Below the pieces are notes generated by a model, which saw only the letters and a list, made by a program, of their open reading frames with translations, was not told the DNA's origin and searched no databases. A stretch of DNA of 42,885 nt from NCBI GenBank assembly GCA_947168905.1, contig CAMVNR010000009.1, positions 1 through 42,885 on the forward strand, in the 5' to 3' direction. Position numbers and translations under genes: made by a program. The stretch comes from an uncultured Lachnospiraceae bacterium. Lineage in GTDB: Bacteria > Bacillota > Clostridia > Lachnospirales > Lachnospiraceae. Shown piece by piece: positions 1-42,885 of the stretch; the stretch's first letter is position 1; the number at the start of each line of letters is the position of its first letter.

Positions 1-71
1 AATGTCTCTGGGTGGTGTCTGCCCGCTAAAATCCTACAGTAAGTTTACGCGATCCCTTTCCGACAAAAGAC

Positions 72-100
72 TGTACTTTTCACGATGATTCTGCTATAAT
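72..100 (+). promoter_or_regulatory. probable promoter of the first aldo/keto reductase gene
   Basis: An extended -10 box (TG-C-TATAAT, 92-100) follows a weak -35 (TGTACT, 72-77) with a 17-base spacer. A second TATAAT lies at 105-110 and a third at 140-145, so the exact start site is uncertain. Nothing else recognisable is seen in 1-176; the left edge may hold the end of an upstream transcription unit. Confidence 0.5.
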
Positions 101-176
101 TTATTATAATCATTTCACAGGCCGTCCGGCATTTTTTGCCTGTACGGGTATAATTATAAAGAGAGGGATAAACAAC

Positions 177-1298
177 ATGGCAGAAAAGTATCTGGGAGAA
201 GACATCAAGAAGCTCGGTTTCGGACTCATGCGGCTTCCGAAAATCGGCGAGGATGAAGACATTGAACAGACCTGTAAAATGGTCGACACCTTTATGAAGC
301 GGGGATTTACCTATTTTGACACCGCCTATGTTTATGACGGCGGAAAGTCCGAAGATGCCTTAAGGCAGTGCGTCGTCGAGCGCTATCCGAGAGATTCGTT
401 TGTGTGCGCCTCAAAGCTTCCTCTGTGGAACGCAGAAAAATACGAGGATCTCGCGCCGCTTGCTGAGGAGTCCCTTTCGCGCGCAGGGCTCGAGTATTTC
501 GATTTCTACCTGCTGCACGCGCTGAATGCGGATTCCGCGAAGAAGGCGGAGGAGCTGAACGCCTGGGAATTCATGAAAGAGTGGAAGGCCTCCGGCAAGG
601 CAAAGCACATCGGCTTCTCCTTCCATGATTCGGCGGAAGCGCTGGAGGATATCCTGAAAAAGCATCCGGAAGCGGAATTTGTACAGCTGCAGATCAATTA
701 CAAGGACTGGGAAGACGAAGGCGTACAGAGCCGCAAATGCTATGAAGTGGCCAGAAAATACAATAAGCCGATCGTCGTCATGGAGCCCGTGAAGGGCGGC
801 TCTCTGACCACCATGACGCAGGAAGTACAGGACCTTTTCAAGGCTGTTCATCCGGAGCTTTCGATCGCGAGCTGGGCTATCCGTTTCGTGGCAAGCCTTC
901 CGGGCATCATTACAGTGCTTTCCGGCATGTCCAATGAAGAGCAGATGAACGACAACACAGGCTACATGGAGCACTTCGAGCCGCTCACAGAAGAGGAGCA
1001 GGCAACCATCCAAAAGGCCGTTGAAATCATCAATGCAGTTCCGACGATTCCCTGCACCGCATGCAAGTACTGTGTGGACGGCTGTCCGATGCAGATCAAT
1101 ATTCCGGGCGTCTTCGCAGCGATGAACTTCCTGAAGGTTTACGGCAATAAGGACGGCGCAAAGGGCCGCTACGACCGCGCAGTGAAGGACGGCGGAAAGG
1201 CCGGCGACTGCATCCACTGCGGCCAGTGCGAGGAACACTGCCCGCAGCATATCTCCATCATCGAGACGCTGGAGGAAGCCTCCGCGCTTTTTGACTGA
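177..1298 (+). CDS. aldo/keto reductase with C-terminal 2x[4Fe-4S] ferredoxin domain
   Basis: This 373-residue protein has an N-terminal aldo/keto reductase barrel (about 1-280) and a C-terminal ferredoxin-like domain with two cysteine clusters, CTACKYCVDGCP and CIHCGQCEEHCP, each able to bind a [4Fe-4S] cluster. Barrel landmarks include FDTAYVYDGGKSE (catalytic Asp and Tyr), the ASKL lysine and the FYLLHAL histidine. It belongs to the cytoplasmic 'oxidoreductase of the aldo/keto reductase family with ferredoxin domain' group common in anaerobes; the physiological substrate is unknown, and the clusters suggest electron exchange with ferredoxin rather than NADPH-only chemistry. The ATG at 177 follows a GAGAGGG ribosome site and the gene has its own promoter. 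It is monocistronic, ending before a strong hairpin. Confidence 0.93.
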   Translation: MAEKYLGEDIKKLGFGLMRLPKIGEDEDIEQTCKMVDTFMKRGFTYFDTAYVYDGGKSEDALRQCVVERYPRDSFVCASKLPLWNAEKYEDLAPLAEESLSRAGLEYFDFYLLHALNADSAKKAEELNAWEFMKEWKASGKAKHIGFSFHDSAEALEDILKKHPEAEFVQLQINYKDWEDEGVQSRKCYEVARKYNKPIVVMEPVKGGSLTTMTQEVQDLFKAVHPELSIASWAIRFVASLPGIITVLSGMSNEEQMNDNTGYMEHFEPLTEEEQATIQKAVEIINAVPTIPCTACKYCVDGCPMQINIPGVFAAMNFLKVYGNKDGAKGRYDRAVKDGGKAGDCIHCGQCEEHCPQHISIIETLEEASALFD

Positions 1299-1310
1299 AT
1301 CACTTAAAAT

Positions 1311-1352
1311 GGAGCCCGCCTTATGGTCCGAAACGACCGTAAGGCGGGCTCC
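1311..1352. terminator. bidirectional terminator hairpin between the converging aldo/keto reductase and rluA-family genes
   Basis: A near-perfect inverted repeat (GGAGCCCGCCTTA at 1311-1323 against TAAGGCGGGCTCC at 1340-1352) has a 16-base interior. The T-run is poor on the plus strand and slightly better on the minus strand (ATTTTAA). It sits between convergent genes, which fits a shared terminator. Confidence 0.65.
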
Positions 1353-1533
1353 TTATGAATCTGCGGAATCTTCTTGTCAAGCACGAAGAAAATACAGACG
1401 ATCAGGACGATCAGGGCAAACAGCGCGTAGCTTCCGTGACACGATCGCAAGCGGCGCCTTTTCGAAAACACGCTGGGCCTGAAAAAGCGTCCGAAAAAGA
1501 CGCATGATTCCTGGACCTGAAGAGCCTCCCCTG

Positions 1534-2508
1534 TCAGGATAAAAGCCGCTTCATATCCTCCGGAAGCGGGGCAGTAAGGCAGATTCTTTCCTGTGTAAAG
1601 GGATGCACCAGCGTCATTTCTCCCGCATGCAGCGCTGCGCGTCCGATCTTCTCTTCCGGGCCGCCGTAGCGCCGGTCTCCAAGAAGCGGATGACCGGTTT
1701 CAGCCATGTGAAAACGGATCTGGTGCATCCTTCCGGTTCCGATCCTTACCCTGAGGACGGAAAAGTCCTCCCGCCCGGAAAGAACCGTATAGACGGTTTC
1801 GGCCGCCTTTTCACGGCTTTCTTCCCCGCTTTTCTCTCCGAAAGCCTCTTCTGTTTCGTTTCTTCCGAATTTTCCTTCACGGCTATCCTCTATGGAATTT
1901 CCCGCCCGCACACAAAGGATCCCTTCCCTGTCCCGCGAAAAAACCATTGGAATCGTTATTCTGCCTTCCTTTTCTTCAAAAACGCCCGACGCGAAGGCCG
2001 TATAGGTCTTCTGTACGCTGTCGCTTTTTTCGAGGACTGCTGCTGCCACCGCATTTTTTGCCGAGAGGACGATCCCTGAGGTTTCCTTGTCGAGCCGGCC
2101 GATCAGGTGAATCCGCGCCGCCGGATCCTGTCTGTCAAAATACGCCCGAAGTCCACTGGAGAGGGAGTCGACGAGATGTCCTTTTGACGGATGGCAGACC
2201 AGGCCTGCGGGCTTGTCTACAGCGATCAGGTCCTCGTCTTCGTAAAGAATCGTGAGCGGCATTTCATTCGGGATCAGGTGGTTTTCTTTTCTTTCCGAAT
2301 CCGCGAGAAGCACCGACAGGCGGTCTCCTTCATGAAGAAGGGCGCGCACGGTCACCCGCTGCCCGTTCAGCAGCAGGCCGTCCGGGTCAAATTTGACAGA
2401 GCTGACCTTTGCCGAAGAAAAGGCCAGCTCGTTTTTAAGATATTTCAGCAGGGTCCGTCCGTCCCAGGACGGCGGGATAAGAATCTCCAGACTTCTTTTG
2501 GTCCGCAT
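1534..2508 (-). CDS. RluA-family 23S rRNA/tRNA pseudouridine synthase
   Basis: A 324-residue cytoplasmic enzyme that isomerises uridine to pseudouridine in rRNA or tRNA. An S4-like RNA-binding region (about 5-70) precedes the catalytic domain. The hallmark motif HLIGRLDKETSG holds the catalytic Asp at about residue 140, and the GRMHQIRFHM and GDRRYGG motifs are intact. Residues about 206-236 form an acidic, low-complexity insertion (Glu/Ser/Arg-rich) that is not typical and probably loops out. The ATG follows the larB stop directly (TAAATG), so it is translationally coupled as last gene of the DUF3842-larE-larB operon. Which uridine it modifies (RluD-type or other) cannot be told from sequence alone. 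Confidence 0.93.
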   Translation of the reverse strand: MRTKRSLEILIPPSWDGRTLLKYLKNELAFSSAKVSSVKFDPDGLLLNGQRVTVRALLHEGDRLSVLLADSERKENHLIPNEMPLTILYEDEDLIAVDKPAGLVCHPSKGHLVDSLSSGLRAYFDRQDPAARIHLIGRLDKETSGIVLSAKNAVAAAVLEKSDSVQKTYTAFASGVFEEKEGRITIPMVFSRDREGILCVRAGNSIEDSREGKFGRNETEEAFGEKSGEESREKAAETVYTVLSGREDFSVLRVRIGTGRMHQIRFHMAETGHPLLGDRRYGGPEEKIGRAALHAGEMTLVHPFTQERICLTAPLPEDMKRLLS

Positions 2509-3264
2509 TTATTCCTTTGCCCCGATATGATTGATCATGCTCGCGAGATATCCCGCGCCGAAGCCGTTGTCGATGTTCACAACCGAGACCCCCGAGGCGC
2601 AGGAATTCAGCATTGAAAGGAGTGCCGAGAGCCCGTTAAACGAAGCTCCGTAGCCGACGCTTGTCGGGACCGCAATGACCGGGCAGTCCGCCAGTCCGCC
2701 GATGACCGAGGCGAGGGCGCCTTCCATGCCGGCAATCGCGATAATCACGGTTGCGGACATAATTTCGTCCAAATGCGAGAGCGTCCGGTGAAGTCCCGCC
2801 ACCCCGACATCATACAGCCGGATCACCCTGTTTCCGTGTGCCTCGGCGGTCAGCGCCGCTTCTTCCGCTACGGGAATATCCGAGGTGCCGCCGGTCGCTA
2901 CGACAACGGTTCCGATGCCGTCAGGCTCCGGAAGGCTTCCGACAATACCGATCCGGGCATCCGCACGGTAGTCGATTTCGAATTCTTTCTTCAGAATCTC
3001 TGCCGCTTCCTTCGAGAGCCGGGTAATCAGAATCGTCTTCACGCCGTTTTCAAGCATCACTTTCGTGATTCCGATCATCTGCTCCGGGGTCTTCCCCGCA
3101 CCGTAGATCACTTCCGCCGCGCCTTGCCGGACCGCCCGGTGCAGGTCGACCTTCGCGTAGCCAATGTCTTCAAAAGGTTTCTTTTTGATTACAAGAAGCG
3201 CATCGTCAACTGAAATGTTTCCTTTTTCCAGTTCCTCCAGCGTTCTCCTGATATCGTTATTCAC
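2509..3264 (-). CDS. larB: nickel-pincer cofactor biosynthesis protein LarB
   Basis: LarB is the PurE-like carboxylase/hydrolase that converts nicotinic acid adenine dinucleotide to pyridinium-3,5-dicarboxylate mononucleotide, the first step in making the nickel-pincer nucleotide of lactate racemase. The 251-residue protein shows the expected C-terminal AIR-carboxylase-like domain: ATGGTSDIPVAEEA, AGMEGALASVIGG and VPTSVGYGA. It starts with GTG at 3264, overlapping the larE stop by four bases (GTGA), and its own stop touches the next ATG. The coupling to larE supports the assignment. No larA is in the window, so the client enzyme must be encoded elsewhere. Confidence 0.95.
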   Translation of the reverse strand: MNNDIRRTLEELEKGNISVDDALLVIKKKPFEDIGYAKVDLHRAVRQGAAEVIYGAGKTPEQMIGITKVMLENGVKTILITRLSKEAAEILKKEFEIDYRADARIGIVGSLPEPDGIGTVVVATGGTSDIPVAEEAALTAEAHGNRVIRLYDVGVAGLHRTLSHLDEIMSATVIIAIAGMEGALASVIGGLADCPVIAVPTSVGYGASFNGLSALLSMLNSCASGVSVVNIDNGFGAGYLASMINHIGAKE

Positions 3265-4007
3265 GCTCTTACCTCCAGGTCCAGAAGGACCGCATCATAG
3301 TATTTCCGAAGCTCGGCAAGGATTTCCTCTCTCATTAAGAGAAGCTTTTCAAGCTGATCCTCCTTCATCTGGAGCTTCGCAATTCCGTTCATCTGCCGCA
3401 CCCTGAAATCCGTAAAGCCGAGGCTGAAGAGATATCCTTCCGCCTTTTCCGTCGCCGCGAGCTTTTCTGCTGTAATTTCTTCCCCTGCGGGGATTCGGGT
3501 CGCAAGACAGGCATACGCCGGCTTGTCCCAGGTGAAGAGGCCTGCCTCCTTCGACAAACTGCGGATCATGGCCTTCGTCAGACCGCACTCACGAAGCGGG
3601 GAACGAACCCTAAGCTCCTGAAGCGCCTTCATTCCCGGACGGTCGCCTGCGTCGTCACTCGCATTTGTTCCGTCAAGAATCAGTGTATATCCGTCCTTTG
3701 CCGCCGCCTCAAGAATGGTCGAAAAGATCACTTTTTTGCAATAATAGCAGCGGTTTTTCGGGTTGCTTCTGACCGTCTGGTCCGAAAGCACATCGACCTT
3801 AAGGACGGTCATCTCTGCCCCGATCTCTTCTTTCAGCCTCAGCGCGTCATCCATCTCGAACTGAGGCTGGAAAGCGGATTTCACATAATATGCCCGCACA
3901 TCGGCGCCGTATTTTTTCGCAGCATACAACAGATACGTCGAGTCCACGCCGCCGGAAAAGGCAAGCGCGCACTTCGGGTTTTCTCTGAAAAATTCCTTCA
4001 AGTCCAT
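3261..4007 (-). CDS. larE: LarE, ATP-dependent sulfur transferase for the nickel-pincer cofactor
   Basis: LarE adenylates the dicarboxylated pyridinium nucleotide and inserts sulfur into it. The 248-residue protein has the PP-loop ATP motif SGGVDS at residues 18-23 and the second conserved block KPAYACLATR. Three cysteines are notable: C87 and C90 (NRCYYCKK) and C167 (in the ACLATR block). In the Lactobacillus type, a single Cys equivalent to C167 is sacrificed; a three-cysteine arrangement is what is described for [4Fe-4S]-carrying LarE enzymes, so this one is probably cluster-dependent (inference). It lies 6 bp after DUF3842 and overlaps larB by 4 bp. Confidence 0.95.
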   Translation of the reverse strand: MDLKEFFRENPKCALAFSGGVDSTYLLYAAKKYGADVRAYYVKSAFQPQFEMDDALRLKEEIGAEMTVLKVDVLSDQTVRSNPKNRCYYCKKVIFSTILEAAAKDGYTLILDGTNASDDAGDRPGMKALQELRVRSPLRECGLTKAMIRSLSKEAGLFTWDKPAYACLATRIPAGEEITAEKLAATEKAEGYLFSLGFTDFRVRQMNGIAKLQMKEDQLEKLLLMREEILAELRKYYDAVLLDLEVRA

Positions 4008-4013
4008 CCTGTG

Positions 4014-4430
4014 TCAGCCTCCCAATACTTCTTTCAGTTTTTCCATTGCATCGCTCAGATATCCGGTCACGGTTCCGCCGCCCACGCCGGCGACAAGGGT
4101 ATCGCAGCGGTTCATCGGTATCAGAATGCGCACTGCATCAGAAGCCCCGACCGCCGCGGCCATTTTCGCCGTCACTTCGCCCATCAGCGCATCCGCGATC
4201 ACGATTCCGATCGGCCCGATAATAACATCGGCCCTGCGGCTCGAGACGACAGCCGCGTTCTCTCCGGTTGCGGCAGCCCTGGCCCCCGCTTTCAGCATGT
4301 TCTCCGTCGCGATGCTGTTGGTTCCGACCGCGAGAAGCTCCGTATCCGGAAAGCGCTCCGTGATCATTTTCACCAGCTGACGGCCGATATTTCCGCCCTG
4401 TCCGTCAATCACCAGAATCTGTTTCGCCAT
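4014..4430 (-). CDS. DUF3842 family protein, first gene of the lar operon
   Basis: A small 138-residue protein with a Rossmann-like N-terminus (ILVIDGQGGNIGRQL), then VGTNSIATENMLKAGA, ATGEN and IIGPIGIVIADALMGE, the signature of DUF3842, a family without established function in Clostridia. The glycine-rich start suggests nucleotide binding. I place the start at ATG 4430 (MAKQILV) because AAAGGA lies 8 bases upstream of it; an in-frame ATG at 4439 has the SD almost touching. It heads the operon with larE and larB, so a helper role in nickel-pincer cofactor synthesis or use is an attractive guess, not shown by the sequence. Confidence 0.85.
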   Translation of the reverse strand: MAKQILVIDGQGGNIGRQLVKMITERFPDTELLAVGTNSIATENMLKAGARAAATGENAAVVSSRRADVIIGPIGIVIADALMGEVTAKMAAAVGASDAVRILIPMNRCDTLVAGVGGGTVTGYLSDAMEKLKEVLGG

Positions 4431-4537
4431 GCTGTCCATCCTTTCATCAGGCGGTTCCCGGATTCCTCCCCGTTTGATCGTGCCGCAGCGTATTTCTAAG
4501 GAAAGGATTTTTTGAGAACACCTTCAAATTTTCTATA

Positions 4538-4566
4538 AAAATACCACGAGACCCCCTGCCTGTCAA
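4538..4566 (-). promoter_or_regulatory. sigma-A-type promoter of the DUF3842-larE-larB-rluA operon
   Basis: Read on the minus strand, a perfect -35 TTGACA (4566-4561), a 17-base spacer and -10 TATTTT (4543-4538). An imperfect hairpin (CCTGC ... GCAGG, about 4555-4580) overlaps the -35 region. Confidence 0.65.
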
Positions 4567-4602
4567 GAAAACAAGCAGGAAAAATGAGCGTTCCATACTT
4601 TC

Positions 4603-4631
4603 TTTACATTCCGGAAAAGTTATGATAGACT
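4603..4631 (+). promoter_or_regulatory. possible promoter of the GH5-ApbE gene
   Basis: TTTACA (4603-4608), a 17-base spacer and TAGACT (4626-4631) lie about 130 bases before the chosen ATG, back to back with the lar promoter. The rest of the 4431-4759 spacer shows no gene; a small alternative -35/-10 pair near 4700 (TTGGCG ... TAGTTT) is weaker. Confidence 0.4.
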
Positions 4632-4759
4632 GTAACTGTTCAAAATGTCCGGACCGCAAGTGGAGCGCCCCTGTCCCAAGAAGGATGGCTCGTGCGCTCT
4701 GTTTGGCGGATATAAAAATCTGTAATAGTTTACTCAAATTGTTCGAGGAACCTGATCGT

Positions 4760-7027
4760 ATGAAATCCCGAAGAATCCTGCTCATTGTGCTGACTGGCGG
4801 TCTTCTCGCCGCTCTTGCCGTATCCTCTGTCCTGATCCTGAAAGGACAAAAGCCGGCAGCTCTTCCGAAGACGGGTTTCTTAAGCGCAAGCGGAAAAAAC
4901 ATCATTGACCCCGAAGGACAGACCGTGGTCTTAAAGGGCGTCAATATCGGGAACTGGTTTGTCCAGGAATTCTGGATGGGACCGGTGGAGGCATCCTCCG
5001 GGACTGCCTGCCAGAAAGAGCTGGAAGAGACGCTTGAACGGCGTTTCGGAGCGGATCAGGCCGGGAAGCTTCTTGACGCCTACCTCGACCATTATTTTAC
5101 GGAAAAAGATTTCGACTTCCTCCAATCCCTCGGCTTCAACTGCCTCCGGCTGCCTCTCTGGTACGGCGTCTTTACCGATGAAAAAGGCACGTTCAAAGAC
5201 GATGCTTTCAAGCGAGTGGACTGGTTTGTCGAAGAGGCCGGAAAACGCGGCATGACGGTCATCCTCGACATGCACGGCGCCTACGGCTCGCAGAACGGAA
5301 GCGACCACTCCGGAATTGACGGCAGAGACGACAAAATGGCCGCCTCGGAATTCTTCTTCGGCCCTTCGGCCGGGGAAAACCAGGAGCGCTTTCTTGTCCT
5401 GTGGGAGGAGATCGCAAAGCATTACCGGGATCATCCCGCGGTCGCAGGCTACGATCTTCTGAACGAGCCCTTCTGCACCTACCGCTACAATTCAGTCCTT
5501 TCGGACGGCGAGCTTCATGCCCTGCTCTTTCCGGTTTACGACGCCGCTTACCAAAGGATCCGCGCCGTTGACCCAAATCACATGATCTTCATGGAAGCGG
5601 TGTGGGATGCAAAAGACCTGCCGGATCCGGGAAAGTACGGCTGGGAGAATGTCGTCTACGAATATCATAATTACGAATACAGCAATTACCAGAACGAAAA
5701 CAACGCCCAGATTAAGAGCATGAAGAAAAAAATCCGCGGAATCAAGTCCGCGAATTATCAGGTTCCTTCGCTGATGGGCGAATTTAACTATTTCAATAAC
5801 ATGGACGCCTGGAAGGAGGGTCTTAAGCTTCTGAACGAGAATGGGATCAGCTGGTGCATGTGGTCCTATAAGTGCATGACAGAGAACGACAACTGGGGCT
5901 TAATGCGCCTTTCCGTCCCGAAAGTCCATCCCGAGACAGATTCCTACGGGGAAATCCTGGAAAAATGGTCCGGGACCGATAAGGCCTCGGAAAACACTCC
6001 GCTGATCGAAGCTGTGAAAACGGCGCTGTCTGACAACCGGCCCGAAAAAAGCGCCGGCCAGGCCTCGGACACCCGGATCTTTTTCGATACCTCCGTCACA
6101 ATCACCCTCTACGGAGAGGAAGCAGAAGCCGCCCTTTCGGAATGCTTCTCGCTCTGCCGTGACATGGAGCTCGTCTATTCCGCAGAAAACCCGGGAAGCG
6201 AGCTGTACCGTATCAATCACCGCGAGGAAACGGCTTCTCTGGAAGGCAAAGACAGCGCTTCCTGCACGCTCTCCGATGCTCTTTCAGAAGCGGTCCGCCT
6301 CGGTCTTCAGGCCTGTTCGGACACAGGCGGGCTCTTTGATATTACCATGTATCCCGTCACCTCTCTCTGGGACTTTCGAAGCGGAAAGGGCTCTGTTCCG
6401 GACGAAGAGCGCCTAAAAGACGCGCTCCTTCTCGTAGATTCCGGACAGCTTGAGCTGTCGGGAAACGTCCTGACGCTTTCCGGGAGCGGGACGAAAATAG
6501 ATCTTGGCGCAGTCGCCAAGGGCTGCATTTCCAAAGCGCTGAAGGCCGCCATGAAAGACCGTCCAGGCGTGGACGGCGGCGTCATCAATCTCGGGGGCAA
6601 TATCAGCGTCTTCGGCAGCAAGCCGGACAGCAGCGACTGGCTTGTCGGCATCCAGAAGCCCTTCTCCGGACGCGGAGAACTGATCGCCGCAGTCTCCTTA
6701 AAAGACGGCTGTGTCATCAGCTCCGGCGTTTACGAGCGGAATTTCACCGAGGACGGCACGCTCTATCACCACATCCTCTCCGCAGAGACTGGAATGCCCG
6801 TATACAGCGGGCTTTCCCAGGCCACCGTGATCGGAACAGATGATGCGCTCGCGGACACGCTTTCCACCGTCTGCATGCTTCTCGGGAAAGACGCCTCCGA
6901 AAAGCTGATTTTGGAAAAAGGCTTCGCTGTCCGGGTGCTTTATACCTCGGACGACGGCACGCTGACACTCTTTGATCCCTCAGAAGGCGAAACCTCCGTA
7001 AAGGAAGGCGCCCGTCTGGATTTTTAA
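4760..7027 (+). CDS. membrane-anchored fusion: GH5 glycoside hydrolase + ApbE FAD:protein FMN transferase
   Basis: A 755-residue two-module protein. Residues 5-27 are a hydrophobic signal anchor without a lipobox Cys. Residues about 40-405 are a GH5 (clan A) domain: GVNIGNW start, acid/base E236 in LLNEPF, H303 in EYHNYEY and nucleophile E341 in LMGEFNYF, resembling exo-beta-1,3-glucanase-like GH5 members. Residues about 437-755 are a complete ApbE flavin transferase: GLFDITMYPV, IDLGAVAKG, INLGGN, ISSGVYER and the Mg-binding ADTLST (699-703). ApbE attaches FMN to Thr/Ser of target proteins outside the membrane. Both active sites look intact and the frame is continuous. The ATG at 4760 follows GAGGAA; the frame opens earlier (4622) but that segment lacks an SD. 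The next two genes are NusG-II and Gx-type membrane proteins, as in flavin electron-transfer loci. No FMN-accepting [ST]GA[ST] substrate was noticed here. Confidence 0.9.
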   Translation: MKSRRILLIVLTGGLLAALAVSSVLILKGQKPAALPKTGFLSASGKNIIDPEGQTVVLKGVNIGNWFVQEFWMGPVEASSGTACQKELEETLERRFGADQAGKLLDAYLDHYFTEKDFDFLQSLGFNCLRLPLWYGVFTDEKGTFKDDAFKRVDWFVEEAGKRGMTVILDMHGAYGSQNGSDHSGIDGRDDKMAASEFFFGPSAGENQERFLVLWEEIAKHYRDHPAVAGYDLLNEPFCTYRYNSVLSDGELHALLFPVYDAAYQRIRAVDPNHMIFMEAVWDAKDLPDPGKYGWENVVYEYHNYEYSNYQNENNAQIKSMKKKIRGIKSANYQVPSLMGEFNYFNNMDAWKEGLKLLNENGISWCMWSYKCMTENDNWGLMRLSVPKVHPETDSYGEILEKWSGTDKASENTPLIEAVKTALSDNRPEKSAGQASDTRIFFDTSVTITLYGEEAEAALSECFSLCRDMELVYSAENPGSELYRINHREETASLEGKDSASCTLSDALSEAVRLGLQACSDTGGLFDITMYPVTSLWDFRSGKGSVPDEERLKDALLLVDSGQLELSGNVLTLSGSGTKIDLGAVAKGCISKALKAAMKDRPGVDGGVINLGGNISVFGSKPDSSDWLVGIQKPFSGRGELIAAVSLKDGCVISSGVYERNFTEDGTLYHHILSAETGMPVYSGLSQATVIGTDDALADTLSTVCMLLGKDASEKLILEKGFAVRVLYTSDDGTLTLFDPSEGETSVKEGARLDF

Positions 7028-7040
7028 GCAGGAACTACGG

Positions 7041-7469
7041 ATGAAACCAGAAAACGCAGCAAAAAAAAATTCCCTGAATGAAGAGAAAAAGCCCCGCAGA
7101 ATCCGCAGGGCGGATCTTGTGCTGCTCGCAGGTATCGCCTTCTTCGCGGTCCTGCTCTTTTTCTTCTTCCTCTGGAAGGACCATTCCATCACCTCCCCCG
7201 TCCTGGAGATTTCCTCCGGCGGAAAAATCCTCGGACAGTACCCTCTGTCAGAAAACCGGGAGATCCGGATCGGAGAGGACAAGAACTATAATGTCTGCCG
7301 GATTGAAGACGGAAAGGTGCGGATTACGGAAGCCGACTGTCCGGATCATTCCTGCATCAGGAGCCTCCCGATCGACGGACGCGGCGGAACCATTATCTGT
7401 CTGCCGCACAGGCTCGTTATCAGAATTACCGGCGGGACGGGAAATATCCCGGACGCCGTGGCGGAGTAA
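7041..7469 (+). CDS. NusG domain II-containing membrane protein (EetA-like)
   Basis: A 142-residue protein with a charged cytoplasmic N-terminus, one transmembrane helix (about 28-46) and an extracytoplasmic NusG-II-like beta domain carrying the family pattern EADCPDHSC...IICLPHRLVI with three cysteines. Such proteins occur beside ApbE and Gx-type proteins in Clostridia; from memory, EetA of the Listeria extracellular electron transfer locus belongs to this family, though its biochemical role is not settled. It starts 13 bp after the GH5-ApbE stop and ends 3 bp before the next gene, so the three are co-transcribed and probably act together on an extracytoplasmic flavin or quinone pathway. Confidence 0.85.
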   Translation: MKPENAAKKNSLNEEKKPRRIRRADLVLLAGIAFFAVLLFFFFLWKDHSITSPVLEISSGGKILGQYPLSENREIRIGEDKNYNVCRIEDGKVRITEADCPDHSCIRSLPIDGRGGTIICLPHRLVIRITGGTGNIPDAVAE

Positions 7470-7472
7470 GCG

Positions 7473-8042
7473 ATGAATAAGAATCGACGCATTTCCGAGA
7501 ATCCTCCCGAAAAAACAGGACTGTTCCGCACAGATTCCCCGGCGGCCAAAATCGCTCTTCTCGGGCTTCTCACGGCGCTCGCCGTCATCATGGGCTATAT
7601 CGAGCACCGGATCCCGCTGCCGCTGCCGGTCCCGGGCATTAAGCTCGGCCTCTGTAATATCGTCATTGTCTTTGTCCTGTACCGCTTCGGATTCCTACGC
7701 GCGCTTACCGTATCCATCATCCGTATCCTCGTGATCGGATTTCTCTTCGGAAGCCCCGTCAGTATGTTTTACGGCTTCTTCGGCGCGCTTCTAAGCCTTT
7801 CCGGAATGGCGCTTCTCATGCGCTCCGGCAGATTTTCCGTCATCGGCGTAAGCGCAGGCGGCGGAGCGCTGCACAGCATCGGCCAGATCGGGGCGGCGGC
7901 CATACTGACCGCAGGAACCGGCATCTTCCGTTACCTTCCTGTCCTGCTTCTTGCAGGCGAATTCTGCGGTGCGCTGATCGGGCTGATCGACCGGACGGTC
8001 TTAAAGCGTCTCGGGAAGCAGCGAAACGAAGGAATCATTTAA
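7473..8042 (+). CDS. Gx transporter family / heptaprenyl diphosphate synthase component I-like membrane protein (EetB-like)
   Basis: A 189-residue integral membrane protein with about five to six hydrophobic helices. Family landmarks are GYIEHRIPLPLPVPGIKLGLCNI near residue 40 (a re-entrant-like proline-rich segment), FLFGSPVSMFYGFFGALLS and GGGALHSIGQIGAA. Databases call this family heptaprenyl diphosphate synthase component I, but the topology resembles small substrate-specific (S) components of ECF-type transporters, and related proteins sit in flavin-based electron transfer loci. It has a GGCGGAG ribosome site overlapping the previous gene. The substrate is unknown; flavin, its precursor or a prenyl/quinone intermediate are possibilities suggested only by context. 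Confidence 0.85.
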   Translation: MNKNRRISENPPEKTGLFRTDSPAAKIALLGLLTALAVIMGYIEHRIPLPLPVPGIKLGLCNIVIVFVLYRFGFLRALTVSIIRILVIGFLFGSPVSMFYGFFGALLSLSGMALLMRSGRFSVIGVSAGGGALHSIGQIGAAAILTAGTGIFRYLPVLLLAGEFCGALIGLIDRTVLKRLGKQRNEGII

Positions 8043-8052
8043 CAGGATTTCC

Positions 8053-8089
8053 GCTGCCTGAAGGCAGCTTGCGGTTTCAGGAAGAAACC
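8053..8089 (+). other. two adjacent small hairpins in the spacer before larC
   Basis: GCTGCCT/AGGCAGC (8053-8068) and GGTTTC/GAAACC (8073-8089) are consecutive perfect inverted repeats with no T-run. They may be a weak terminator or an mRNA processing site between the membrane-protein genes and larC. Confidence 0.35.
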
Positions 8090-8169
8090 CTCATAAATAC
8101 ACGGCAGAACACACGAAAACTTCCGGCTGCCGCTTGAAGACATCTACAGAACAGGAGGACTTAAATCAC

Positions 8170-9612
8170 TTGAAAACCTTGTACATCGAATGCAATATGG
8201 GCGCTGCGGGCGACATGCTGACCGCCGCCCTCACCGAACTCATGCCCGATCCGGACGGATTTATCAAAGAGCTGAACGCCCTCGGGATTCCCGGCGTAGT
8301 CTATGAAAAAAGCCCTTCCGTCAAATGCGGAATTACCGGCACGCATATCAGCGTAAAGATAAACGGCGAGGAAGAAGAGGCCGGGGATGCCGTTGGGCAC
8401 CACCATGACCATGAACACGAGCATGAACATACCCACGAGCATGAACATACCCACGAGCATGAACACGACCATGAGCATGACCATGAGCATGACCATGAGC
8501 ATGACCATGACCACGAGCACAGTGACGGGCATCCGCACGAAGCCAAAGCTCATATTCATCAGGACGAAATCCATGAGCATGTGCACCATCATGACCATGA
8601 TAACGACCACGATCATGACCATGACAACGACCACGATCACGACCATACCCACGATCACAGCCATCATCACCATCATCACAGCAGTATGGCGGACATTTCT
8701 GCCATTATCGGCGCACTGAATGTCTCTGACAAGGTGAAAGCCGACGCTATGGCTGTATATGCCCTGATTGCGGAAGCCGAAAGTCATGCGCACAACACTC
8801 CGGTCTCCGAGATTCATTTCCACGAAGTCGGAACGATGGATGCAATCGCCGATGTGACGGCTGTCTGCCTTGCCATGGAGAAGCTTTCCCCGGATAAAAT
8901 CGTCGTATCTCCGATTCATGTCGGCTCGGGGCAGGTTCGCTGCGCCCATGGAATCCTGCCGGTTCCGGCGCCTGCGACAGCCTATATCCTGCAGGGCATC
9001 CCGTTCTACGGCGGCCGGATCCGCGGCGAGCTCTGCACTCCGACAGGCGCCGCGCTTCTGAAGCACTTCGGCACACAGTTCGGCGAAATGCCGGTGATGC
9101 GCGTGGAGAAAACCGGCTACGGCATGGGGAAGAAGGATTTCGAGGCAGCCAACTGCGTGCGCGTCATGCTTGGCGAGACTTCGGATCTCGGCGACAAGGT
9201 CGTCGAGCTGAACTGCAATGTCGACGATATGACGGCTGAGGAGATCGCCTTCGCGATGGAGCGCCTCTTTGATGCCGGCGCTTTCGAGGTCTTCACCATT
9301 CCGGTCAACATGAAAAAGTCCCGGCCCGGCACCCTGCTTCGCGTGCTCGCGAATCCAGCCAAAAAGGAAGAAATGGCTGCCGTTATCTTCCGATACACCA
9401 CTACGATCGGCATCCGCGAGGTTCCCTGCAGCCGCTATGTTCTGAGGCGCAGCATGCAGACCCTGGAAACACCGTACGGACCGGTCCGCGTCAAACGCTC
9501 TGAGGGTTACGGCGTTGTCCGCGAGAAGCTGGAATTTGAAGACATCGCCAGGATCGCGCGGGAGAAGGAGCTCAGCATCCGTGACGTTCGCGAAATGCTG
9601 AAAAACGACTGA
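8170..9612 (+). CDS. larC: LarC, nickel insertion enzyme with very His-rich insert
   Basis: LarC uses CTP to insert nickel into the dithio-pyridinium nucleotide, the last step of nickel-pincer cofactor synthesis. The product is a single continuous 480-residue chain, not the split larC1/larC2 form of Lactobacillus plantarum. The N-terminal block YIECNMGAAGDML, the EIHFHEVGTMDAI motif, the VNCNVDDMTAEE-like block (LNCNVDDMTAEE) and the C-terminal ferredoxin-fold region are all present. Residues 77-170 are an insert with 46 His by my count, the rest mostly Asp/Glu, a likely nickel store. I chose TTG at 8170 (LKTLYIEC, GGAGG 11 bases upstream); an in-frame TTG at 8134 has no good SD. It follows the NusG-II/Gx genes by a hairpin-containing spacer and ends in a terminator, 4-6 kb from larE/larB on the other strand. 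Confidence 0.95.
   Translation: MKTLYIECNMGAAGDMLTAALTELMPDPDGFIKELNALGIPGVVYEKSPSVKCGITGTHISVKINGEEEEAGDAVGHHHDHEHEHEHTHEHEHTHEHEHDHEHDHEHDHEHDHDHEHSDGHPHEAKAHIHQDEIHEHVHHHDHDNDHDHDHDNDHDHDHTHDHSHHHHHHSSMADISAIIGALNVSDKVKADAMAVYALIAEAESHAHNTPVSEIHFHEVGTMDAIADVTAVCLAMEKLSPDKIVVSPIHVGSGQVRCAHGILPVPAPATAYILQGIPFYGGRIRGELCTPTGAALLKHFGTQFGEMPVMRVEKTGYGMGKKDFEAANCVRVMLGETSDLGDKVVELNCNVDDMTAEEIAFAMERLFDAGAFEVFTIPVNMKKSRPGTLLRVLANPAKKEEMAAVIFRYTTTIGIREVPCSRYVLRRSMQTLETPYGPVRVKRSEGYGVVREKLEFEDIARIAREKELSIRDVREMLKND
8398..8679 (+). repeat. His/Asp/Glu codon repeat tract inside larC
   Basis: Short in-frame units such as GAGCATGACCAT and CATACCCACGAGCATGAA recur, encoding HEHD, HTHE and finally HHHHHH. 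The tract lies between the N-terminal substrate domain and the MADISAI segment. Repetition at DNA level makes it prone to length change by slippage in six-base steps, which would keep the frame. Confidence 0.9.
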
Positions 9613-9642
9613 CCGTAAAAAACACGCCGGAAGGCATCAAGC

Positions 9643-9689
9643 AAGGCCGTTTCCCATGTTTTAATAAACGCGGGAAACGGCCTTTTTTA
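9643..9689 (+). terminator. rho-independent terminator after larC
   Basis: AAGGCCGTTTCCC (9643-9655) pairs with GGGAAACGGCCTT (9672-9684), loop of 16 bases, followed by a run of six T starting at 9683. It also faces the end of the converging aldo/keto reductase gene. Confidence 0.85.
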
Positions 9690-9729
9690 TGTATTTTTGT
9701 GTATTTTTATGTTTTATTTAGGAAGATTT

Positions 9730-10767
9730 TTACCGCTTCATCCAGTCCAGGAGCTTGATATCGCCGATGCCCATGGTGTAAAGCCGTTCGTCAAGCGCAT
9801 GCTTTTCTTCCTCGCTGAGCGTCCAGTCAAATGCCTTGACATTTTCCTCCGCCTGCTCGCGGTTCGCCATACCGCAGAGCGCCGTGCCGACGAATTCCTG
9901 CTCGCCGGTCCAGTTGATCGCCACCTGCGCGACCGGGCAGTTATGCTTCGCTGCGATGTTGTCCATCACCTCCAGAAGTTTCAGGAATTTGTCGAAGTTT
10001 TCATCGTTATAAAGATTCCGGTAGAAGCCGCCGCGGATATCGTTCGGATTCCAGACCGGCTTCTCACGAATTGCGCCGGTGAGAAGGCCGGAGCCAAGCG
10101 AGCCGTAGGTCATGCTGTCGATGCCCTTTGACTTCGCCCACCGCATCAGCTCTTCCATTTCGCGGTCGACCATCGAGAAAGGCGGCTGAATGATATCAAT
10201 CTGAGCCCATTCCATCGCCCGCTCGATCTGCTCCTTCGTATGGTTCGAGAGGCCGATATAGCGGATCACGCCGCGCTTTTTCAGGACATTCAAAGCGGAC
10301 ATGGTCTCCGCAACGTCCGTATACGGATCCGGATAATGCTGAATATAGAAATCAATATAGTCGGTGCGAAGAAGCCGAAGAGATGCGGAAACCTCACGCA
10401 TCACATTTTTATAAGAGCCCCCGGAGGATGCGCCCCCGCGCTCCGGATGCGCCATATCCGGAACCAGGGAGAACTTGGTGGAAATCAGGATCTTGTCACG
10501 GTCGAAATCCTGGATCGCCTCGCCGACAACGCGCTCCGACGCGCCCCAGCCGTAGCAGGGAGCGGTATCGATCAGGTTTACGCCTCCCTGAATGCCGGCC
10601 TGGATCGCTTCGATGGCTTTTTCACGGGCCTTCATAATCCCCTTCGTGGTGACCTTTCCGTCTTCCTTCTCAACATAGCCGAAGCTTTCCAGCTCGCCCG
10701 TTCCCCAGGTACCGATTGCGAGCGCTGATACATCAACGTCCGCATTGGTAAAATGTTTGTAACGCAT
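9730..10767 (-). CDS. aldo/keto reductase (no Fe-S domain)
   Basis: A 345-residue cytoplasmic NAD(P)H-dependent oxidoreductase. The tetrad is visible: Asp and Tyr in NLIDTAPCYGWGASE, Lys in LISTKFSL and His in FYIQHYPDP. It lacks the cysteine clusters of the reductase at the left end and is a different subgroup, resembling YajO/IolS-like members that act on sugars or sugar-derived aldehydes; its neighbour is a sugar transport operon, but it is transcribed away from it. I place the start at ATG 10767 because AAGGAGG lies 7 bases before it; an in-frame ATG 45 bases upstream has no such site. Confidence 0.93.
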   Translation of the reverse strand: MRYKHFTNADVDVSALAIGTWGTGELESFGYVEKEDGKVTTKGIMKAREKAIEAIQAGIQGGVNLIDTAPCYGWGASERVVGEAIQDFDRDKILISTKFSLVPDMAHPERGGASSGGSYKNVMREVSASLRLLRTDYIDFYIQHYPDPYTDVAETMSALNVLKKRGVIRYIGLSNHTKEQIERAMEWAQIDIIQPPFSMVDREMEELMRWAKSKGIDSMTYGSLGSGLLTGAIREKPVWNPNDIRGGFYRNLYNDENFDKFLKLLEVMDNIAAKHNCPVAQVAINWTGEQEFVGTALCGMANREQAEENVKAFDWTLSEEEKHALDERLYTMGIGDIKLLDWMKR

Positions 10768-10867
10768 ATCTGTCCTCCTTCTGTTTTTCTGTTGCAGCTG
10801 CCGATGTCTCAAAAATGACTCATCCGCACTCTTTTAAGCAGCTGCGAAGCCGTATCGAATTGTTTTT

Positions 10868-10895
10868 ACTATATCACATTCAAAGGAAAAAACAA
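10868..10895 (-). promoter_or_regulatory. probable promoter of the aldo/keto reductase at 10767
   Basis: On the minus strand, TTGTTT (10895-10890), a 16-base spacer and TATAGT (10873-10868), about 100 bases before the ATG. The 340-base spacer to the transporter operon otherwise holds the transporter promoter region at 11016-11080 and no gene. Confidence 0.5.
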
Positions 10896-11015
10896 GACCT
10901 TTTCAACCGGCTTGTTTTTGCTTTGGAGAATGCATTTGGAATGATTTGTTAAACCATTGTCAATATGACGGATTTTTCCCGTTTCCGGACTCAATAATTT
11001 GGAAAAATAGCCAAA

Positions 11016-11080
11016 AGCCTGAGATTTGTTTTATAAATGAGACATAAATGATATATTTTTCTTTTCCCATATGCTATGCT
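11016..11080 (+). promoter_or_regulatory. promoter region of ABC operon 1 with element shared with operon 2
   Basis: AGCCTGAGA (11016-11024), TATA (11032-11035) and ATGATATA (11048-11055) recur at exactly the same offsets (0, 16, 32) in front of ABC operon 2 at 16750. The -10 TATGCT (11075-11080) is 59 bases from the element start, as in operon 2. The -35 zone (TATATT, 11052-11057) is poor and lies in the shared element, which fits an activator-dependent promoter, probably under the AraC regulator at 15389-16642 (inference). Confidence 0.6.
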
Positions 11081-11111
11081 AAATAAAACAAAGAAAAAGG
11101 AGGGGTAATCT

Positions 11112-12605
11112 ATGGCTAAGCAAACAGGCGACGCACTGTCTGTAAAGCTGAACCGGCAAATCGGCAAGAGAAATCTCGGCATGCTGATTGCTCTTGGTAT
11201 TTCAGCGCTCATAGTCATCCTGTCGCTGCCGTTTATGAACTGGATCCGGATTTCATATATCCGCGGTTTTGCCGAAAAGTACAGTATCGACCTCGGAAAG
11301 ACGCCGATCTTTCCCGGATATTCCATGCTGACTTTCCTCGGCTTCGTACAGAAAACCAAGGCCGGCATTCTGGGCTTCCCTGCATTTTTGCTGTTTTTCG
11401 CAGTTGTTGCATCTTTAGTGCTTCATGCGGTTTATATTGTCAACCTGATCATTGCGAAGCCGAAGAGGTCCAACGGTCTTCTCGGAATTTATTCCTTCGG
11501 GAAAGCATCCAATATCCTCTCGATTATCGCTTCCGCAGGTACGATCTGGTACATTTTCTTCTGGGCTAATTCGAGGACCTTCCCCGGCACCTTCATTCCT
11601 TCCCCCGTTGTGTTTATCGTACTGGTGCTTGCGGTCGCCAACCTCGTTATCGTCAAAGCGCTCGAAAAGACGGAACTCAAGAAATATCATGATCACGGAT
11701 TCTTCGAGGAAGTCCGGCGAAACTGGATTCTTTTCGTATTCCTGATTCCCTGCTTCATCTACTTCCTGATCAACAACTACCTGCCGATGTCGGGCATCTA
11801 CTTCGCCTTTACGCAGTTCAACTTCCGTGACGGCCTGTTCTTCAGTCCTTTCGTCGGATTCAAGAACTTCGAGTTCCTGGTCAAGGCAAACCTGTGGCCG
11901 CTGACAAGAAATACGATTCTCTACAATATCGTATTCATCGGCCTCGGAAATGTCCTTCAGATCTTTTTCGCGATCCTCGTCAGCCAGGTCGGTGTGAAGT
12001 GGTTCAAGAAGACCAGCCAGACCCTGATCTTCATGCCCTACTTCGTATCCTACGTTATCCTGAGAGTTCTGGTGTATTCGCTTCTTGAAGATAAGCTCGG
12101 ACTTCTGGACAACCTTCTCGGAAACCTTACGGGAAAGAACATCGACTTCTACAACACGCCGAAATACTGGCCCGGACTGATCGTCTTCTTCAGCATGTGG
12201 AAGGGCATCGGCTACGGCATGGTCGTCTACCTCGCGACGATCATGGGAATCTCGGACGAATACTACGAAGCCGCGAAGATCGACGGAGCGAACATTTTCC
12301 AGCAGATCCGCTTCATTACCGTCCCGCTCTTAAAGCCCACCTTCATCATCCTTCTCCTGTACGCCATCGGCGGCATCATGAGAGGTCAGTTCGAACTGTT
12401 CTACCAGATGGTCGGCCAGAACGGTATCCTCTATGACCTGACGGACATTATCGATACCTACGTCTACCGTGTCACAACCACGCAGGCCATGTCCATGGGT
12501 CTTGCGACTGCGGCAGGCCTCTATCAGTCGGTCTTCGGCCTTGTGATCGTCGTTCTGACAAACTGGATCATCAAGCGCCGGAATGCCGAATACGCGTTAT
12601 TCTAA
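11112..12605 (+). CDS. LplB-type sugar ABC transporter permease with extra N-terminal 4-helix domain
   Basis: A 497-residue inner-membrane protein. The C-terminal 300 residues (from about 198) are a standard LplB/YtcP-partner permease: NWILFVFLIPCF..., the EAA-like loop YYEAAKIDGANIFQQIRFITVPLLKPT and the C-terminus DAYV/YRV...NAEYALF. Residues 1-190 are an extension with four predicted helices (about 21-41, 86-114, 135-152, 165-184) that the paralogue at 16917 lacks. The function of the extension is unknown. Good SD (AAAGGAGGGG) before ATG 11112. It forms an operon with the next two genes; no ATPase gene is present, so a shared MsmX-type ATPase must power it. Confidence 0.92.
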   Translation: MAKQTGDALSVKLNRQIGKRNLGMLIALGISALIVILSLPFMNWIRISYIRGFAEKYSIDLGKTPIFPGYSMLTFLGFVQKTKAGILGFPAFLLFFAVVASLVLHAVYIVNLIIAKPKRSNGLLGIYSFGKASNILSIIASAGTIWYIFFWANSRTFPGTFIPSPVVFIVLVLAVANLVIVKALEKTELKKYHDHGFFEEVRRNWILFVFLIPCFIYFLINNYLPMSGIYFAFTQFNFRDGLFFSPFVGFKNFEFLVKANLWPLTRNTILYNIVFIGLGNVLQIFFAILVSQVGVKWFKKTSQTLIFMPYFVSYVILRVLVYSLLEDKLGLLDNLLGNLTGKNIDFYNTPKYWPGLIVFFSMWKGIGYGMVVYLATIMGISDEYYEAAKIDGANIFQQIRFITVPLLKPTFIILLLYAIGGIMRGQFELFYQMVGQNGILYDLTDIIDTYVYRVTTTQAMSMGLATAAGLYQSVFGLVIVVLTNWIIKRRNAEYALF

Positions 12606-12625
12606 GGGAAAGGGGGTGCTTTTTG

Positions 12626-13570
12626 ATGAAACGATCCAATGAGCAGGCTTCCGTCGAGAAGCAGCTGAATATCCATTCCACCAAGATCAAAAAAGGTGCG
12701 TCGGGCATTGCCTTTGACATCATCAAGTACGGTCTTCTGACACTCCTTGCGCTGATCTGCGTGCTTCCGTTCATTATTATTATCTCAGGTTCCTTCTCCG
12801 AGAACCAGATCGTCCTGAAAACCGGCTACGGAATTCTCCCGAAGGGCTTCAACACCGATGCGTATTCGTTCATCTTCAAGAAGCCCGAAGGCATTCTTCA
12901 GGCCTATAAGATGACTACCTACTACACCGTCGTCGGAACCTTTGTCGGTCTTTCCGTAACGGTTCTGACCGCCTATGTTATCTCCAGAAAGACCTTCAAA
13001 TACCGCAATGTCGTATCGTTTTTGATTTACTTCACCACGATTTTCGGCGGCGGCATGGTTCCCTGGTACCTGATGTACACCTCCGTGCTTCCCCTTCGCG
13101 GCACGACCTTCATCATCTGGTTCCCGGCGATCCTCGGATCCTTCAACATCATCCTGATGAGGACCTTTATTACCGGCTCCGTTCCGGACGCGATCATCGA
13201 ATCCGCGAAGATCGACGGCGCAGGCGAAGGAACCATCCTGACAAGGATTGTCCTTCCCGTGCTGAAGCCGGGACTTGCCACTGTCGGCCTGTTCCTCGCA
13301 CTCGGCTACTGGAATGACTGGTACCGTTCCTCGATGTTTGCTACCGACAAGAAGAACTGGGAGCTGCAGCTTTACCTGTACGAGCTTGTCAATAAGGCAA
13401 ACGCCATGAAGGAACTCGTCAACACGGGCGTCGTCCTGAACGACACGATGCCCACCCAGACCGTGAAGATGGCCATGGCAGTCGTCGTCACCGGCCCGAT
13501 TCTTCTTGTATACCCCTTCGTACAGCGCTACTTCATCTCCGGTATTACCGTCGGCGCCGTCAAGGGATGA
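12626..13570 (+). CDS. carbohydrate ABC transporter permease (YtcP/CcmA type)
   Basis: A 314-residue permease with six predicted helices, the EAA loop IESAKIDGAGEGTILTRIVLPVLKPGLAT and the typical C-terminus YPFVQRYFISGITVGAVKG. It pairs with the preceding LplB-type permease to form the channel of an oligosaccharide importer. ATG 12626 follows AAGGGGGTG; a TTG three bases earlier is an alternative. The stop-SD junction TTATTCTAAGGGAAAGGGGG is also found at the same place in operon 2, evidence that the two operons are duplicates. Confidence 0.93.
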   Translation: MKRSNEQASVEKQLNIHSTKIKKGASGIAFDIIKYGLLTLLALICVLPFIIIISGSFSENQIVLKTGYGILPKGFNTDAYSFIFKKPEGILQAYKMTTYYTVVGTFVGLSVTVLTAYVISRKTFKYRNVVSFLIYFTTIFGGGMVPWYLMYTSVLPLRGTTFIIWFPAILGSFNIILMRTFITGSVPDAIIESAKIDGAGEGTILTRIVLPVLKPGLATVGLFLALGYWNDWYRSSMFATDKKNWELQLYLYELVNKANAMKELVNTGVVLNDTMPTQTVKMAMAVVVTGPILLVYPFVQRYFISGITVGAVKG

Positions 13571-13576
13571 CCCATT

Positions 13577-13607
13577 CTTCAGATCTTTTAAGCACGCTGT
13601 GCTGAAG
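13577..13607 (+). other. intercistronic hairpin between permease and binding-protein genes, operon 1
   Basis: CTTCAG (13577-13582) can pair with CTGAAG (13602-13607), enclosing GCAC-GCT-GTGC (13592-13602). No T-run follows. A comparable stem (TTCAGCA/TGCTGAA) lies at the same place in operon 2; such stems often protect the downstream, highly expressed binding-protein mRNA. Confidence 0.5.
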
Positions 13608-13635
13608 ATAAAAATTTAAAAGGGAGGACTTTAAC

Positions 13636-15312
13636 GTGAAGTTCGCAAAGAAACTTGCTGCACTCCTGATCGCAGCAGCACTCGTCTTCAGTCTTGCAGC
13701 CTGTACACAGCAGGCGATCGTTGAGACCGAAGAGGAAGTAAAGACGACGGAAGCCCCGAAGGAAGAAACCACCAAGGCGACCGAAACAGAAACTGAAAAG
13801 GCAGACGACGGAAACGCTGAAACAGACGCTCCGGAACCGGCGAATGATTCCGATGTCGACCTTTCCGAGACTGTCAACCTTGTTGTTTACATGGTCGGTG
13901 AAGAGCCCGAAGATGTCGACACCGTAGAGGCCGCCATCAACGAGAAGCTTCTTGAGAAGTTCAACACCACCATCGAGTTCCAGTTCTCAACCTGGACCGA
14001 CTACAAGAACAAGTACAACAACATGCTGACCACCCATGGCGCTGATCTTGCTTACACTGCAATGTGGATGGATTATCAGACGCTTGCAGACGTCGGCGCA
14101 TTCATGGAACTGGATGACCTGATGCCCAAATACGCTCCGGAACTTTACGAAGCATGCGGCGAAGGCGCACTGAATTCCTGCCGCGTTAACGGCAAGCTCT
14201 ACTGCTTCCCGAACCTCTGGCCCGAATACGTTAACCAGGGTATCGGCTGGCGTCATGACCTGGCTGTGAAGTACAACATTCCGGACCCGATCGACAGCAT
14301 GGAAAATGTGGAAGGATATTTCCAGGGCCTCATCGACAACGGCTATGAAGGCGACATCCTTTACAACCTCGGAAGCGGCGCTTCTGTAGGAACCTATGCA
14401 ACCTCTGCTTCTGCTCTTCTCCGTTACAATCATCCCGGAAAAGACGCCCTGTCCTATGGCTTCATGTATGACATGGACAACCCGAGACAGCTTGTCGACT
14501 ACTGGCATTCCGATGAATTCGTAGAAGACATGAAGCTCATGAAGAAATGGGCAGACGCCGGCTGGTGGTCCCGTTCCTTCCTGTCGGCTGAGAACGACAC
14601 CGAAGCTCTTGTTCACGAGAAGACCACTGCTGTCATCGACGGTACCAACGCCAACAAGTGGGTCAGCTGGTGCAACGGCGCCAAGAGCGCTGGCTTTGAC
14701 GATTGGGAAATCGGCTGGTGGGAATATGCCAACATGGATAACAACGCATATCCGGCTCATCCGACCCAGAATGCTACCGTTATCGTAAACGGCTGCAAAT
14801 ACCCCGAGCGTGCTCTCATGGTTGTCAACTACATCATGATGGACAAGGAAATGAACGACCTTGTACAGTGCGGTATCGAAGGCGTTCACTACACCCTTGA
14901 TGAGAACGGTTTCTATCACGCAATCGAGAATTCCGGCTACGGCTACGAAGCATGCGATACCTGGAACTGGAGAAACGGTGATTTCAAGCTTCAGCAGGAA
15001 ACCGACGTTCAGCTTCAGAAGAGCTTCGACCACAGTGCAGAACTTGGTTCTCACACCCTGTATCCGAACGTAAACATCACTCAGGGCTTCAATGAGTCCT
15101 ACATCGAATACGAAGCAGAGCGTACCGCTGTCGCCAATGTCTGCGACCAGTACCTGAATCCGCTGTTCGGCGGCCTCGTAGACGACGTTGACGCTGCTGT
15201 CGCTGAATTCCTTGAGAAAGTTGACGCTGCCGGCCTTCAGGTCTGCGCTGATGCTTACAAGGCTCAGTGGGAAGCTTACTGTGACGAGTTTGGCTACACC
15301 GCAAGCAGGTAA
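13636..15312 (+). CDS. extracellular sugar-binding lipoprotein of ABC operon 1
   Basis: A 558-residue solute-binding lipoprotein. The signal peptide ends in the lipobox SLAAC with the lipidated C23, followed by an acidic, Thr/Glu/Ala-rich linker (about 27-75) that tethers the domain to the membrane. The rest is a type 1/2 carbohydrate-binding fold of the LipO/YtcQ group, rich in Trp and Tyr as expected for sugar binding. It starts with GTG at 13636 behind GGGAGG. It delivers its sugar to the two upstream permeases. The ligand cannot be read from the sequence; the nearby GH51 and GH42 genes point to arabinose- or galactose-containing oligosaccharides. Confidence 0.92.
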   Translation: MKFAKKLAALLIAAALVFSLAACTQQAIVETEEEVKTTEAPKEETTKATETETEKADDGNAETDAPEPANDSDVDLSETVNLVVYMVGEEPEDVDTVEAAINEKLLEKFNTTIEFQFSTWTDYKNKYNNMLTTHGADLAYTAMWMDYQTLADVGAFMELDDLMPKYAPELYEACGEGALNSCRVNGKLYCFPNLWPEYVNQGIGWRHDLAVKYNIPDPIDSMENVEGYFQGLIDNGYEGDILYNLGSGASVGTYATSASALLRYNHPGKDALSYGFMYDMDNPRQLVDYWHSDEFVEDMKLMKKWADAGWWSRSFLSAENDTEALVHEKTTAVIDGTNANKWVSWCNGAKSAGFDDWEIGWWEYANMDNNAYPAHPTQNATVIVNGCKYPERALMVVNYIMMDKEMNDLVQCGIEGVHYTLDENGFYHAIENSGYGYEACDTWNWRNGDFKLQQETDVQLQKSFDHSAELGSHTLYPNVNITQGFNESYIEYEAERTAVANVCDQYLNPLFGGLVDDVDAAVAEFLEKVDAAGLQVCADAYKAQWEAYCDEFGYTASR

Positions 15313-15344
15313 TCTTTGGATTACTCCAATGTGAATACCTTTAA

Positions 15345-15390
15345 GAAGAGGGCAGGCCGTAAAAAGCCTGCCCTCTTCGTTTTCTGTTTT
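15345..15390. terminator. bidirectional terminator between ABC operon 1 and araC-type gene
   Basis: GAAGAGGGCAGGC (15345-15357) pairs perfectly with GCCTGCCCTCTTC (15366-15378), 8-base loop, followed by GTTTTCTGTTTT on the plus strand. On the minus strand it follows the araC stop directly and is preceded on the plus side by TTTAA, giving a weaker T-run. Confidence 0.88.
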
Positions 15391-16642
15391 ACTGGCCGTC
15401 GCGCTCCGTTTGGAAGCCCCGGACCCGGTATCTGGTGCGGAACTCCCGAAGCGTCATCCCCGTCTCTTCCTTGAACCTTTTCCCGAGATAGCTCTGCGAA
15501 GGGAAGCCGAGATAATTCGTGATCTCCAGATAAGAATATTCCGAATAGATCAGCATATTCCGTACCAGCAGAAGCTTCTGCCTCAGAATATAATCCGAAA
15601 TCGTAATACCTTCGCATTTCCGGAAAATCGTCGACAGGTAGTTGCTGTTCAGCGCGAGGCTCGCGGCGATATCGCTGATACGGATCTTGCCGTGCAGATG
15701 CCGGAAAATATATTCCTTGCAGCGCTCGACATGCTCGTTTTCCTTGCCCTCCTCGCGGTTTCGGATCGCCTGCCGGTAGGTCCGCACCGTACGGGCAAAT
15801 TCATATTCGGCCGCCCTCGCGACAGCCTCCGCTTCCCGCACGGTTTTCTGTTCCTCCAGCTCCTGAATAAACCGGTCGGACATCGAGAAGGCAACCTCAT
15901 AGGGAATGCCGCCTTTAATAGCTGCACGGCAGCTGATCGTGATGATCACCACGCCGAGGTTTTTTTCGTGCCGGAGCGGATCCTTGGAGAGAACTCCGAC
16001 GTTGCCGTTATAGGACTCCTCCACGATCTGCCGGAGAAGCTCCTCATCTCCGCGTTCCACGGCTGCCATCTCCCGGATCTCTTCGTCATACGGGTTGTGG
16101 CTGATCGAGGTCTCCAGGTTATTGAAAACCGTCTGCGTAACAGCGGAGAGGATTCTTTCATCCGTCCTTCCGCTGATTTTATTTTCCTCTATGACGCTCT
16201 CCGGTAAATACACCTCTTCGGGCACAGGATCATTCTCCTCTGCGAAGGAATTGGCAACCAGCAGAATATCTTCAAGAAGCACACGGAACTGCTGCGGAAG
16301 GAGTTTTTCTTTCAGTTTACTTTCTTCTGCAGCAGAAAACTCCGTGCTGTAATTCTGCCTGCATTCAAAATAGGTCCGGCTCTGCAAAGGACCGATCACA
16401 TAAAGACTCTTCCCGACCCTAACAGAGGCATAGAAGAAATCATGATTCACCTTGACAATATACGGAAGACGGCCCGGAGCGAGAGACATCCTCTCCAGAA
16501 AACGCTGTGTAAAAACGCATCGGTCATCCGGAGCGTTGTCCGCGGAAAAACAGGCGCATGTATGATTCTCTTCATCCCACAGACGGATATTGGTATGCAT
16601 CCGCCGCGCAAGATGCTCCAAAAGCCTTTCCTGACTGATCAT
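15389..16642 (-). CDS. AraC family transcriptional regulator of the sugar transport operons
   Basis: A 417-residue regulator. The C-terminal 100 residues (about 310-410) hold two helix-turn-helix motifs of the AraC type: KIRISDIAASLALNSNYLST and the second repeat with YLEITNYLGFPSQSYLGKRF followed by KEETGMTLREFRTR. The N-terminal 300 residues are a sensor region without a recognised domain; it contains three Cys near residue 28-42 and predicted helices before the DNA-binding part. It lies between the two ABC operons and is divergent from operon 2, so it most likely controls both through the element shared at 11016 and 16750. In its mRNA the SD can pair with the following bases (AAAGG-AGAT-CCTTT, 16660-16647), which would limit translation. 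Confidence 0.92.
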   Translation of the reverse strand: MISQERLLEHLARRMHTNIRLWDEENHTCACFSADNAPDDRCVFTQRFLERMSLAPGRLPYIVKVNHDFFYASVRVGKSLYVIGPLQSRTYFECRQNYSTEFSAAEESKLKEKLLPQQFRVLLEDILLVANSFAEENDPVPEEVYLPESVIEENKISGRTDERILSAVTQTVFNNLETSISHNPYDEEIREMAAVERGDEELLRQIVEESYNGNVGVLSKDPLRHEKNLGVVIITISCRAAIKGGIPYEVAFSMSDRFIQELEEQKTVREAEAVARAAEYEFARTVRTYRQAIRNREEGKENEHVERCKEYIFRHLHGKIRISDIAASLALNSNYLSTIFRKCEGITISDYILRQKLLLVRNMLIYSEYSYLEITNYLGFPSQSYLGKRFKEETGMTLREFRTRYRVRGFQTERDGQ

Positions 16643-16749
16643 CCTTAAAGGATCTCCTTTCTCTGATCATGTTCATCAGATTATTCCATGGACATTTTTA
16701 ACAAACATCCGGCGGTTCATCCCAAATACTATATTATAATGTTACCACA

Positions 16750-16814
16750 AGCCTGAGAATTTGTCTATATTGAAAAGAAATATGATATACAATTGCCCGG
16801 CGATGTGTTATAAT
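16750..16814 (+). promoter_or_regulatory. promoter region of ABC operon 2 with the shared element
   Basis: AGCCTGAGA (16750-16758), TATA (16766-16769) and ATGATATA (16782-16789) match operon 1 at identical offsets. The -10 is a perfect TATAAT (16809-16814), again 59 bases from the element start, with a poor -35 (TATACA, 16786-16791). On the opposite strand TATAAT (16738-16733) is the likely araC -10, so the element sits between divergent promoters. Confidence 0.65.
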
Positions 16815-16916
16815 CTCTTCACCAAAAATTCACAATTTCACGCGTTCGTTTCTGTGCAAATTGCGAAAAACAGCGCAGTCTGACTGTTCTGTTAAAAAAG
16901 AAAGGAGGACTTTTCA

Positions 16917-17840
16917 GTGAAATATCTGAAAAACTTCGGAGCAGAGTTCAAGAAAAACAAAGCACTCTTCTCCATGCTGGCTCCGGCTTTCATCCTGACG
17001 CTTGTACTTTCCTACATCCCGATGGTCGGCCTGATCCTGGCATTCAAAAACTTTAACTACGGAGCAGGAATCTTCGGTTCCAAGTTCAACGGTTTCGAAA
17101 ACTTCCGCTTCCTGTTTGCCTCCGGCAAGGGCTGGCAGATCACCCGAAACACCATTCTCTACAACCTGCTGAACCTCATTACCTCTCAGGCAATCGCGAT
17201 TCTGCTGTCGATTTTCATCACGGAAATCAAGGCAAAATACTATAAGAAAATTACCCAGTCACTCATCTTCCTGCCCTACTTCATTTCCTGGGTTCTTGTC
17301 GGTATTTTCGTATTCGCTATTTTCAACTATGAGACTGGTCTTCTGAACAACCTTCGTAAGGCTGCAGGCGCCGAAGCCTACAACATTTACGACCACGCAA
17401 GCATCTGGCCCTTCCTGATCTGCGCGTTCAACGCATGGAAATGGTCCGGCTACAACTCGGTTATCTACATCGCCGCCATTACCGGCGTCGACCAGGAAAT
17501 CTATGAAGCCGCCGCTATCGACGGCGCGAACATCTTCCAGCGGATTCGCCACATTATGCTTCCCTGCATCCGTCCGACCGTGATCACCATGCTTCTTCTA
17601 CAGGTCGGCCGAATCCTTCGCGGCGACTTCGAGATGTTCTACCAGATCGTAGGAAACAACGGTCAGCTCTTTGACATGACCGACGTTATCGATACCTACG
17701 TATTCCGTTCCCTGATGTCCACGAACAACATCGGTATGACTACCGCTGCTGCTCTTTATCAGTCCGTCGTCTGCTTCGTCGTGATCGTTCTCGTGAACGC
17801 GATCGTGAAGAAGATCGATGCGGACTACGCATTATTCTAA
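16917..17840 (+). CDS. LplB-type sugar ABC transporter permease, operon 2
   Basis: A 307-residue permease of standard length with six predicted helices. The EAA loop EIYEAAAIDGANIFQRIRHIMLP and the C-terminus KKIDADYALF match the paralogue at 11112, but the 190-residue N-terminal extension is absent. It starts with GTG at 16917 after AAAGGAGG. It is the first gene of a permease-permease-lipoprotein operon and needs an ATPase encoded elsewhere. Confidence 0.94.
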   Translation: MKYLKNFGAEFKKNKALFSMLAPAFILTLVLSYIPMVGLILAFKNFNYGAGIFGSKFNGFENFRFLFASGKGWQITRNTILYNLLNLITSQAIAILLSIFITEIKAKYYKKITQSLIFLPYFISWVLVGIFVFAIFNYETGLLNNLRKAAGAEAYNIYDHASIWPFLICAFNAWKWSGYNSVIYIAAITGVDQEIYEAAAIDGANIFQRIRHIMLPCIRPTVITMLLLQVGRILRGDFEMFYQIVGNNGQLFDMTDVIDTYVFRSLMSTNNIGMTTAAALYQSVVCFVVIVLVNAIVKKIDADYALF

Positions 17841-17859
17841 GGGAAAGGGGGAACAATCC

Positions 17860-18780
17860 ATGGCTACAAATACCAGTGGTTTTGAAGGCGCAACCAAAAT
17901 CAAAAACAGTCCCTCTTCAATGATTTTCTACATCATCGCCTATACCCTTGTCGGCGCGATGGCCATCATCTGTCTCGTTCCGTTCCTGATCATGGTTTCG
18001 GGTTCGTTTACGGCAGAGAAGTACATTACCTTCCACGGATTCAATATCTATCCTGTGGAATTCTCCACTTCAGCCTATGAGCTGATCTTCAAGAACCCGG
18101 GCACGGTCATCAAGGCTTACGGTGTATCGATCTATGTAACGATCCTCGGCACCTTCCTCGGCCTGATGCTTACCGCAGCGACCGCTTACGTTCTCGGAAG
18201 AAAAGATTTCAAGTACAGGAACAAGTTCTCGTTCTTCTTCTACTTCACGACCCTCTTCAACGGCGGTCTCGTGTGTACCTACATCTTCTTCATCCGCTAT
18301 CTGCACTTAAAGGACAGCCTCTGGGCGATTATCCTTCCGGGTATGTTCAGCGTATTCAACATGCTGATCATGAGAACCTTCGTTGTCGGCATTCCGACGG
18401 CCCTGATCGAATCCGCCAAGATTGACGGCGCGGGCGAGTACAAGATTTTCTTCTCGATTATCCTGCCGCTCTTAAAGCCGGGTCTTGCCACAATCGGTCT
18501 GTTCCTTGCACTCGCATACTGGAACAACTGGTACAATGCGATGCTCTTCATCAATAATACGGATAAGTATCCGCTGCAGTACATGCTTTACAATACCCTG
18601 CAGAAAGCGGAAGCGATGTCCAGGATTGCGGCGCAGGCCGGTATTGTCGTCGCGGACGTTCCAAGTAACTCCCTAAAGATGGCGATGGCAGTGGTCGCCA
18701 CCGGCCCGATCCTGATTGTCTATCCCTTCGTACAGAAGTACTTCGTCGCAGGTATTACGATCGGTTCCGTCAAGGGCTGA
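17860..18780 (+). CDS. carbohydrate ABC transporter permease (YtcP type), operon 2
   Basis: A 306-residue permease with six predicted helices, EAA loop IESAKIDGAGEYKIFFSIILPLLKPGLAT and C-terminus YPFVQKYFVAGITIGSVKG, closely matching the operon 1 partner. The ATG at 17860 follows GGGAAAGGGGGAAC; an in-frame ATG at 17818 lies inside the previous gene and has no SD. It pairs with the preceding permease. Confidence 0.93.
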   Translation: MATNTSGFEGATKIKNSPSSMIFYIIAYTLVGAMAIICLVPFLIMVSGSFTAEKYITFHGFNIYPVEFSTSAYELIFKNPGTVIKAYGVSIYVTILGTFLGLMLTAATAYVLGRKDFKYRNKFSFFFYFTTLFNGGLVCTYIFFIRYLHLKDSLWAIILPGMFSVFNMLIMRTFVVGIPTALIESAKIDGAGEYKIFFSIILPLLKPGLATIGLFLALAYWNNWYNAMLFINNTDKYPLQYMLYNTLQKAEAMSRIAAQAGIVVADVPSNSLKMAMAVVATGPILIVYPFVQKYFVAGITIGSVKG

Positions 18781-18799
18781 TCCCTGAAACACGTTATTA

Positions 18800-18818
18800 T
18801 TCAGCACCAGCTGCTGAA
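18800..18818 (+). other. intercistronic hairpin between permease and binding-protein genes, operon 2
   Basis: TTCAGCA (18800-18806) and TGCTGAA (18812-18818) form a 7-bp stem with a 5-base loop, without a T-run. It occupies the same position as the stem at 13577-13607 in operon 1. Confidence 0.55.
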
Positions 18819-18858
18819 CTAATATAGTAACTTTTTAATCATTTAAAGGAGGAAAAGA

Positions 18859-20382
18859 ATGAAAAAGTTATTGGCACTTATTCTCGCGCTGGCAATGGTC
18901 CTTTCCCTTGCAGGCTGCACCTCAAACGGCGGCAGCGGCGGAAAGACTGACGGCGGCAGCGGGGACGCTGGCATCGACACCTCTAAGGAAGTTGAACTTG
19001 TGATGTATTTCATCTCCGACCGTCCGGCAGGACAGGACATCGTTGATGAGAACATGAACAAGCTCTTCAAAGAGAAGCTGAACTGCACCCTGAAGGTCAA
19101 CTGGATTTCCTGGGCAGGCTACAAGGACACCTACAACCTGCTGCTGACTTCCGGTGAGAACATCGACATGATCTACACCGCAGGCTGGCTGGGATTCGCG
19201 GATCTCGCACAGCGCGGCGCTTTCAAGGAACTCGATGAACTCTGGCCGAAATACGCTCCGAACAACTACGGAAAGGCAACCGAGGATGCAAAGAAGCAGG
19301 CAACCGTCAACGGCCATATTTACTGCGTACCGACCCTGATGGCTACCTACATGGGCTATGGCCCGACCTACCGTACCGACATCCTGAAGGGAACCGAGCT
19401 TGAAGGCAAGCAGATCCAGAACTTCGAAGATGTTGAAAAGTACTGTGAAGTTGCTCTCCAGGTACATCCGGAAGTCCTTCCCTTAAACCTTGGCAGCAAC
19501 GGTTCCGAGTGGGACGACATGTACATGAGAAGCCTTGGCTACTTCTATGTTGACCGTTCTTCCGGCCTTTGGTTCGATCCGACCGAAGAAAACCCGAAGA
19601 TCATCACCATCTACGAAGAGCCCACCATTAAGGACTTCTTAGAGATGATGAAGCGCTGGAATGAAAAGGGATTCTTCTCGAAATCCGTTCTTTCCGACAC
19701 CGACACCCAGAAGCTTCAGACCGGTAAGGCGTTCCTGACTGTTCACAACATCGACACCTATTCCGGACGTCAGACCGCTTCCAACCAGGGACAGGATGAC
19801 TACAGCTGGGACTTCTATGATTTCAACAAGTATGCGGCTCACCTTCCGTGGACCCAGGACTCCATGGCGATTCCTGCAGCTTCCAAGAACCCCGAGCGCG
19901 CACTTGCACTCTGGGATCTGATCACCACCAACCAGGAAGCGTTTGACGCGTTCTACTATGGTATTGAAGGCACCACCTACAAGCTGAATGACAAGGGCGA
20001 AGTCGAGATGATCGACCCTGAAACCTATGGACAGTCCGGCATGTGGGCAGCCCGTACCACCGGCATCTATCGTGACAGCTTCGGCACGCCGCAGACCTGG
20101 CATGATTGGCACAACAAGTGGGAAGAGGAAATCAAGAAGGATCAGACCTGGGAGCAGTACGCCGGCTTCGTTATCAACAGTGCAGGTCTCGAGACCGAGC
20201 TTTCCAACGTTGCAAACGTTATGACCCAGTACTGGCAGCCGCTGGAGCTTGCTCTGAACTCGAACGGCATCGACGGCGGTCTTGAGGAATTCAAGACTCA
20301 GATGGAAGCTGCCGGCATCGAGAAGCTTCGTGCTGAATACCAGAAGCAGCTTGACGCTTACGTCGCAACCCTTAAAAAATAA
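18859..20382 (+). CDS. extracellular sugar-binding lipoprotein of ABC operon 2
   Basis: A 507-residue solute-binding lipoprotein with lipobox SLAGC (lipidated C20), a Gly/Ser-rich linker (about 21-40) and a LipO/YtcQ-type carbohydrate-binding domain. It shares landmarks with the operon 1 protein (a WxDY/WAGYKDTYN segment near the N-terminus, NPERAL, a QYWQPL or QYLNPL segment near the C-terminus) but is clearly diverged, so the two importers probably take different oligosaccharides. It has AAAGGAGG before ATG 18859 and ends before a strong terminator. Confidence 0.93.
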   Translation: MKKLLALILALAMVLSLAGCTSNGGSGGKTDGGSGDAGIDTSKEVELVMYFISDRPAGQDIVDENMNKLFKEKLNCTLKVNWISWAGYKDTYNLLLTSGENIDMIYTAGWLGFADLAQRGAFKELDELWPKYAPNNYGKATEDAKKQATVNGHIYCVPTLMATYMGYGPTYRTDILKGTELEGKQIQNFEDVEKYCEVALQVHPEVLPLNLGSNGSEWDDMYMRSLGYFYVDRSSGLWFDPTEENPKIITIYEEPTIKDFLEMMKRWNEKGFFSKSVLSDTDTQKLQTGKAFLTVHNIDTYSGRQTASNQGQDDYSWDFYDFNKYAAHLPWTQDSMAIPAASKNPERALALWDLITTNQEAFDAFYYGIEGTTYKLNDKGEVEMIDPETYGQSGMWAARTTGIYRDSFGTPQTWHDWHNKWEEEIKKDQTWEQYAGFVINSAGLETELSNVANVMTQYWQPLELALNSNGIDGGLEEFKTQMEAAGIEKLRAEYQKQLDAYVATLKK

Positions 20383-20404
20383 TCTCTGATTAAGAGAAAG
20401 TTTT

Positions 20405-20440
20405 GGGGCGCAGGCCATTCGGCCTGCGCCCCTTTTGTCT
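20405..20440 (+). terminator. rho-independent terminator of ABC operon 2
   Basis: GGGGCGCAGGCC (20405-20416) pairs perfectly with GGCCTGCGCCCC (20421-20432), loop ATTC, then TTTTGTCTCTT. It faces the end of the converging hydrolase gene. Confidence 0.92.
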
Positions 20441-20462
20441 CTTAACTCGCCCTTCCTTCCGC

Positions 20463-21470
20463 TCATCCCTCACACTCCCTGAAAAAAGCCTCCTCTTCTC
20501 TTCGATACGCTTCGCGGTTGTGGTAGAAACAGGCGCCGTGGCCGGCGTTCGGGCCGAGGTACAGGCGCTTGATCGGGGCTTTACAGCGGGCGAAGTTTTG
20601 CTCGGTCATGAACGGCGGGACAAAATCGTCTTCCATTCCGTGGGCAAAAAAGACCGGTGTCCGGCATTTATCCATCGCGTCGAGGGTCGAGCAGAGCTTT
20701 CCGCCGGTTTTCTTTATACAGTGCCGGAGGTACCGAAGCTCCGCTTTCCTGACAGGCTTCGGAACCTTCAGCGTATTTCTCATCACTTCTTCCCAGATCG
20801 CTTCCATCGAAGTGAAGCCGCAGTCGGCAAGGATCCCCGTGACACCCTCCGGCAGGGAAAGTCCTGCGGCCAGAAGCACCGTCGCAGCTCCCATCGATGT
20901 TCCGGCAAGATAAATCGGAAGCCTCGTCCCGTCCGGCCGCCGGGTGTTCTCCCAGTCAAGAACTTCCTTCATCTTTTCCGTCCACGAAATCGCGTCAAAG
21001 CGCTCCAGCGTCCCGTAGCCGAGATATTCTCCGCCGCTTTCCCCGTGCGCCCGCTGCTCCACAAAGACCACGCTGCAGCTCTCCTGCCAGAACTCCCAGA
21101 TCGGCGAAAAATCCCGGTACCAGGGAGAACGCCAGCCATGGAAAGCAATGATGAGCCGCTTCGGCAAAGGATGCTTTAAATAATGACCGACAAGTACCGC
21201 GCCGTCTCCTGCCGTGCAGCTGACCGTCTGCAGGTCTTTTTTCTGAAGCTCTTCCCCGGAGGAGAGCCTCTCCTGTTCCACGACACTCGACTTTACCACC
21301 TTTTCATGCATACGGTTCCGTACGGCAAAGACTTCCTTCGGCTCATTCCGGGAGAAAATCGCCTCCCGGATCAGCCGGTGCGTCTTCAGCGCAGCGAAGC
21401 TTGTCAGTCCGATCCCCCCTGTAGCGATTGCGGTGTATTTTAATATGTTTTCGATTTTTGTATTTGACAT
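20463..21470 (-). CDS. alpha/beta hydrolase with N-terminal membrane segment
   Basis: A 335-residue serine hydrolase. A short hydrophobic stretch (about 12-28) may anchor it. The fold landmarks are IIAFHGWRSPW (oxyanion region), the nucleophile elbow GTSMGA, an acid in HGMEDDFVP and the base in NAGHGAC, so the Ser-Asp-His triad is complete. It resembles the BAAT/YqkD-like 'alpha/beta hydrolase family' esterases of Clostridia; the substrate is unknown, though deacylation of plant polysaccharide fragments would fit the GH51 gene 40 bases upstream. No clear SD precedes its ATG, so translation may depend on coupling to GH51. Confidence 0.87.
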   Translation of the reverse strand: MSNTKIENILKYTAIATGGIGLTSFAALKTHRLIREAIFSRNEPKEVFAVRNRMHEKVVKSSVVEQERLSSGEELQKKDLQTVSCTAGDGAVLVGHYLKHPLPKRLIIAFHGWRSPWYRDFSPIWEFWQESCSVVFVEQRAHGESGGEYLGYGTLERFDAISWTEKMKEVLDWENTRRPDGTRLPIYLAGTSMGAATVLLAAGLSLPEGVTGILADCGFTSMEAIWEEVMRNTLKVPKPVRKAELRYLRHCIKKTGGKLCSTLDAMDKCRTPVFFAHGMEDDFVPPFMTEQNFARCKAPIKRLYLGPNAGHGACFYHNREAYRREEEAFFRECEG

Positions 21471-21510
21471 GTGACTTGTTTGGATTTCTCTCTTTTACAC
21501 GAAGAACTTG

Positions 21511-23598
21511 TCAGGAAAGCACAACGATGGTAAATGTATGCGCGGGCAGGAAGATGTCCGGACGATCCGTGCGCTCCTCCGTCACTCTGCTTTCCTGCGG
21601 GATCCCGGGGTTGCTCTTTCCGATGCCGTACAGCCGGATCACCTTCGCCTTCACTATGGCTGTATCCCCATTTTCCGGCTTCAGGAAGACCTTCTGGTCC
21701 TCTGCAGTCGTATTCACCAGCTTAACGATGGTCTCATAAACCGCGCCGGACGCGTCGGTTTTCCCGGTAACATTCATATAGATTCCCGATTCGCGAAGGT
21801 GCTTTTCCTGATCCTCCATTTCAAGCGCCGCATCTCCTGCATACACCGAGAACAGCTTCTGAACATAATAGCTTGGCGTCAGATACACGTCCTGATCGTC
21901 AAACCAGATCATATCCGGCTGCCACTGGCTGTGCCCGATCCGGTTAAAGAGCGGCGCGTAGGAGGCCAGCTTCACCACATCACCGTTCTTCTCCACGCCT
22001 GTCAGGAAGGCGGCTTCCGCGAGCGCCGCTTCCATCGAATTCGCCCGGTCAGCAACATGCGCGGCATATTCTCCGGCAAAAACGCCCACATCTCTTTGAT
22101 AGGAATCGTAGAGGTCCGCATGGCTTAAAAGCCACTCCGGCGCCACATAGTAATGCTCATCCACTGCATAGGCGGCGCCTTCCTTCTTTTCGTTCTCACT
22201 GCGGTAGAATTCCCAGGACTCCTTCCACATCGGGGAATCGATCATCGGGCCGGCCGATCCGATGATGCGGATGTCCGGATACTTTTCATGAATCGCCTTT
22301 TCGAAAAGCTCCGCGCGCTTATAGAAGTCGAAGTACTTCGTCTCCCACTGCTCATTGCCGACGCCGATCATCCGAAGGCCGAAAGTCTCCGGGTGCCCCA
22401 TATCCGCACGCAGCCTGCCCCAGGGCGTATCAGCGCCGCCGTTCGCAAATTCCACGAGATCGAGCGCATCCTGAATGTACTCCATAAAGGCCGGATCCGT
22501 TACCGCCACCTTCTCATGAGAGCGGAACTGGCAGGCTGCGCCGATATTCAGTACGGGAAGCGGAGAGGCCCCGAGCATTTCGCACAGGAGGAAATATTCG
22601 TAGAAGCCGATGCCGTAGGACTGAGTGTAATGGCTGTCCGTATCGCGGTGCGAACGCGGCCCGTTCGCCCGGTTGTCATCGTATGCCCAGAGATTGGGGA
22701 TGATTTTTCTCTTCTCCAGCGGGCCGACCGTACGCTTCCACTGATAACGGTTCCCGAGGCTCACGCCCTCGATGATACAACCGCCCGGGAAACGGATGAA
22801 TCCGGGCTTCATTGCAAGAAGCGCGTCAAACAGATCCTTTCGGAAAACACCCGCAACCGCATCCTCCGGAATCATCGAGATCAGGTCGAACTCATAAATG
22901 CCCGGGATGTCGGCAGCAATCACAAACTGCGCTCCGCGGACCGTTTTTTCTGCGGTAAGTTCAATTTCATATTTCTTCCAGCCCTCGGAAGGACAGGTCT
23001 TAAAGGACGGTACGGCCGCTTTGTCTGAATCCTCCGGGTCCGCCGGATGCTGTTTCTGAAGCCACGCCAGTGCCTCATCGGAAAGATCCACAAAGGGCAA
23101 ATGCATCGTTCCTTCTGAAATCTCTGCTTTCCCCTCAGCAAAGACCGTTCCATCCTTTATAATCCGGATGGTCACCGCGTGCGCTCCCGGAGACGCCGAA
23201 CGAGCATAGAAGGAAGCATGATACTTCATGCCCTCTTTTAGTGCGATCCCGTCATAGGCCTTGTTGGAGAAGCCGTCTCCCGAAGCTGCAGCCGTCAGCC
23301 TGAGATAGTGCGGATTCTCGGAAGCTACCGGATCGCCCGTAACAAACTCGAGGAAGCTTTCGGAGCCTTCCGAATCACCGCTGCTGTATTTCGTCCATCC
23401 GTAGCCCGGGTCCGGAATATTATAGAAGCTTCCGGGGATCCCATAGGCGTCCACTGCCTCAAAGGAGCGGTTTTCGATCATTTCCGCGTAGAGGCCGCCG
23501 TCCGCCGCGTAGTTGATGTCCTCGAAAAAGAGGCCGATCATTCCCGGCGTCAGCGCATGCGTAACCTTGTTTGACAGTTTGACCGTTAATTCTTTCAT
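21511..23598 (-). CDS. GH51 alpha-L-arabinofuranosidase
   Basis: A 695-residue enzyme releasing terminal arabinofuranose from arabinan, arabinoxylan or arabino-oligosaccharides. The barrel has the acid/base E416 in GVGNEQWE and the nucleophile E510 in VFAGEYAAH; FIRFPGGCIIEG near 270 is also typical. Residues about 60-245 are a CBM4/9-like beta-sandwich inserted before the barrel. No signal peptide is present, so it works in the cytoplasm on imported oligosaccharides, as expected beside the ABC importers. I use ATG 23598 (MKELTV) because AAGGAGGAG precedes it; the longer open frame to 23673 has no SD. Confidence 0.94.
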   Translation of the reverse strand: MKELTVKLSNKVTHALTPGMIGLFFEDINYAADGGLYAEMIENRSFEAVDAYGIPGSFYNIPDPGYGWTKYSSGDSEGSESFLEFVTGDPVASENPHYLRLTAAASGDGFSNKAYDGIALKEGMKYHASFYARSASPGAHAVTIRIIKDGTVFAEGKAEISEGTMHLPFVDLSDEALAWLQKQHPADPEDSDKAAVPSFKTCPSEGWKKYEIELTAEKTVRGAQFVIAADIPGIYEFDLISMIPEDAVAGVFRKDLFDALLAMKPGFIRFPGGCIIEGVSLGNRYQWKRTVGPLEKRKIIPNLWAYDDNRANGPRSHRDTDSHYTQSYGIGFYEYFLLCEMLGASPLPVLNIGAACQFRSHEKVAVTDPAFMEYIQDALDLVEFANGGADTPWGRLRADMGHPETFGLRMIGVGNEQWETKYFDFYKRAELFEKAIHEKYPDIRIIGSAGPMIDSPMWKESWEFYRSENEKKEGAAYAVDEHYYVAPEWLLSHADLYDSYQRDVGVFAGEYAAHVADRANSMEAALAEAAFLTGVEKNGDVVKLASYAPLFNRIGHSQWQPDMIWFDDQDVYLTPSYYVQKLFSVYAGDAALEMEDQEKHLRESGIYMNVTGKTDASGAVYETIVKLVNTTAEDQKVFLKPENGDTAIVKAKVIRLYGIGKSNPGIPQESRVTEERTDRPDIFLPAHTFTIVVLS

Positions 23599-23723
23599 CC
23601 TCTGTCTCCTCCTTATATTCAATTGCGGCGATCCAGGACACGGCGCTAAAAAGGCTTTTATGCCGCACATCACGATCCATAGGAAAGCACTCGCTTTCGA
23701 AGGGGTTTTCCGAACCCCACCCT

Positions 23724-23752
23724 TTTATAAAGTATATCACAGAAGCCGTCAA
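23724..23752 (-). promoter_or_regulatory. probable promoter of the GH51 gene
   Basis: On the minus strand, TTGACG (23752-23747), a 17-base spacer and TATAAA (23729-23724), about 125 bases before the ATG. The same stretch contains TGAGAATTTG (23759-23750) and TGATATAC (23739-23732), words also found in the operon 2 element but with spacing shorter by nine bases. Confidence 0.5.
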
Positions 23753-23814
23753 ATTCTCAAGGGAAATGCGGATATTTCTATCCTTCATATGTGCAGATTT
23801 CCCCGAATTCTCAC

Positions 23815-23843
23815 TTGTGTTTTCCTGCTGTTTATATTACAAT
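23815..23843 (+). promoter_or_regulatory. probable promoter of glyA
   Basis: TTGTGT (23815-23820), 17-base spacer, TACAAT (23838-23843), 35 bases before the glyA ATG and divergent from the GH51 promoter. No riboswitch-like sequence lies before glyA, in contrast to the gcv operon. Confidence 0.55.
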
Positions 23844-23877
23844 GATGATAACTATACTGTCACCAGAGGAGGAGTCC

Positions 23878-25113
23878 ATGAATTTTTTTGAAGAACTGAA
23901 AGAATTTGACCCCGAAGTCGCCTCTGCCTGTGGTCTGGAGCTACAGCGGCAGCGCGGAAACATTGAACTCATTGCCAGTGAAAATATCGTCAGCCCCGCT
24001 GTACTCCTTGCCGCCGGCGGCGTTCTGACCAATAAATATGCGGAAGGTCTTCCGGGCAAACGCTATTACGGCGGCTGCCAGTATGTCGATATCGTTGAAA
24101 ACATTGCGCGTGACCGCGCGAAACAGCTTTTCCAGGCGGAGCATGCCAATGTTCAGCCGCACAGCGGTGCCAACGCCAACCTGGCCGTCTTCTTTGCGCT
24201 TCTCGAGCCCGGCGATACGGTCATGGGCATGAACTTAAGTGAAGGCGGACATCTTTCCCACGGTTCGCCGGTCAACATTTCAGGAAAGTATTTCAATATC
24301 GTTCCGTATGGTGTCAATAAAGATACCGAGCGCATCGATTACGATGAAATGGAGCGCATCGCGCTCGAATGCCGGCCGAAGCTGATCGTTGTCGGCGCCA
24401 GCGCCTATCCCAGAATCATTGATTTCCAGCGCTGCCGCGAGATTGCAGACAAGGCCGGCGCATACCTCATGGTCGATATGGCGCATATCGCGGGCCTTGT
24501 CGCTGCGGGCGATCATCCCTCGCCGGTTCCCTATGCGGACGTCGTGACAACCACAACGCACAAGACACTGCGCGGCCCGAGAGGCGGACTGATTCTCTGC
24601 AAAAAAGCGCTTGCCAAGGCCATTGACAAAGCCGTCTTTCCCGGTACGCAGGGCGGCCCGCTGATGCATATCATTGCCGCGAAGGCAGTTGCGCTCGGCG
24701 AGGCTCTTCAGCCCGGGTTCAAGGAGTACTCCCACCAGATCGTGAAAAATGCCTCGGTTCTTGCCGATACGCTTCTTTCCCGCGGTCTGGAGCTTGTATC
24801 AGGCGGCACCGACAACCACCTGATGCTTTTAAAGCTTGTAAACAGCGGCATTTCCGGTAAGGAGCTGGAGAAGCGGCTGGATGAGGTGCATATTACCGCC
24901 AACAAGAATACCATCCCGAATGATCCGGCGAGTCCCTTTGTGACCTCCGGCCTGCGGATCGGAACCCCTGCCGTCACAACCCGCGGCTTTAAGGAGCCCG
25001 AAATGGTGATGATCGGCAACTGGATCGCGGACATTATCGCGGACTTTGAAGGCAGCAAGGAACGTGTCACCGCCGAAGTTGCCGCACTCTGCGAAAAATA
25101 CCCGATTTACTGA
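23878..25113 (+). CDS. glyA: serine hydroxymethyltransferase
   Basis: A 411-residue cytoplasmic PLP enzyme that interconverts serine and glycine with tetrahydrofolate, feeding one-carbon units. Family motifs are complete: [32 protein letters not shown], the [10 protein letters not shown] aspartate and the PLP lysine K229 in [14 protein letters not shown]. The ATG at 23878 follows AGAGGAGG. It shares the one-carbon/glycine theme with the glycine cleavage operon at 40.5 kb but is separately controlled. The following AAA+ gene starts 44 bases downstream past a small AGACAG/CTGTCT stem (25123-25142), so read-through is likely. Confidence 0.97.
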
Positions 25114-25157
25114 TTTTCTTACAGACAGTCATGATTCTGTCTTTGTAAAGGAGTACC

Positions 25158-27461
25158 ATGAGTACATTTGATGATCTGATGGGAAGTTCCTCCTTCAAAA
25201 AGCCCAGTTTCTACTCTGCGGAGGACATTGACAAAGCCAAAAAAAGAATGAATAAATTCGGCGGCACGCTTCTCGAGAATCTCCGAATCGTGACCGGCCG
25301 GGATGCGAGCTACAGCATGGATCTCCAGCAGGAAATCTCCAGCCTGAACGAGAACCTGATGAAGGATTTCGGCGCGCTTTCGCAGATGAATCTCGAGAAT
25401 GCCAAGGCCGTCGCGAACCTCTCCGGAAGCACACAAAACCCGGAAGCCGCGGCTTACGCGAATGTTTTTTCGGACTTCGGCCTGATGCACGGTTCCGCCG
25501 CGGCGGTTTCGGAGGAAGCGCCGCGCGAAGAACGCGCGGCAGTAGAGCTGGATTCCTTCAATGACATTGCTCCGCGCGTCGAAGAGAAGATTTTCGGCCA
25601 GGAGGAATTCCTGAAACAGCTCGTCATCGCTTTTAAAAGGCCCTTCGTCATGCCCGAAAAGGAAGGTTTCCCGCGGAACAGCCTCTATGTAACCGGCCCC
25701 GAGGACAGCGGAAAGCATACGGCGCTCCGGATCACGGTCGAAGAGCTGTACCGGAAAGACATTCTTCGAAACCCGGAGATCACGGTAATCGATCTTTCGC
25801 TCTACCCGAACTCCGGCAATGACAAGGTCTTCCTTCAGGATCTTTATATGGCGCTTCAGAAGCGCTCCGAAGTCATCCTTTTTGAAAATTTCGACGCCTG
25901 CCATATTTCTTATCTGACTTACCTCATCGAGCTGGTCACCGAAGGCCGCTGCATGCTCTCGGAGCGTTATATTCTTCAGAAGGGTCAGCTGGTCAACGTC
26001 AATACTTCCTTTGCGTCAGAGGCGGTCAGCTCCTTCTCCGCACAGGGCAAGTACCTGGTCTTTATCAGCACGAAGAGCGTCGATAAGCTCGCCGGCGCCC
26101 TCGGCGCGCCCTTTGTGAACGCGCTCGGAGACGTCTGCAGTACAGAGGCGCTCGACGAAGAAAGCCTCCGGAAGGTTTCCCGTGTCCGCCTGAAGGATCT
26201 GAAGGAAAAAGCCGAATCCCGCTTCTCCTTTAAGCTCACCGGAGCTGTTTCCGCCTTTGTCGAAAACAGCCTGCAGTACGCAGGGAAAGGCGCAGGGCTT
26301 ACCGGAATCCTTCGCTTCTACGACAGTCTCGAGCGCAGTCTCGCAAACCTTCGTCTGGAGGGCAGCTATGAAAAGGACGCGGAGCTCGAGCTTGCTGTCG
26401 AAAACGGCCGGGTCCTTGCCAGAATCGGTCAGGACTCCATCGACCTTCTGGCTTCTCTTCCGGGCGGTTACCAGGGTGAACTCGAAAAGGTCAAGGCGGA
26501 AATGTCCGAAATCGTCGGCCTCAAGAAGATCAAGGAATACATTTTCAGCCTCGAAGAATACTACGCCGTGCAGAAAAAGCGGCGCGAGGAAGGCCTGAAG
26601 GTTTCGGAAGTCTCCAAGCATATGATCTTCACCGGCTCGCCGGGTACCGGCAAGACGACGATCGCGCGGATCATCAGCCGCTATTTAAAAGCCATCGGCG
26701 TTCTGACCGGCGGACAGCTTGTCGAAGTCAGCCGCGCGGATCTTGTCGGCCGCTATGTCGGCCATACGGCTCCGCTTACAAACCAGGTGCTTCAGTCCGC
26801 GATCGGCGGTGTGCTTTTCATCGATGAAGCCTACTCTCTCTACCGCGGAAAAGACGATTCCTTCGGTCTTGAAGCCATTGATACCCTGGTCAAGGGCATT
26901 GAAGACAACCGGGACAACCTGATCGTCATCCTTGCGGGCTACAGCAAGGAAATGAAAGAGTTCCTGACCGCGAATTCTGGCCTTGAAAGCCGTTTTCCGA
27001 ACGTCATTGAATTCCCGGACTACACCGGGCAGGAGCTCCTGGATATCGCCAAAATAACGGCAAAATCCAAGGGATATGTCATCGATGAGGGAGCTGAAAT
27101 CTCTCTTCTGACCTACTTCAACTTTGTCCAGGCCACCCGTTCGGCAACCGCCGGAAACGGACGGCTTGTCCGCAATAAAATTGAGGAGGCGATTCTCAAC
27201 CAGTCCCGCCGTTTGGTGGCGGAACCCGATGCCGATCTGTCTCTTTTGACTTCGAGGGACTTTGATCTCTCGGATGTCGACCCGCTCGTGAATCCGGCAG
27301 CTGGCATTTCGGCGGATACGCCCCCCGTGAATCCGGCAGCTGGCATTTCGGCGGATATGCCCTCCGTGAATCCGGCGTCTGACATTTTGGCGGATACGCC
27401 CCCGTTGAATCCGCTTCCCTCGGATGAACAGCCTGTAAGTGACGCGCCCTCCGCAGAATAA
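25158..27461 (+). CDS. two-domain AAA+ ATPase, C-terminal domain CbbX/SpoVK-like
   Basis: A 767-residue cytoplasmic protein with two ATPase modules. Domain 1 (about 135-400) keeps a Walker A (GPEDSGKHT, 180-188) but its Walker B is altered (EVILFENFD, no Asp-Glu pair), suggesting a regulatory or inactive site. Domain 2 (about 445-690) is a canonical CbbX/SpoVK AAA+ unit: GSPGTGKTT (494-502), VLFIDEAYS (Walker B, 554-561), a pore-like VGRYVGHTA and the arginine-finger region LESRFPN. The C-terminus (711-749) has three 13-residue repeats. Relatives remodel protein complexes; the client here is unknown. It lies between glyA and a terminator and may be co-transcribed with glyA. SD is AAAGGAG. Confidence 0.88.
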   Translation: MSTFDDLMGSSSFKKPSFYSAEDIDKAKKRMNKFGGTLLENLRIVTGRDASYSMDLQQEISSLNENLMKDFGALSQMNLENAKAVANLSGSTQNPEAAAYANVFSDFGLMHGSAAAVSEEAPREERAAVELDSFNDIAPRVEEKIFGQEEFLKQLVIAFKRPFVMPEKEGFPRNSLYVTGPEDSGKHTALRITVEELYRKDILRNPEITVIDLSLYPNSGNDKVFLQDLYMALQKRSEVILFENFDACHISYLTYLIELVTEGRCMLSERYILQKGQLVNVNTSFASEAVSSFSAQGKYLVFISTKSVDKLAGALGAPFVNALGDVCSTEALDEESLRKVSRVRLKDLKEKAESRFSFKLTGAVSAFVENSLQYAGKGAGLTGILRFYDSLERSLANLRLEGSYEKDAELELAVENGRVLARIGQDSIDLLASLPGGYQGELEKVKAEMSEIVGLKKIKEYIFSLEEYYAVQKKRREEGLKVSEVSKHMIFTGSPGTGKTTIARIISRYLKAIGVLTGGQLVEVSRADLVGRYVGHTAPLTNQVLQSAIGGVLFIDEAYSLYRGKDDSFGLEAIDTLVKGIEDNRDNLIVILAGYSKEMKEFLTANSGLESRFPNVIEFPDYTGQELLDIAKITAKSKGYVIDEGAEISLLTYFNFVQATRSATAGNGRLVRNKIEEAILNQSRRLVAEPDADLSLLTSRDFDLSDVDPLVNPAAGISADTPPVNPAAGISADMPSVNPASDILADTPPLNPLPSDEQPVSDAPSAE
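27288..27413 (+). repeat. 39-bp in-frame tandem repeat at the 3' end of the AAA+ gene
   Basis: Three copies (27288-27326, 27327-27365, 27366-27404) and a partial fourth encode VNPAAGISADTPP-like units rich in Pro and Ala. Copies 1 and 2 are almost identical in DNA, copy 3 has diverged, which suggests recent expansion of a flexible tail. Confidence 0.92.
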
Positions 27462-27476
27462 TGATTCCCGAAAAAA

Positions 27477-27517
27477 GCCGTCAGCGTTTCATTTCCGTTG
27501 AAACGCTGATGCTTTTT
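27477..27517 (+). terminator. rho-independent terminator after the AAA+ gene
   Basis: TCAGCGTTTCA (27481-27491) pairs with TGAAACGCTGA (27499-27509), followed by TGCTTTTT. Between it and the GH42 start (27518-27643) there is a second small stem, CCGTAC/GTACGG (27541-27559), and no clear promoter. Confidence 0.85.
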
Positions 27518-27643
27518 ATAACCCGTGCGTGCAAAAACCGCCGTACGAAAAAGGTACGGAGATTTGCCAAATGTATACCCTCCCGGAATGCGGCTCTATC
27601 GCTGCTTCCGGTAAGCAGTAAACCTTTAGGAGGATCAATCATC

Positions 27644-29701
27644 GTGAAATGGAACGTTCTGAATGAACAGATGCTGCATGGCGGCGACTATAATCCGGAC
27701 CAGTGGCTGGACCGCCCGGACATCCTGGAAAAAGATATCGAGCTGATGAAAGCTTCCCATGTTAATGCGGCTTCTGTCGGCATCTTTGCCTGGGCCGCAC
27801 TTGAACCCGAGGAAGGGCGCTACGAATTTGACTGGCTTGAAAAGATCATCAATAACCTGTACGACAACGGTATCTACACTGTGCTTGCCACCCCTTCCGG
27901 CGCCCGCCCCGTCTGGATGGCCTTGAATCACCCGGAAGTCCTTCGGGTGGGTCCGGATCTCGTGCGGAATCATATGGGGGCCCGTCACAATCACTGCTAT
28001 ACCTCTCCCTACTACAGGGAAAAGGTCTGGAATATCGACAAAAAGCTGTCCGAACGCTTCGGCAGGCATCCCGGCGTTATTCTCTGGCATCTTTCCAACG
28101 AATACGGCGGAGAATGCTACTGCCCCTTATGCCAGCAGGAATTCCGGAACTGGCTGAAAAAGAAATACGGTACGATCGAAGCCCTCAACAAACAATGGTG
28201 GACTTCCTTCTGGAGCCATACCTACAGTTCCTTTGACCAGATTGAGCCGCCGATTCCGAAAGGCGAGCTTTCCGTTCACGGACTGGTACTGGACTGGCGC
28301 CGTTTTGTTACCGACCGCACCGTGGACTTCTGCGCCTGGGAAAAGGCTGCCGTCCGCGCCGGCGGTTCGGATGTCCCGGTCACGACAAACCTCATGGGCT
28401 TCTATGACGGGCTGAACTACTTTAAATTCCGGGATGTCCTCGACATCGTCTCCTGGGACAATTACCCCTTCTGGCACCGGAATCCCGCCGACGAAAGCGA
28501 TACTGCCATTCAGGCTGCGGCTTCGCATGACCTGATGCGAAGCATCAAACAGGAGCCCTTCCTTCTGATGGAAAGCGTCCCCGGCGCTGTAAACTGGCAG
28601 CCGGTCTGCCGTCTCAAAAAGCCCGGAATGCATGAGCTTTCCTCTCTCCAGGCCGTTGCGCACGGATCGAACTCCGTTCAATACTTCCAGTGGAGAAAAA
28701 GCCGCGGCTCCTCCGAAAAGTTCCACGGCGCTGTCGTCGGTCACGACGGTACGGGAAACACCCGGATGTTCCGTGAAATCACTGCCCTCGGCAAACGGCT
28801 GGAAAACCTGAAGGCACTCACAGCCTCAACCGTAAAACCCGAGGCTGCGATCATTTTCGACTGGGAGAACCGCTGGGCGCTCGACCAGATGCAAGGCCTG
28901 TTGAATAACAGCTTCGAAAACATGGGCCGCCCGAATGACCCGAAGCATTATTTTCCGACCATCCTCGACAACTACTCCGCCTTCTGGCGCATGGGTATTC
29001 CGGTCGATCTTGTCGACATGAGCTGCGATTTCTCCTCCTATAAGCTCGTCATTGCGCCGATGCTTTACATGCAGCGGGAGAACATCGTGCAAAAGCTCCG
29101 GAGCTTTGTCGAAAACGGCGGAACACTTGTCGGAACCTACTGGTCCGGACTCGTCAACGAAAATGATCTCTGCCACCAGAGCTTCAATCCCTTCGGCATG
29201 CAGGATCTCTTCGGTCTGTACAGTGAGGAAATCGACGCACTCTGGCCGGACCAGAAGAACTGGCTGGTCATGAAGGATGACGGCAGGCGCTATGAACTTA
29301 CCGATTTGTGCGACATCGTGAAGATCTCGACCGCCGAAGTCCTTGCCTGCTATGCTGACGACTTTTACGCCGGCGCACCTGCGCTCACCAAAAACAGCTT
29401 CGGAAAGGGCACGGCATATTACCTTGCAGCACGGGCAGGACGTGATTTCTTCTTCGATTTCTACAATGCCCTCACAAAGGACCTCGACGTCACGCGGTCG
29501 CTCGGCTCCTCCGAGCTCCCGGCGAACGTCACGGCTTCATTAAGAATCGGGCCGGACGCTCAGTTCGTCATCGTACAGAACTACAATGCTGCCCCGGTTT
29601 CGTTTACAGCCGCTGCGGCCCTGACCGATTTTGAAACCGGAGAAGCAGTCTCGGTAATCAATCTCCAACCATACGGCGTCCGCATTTTTTATAAGAACTG
29701 A
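27644..29701 (+). CDS. GH42 beta-galactosidase
   Basis: A 685-residue cytoplasmic enzyme hydrolysing beta-galactosides. The start GGDYNPDQW is diagnostic for GH42. Acid/base E153 lies in WHLSNEYGG and nucleophile E310 in LLMESVPGAVNW. C118, C158, C160 and C163 reproduce the structural zinc site of A4-type GH42 enzymes. A Rossmann-like trimerisation domain and a small C-terminal beta domain follow. GTG 27644 is the chosen start because TTTAGGAGG precedes it by 10 bases; the frame is open back to 27461 across the terminator, which is not coding. Lack of a signal peptide fits action on galacto-oligosaccharides taken up by importers. Confidence 0.95.
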   Translation: MKWNVLNEQMLHGGDYNPDQWLDRPDILEKDIELMKASHVNAASVGIFAWAALEPEEGRYEFDWLEKIINNLYDNGIYTVLATPSGARPVWMALNHPEVLRVGPDLVRNHMGARHNHCYTSPYYREKVWNIDKKLSERFGRHPGVILWHLSNEYGGECYCPLCQQEFRNWLKKKYGTIEALNKQWWTSFWSHTYSSFDQIEPPIPKGELSVHGLVLDWRRFVTDRTVDFCAWEKAAVRAGGSDVPVTTNLMGFYDGLNYFKFRDVLDIVSWDNYPFWHRNPADESDTAIQAAASHDLMRSIKQEPFLLMESVPGAVNWQPVCRLKKPGMHELSSLQAVAHGSNSVQYFQWRKSRGSSEKFHGAVVGHDGTGNTRMFREITALGKRLENLKALTASTVKPEAAIIFDWENRWALDQMQGLLNNSFENMGRPNDPKHYFPTILDNYSAFWRMGIPVDLVDMSCDFSSYKLVIAPMLYMQRENIVQKLRSFVENGGTLVGTYWSGLVNENDLCHQSFNPFGMQDLFGLYSEEIDALWPDQKNWLVMKDDGRRYELTDLCDIVKISTAEVLACYADDFYAGAPALTKNSFGKGTAYYLAARAGRDFFFDFYNALTKDLDVTRSLGSSELPANVTASLRIGPDAQFVIVQNYNAAPVSFTAAAALTDFETGEAVSVINLQPYGVRIFYKN

Positions 29702-29722
29702 TTACTTGTCTTTTGGTGATTT

Positions 29723-31231
29723 ATGAAACGCTTTCTTCCGGAAAAAATCATTCTCTGGGTCTATGTCGTTGTTATGGGCACGGTCTTCCCCCTGTTCATG
29801 ACGAATTATTACTACAATATTCAGAAGAGCAAGAGTCTGTTCTTTGTTTTTCTGACCTTTGCCGTGCTTCTCATTACTGTGGTAATTACCGCCATACGCT
29901 TCGGGCTCGATCAGTTCTCAGAGAATCTGAAAAAGCCGCTGCCGGTCTTTCTCGCATGCTTTTTCGGCGTCATCTCTCTTTCGACCTTTTTTTCTCCGTT
30001 TCACGATGTCGCATTTGCGGGGAACGGCGGGCGTTTCATCGGTTTTATTTTCCTGACGGCGGTACTGATTGCTGCGGCCCTTCCTGTCCTCGTGCCGGTC
30101 CGCGGACGTTTTATTCACCTGTTTTATCTGTCTGCCGGTCTGGCGGCCGCTGCAATCGGTATCTTTAACTTCCTCGGCGCTGATCTGTTCGGTCTGGTCA
30201 GTGCCGTTCCCGAAAGGCTGCGCGGACAGTACCTTTCCACGATCGGTTACTCCGGGTTCTTTGCCGAATACCTCAGTCTGACAGCACTCCTCGGGATCAG
30301 CGCATTTACCCTTACAAAGGAGCGATTCATTCTTCCGGTCCTTTTCGTCATTGATACCGCGCTTCTGATCGCCAACAGCAGCGGCGCACTCATTGCGGTC
30401 TTTGTATCGCTTCTTGTCTTCCCTCTCCTTTTCAGGAAGGAAGAAGACTGGTTCCTGAGCTTTATCACTGCGCTTTTTCCGCTGCCCTTTGGCTGTGTCG
30501 CCGCACGGTTCCTGTTCACCTATGGACAGAGCCCCGTCACACCGGACGGTCTCACGGCGCTTCTGTTAAATAATTATTTTGCCCCGGGACTTTTCATCCT
30601 CCTGTTACTCCTCTTCGGCTTTCTTTACGTTCGTAAGAGAAGGCAGGGGACTGGTCCCCGGAAAAAGAATTCGGCTGTCGTTATATACGGATGGATACTC
30701 GCGGCGGCACTCTCTGCATTCCTGCTTTTTGCAGTACTCTCGAATACCGGCGTTCTCCCCGAAAACCGGCTGACCATTACCGACAGTTCTTTCGGATACC
30801 GCGGATATATCTGGACCCGCAGTCTCCGGCTTTTCGCCCACGCACCGTTTATGCGCAAGGTTTTCGGCTACGGTCCGGATACCCTGAAGTCCCTTTATGC
30901 ACAGTCACTGGGGCAGGAAATGACCGCTGTCACCGGCCAGATATATGACAGTGCGCACAGCTTCTTCCTGCAGTATCTTCTCACCACCGGACTTGCCGGG
31001 ATGATCAGTCTCACGGGAATCATTATCTCTCTGCTGATTCCGGCGGTAAAAAGCTGCGCAAAAAGCCGCCTCATTTTCCTTTCGGCCCTCACCGTCCTCC
31101 TTGTCCAGCTTTTCTATATGGCGGATCAGCCGATGGTAACACCTTTTCTTTACCTTTTCCTCGGGCTGTCGGCTTCCGATCCTCCGGAGGAGGCCGAAGA
31201 AATGAATCCCGAAGAAGTAAATCCCGCATAA
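29723..31231 (+). CDS. O-antigen ligase/Wzy-like polytopic membrane protein
   Basis: A 502-residue integral membrane protein with about 11-12 predicted helices. The Wzy_C-type signature is the stretch FGYRGYIWTRSLRLF...GYGPDTL followed by YDSAHSFFLQYLLTTG, where the loop Arg and His residues correspond to those used by O-antigen ligases and polymerases. In Gram-positive bacteria such proteins polymerise or attach extracellular polysaccharide or teichuronic-type chains; no other polysaccharide synthesis gene is nearby, so the acceptor is unclear. The C-terminus ends in an acidic tail. It starts 21 bases after GH42, with only a weak SD (GGTGAT). Confidence 0.85.
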   Translation: MKRFLPEKIILWVYVVVMGTVFPLFMTNYYYNIQKSKSLFFVFLTFAVLLITVVITAIRFGLDQFSENLKKPLPVFLACFFGVISLSTFFSPFHDVAFAGNGGRFIGFIFLTAVLIAAALPVLVPVRGRFIHLFYLSAGLAAAAIGIFNFLGADLFGLVSAVPERLRGQYLSTIGYSGFFAEYLSLTALLGISAFTLTKERFILPVLFVIDTALLIANSSGALIAVFVSLLVFPLLFRKEEDWFLSFITALFPLPFGCVAARFLFTYGQSPVTPDGLTALLLNNYFAPGLFILLLLLFGFLYVRKRRQGTGPRKKNSAVVIYGWILAAALSAFLLFAVLSNTGVLPENRLTITDSSFGYRGYIWTRSLRLFAHAPFMRKVFGYGPDTLKSLYAQSLGQEMTAVTGQIYDSAHSFFLQYLLTTGLAGMISLTGIIISLLIPAVKSCAKSRLIFLSALTVLLVQLFYMADQPMVTPFLYLFLGLSASDPPEEAEEMNPEEVNPA

Positions 31232-31372
31232 AATCCTGTTTCTTTTTTCGGACGATTGTACTATAGTAAAAACAGGAGGCTAATCCAGCTTCCTGACATA
31301 TCAATACGATCTGTAAAGCCGGCGCCGAACGCGCCGCATAAAATATCACATAAGTGAGAGGAGGTTGTCAGA

Positions 31373-32365
31373 ATGGCACACTATGAAACTGACGGCAGAA
31401 AGTATGTTCCGTATGAAAATCGATGCGGCAACGAATCCATCGTGTATTTCACGCGCGATCTGTCTCCGGAAGGAATCATGAAGGTTTATGAGAAGATCAA
31501 CGCCAACATTAATGGAAAGACCGCTGTGAAGCTTCATACAGGAGAACCCCACGGGCCGAATATCATTCCGCCTTCCTGGGTAAAGGAATTCCTGGCAAAG
31601 GAACTTCCGGATGCCACGATTGTGGAGACCAATACCTATTATGACGGAGACCGCTATACGACCGAACAGCATCGGAAAACGCTCGAAGTGAATGGCTGGA
31701 CCTTCTGTCCGGTGGACATCATGGACGAAGACGGCACGGAAATGCTTCCCGTGAAGGGCGGAAAATGGTTTTCTGAAATGTCTGTCGGCGACCATATGAA
31801 GAATTACGACTCTATGCTCGTACTGACTCATTTCAAAGGTCATGTCCAGGGCGGCTTTGGCGGTTCCAACAAGAACATCGGTATCGGCTGCGCGGACGGC
31901 CGGATCGGTAAAGGCATGATTCACGGTAAGGACGGTAATCAGTGGGGCTCCCTCGAAGAAGAACTGATGGAAAAAATCACTGAGTCTACCAAGGCAACCA
32001 TCGATTCCTTCGGAAAGAATATCGCCTATATCAACGTGATGCGGAACATGTCCGTTTCCTGTGACTGCGAAGGCGTCGCAGCAGAGCCCGTTGTAACGCC
32101 GAACGTAGGAATTCTGGCGTCTCTGGATATTCTCGCGCTCGATCAGGCATGCGTTGACATTATTTTCTCCATGAAGGAAGAAGAGCATCGGGCAATGGTG
32201 GAGCGGATGGTCTCCCGTCATGGCCTCAGACAGCTTTCCTATATGAAAGAGCTGGGTATGGGCAATGATAAGTATGTCCTGATTGATCTTGACAACGACG
32301 AAGCGCGCATCACCTCCAATGACGCAGTCATCGGACTGAAGCCCTTCCCCCAGATGAGGGCATAA
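31373..32365 (+). CDS. DUF362 domain-containing protein
   Basis: A 330-residue soluble protein of the DUF362 family. Landmarks are VKLHTGEPHGPNIIPP near 53, THFKGHVQGGFGGSNKNIGIGC near 150 and SCDCEGVAAEP near 226. Many relatives carry a ferredoxin domain, but this one has no 4Fe-4S CxxCxxC motif; the clustered Cys (SCDC and GIGCADG) might bind metal. The function is unknown. It has AGAGGAGG before ATG 31373. Its 140-base upstream region holds a TATAGT (31262-31267) with poor -35 and a GGCGC/GCGCC stem (31321-31335) in the probable leader. It ends before a terminator shared with hsp20. Confidence 0.88.
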   Translation: MAHYETDGRKYVPYENRCGNESIVYFTRDLSPEGIMKVYEKINANINGKTAVKLHTGEPHGPNIIPPSWVKEFLAKELPDATIVETNTYYDGDRYTTEQHRKTLEVNGWTFCPVDIMDEDGTEMLPVKGGKWFSEMSVGDHMKNYDSMLVLTHFKGHVQGGFGGSNKNIGIGCADGRIGKGMIHGKDGNQWGSLEEELMEKITESTKATIDSFGKNIAYINVMRNMSVSCDCEGVAAEPVVTPNVGILASLDILALDQACVDIIFSMKEEEHRAMVERMVSRHGLRQLSYMKELGMGNDKYVLIDLDNDEARITSNDAVIGLKPFPQMRA

Positions 32366-32415
32366 CGAAAGCGTATTGAATCGAGCAGACGGCTGTGTCT
32401 TCCTGATCTATTGCT

Positions 32416-32447
32416 AAAAAAACGGCCCCGGATTCAAATCCGGGGCC
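32416..32447 (-). terminator. terminator of hsp20, also serving the DUF362 gene
   Basis: GGCCCCGGAT (32424-32433) pairs with ATCCGGGGCC (32438-32447). On the minus strand it is followed by TTTTTTT (32422-32416), so it is strong for hsp20; the plus-strand tail ATTCCTTG is weaker. Confidence 0.88.
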
Positions 32448-32466
32448 ATTCCTTGTTATTCAAGTT

Positions 32467-32916
32467 TTATCCTTCAATCTGTATTGTCTTCTTTTCCGGA
32501 ATCTTCGGCGCTTCCTGCTTCGGAATCTGCAGGTTCAGAACACCGTGTTTGAAGGAAGCCTTGATATCCTCCTCCTTTACCTGGTCTCCGACGTAGAAGC
32601 TTCTCTGCATTGCACCGGCGTATCTTTCCTGACGGATCAGTTTGCCTTTCTTATCATTCTCATCCTGATCCAGACCCTTTGCGGCCTGTATGGTCAGATA
32701 GCCTTCATTTAATTCCAGCGTAATCTCGTCTTTCTTGAAGCCCGGAAGATCAATATCCACTTCGTAATGGTCCTCTGCTTCATGGACATCCATCTTCATC
32801 ATCCGGTCTGAATGTCTCCCGTAGAGCTTCCGCTCTGCACGGTTCATATCCCTGAACTCCGGGAAATCAAACCAGTCGTCAAATAAATCCTCTCCAAAAA
32901 TACTGGGCAGTAACAT
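32467..32916 (-). CDS. Hsp20/alpha-crystallin small heat shock protein
   Basis: A 149-residue ATP-independent chaperone that holds unfolding proteins in the cytoplasm. The alpha-crystallin domain (about 40-135) contains YEVDIDLPGFKKDEI, the ELNEGYLTIQA strand and the consensus GVLNLQIPK; a C-terminal IPEKK tail contains the I-x-I/V-like motif IQI. SD AGGAGG sits 8 bases before ATG 32916. The gene is driven from a consensus promoter overlapping a CIRCE element, so HrcA repression and heat induction are expected. The leader of about 130 nt contains mutually exclusive stems. Confidence 0.96.
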   Translation of the reverse strand: MLLPSIFGEDLFDDWFDFPEFRDMNRAERKLYGRHSDRMMKMDVHEAEDHYEVDIDLPGFKKDEITLELNEGYLTIQAAKGLDQDENDKKGKLIRQERYAGAMQRSFYVGDQVKEEDIKASFKHGVLNLQIPKQEAPKIPEKKTIQIEG

Positions 32917-32950
32917 AAGTCATATCCTCCTTTACTCAATATTTGCGGCT

Positions 32951-32974
32951 TCACTTTAAAAAGTGATCGTCACT
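32951..32974 (-). other. alternative hairpins in the hsp20 leader
   Basis: In the leader RNA (minus strand), AGTGA-CGA-TCACT (32974-32962), followed by T residues, competes with the perfect 16-base palindrome TCACTTTTTAAAGTGA (32966-32951). They share TCACT, so only one can form. The pair lies about 35 nt before the start codon. Confidence 0.5.
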
Positions 32975-33057
32975 GCTTTTGAGCAAGGGGACGGAGCGTT
33001 TGGATCATCGGAACTTTCCATCCCTTATGGTCTTCTCTGTTCCTTTGTTCTGACTAT

Positions 33058-33086
33058 GTTATAGCACGATTGTTAGCACTTGTCAA
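33058..33086 (-). promoter_or_regulatory. sigma-A promoter of hsp20
   Basis: On the minus strand, perfect -35 TTGACA (33086-33081), 17-base spacer and -10 TATAAC (33063-33058). The -35 lies inside the CIRCE spacer. Confidence 0.85.
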
Positions 33087-33099
33087 TGGTGAGTGCTAA
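33073..33099. promoter_or_regulatory. CIRCE element (HrcA operator)
   Basis: TTAGCACTT, nine bases, GAGTGCTAA. It differs from the CIRCE consensus TTAGCACTC-N9-GAGTGCTAA by one base. It covers the -35 box of hsp20, so bound HrcA would block RNA polymerase. Confidence 0.93.
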
Positions 33100-33126
33100 T
33101 TTTATTTGTGAACTTTCTGTGTCTCC

Positions 33127-34572
33127 TCAGCAGCCCTCGCAGGTCTCGCAGTCTTCAAAGGCTGCCGGACGGGTTTTCGCATACCTCTGAAGTTCAGGAT
33201 CCTCCGCTTCCGCAACTTTCATCATAACCGCGCACTCAATTCTCTTCCGGAACAGCTCGCAGCCCGGTGCATAAACACCCTTGATCGAGCCGGAAGCATG
33301 ATATGCATTTGCCGCACATCCGCCGGAGCAGTAGAATTTCGCCCAGCAGTCCGCGCATTCCGGCCGCGCATATGCATTGCAGGAGCGGAAATCCTCTCTC
33401 AGCGCGGTATTTGTTACGCCGTGCCAGACATCTCCGAGGCGGTACGCCTCCTCCCCTACAAACTGGTGACAGGGATACAGGTCTCCCCAGGGCGTCACAG
33501 CCATGTACTCGGTTCCCGAGCCGCAGCCTGAAATCCTTTTATAAATGCAGGGGCCGCCCGTGAGATCCAGCATATAGTGGTAGAAGGTAATTGGATGTCC
33601 TTCCCTCTGCCTCTGAAGCATCTCCTTTGCCAGAATCTCGTACTGTTCCTTTACGATTTCAATGTCCTCCGGCGTCAGAGCCGCGGGATCATCCGGAGCG
33701 CAGACGACGGGTTCCATCGAAAGCTCGGTAAAGCCCAGATCCGCCATATGGAAAAGGTCCTTTGTGAAGTCCGGATTGGCATGCGTGAAGGTTCCGCGCA
33801 TATAGTAGCTTCTGTCGCCGCGGGCGGCAACGAGCTTCTGAAACTTCGGAACGATGCGCTCATAGCTTCCGTTCCCCGCATAGTCCACGCGCAGACGGTC
33901 ATGCGTTTCCTTCCGTCCGTCCAGCGAAAGCACCACATTGGCCATTTCCCTGTTGGAAAACTCAATCACATCGTCATCGATCAGCATTCCGTTCGTCGTC
34001 AGCGTAAAGCGGAAGTTCTTGTTTTTCTCTTTTTCAATGCTGCGGGCGTATGCAACCAGCTGCTTAACCACATCCCAGTTCATCAGGGGCTCGCCGCCGA
34101 AAAAGTCCACTTCCAGGTTTCTGCGGCTCCCGGAATGTTCCACCAGGAAGTCCAGCGCCTGCTTTCCGACCTCAAACGGCATGATCGCCCGCTCTCCGTG
34201 GAAGCGTCCCTGTGAAGCAAAGCAATAGCTGCAGTTTAGGTTGCAGGTATGCGCCACATGCAGGCAAAGCGCTTTCACCACGTCTCCCGAGCGTTCCTTA
34301 AAGGTCCCCGCAATGTCGGAAAAAGTGTCCGGAGAATACAGTTTTCCTGCATCTCTGAGCGCTTTCACATCACTGATGCAAAGGCGCAGCTCCTCCTCCG
34401 TCACATCCTCTCTCCCGGCATATTTCTCCATCATCAGCGTGACAATTTCGTCTTCGCTTTTTTCGGGAAACAGGGCGATAATATCATACGCCACTTCGTC
34501 CACCGTATGAATGGATCCGGAACAGGTATCCAGCACTATATTATATCCGTTCAGCTGATACTGATGTACCAT
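33127..34572 (-). CDS. scfB: SCIFF peptide radical SAM maturase
   Basis: A 481-residue radical SAM/SPASM enzyme that forms thioether links in the SCIFF peptide. An N-terminal peptide-recognition region (about 1-90) precedes the radical SAM domain with the CxxxCxxC cluster motif CNLNCSYC (C110, C114, C117) and FFGGEPLMNW. The C-terminal SPASM domain holds further Cys for auxiliary clusters (CGSGTEY, YPCHQF, CNAYARPECADCWAKFYCSGGC) and the protein ends in a Cys-rich tail DCETCEGC. ATG 34572 follows AAAAGGAG; the frame is open for 16 codons upstream. The peptide gene scfA lies 275 bases upstream, separated by a terminator-like stem. Confidence 0.96.
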   Translation of the reverse strand: MVHQYQLNGYNIVLDTCSGSIHTVDEVAYDIIALFPEKSEDEIVTLMMEKYAGREDVTEEELRLCISDVKALRDAGKLYSPDTFSDIAGTFKERSGDVVKALCLHVAHTCNLNCSYCFASQGRFHGERAIMPFEVGKQALDFLVEHSGSRRNLEVDFFGGEPLMNWDVVKQLVAYARSIEKEKNKNFRFTLTTNGMLIDDDVIEFSNREMANVVLSLDGRKETHDRLRVDYAGNGSYERIVPKFQKLVAARGDRSYYMRGTFTHANPDFTKDLFHMADLGFTELSMEPVVCAPDDPAALTPEDIEIVKEQYEILAKEMLQRQREGHPITFYHYMLDLTGGPCIYKRISGCGSGTEYMAVTPWGDLYPCHQFVGEEAYRLGDVWHGVTNTALREDFRSCNAYARPECADCWAKFYCSGGCAANAYHASGSIKGVYAPGCELFRKRIECAVMMKVAEAEDPELQRYAKTRPAAFEDCETCEGC

Positions 34573-34756
34573 GCGATCTCCTTTTCTTATAATACAATTC
34601 TTCCCGTGTGAAGCATCCATTCCTAAAAAGCGGCTTAGGCCCTCACTCCCGGAGCATAGTCACCTGAAAGCGGTATGAAGCCGCATTCCGGAATTGTACG
34701 TATTCGTCAAATCTCCAACCGAACCGCGTATGTCGATTTTCCTCACTTTCGCGACA

Positions 34757-34786
34757 CAAAAAGCCGCCCCGAACTTCCGGCGGCTT
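34757..34786 (-). terminator. terminator after scfA (partial read-through into scfB likely)
   Basis: AAGCCGCC (34761-34768) pairs with GGCGGCTT (34779-34786), 10-base loop, with TTTTTG on the minus strand and CCTTTTT on the plus strand. It lies between the abundant short scfA message and scfB. The rest of 34573-34847 shows no gene. Confidence 0.75.
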
Positions 34787-34847
34787 CCTTTTTATAGAAA
34801 GCTCTGCCGGCAAATGCACGGGACGGCATTTTTGAAAGTCTTTCTGC

Positions 34848-34994
34848 TTACTTGTCCTCGTTCTCGCAGGCCTGGTTTGCCACGCCGCAGCTGGTCTTGC
34901 AGGCAGACTGGCAGGAAGTTTGGCACTCGCCGCATCCGCCCTTCTTTGCGCTTTCGCACAGATCACGAGTCTCAAGTGTCTTGATTCTCTCCAT
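34848..34994 (-). CDS. scfA: SCIFF family Cys-rich ribosomal peptide precursor
   Basis: A 48-residue peptide, too short for most gene callers. The core, CGECQTSCQSACKTSC followed by GVANQACEN, is the near-invariant SCIFF (six cysteines in forty-five residues) signature; here it has the six Cys (21, 24, 28, 32, 36, 43) and an extra one at position 13. The leader MERIKTLETRDL resembles other SCIFF leaders. It is the substrate of ScfB, which links Cys sulfur to the alpha carbon of Thr. The ATG at 34994 follows TTGGAG. It has its own promoter and terminator. The biological role of SCIFF products is not known. Confidence 0.96.
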   Translation of the reverse strand: MERIKTLETRDLCESAKKGGCGECQTSCQSACKTSCGVANQACENEDK

Positions 34995-35029
34995 GGTACC
35001 ATCTCCAATCGATTGTATTTACGCGGTGA

Positions 35030-35058
35030 ATTCTATCATAGAAGCCGCCAAAAGTCAA
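35030..35058 (-). promoter_or_regulatory. promoter of scfA
   Basis: On the minus strand, TTGACT (35058-35053), 17-base spacer, TAGAAT (35035-35030), 35 bases before the scfA ATG. The -35 and -10 hexamers are the same as those of the gcv operon promoter at 40271. Confidence 0.75.
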
Positions 35059-35139
35059 GGGACTGCGGGCTGTTTACAGCGTTTGCGGGGGATATCTTCC
35101 GGACTGTTTGTGTTTTTTCCCATGCACTGTAAAAAACAC

Positions 35140-35168
35140 TTGCAAAATCATCTGACTTGTTGTAAAAT
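35140..35168 (+). promoter_or_regulatory. promoter of tRNA-Cys
   Basis: TTGCAA (35140-35145), 17-base spacer, TAAAAT (35163-35168), 21 bases before the mature tRNA 5' end. Confidence 0.65.
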
Positions 35169-35189
35169 ATCATTTGTTGACAGCAGCGT

Positions 35190-35260
35190 GGCGTCTTAGC
35201 CAAGTGGTAAGGCGTGGGTCTGCAACACCCTGATCGCCGGTTCAAATCCGGCAGACGCCT
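35190..35260 (+). tRNA. tRNA-Cys (anticodon GCA)
   Basis: A 71-nt cloverleaf: acceptor GGCGTCT/AGACGCC, D-arm GCC...GGC, anticodon loop CTGCAAC with GCA at 35222-35224, T-arm GCCGG-TTCAAAT-CCGGC and discriminator U73, the identity base of tRNA-Cys. CCA is not encoded. The gene is single and followed at once by a terminator. Confidence 0.97.
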
Positions 35261-35267
35261 CTCTACA

Positions 35268-35298
35268 AAAAGGACCGGTTGAAAACACCGGTCCTTTT
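35268..35298. terminator. terminator of tRNA-Cys and of the converging rsmI operon
   Basis: AAAAGGACCGGT (35268-35279) pairs perfectly with ACCGGTCCTTTT (35287-35298), 7-base loop. The A/T flanks give a T-run on both strands, fitting a bidirectional terminator. Confidence 0.9.
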
Positions 35299-35299
35299 G

Positions 35300-36151
35300 T
35301 TATGCTTTATCGTCCCGATTCAGCGCCGCATATACCTCCCGCTTAGACAGCCCCCGGTCCTTTGCGACCCTCTTCATGGCCTCCATCCGGGAAAGGCCTT
35401 CGGATACATACGACTCCAGATGCTCTTCCATGCTGATCTTCTGGAAGGCCTCTCTGGACTCTTCCCTGAGGTCGCCAAGCGATTTTCCCTCAATGACCAG
35501 CACATATTCGCCCCGCGCTTCCTCTTCGGAAAACCTTTTCACCGCTTCGGAAATCGTCGTGCGGCTCACATTTTCATGCACCTTCGTCAGCTCCTTGCAC
35601 AGAGAGAGCTTCCGGTCCCCAAGCGCCTGTAAAAGATCCTTCAGCGTCTCTGAAAGACGGTGCGGAGCTTCATAAATCACGAGCGTCGCCGCATCATTTT
35701 TAAGATTGTCCAGGATTTCTTTCCGCGCCTTTTTCTCCGGAGGGAGGAAGGCCTCAAACCGGAATCTTCTCGTGGAAAGTCCGGAAATGATCAGTGCCGA
35801 AATACAGGCACAGGCGCCCGGGACAGAACTGACCTCGATGCCGGCATCCATGCATTTTCTCGCCAGCACCTCCCCCGGGTCCGAAATCCCCGGCGTCCCT
35901 GCGTCTGTAATGCAGGCAACATCGGCCCCGTCCAGGATCTTCTTTACCAGCTCCTCCGCCTTATCGTAACGGTTGAATTCATGATACGCCGTCATCGGCG
36001 TGCGAATTCCGAAATGCGTTAAAAGTTTCAGACTGTTCCGGGTGTCCTCCGCCGCAATCAGGTCCACGCTTTTCAGGATTTCCACTGCGCGCGGCGTCAT
36101 ATCCCCAAGGTTTCCGATGGGTGTAGCGCACAAATACAGTTTTCCCGGCAT
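35300..36151 (-). CDS. rsmI: 16S rRNA (cytidine1402-2'-O)-methyltransferase
   Basis: A 283-residue SAM-dependent methyltransferase of the tetrapyrrole methylase fold that 2'-O-methylates C1402 of 16S rRNA. Motifs: LYLCATPIGNLGDMTPRAVE, AAEDTRNSLKLL, ITDAGTPGISDPG and VIYEAPHRL. The ATG at 36151 (MPGKLYLC) starts at the family's usual position behind an AGGAG-rich tract; the open frame extends 37 codons upstream into the end of the preceding gene. It is the last gene of the leftward housekeeping operon and ends in the tRNA-Cys terminator. Confidence 0.96.
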   Translation of the reverse strand: MPGKLYLCATPIGNLGDMTPRAVEILKSVDLIAAEDTRNSLKLLTHFGIRTPMTAYHEFNRYDKAEELVKKILDGADVACITDAGTPGISDPGEVLARKCMDAGIEVSSVPGACACISALIISGLSTRRFRFEAFLPPEKKARKEILDNLKNDAATLVIYEAPHRLSETLKDLLQALGDRKLSLCKELTKVHENVSRTTISEAVKRFSEEEARGEYVLVIEGKSLGDLREESREAFQKISMEEHLESYVSEGLSRMEAMKRVAKDRGLSKREVYAALNRDDKA

Positions 36152-36179
36152 TTCCTCTCTCCTCTCCCCAATCTGAAGC

Positions 36180-36920
36180 TCAGGGTTTGTCATTGTGATA
36201 AATATCTCGGATCTTTTCGGTATAGACGCCGGGCTTCTCGTGAACGAATACCGGCGCTTCAACCGTAAGGCTGTTCCTCCCGCCGCGGATTCCCGAGACC
36301 AGCACCATCGTGGCTTCCCTTTCCGTGTTCGGATGAACCATGATCATCCGCTCCGGCTGCAGACTGTTTTCCTGCATCAGCCGCAGGATCTCCGGCAGCC
36401 GTCCCGGCCGGTGGATCATATAGAACCTGCCGCCGGTTCTTAACAGCTTCGCGCTTTCTCTTAAGACATCCGAGAGCTCCAGCAGGATCTCCGCCCGGGC
36501 AATCGCAATGCTTTTCTTCGGACTGATGAGTCCGACATTATGCTTCATATACGGCGGATTGACCGTGACGACGTCGAAGCTTCCCTTCGGAAACAGTGAG
36601 GAGGCTTCCTTCACATCTCCCTGGACCATGCGGATATGGTCTTCCGCCTGATTCAGGAGAACGGATCTTGAAGCCATCTCGACCATGTCTTCCTGGATTT
36701 CCAGGCCGGTATAATCGCCGCAGGCATTCCTCGCATCCATCAGAATGGCTACCACGCCTGTTCCGGAGCAGAGATCCATCACGCGCTCGCCCGGCCGTAC
36801 CTCGGCGAACCATGCAAGAAGCGCCGCATCGACGCCAAAACAGAATTTCTGCTCGTTCTGTATGATCCGATAGCCGCGCCTCATTAAATCATCAATCCGT
36901 TCATGTTCACGGAGTATCAT
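36180..36920 (-). CDS. tRNA1(Val) adenine-37 N6-methyltransferase-like protein (TrmN6/YfiC type)
   Basis: A 246-residue Rossmann-fold methyltransferase. SAM-binding motif VMDLCSGTGVVAIL and the catalytic NPPYMK of N6-adenine enzymes are intact; the N-terminus MILREHERIDDLMRRGYRI and QNEQKFCFGVDAALLA match the YfiC/TrmN6 group. The long open frame continues 94 codons upstream, but that part is the ricT tail read in another frame. ATG 36920 (SD-like GAAAA) overlaps ricT by 14 bases. Gene order ricT-trmN6-rsmI is typical for Firmicutes. Confidence 0.92.
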   Translation of the reverse strand: MILREHERIDDLMRRGYRIIQNEQKFCFGVDAALLAWFAEVRPGERVMDLCSGTGVVAILMDARNACGDYTGLEIQEDMVEMASRSVLLNQAEDHIRMVQGDVKEASSLFPKGSFDVVTVNPPYMKHNVGLISPKKSIAIARAEILLELSDVLRESAKLLRTGGRFYMIHRPGRLPEILRLMQENSLQPERMIMVHPNTEREATMVLVSGIRGGRNSLTVEAPVFVHEKPGVYTEKIRDIYHNDKP

Positions 36921-37998
36921 TTTTCGGTTCCTTTTGACGGTTCTGTTTGTTCTTTTTATCAAATCTGCGTTCACCGCCGGAGCCTTTCCGCCGATTCTGA
37001 TTCTGTCCGTTTTCTTCGCCGCCTTCATTCCCGCGGTTTTTCTCCTGCGAACGCTGCGGGCGGTTATTTCCCTGCTTCCGCGGCTTCTCGCGGTTCTCCT
37101 CCGCTGCCTGCCGCTTCTCCTTCGAAGCATTCTCCGACTCACCAGCGTCCTCCGGGCCGTTCTCTTCCTCGCGGCGCCTTCCGGAGCCAAACTTAAGCTC
37201 ATCTGCAGCGTATTCCCGGATTTCCTTGTCGTCGTCCTTTTCGCTGTTCAAAACCACCGATACCTTCTGTCTGAGCACATCGACCGAAGCCACGATGCCG
37301 GAGTTTCCGTCGATCGTTCTGACATACTGGTTCACGGAAGGCAGCTTTGAATTCAGGTATTCATACGTGTCTTCTTCGTTTTTCAGGCAGCACATCAGCC
37401 TTCCGCAGATACCGGAAATCTTGGCTGAGTTCAGCGAGAGATTCTGCTCCTTTGCCATCTTGATCGATACCGGCACAAAGTCATTTAACCATGTGGCGCA
37501 GCAAAGCTCTCTCCCGCAGATGCCGATTCCGCCGAGAAGGCGCGTCTCATCCCGCACGCCGACCTGTCTTAACTCGATCCTCGTACGGAAAATGCCTGCC
37601 AGATCCTTGACAAGCTCCCTGAAATCGACTCTGCCGTCCGCAGTAAAGAAAAACGTCAGTTTCGAGCGGTCAAAGGCATACTCCGAACGGATCAGTTTCA
37701 TCGCCAGTCCGTGTTCGGCGATTCTCTGCCTGCAGATTCTGATCGCGTCCTGTTCATTCTTGCGATTCAGCTTCAGCTGGTCAAAGTCGTCCTCGTCCGC
37801 AATTCGTAAGATCGGCCGGAGCTCCCCGACAACCTTCTCTTCTTCAATTTCTGTATTCGGAATGACCACCTGGGCGAATTCGACGCCCTGGGCCGTCTCT
37901 ACAATGACTGAATCTCCGCGGCGGAGCTCTTCTCCCCTCGGATCAAAATAATAACATTTGCACTGGTGCCGGAATTTTACTCCAATAACTGTCACCAT
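36907..37998 (-). CDS. ricT: PSP1-domain protein RicT/YaaT
   Basis: A 363-residue protein with the PSP1 C-terminal fold typical of RicT (YaaT), which together with RicA and RicF modulates RNase Y and phosphorelay signalling in Bacillus. The cysteines GICGRELCC and GICGRLMCC, proposed to bind a [4Fe-4S] cluster of the Ric complex, are conserved. After residue about 275 a 90-residue disordered tail rich in Arg, Lys, Glu, Gln and Asn follows, absent from the Bacillus protein and suited to RNA or nucleic-acid contact. It follows holB by 15 bases and overlaps trmN6. Confidence 0.92.
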   Translation of the reverse strand: MVTVIGVKFRHQCKCYYFDPRGEELRRGDSVIVETAQGVEFAQVVIPNTEIEEEKVVGELRPILRIADEDDFDQLKLNRKNEQDAIRICRQRIAEHGLAMKLIRSEYAFDRSKLTFFFTADGRVDFRELVKDLAGIFRTRIELRQVGVRDETRLLGGIGICGRELCCATWLNDFVPVSIKMAKEQNLSLNSAKISGICGRLMCCLKNEEDTYEYLNSKLPSVNQYVRTIDGNSGIVASVDVLRQKVSVVLNSEKDDDKEIREYAADELKFGSGRRREEENGPEDAGESENASKEKRQAAEENREKPRKQGNNRPQRSQEKNRGNEGGEENGQNQNRRKGSGGERRFDKKNKQNRQKEPKNDTP

Positions 37999-38013
37999 CC
38001 GTATTACCTCGTT

Positions 38014-38862
38014 TCACCGGCGCTCTGCCGGTCTTTCAAGCGCTTTCAGAAGCTCCATCAGAAGCACCTCAAAGCACATTTCCGTATTAACATTCGCCTC
38101 CAGGCGTTTTCTGGTATCCTGGACGGCTGTGATACATCTGTTGATCCCCTCAAAGCTCATCTTTCCGGAAAGATAGAACGCGGCGTTCCTTCTCTTTTCC
38201 GACGTATCCCCGGACAGACTGCCCCCCATTTTGCAGAGCAGAATATCCCTGTACCAGGAAAGGAAACGGTCAAGAATTCCCGTCCCGAGCGCTTTCAGTT
38301 TCACGAATTCCGCTGTGTACTGAAGGACTTTTTCTGTATTCAGGGAAGCGGCATTCTGAAACACCTCGTCTGTCAGCTGTGCCGCTCTCAGAAGCTCTTC
38401 CCGGTCTTCTTCCGCTCCATTTTCGCTTTCCTCTTCCGAAAGCTTCACACAGCGGGAAAGAACTGTCGGCAGAAACAGCTCCGAATTATCGGTAAGGAGC
38501 AGGATGATTACATATTCCGGCGGTTCCTCCAGCGTCTTAAGAAGCGCATTCTGCGCCTGAACGTTCATCTCTGATGCGTGCTCGACAATATAGACCTTAT
38601 AGGGGCTGTCGTAGGGGCGGATGCTGACCGATCCGACGATTCCCGCACGGATATCGGCCACACTGAGAAGGTGCGGCTTTTCTCTTTCCGGAAAAATGGT
38701 ATCCGCATCCGAAGTCCCGAGCGCTTTTGCAAAGCTTTTCGCGGCATCAAGGAGTTCTTTTGCGTCTTTGCCCTCCAGAATATACGCCTGTGCCGCTTTA
38801 TTGTTCCGGGCGATGGAAAGGAGCGTCTGTTTCAGTTTTGCTTCGGACTTTTCTTCACTCAC
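38014..38862 (-). CDS. holB: DNA polymerase III delta' subunit-like protein
   Basis: A 282-residue clamp-loader subunit. The AAA+ sensor region is recognisable: YKVYIVEHASEMNVQAQNALLKTLEEPPE and LPTVLSRC. It is shorter than the usual 320-340 residues: the Walker A position (YILEGKDAKE) has lost the GxxGxGKT pattern and the zinc-finger Cys are absent, so it should not bind ATP, as is true of many delta' subunits. GTG 38862 is chosen because it matches the domain boundary and overlaps the gmk stop (GTGAGTGA); the frame is open 43 codons further, inside gmk. Neighbours match the usual gmk-holB-ricT order. Confidence 0.9.
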   Translation of the reverse strand: MSEEKSEAKLKQTLLSIARNNKAAQAYILEGKDAKELLDAAKSFAKALGTSDADTIFPEREKPHLLSVADIRAGIVGSVSIRPYDSPYKVYIVEHASEMNVQAQNALLKTLEEPPEYVIILLLTDNSELFLPTVLSRCVKLSEEESENGAEEDREELLRAAQLTDEVFQNAASLNTEKVLQYTAEFVKLKALGTGILDRFLSWYRDILLCKMGGSLSGDTSEKRRNAAFYLSGKMSFEGINRCITAVQDTRKRLEANVNTEMCFEVLLMELLKALERPAERR

Positions 38863-39460
38863 TGATGATAAACTCCCTGATCTTTTCAAGGACTGTGTCA
38901 AAATCCACGTTCTCAAAGCTGTTTTTAACCTGCCCCTGGTCATCCAGAAGCCCGGCATCCCGCAGTTTTTCCTCGGAAAAATCCTGTTCATCCGCTAAGA
39001 AGCGCCGGCACATCTCCGCGTATTTCGGGTGATCATGACTGCGCTCCCGCGTAAGCGCCCGCTGCAGGCGCTCTCCGGTCTCCACATAAAGATAGATCGG
39101 GATGACGGTTTCTGCTCCGAAATAATCCCTGACCTTCGTATAGGACTCGACTGTCCCGACAGCGATAAAGTCTTCGCCGCAGTCCCCGATCTGGCCGTCA
39201 TCAACGAACAGATACTTCCAGGGTCCGTGAACCGTCTGATAAACGCGTTCTTCGACCACCCGGCCTTCTTTTTCAAGCGCCTCAGACTCCTCCATTGTGA
39301 TGAAATGGTACTCCCGGCCCTCTTTTTCTCCGTCGCGGATCGGACGGGTCGTATACTGAACAATTTCTTTTAGATGGAGTCCCGGATCTTTTAAAAGCGC
39401 CGCCAGGACGGAGTCCTTTCCGGTCGAACTTTTCCCGATCAGATAAAAAATCCTGCTCAC
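38855..39460 (-). CDS. guanylate kinase-like protein
   Basis: A 201-residue P-loop kinase. The N-terminus MSRIFYLIGKSSTGKDS is a P-loop (GKSSTGKDS), YTTRPIRDGEKEGREYHF is the GMP-binding loop and GTVESY is the usual end of the NMP-binding segment. It is a divergent relative of guanylate kinase; a second, canonical gmk probably exists elsewhere in the genome, so the GMP role is probable but not certain. It overlaps its neighbours on both sides by about 4 to 8 bases, indicating tight translational coupling. Confidence 0.88.
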   Translation of the reverse strand: MSRIFYLIGKSSTGKDSVLAALLKDPGLHLKEIVQYTTRPIRDGEKEGREYHFITMEESEALEKEGRVVEERVYQTVHGPWKYLFVDDGQIGDCGEDFIAVGTVESYTKVRDYFGAETVIPIYLYVETGERLQRALTRERSHDHPKYAEMCRRFLADEQDFSEEKLRDAGLLDDQGQVKNSFENVDFDTVLEKIREFIISE

Positions 39461-40119
39461 GCCGCCTCCTTTTTATGTTTCCGCCAAAGGAGACCTGCGA
39501 TCAAAAGTCCTGCCGCTATCAGCACAATGATTCCGGCACCCGCCGCGAGAAATACCGTATCCGGAAGGATATTAATCACCGGATCCGCTGCCGGGTCAAA
39601 AATCCAGTAGTCGTTGCTGAAAAGGATCTTATGCATCAGAATAAAGGTCCGGTCCCAGTCAAACAGCAGTCCGCCGCCGACAATGGCGACAACAAGAAGT
39701 GCAAGCACGATCACTGCCGGAAGGAAGCCGTACGCACGGTGCTTCTTTCCGTACAGAAAATGTCCGAGAAGTACCGCCGCGAGACTTCCGATCGCTGCGT
39801 ACTGCATAAATACGAAAATCCGCCGGACTTCCATGAAATGAATTTCTCCGTGCTCCGACATGATAAAATCCGGAAACACAAGCTTTTTCGGTCCCCAAAA
39901 ACAGTTGTACCAAATCAGGGCATCGTAATTCCTTTTACAGACCTCAAAACTGATTCCTGTCTTTTCGGGAACGTTCAGGATCTTCACCATCATATAATAC
40001 AACGGCGTCGTATAGATGATGATCGAAACTGCCGCGCACACAATCAGCGTAAAGCAGGTAATAGTCATCAGGGTGTTATAGATCAGATGCCGCTCTTTCT
40101 TAATTCCTGTCTTTTTCAT
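39457..40119 (-). CDS. DUF1461/TIGR01906 family integral membrane protein
   Basis: A 220-residue membrane protein with about four to five helices (near 20-40, 103-122, 132-155 and 187-210). The stretch MHKILFSNDYWIFDPAADPVINILP is the family signature. The function is unknown. It is the first gene of the leftward operon, overlapping the gmk-like gene by four bases (ATGA), and has a promoter at 40166-40194. Confidence 0.88.
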   Translation of the reverse strand: MKKTGIKKERHLIYNTLMTITCFTLIVCAAVSIIIYTTPLYYMMVKILNVPEKTGISFEVCKRNYDALIWYNCFWGPKKLVFPDFIMSEHGEIHFMEVRRIFVFMQYAAIGSLAAVLLGHFLYGKKHRAYGFLPAVIVLALLVVAIVGGGLLFDWDRTFILMHKILFSNDYWIFDPAADPVINILPDTVFLAAGAGIIVLIAAGLLIAGLLWRKHKKEAA

Positions 40120-40165
40120 TTATACCCGGTTCCTGTCATGTCTTCATATGGCTATAATCTGTAAT

Positions 40166-40194
40166 ATTATACTACAACATTGCATGAAACACAA
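40166..40194 (-). promoter_or_regulatory. promoter of the DUF1461-gmk-holB-ricT-trmN6-rsmI operon
   Basis: On the minus strand, TTGTGT (40194-40189), 17-base spacer, perfect TATAAT (40171-40166), about 50 bases before the ATG. It is divergent from the gcv promoter. Confidence 0.7.
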
Positions 40195-40270
40195 GCAGAC
40201 TTTCACACACAGAGGGGAATGAGGAATTTGAACACATTTTTTGGTGCGCGAAACCCGGGAGAAATAGGCT

Positions 40271-40299
40271 TTGACTTTTCGTACCGAATCTGATAGAAT
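40271..40299 (+). promoter_or_regulatory. promoter of the glycine cleavage operon
   Basis: TTGACT (40271-40276), 17-base spacer, TAGAAT (40294-40299), a few bases before the riboswitch begins. Confidence 0.8.
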
Positions 40300-40309
40300 T
40301 GAACTGCGG

Positions 40310-40476
40310 AGGAAGAGTCCGGGAGAGACCCGAATGGAACCGTTCGGGAACCGAAGGGGCAACTGCAAACTCTCAGGTAAAAGTACCGGGCTCGGACGCA
40401 TCCCTGGAAAGTGATTTCACACCGAAGAAGCAAAGCATGCATCAATGCTGCCGAATCTTTCAGGTATATGACAGGG
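40310..40476 (+). promoter_or_regulatory. tandem glycine riboswitch (two aptamers)
   Basis: Aptamer I (about 40310-40398) has the conserved GGGAGAG, ACCGAAGGGGCAA and CTCTCAGGTAAAAGTACCGGG; aptamer II (about 40400-40476) has CTGGAAAG, CACCGAAGAAGCAA, GCCGAATCTTTCAGG and ATGACAGGG. The two are joined by a short linker, the classical cooperative arrangement. P1 of aptamer II pairs CCCTG (40402-40406) with CAGGG (40472-40476). The last two bases of that helix are the first bases of the terminator stem, so glycine binding should prevent termination and turn the operon on. Confidence 0.95.
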
Positions 40477-40520
40477 CACACAGATACTGGCATTCATGCC
40501 GGCTTTCTGTGTGCCTTTTT
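40475..40520 (+). terminator. riboswitch-controlled transcription terminator
   Basis: GGCACACAGA (40475-40484) pairs with TCTGTGTGCC (40506-40515), followed by TTTTT (40516-40520). It overlaps the 3' strand of aptamer II P1 and forms only without glycine. Confidence 0.9.
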
Positions 40521-40576
40521 GCGTGGAAAGGATCGCACAGAAAACGGCGCAAACTAAAATCCGTAAAGGAGGCAAC

Positions 40577-41662
40577 ATGGAACTGAAACGCACTCCCCTT
40601 TATAATGCGCACCTTCGTGCCGGGGGAAAAATGGTGGAATTCGGCGGTTTTGAAATGCCGGTGCAGTATAAAACCGGCGTCATTAAGGAGCATATGGCCG
40701 TTCGTACGGCCTGCGGACTGTTTGACGTTTCCCATATGGGTGAAATCCTGCTTGAAGGCCCGGATGCCGTCAAAAACCTGAACATGCTTCTGACCAATGA
40801 TTACACTGAAATGGATGACGGACAGGCACGCTACAGTCCGATGTGCAATGAAAACGGAGGAACCGTGGACGATCTGATCGTTTACAAAGTTCGCGATGAC
40901 CATTATTTTATCGTGGTCAACGCTTCCAACCGGGAAAAGGATTATGCGTGGATTCGCGCCCATCTCTCGGGAAATGTGAAAGCTTCCGATGTTTCCGACG
41001 ACTACGGGCAGATTGCGCTTCAGGGTCCCGTTGCGGAAAAAATCCTGAAAAAGCTCACCTCTGAAGAAAACATTCCAGAAAAGAACTACACCGCCTGCTT
41101 TGACAGATCCGTCGGAGGAATAAACGCAATCGTTTCCCGGACCGGCTATACCGGATCGGACGGCTTTGAGCTGTATACCGCTGCCGCCGATACCGAAAAA
41201 CTCTGGGAGCTTCTTTTACGGGCCGGAGAAGAGGAGGGGCTGATTCCCTGCGGCCTCGGCGCCCGGGACACCCTGCGGCTCGAGGCCTCCATGCCTCTCT
41301 ACGGTCACGAACTCAGCGATACCATTTCACCGCTGACCGCCGGTCTCGGAATCTTTGTCAAAATGGATAAGCCTGATTTTATCGGAAAAGCTTCGCTGGA
41401 AGCCATGGGAACCCCGAAGATGCGCCGCGTCGGACTGAAGGCAGTCGGAAAGGGCATCATCAGAGAACATCAGGACGTATATGCGGACGGAAGAATCATC
41501 GGGCAGACCACTTCCGGAACCCATTGTCCTTACCTTGGCTGCCCTCTCGCCATGGCAATCCTGGAGAGGGATTACCGCAAAATCGGCACCCGTGTCGAAG
41601 TCGATGTCCGCGGGCGGCGCGTCGAAGCAGAAGTCGTACGGATGCCCTTTTACAAGAAATAA
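40577..41662 (+). CDS. gcvT: glycine cleavage system T protein (aminomethyltransferase)
   Basis: A 361-residue tetrahydrofolate-dependent enzyme that releases ammonia from the aminomethyl-lipoyl H protein and gives methylene-THF. Motifs: [28 protein letters not shown] (catalytic Asp region), [10 protein letters not shown] and the C-terminal [13 protein letters not shown] 40577 follows AAAGGAGG; the frame is open back to 40496 through the terminator but that is non-coding. It is first in the gcvT-gcvH-gcvPA operon. Confidence 0.97.
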
Positions 41663-41706
41663 ACCGTTGAATTTACAATAAAAATCAAAAAGAACGGAGG
41701 AGAAAC

Positions 41707-42087
41707 ATGAATTTCCCGAATGAACTCAAGTACACCAAAACCCACGAATGGGTCAGATTTGAAGATGAAAGCACGGCTCTCATCGGGATCACCGATTATG
41801 CGCAGGACCAGCTGGGCGACCTCGTCTTCGTCAATCTTCCTGTTGCCGGCGACACCATCGAAGCCGGCACCGCATTCGCAGACGTGGAATCCGTCAAAGC
41901 CGTCTCGGATGTCAATGCGCCTGTCACCGGAACGGTGGCCGAAGTCAACGAAGCCCTTGCGGACGCTCCCGAAATGATGAATGAATCCCCGTATGACGCA
42001 TGGTTTGTACGGGTCACTGACATCACGGATACCGAAGACCTTCTGGATGCGGATGCCTACGCTGCATTTGTCGAAGAAGAAGGCTGA
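41707..42087 (+). CDS. gcvH: glycine cleavage system H protein
   Basis: A 126-residue lipoyl carrier that shuttles the aminomethyl group among P, T and L proteins. The lipoylated lysine lies in DVESVKAVSD, preceded by ITDYAQDQLGDLVFVNLP and followed by GTVAEVNEALADAPEMMNE, all typical. SD is CGGAGGAG. Spacing to gcvT is 44 bases with no terminator, and gcvPA starts 26 bases downstream. Confidence 0.97.
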   Translation: MNFPNELKYTKTHEWVRFEDESTALIGITDYAQDQLGDLVFVNLPVAGDTIEAGTAFADVESVKAVSDVNAPVTGTVAEVNEALADAPEMMNESPYDAWFVRVTDITDTEDLLDADAYAAFVEEEG

Positions 42088-42113
42088 AAAGCCGGAAGCT
42101 AAGGAGGAACAGT

Positions 42114-42885
42114 ATGGGCACTTACGTCCCGAACACACCGGAAGAACAGCAGGAGATGCTTCAAAGCTGCGGATTTCATAGCTTTAACGAGCTGTACGCC
42201 TGCATTCCGGAAAAACTGAAGCTGAAGACCCTTCCGGACATTCCTTCCGGCGCCTCAGAATTTGAGGTCCGCCAAAGAGTCTTCAGTCTCGCGGCAAAAA
42301 ACCACGTCTACCGGACGGTCCTTCGCGGTGCAGGCGCCTACAGGCACTATATTCCCGCGATTGTATCGGAGGTGACAGGAAAGGAAGAGTTCCGCACAGC
42401 ATATACGCCCTACCAGGCAGAAATCAGCCAGGGCGTCCTGCAGTCGATTTTTGAATATCAGACCGAAATCGCCGAGCTTACGGGCCTGCCGGTTTCCAAT
42501 GCCGGGGTTTATGACGGCGCAACTGCCGCTGCCGAGGCCTGCGAAATGTGCCGCGACCGGAAGCGGAGCAGAATCCTTTTGTCCTCATGTGCGGATCCGA
42601 AAATCATTTCTGTTATCCGCACCTACAGCTTCGGAAGAAATGTAACTGTAGAACTCGTTCCCGAAAAGGACGGCGTCACGGATCCCGAGGCGCTTCAGAA
42701 GCTCCTGTCGGAAGATGTTTCCTGTTTTCTTCTTCAGCAGCCGAATTTCTACGGTTGTATTGAAGATGCGGATGCGCTCTCCGGCCTTGTCCACGGCGCC
42801 GGCGCGAAATTTATTATGAGCTGCAACCCCATCTCTCTTGGCATCCTGAAAACGCCCGGCGAATCCGGCGCGGACATCGCTGTCG
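42114..42885 (+). CDS. gcvPA: glycine dehydrogenase (decarboxylating) subunit 1, truncated by window end
   Basis: The first 257 residues of the N-terminal half of the P protein (split gcvPA/gcvPB type). Features: YVPNTPEEQQEML, RGAGAYRHYIPAIV, YTPYQAEISQGVLQSIFEYQT and the GATAAAEAC block. The PLP lysine is carried by the gcvPB subunit, expected just beyond the edge. ATG 42114 follows AAGGAGGA. It decarboxylates glycine and passes the aminomethyl group to GcvH. The end is only the edge of the window, not a true truncation. Confidence 0.96.
   Translation, partial: MGTYVPNTPEEQQEMLQSCGFHSFNELYACIPEKLKLKTLPDIPSGASEFEVRQRVFSLAAKNHVYRTVLRGAGAYRHYIPAIVSEVTGKEEFRTAYTPYQAEISQGVLQSIFEYQTEIAELTGLPVSNAGVYDGATAAAEACEMCRDRKRSRILLSSCADPKIISVIRTYSFGRNVTVELVPEKDGVTDPEALQKLLSEDVSCFLLQQPNFYGCIEDADALSGLVHGAGAKFIMSCNPISLGILKTPGESGADIAV

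Follow-up and report, generated by a model that had tools for sequence, protein, structure and literature searches.

Does a glycoside hydrolase fused to a flavin transferase mean that surface glycan handling and flavinylated electron transfer work together, or have two genes simply been joined? The question is raised by one frame in the window, a stretch of 42,885 nucleotides from the draft genome of a rumen-type Lachnospiraceae bacterium (2.63 Mb, 154 contigs, 95% complete). A preliminary description of this DNA had proposed that the two processes are joined. The physical joining of glycoside hydrolase family 5 (GH5) to ApbE is supported as real by the sequence, but the functional coupling is not supported, the domains being separate in every close relative examined.

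Structure of the fused protein

Positions 4760-7027 (plus strand) translate without a stop into 755 amino acids, and translation, Pfam and AlphaFold2 divided this protein into a signal anchor, a GH5 domain, a short linker and an ApbE domain. The signal anchor (residues 1-39; 4760-4876, plus strand) has a single hydrophobic segment at about residues 6-28 and stands in for the lipoprotein signal of ApbE. No lipobox cysteine, and no cysteine at all, was found in this N-terminus. The motif LPKTG at residues 35-39 (4862-4876) was rejected as a sortase signal, being N-terminal and without a sorting tail, and was taken as chance.

The GH5 catalytic domain, a (beta/alpha)8 fold, covers residues 40-424 (4877-6031, plus strand), with a Pfam Cellulase/GH5 match at residues 113-370 (E = 3.5e-33; 115.7 bits against a gathering cut-off of 23.5 bits). 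Its active-site set was complete (R130, H172, N235-E236, H303, Y305, E341, and W368). From general knowledge of GH5 enzymes, we take E236 (5465-5467) to be the acid/base and E341 (5780-5782) to be the nucleophile. The linker DNRPEKSAGQ (residues 425-434; 6032-6061, plus strand), delimited by sequence comparison and AlphaFold2, resembles SPREKGAASDT, the stretch found after the lipobox of unfused ApbE. It is followed by the ApbE FAD:protein FMN transferase domain (6062-7024, plus strand), whose mature N-terminus, ASDTRIFFDTS, aligns with the ApbE of two congeners, G013 and G004. The Pfam ApbE match (PF02424) spanned residues 442-719 and profile positions 1-257 of 266 (E = 1.3e-65; 222 bits against a gathering cut-off of 25.6 bits).

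We mapped the ApbE residues by alignment to Listeria FmnB, with the key residues of that enzyme taken from PMC8906456. The catalytic Ser, His and Asp were all kept (S655, H671, and D699), as was the remaining FAD/Mg set (D581, K587, N614, R660, S702, and T703), and the position of FmnB Met49 corresponded to F442 of the fusion. The continuous frame with both domains, the two catalytic glutamates of GH5 and the ApbE FAD/Mg motifs given in the preliminary description were all borne out, with both Pfam matches far above cut-off and every FmnB-equivalent residue tested present.

The AlphaFold2 model of the fusion had a mean pLDDT of 90.8 and both domains were confident. Low confidence was limited to residues 1-33 and to the linker around residues 428-430, the lowest in the interior, and the mutual orientation of the two domains was undefined (pTM 0.59). 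Foldseek matched the ApbE half to FmnB (7f2u) and TP0796, and the GH5 half to structures of a GH5_22 exo-beta-xylosidase (9ku5), endoglycoceramidase, and exo-beta-1,3-glucanase (6zb8). Both domains appear intact and are probably active.

Genomic context

The ApbE domain still heads a flavin-trafficking operon. A NusG_II (PF07009) membrane protein (7041-7469, plus strand), which we take to be EetA-like by its position, starts 14 bp past the fusion and belongs to the same operon by spacing, and is followed by a PF07456 gene of the EetB (FAD-export) family (7473-8042, plus strand). The block is flanked on the left by a divergent DUF3842 gene (4014-4439, minus strand) and on the right by LarC (8134-9612, plus strand), both outside the function discussed here.

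G013 and G004 have the same block, with LarB-LarE-DUF3842 on the minus strand and ApbE-NusG_II-PF07456-LarC on the plus strand. At this locus both carry a free ApbE lipoprotein, of 354 and 357 amino acids, with the lipoboxes LLPCC and LSGC and the N-terminal sequences LLPCCSPREKGAASDTKVFFDTS and LSGCTSPKKKTASDTGIFFDTS, respectively. The lipobox signal that is usual, although not obligatory, for ApbE is present in both and absent from the fusion, and no GH5 was found at the apbE locus of either.

As a separate observation, the conserved flanks of the apbE operon place nickel-pincer cofactor genes beside flavin trafficking: larB, larE and DUF3842 (2509-4439) are divergent to the operon and larC follows it, an arrangement kept in the two congeners. 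LarC has a long His/Asp/Glu-rich insertion (HEHDHEHDH...), also seen in the G013 and G004 orthologues and possibly involved in nickel binding.

The GH5 domain and its relatives

We scanned the GH5 loci of the best 80 of 551 relatives. The nearest in that set (L055-L058, 57-58% identity) were stand-alone frames of 435-458 residues from rumen Eubacterium/Lachnospiraceae MAGs, with a signal anchor of the fusion's type. Their C-terminal end (LVEAIKKSQE) aligns with LIEAVKTALS, directly before the fusion linker. Relatives L022, L042 and L044 were modular; L044 carries GH16, and modules of repeat or binding type were seen elsewhere in the group. Members of the group also occurred in Treponema, Bacteroidales and Bacillus-like genomes among these 80. 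Within the family the group was patchy (9 of 299 genomes at E 1e-45, the source genome counted). The modular GH16 relative and the resemblance to exo-beta-1,3-glucanases suggest that the GH5 half is a beta-glucan enzyme. Judged by eye, the neighbours of GH5 in L055 resemble carB, an ATPase and a phosphatase of the HAD type, with no redox gene among them.

At columns otherwise invariant in 14 relatives, the GH5 half deviated at 6 of 106, compared with 0-5 for other members; in a second set of 16 it deviated at 1 of 64, where T166 replaces Tyr at a non-catalytic position. Tajima relative-rate counts for fused versus unfused orthologous ApbE, with G001 as outgroup, were 16 versus 15 and 15 versus 18 changes, and there is no increase in amino-acid rate in the fused ApbE. 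Judged from these comparisons, GH5 appears to have diverged only a little further than its relatives, and decay is apparent in neither half.

The likely role of the ApbE domain

The source genome, at its 95% completeness, gave one ApbE match and one FMN_bind match. The latter made up the C-terminal half of an RnfD-RnfG fusion of 528 aa (L143:5823-7409; G000 contig C84), within a complete rnfC-DG-E-A-B operon on a contig other than that of the fusion. RnfD and RnfG domains also occupied single frames in G013 and G004 (547 and 573 aa). The RnfG half carries DGVSGCT, which fits the flavinylation motif D-x-x-[ST]-G-A-[ST] (PMC12052999) except for Cys in place of Ala. No PplA-like FMN_bind lipoprotein of Listeria-type extracellular electron transfer was found in the genome, RnfDG being the sole FMN_bind match.

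Because this is the only ApbE found, the only FMN_bind domain lies in RnfDG and the operon is one of flavin trafficking, Rnf flavinylation is the best-supported and most likely role of the fused ApbE. Operon and genome context point to Rnf, a membrane ion pump, and not to a glycan-associated redox protein. The remaining ~5% of the genome could hold another ApbE or FMN_bind gene. We propose that EetB-type ECF transport would deliver FAD outside the membrane, where the ApbE domain, held by the GH5 signal anchor rather than by lipid, would split it and transfer FMN onto RnfG (at DGVSGCT), and probably also RnfD, of the Rnf complex. GH5, for its part, would be an ordinary surface enzyme of beta-glucanase type, most likely without a mechanistic tie to flavinylation.

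Origin of the fusion

The apbE genes of G013 and G004 share a promoter-like upstream block (28 of 36 positions identical). This block was absent from window positions 4401-7100, where the best matches were no better than shuffles. Given the free ApbE in the congeners, the free GH5 that ends at the linker and the loss of the upstream block, a whole GH5 gene seems to have taken the place of the native front part of apbE, namely its promoter, its start and its signal peptide with the lipobox. A signal-anchored free GH5 gene would have come to lie directly before apbE in an operon of the apbE-eetA-eetB type, and loss of these apbE elements along with the stop codon of GH5 would then have brought the GH5 C-terminus in frame with the mature ApbE N-terminus. 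We infer this order of events, as we do the membrane topology, the independence of the two activities and the activity of both domains.

Overall, a lineage-specific end-to-end fusion, with ApbE serving Rnf and GH5 without a link to flavinylation, is in our judgement probably the right explanation. The simplest account of why such a fusion is tolerated is that a signal anchor can do the work of a lipid anchor. Since none of the relatives examined has the fusion, an accident of rearrangement is more likely than a functional linkage of the two jobs.

Alternative explanations

The loss of the lipobox, which leaves the GH5 signal anchor as the only one, would also fit a GH5 that serves ApbE as a spacer across the wall or as an anchor that binds carbohydrate, with hydrolysis secondary, and the GH5 relatives are signal-bearing and often have extra modules. 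However, the likely substrate, Rnf, is in the membrane, a lipid anchor suffices in the congeners, and the catalytic residues of GH5 are kept, and we regard this explanation as unlikely.

Functional coupling would mean that GH5 binds or trims surface glycan and so places ApbE near a glycan-associated flavoprotein or regulates electron transfer. It agrees with one continuous protein in which both active sites are intact, with a GH5 half that is just mildly more divergent than its relatives, and with the continued integrity of GH5, which is compatible with a selected, coupled role. Against this, no second GH5-ApbE fusion was found in 61 relatives, 15 genus genomes and 299 family genomes; G001 was left out of this verdict because its ApbE sits at a contig edge and cannot be judged. 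The separate genes in close relatives that were named beforehand as telling against the proposal were found, as far as conservation is concerned, with ApbE free in G013 and G004 and GH5 free in L055-L058. An ApbE gene adjoined GH5 in only 1 of the best 80 of 551 relatives, and the only FMN_bind protein found is that of Rnf. Coupling is on this evidence quite improbable.

The single adjoining locus (L085:2424-5167, from a Bacteroidales MAG) has nqr-like genes followed by ApbE and next by a GH5 from this group, codirectional and about 100 bases apart; we judged it a coincidence and rejected it as evidence of coupling. No plasmid record had a match covering 80% of the fusion protein, and the exact junction DNA was not found in viral contigs. 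A stronger form of the proposal is slightly less probable still: a bifunctional protein of the envelope whose GH5 half, by binding or hydrolysing glycan, positions or controls the only flavin transferase found in the cell. If true, Rnf or another flavoprotein would undergo maturation at a surface glucan or as a response to one.

An assembly artefact, in which a GH5 contig was joined onto the apbE locus, is improbable to a similar degree. The fusion comes from a sole assembly, one draft of 154 contigs, and the artefact keeps a small residual probability because just a single genome showed the fusion. However, a chimera would need two joints since synteny with G013 and G004 extends to either side of the fusion, and the joint is in frame and lies between the natural ends of both proteins. 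The GC3 of GH5 (0.675) and ApbE (0.676) is similar to that of neighbouring genes, whereas the nearest GH5 relatives come from low-GC genomes (about 39-40% GC at the sampled loci of the nearest stand-alone genes), and no N letters were found in the fusion region. The open frame, the synteny, the uniform GC3 and the normal ApbE rate largely answer the earlier concern about a sequencing frameshift or deletion or an assembly joint. Cleavage of the secreted protein between its GH5 and ApbE parts, which would make the fusion merely genetic, agrees with the short and probably flexible linker, its low model confidence and the undefined domain orientation, and is the least likely of these explanations.

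Scope and comparison with known systems

The fusion is known from one genome of one species, and no fusion of a glycoside hydrolase to ApbE was found in the literature searched. Few ApbE frames were long in the genomes covered: among the matches listed across the order, frame lengths were 306-411 aa except for one of 1073 aa. That frame (L146:3385-6606; G628 C31) has ApbE near its N-terminus and about 700 further residues, with a LysM-like stretch seen by eye and ApbE as the sole Pfam domain recognised.

The sole flavin transferase found apparently tolerates having a 430-residue enzyme with a signal anchor where its lipid anchor would be. This offers a natural test of ApbE anchoring and makes the lipidation requirement directly testable. 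The case is also a caution that a single domain fusion does not equal functional coupling. Both partners belong to known families, and their joining gives no evidence for a new glycan-redox system.

With Listeria FmnB and other ApbE proteins (PF02424; PDB 7esa and 7f2u), the fusion has in common the whole catalytic domain, the D-S-H triad, the Mg and FAD residues and an EetB-family operon neighbour. Known ApbE/FmnB proteins are mostly free lipoproteins, whereas here a GH5 domain and a signal anchor stand in front and the lipobox is absent. In Clostridia, Rnf-associated EetB/ApbE flavin trafficking has been described (PMC9973259), with apbE, eetB and the Rnf complex in one genome as here; in the present genome, in contrast, ApbE is fused to GH5 and rnf is on another contig.

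The GH5 group of L055-L058 and L022, L042 and L044 shares the signal anchor type and the C-terminal end of the fusion's GH5, but its members are stand-alone or joined to GH16 or other modules, and an ApbE partner was seen in none. The nearest solved structures are the GH5_22 exo-beta-xylosidase (9ku5) and exo-beta-1,3-glucanases (6zb8/6zb9 and 1cz1), but at only about 20-24% in structural alignments. In Trypanosoma and Leptomonas, an ApbE domain is fused to fumarate reductase (PMC12052999) and lies inside a larger polypeptide, as here; there, however, the partner of ApbE is the flavinylated enzyme itself, while the glycoside hydrolase that accompanies ApbE here has no FMN-acceptor domain.
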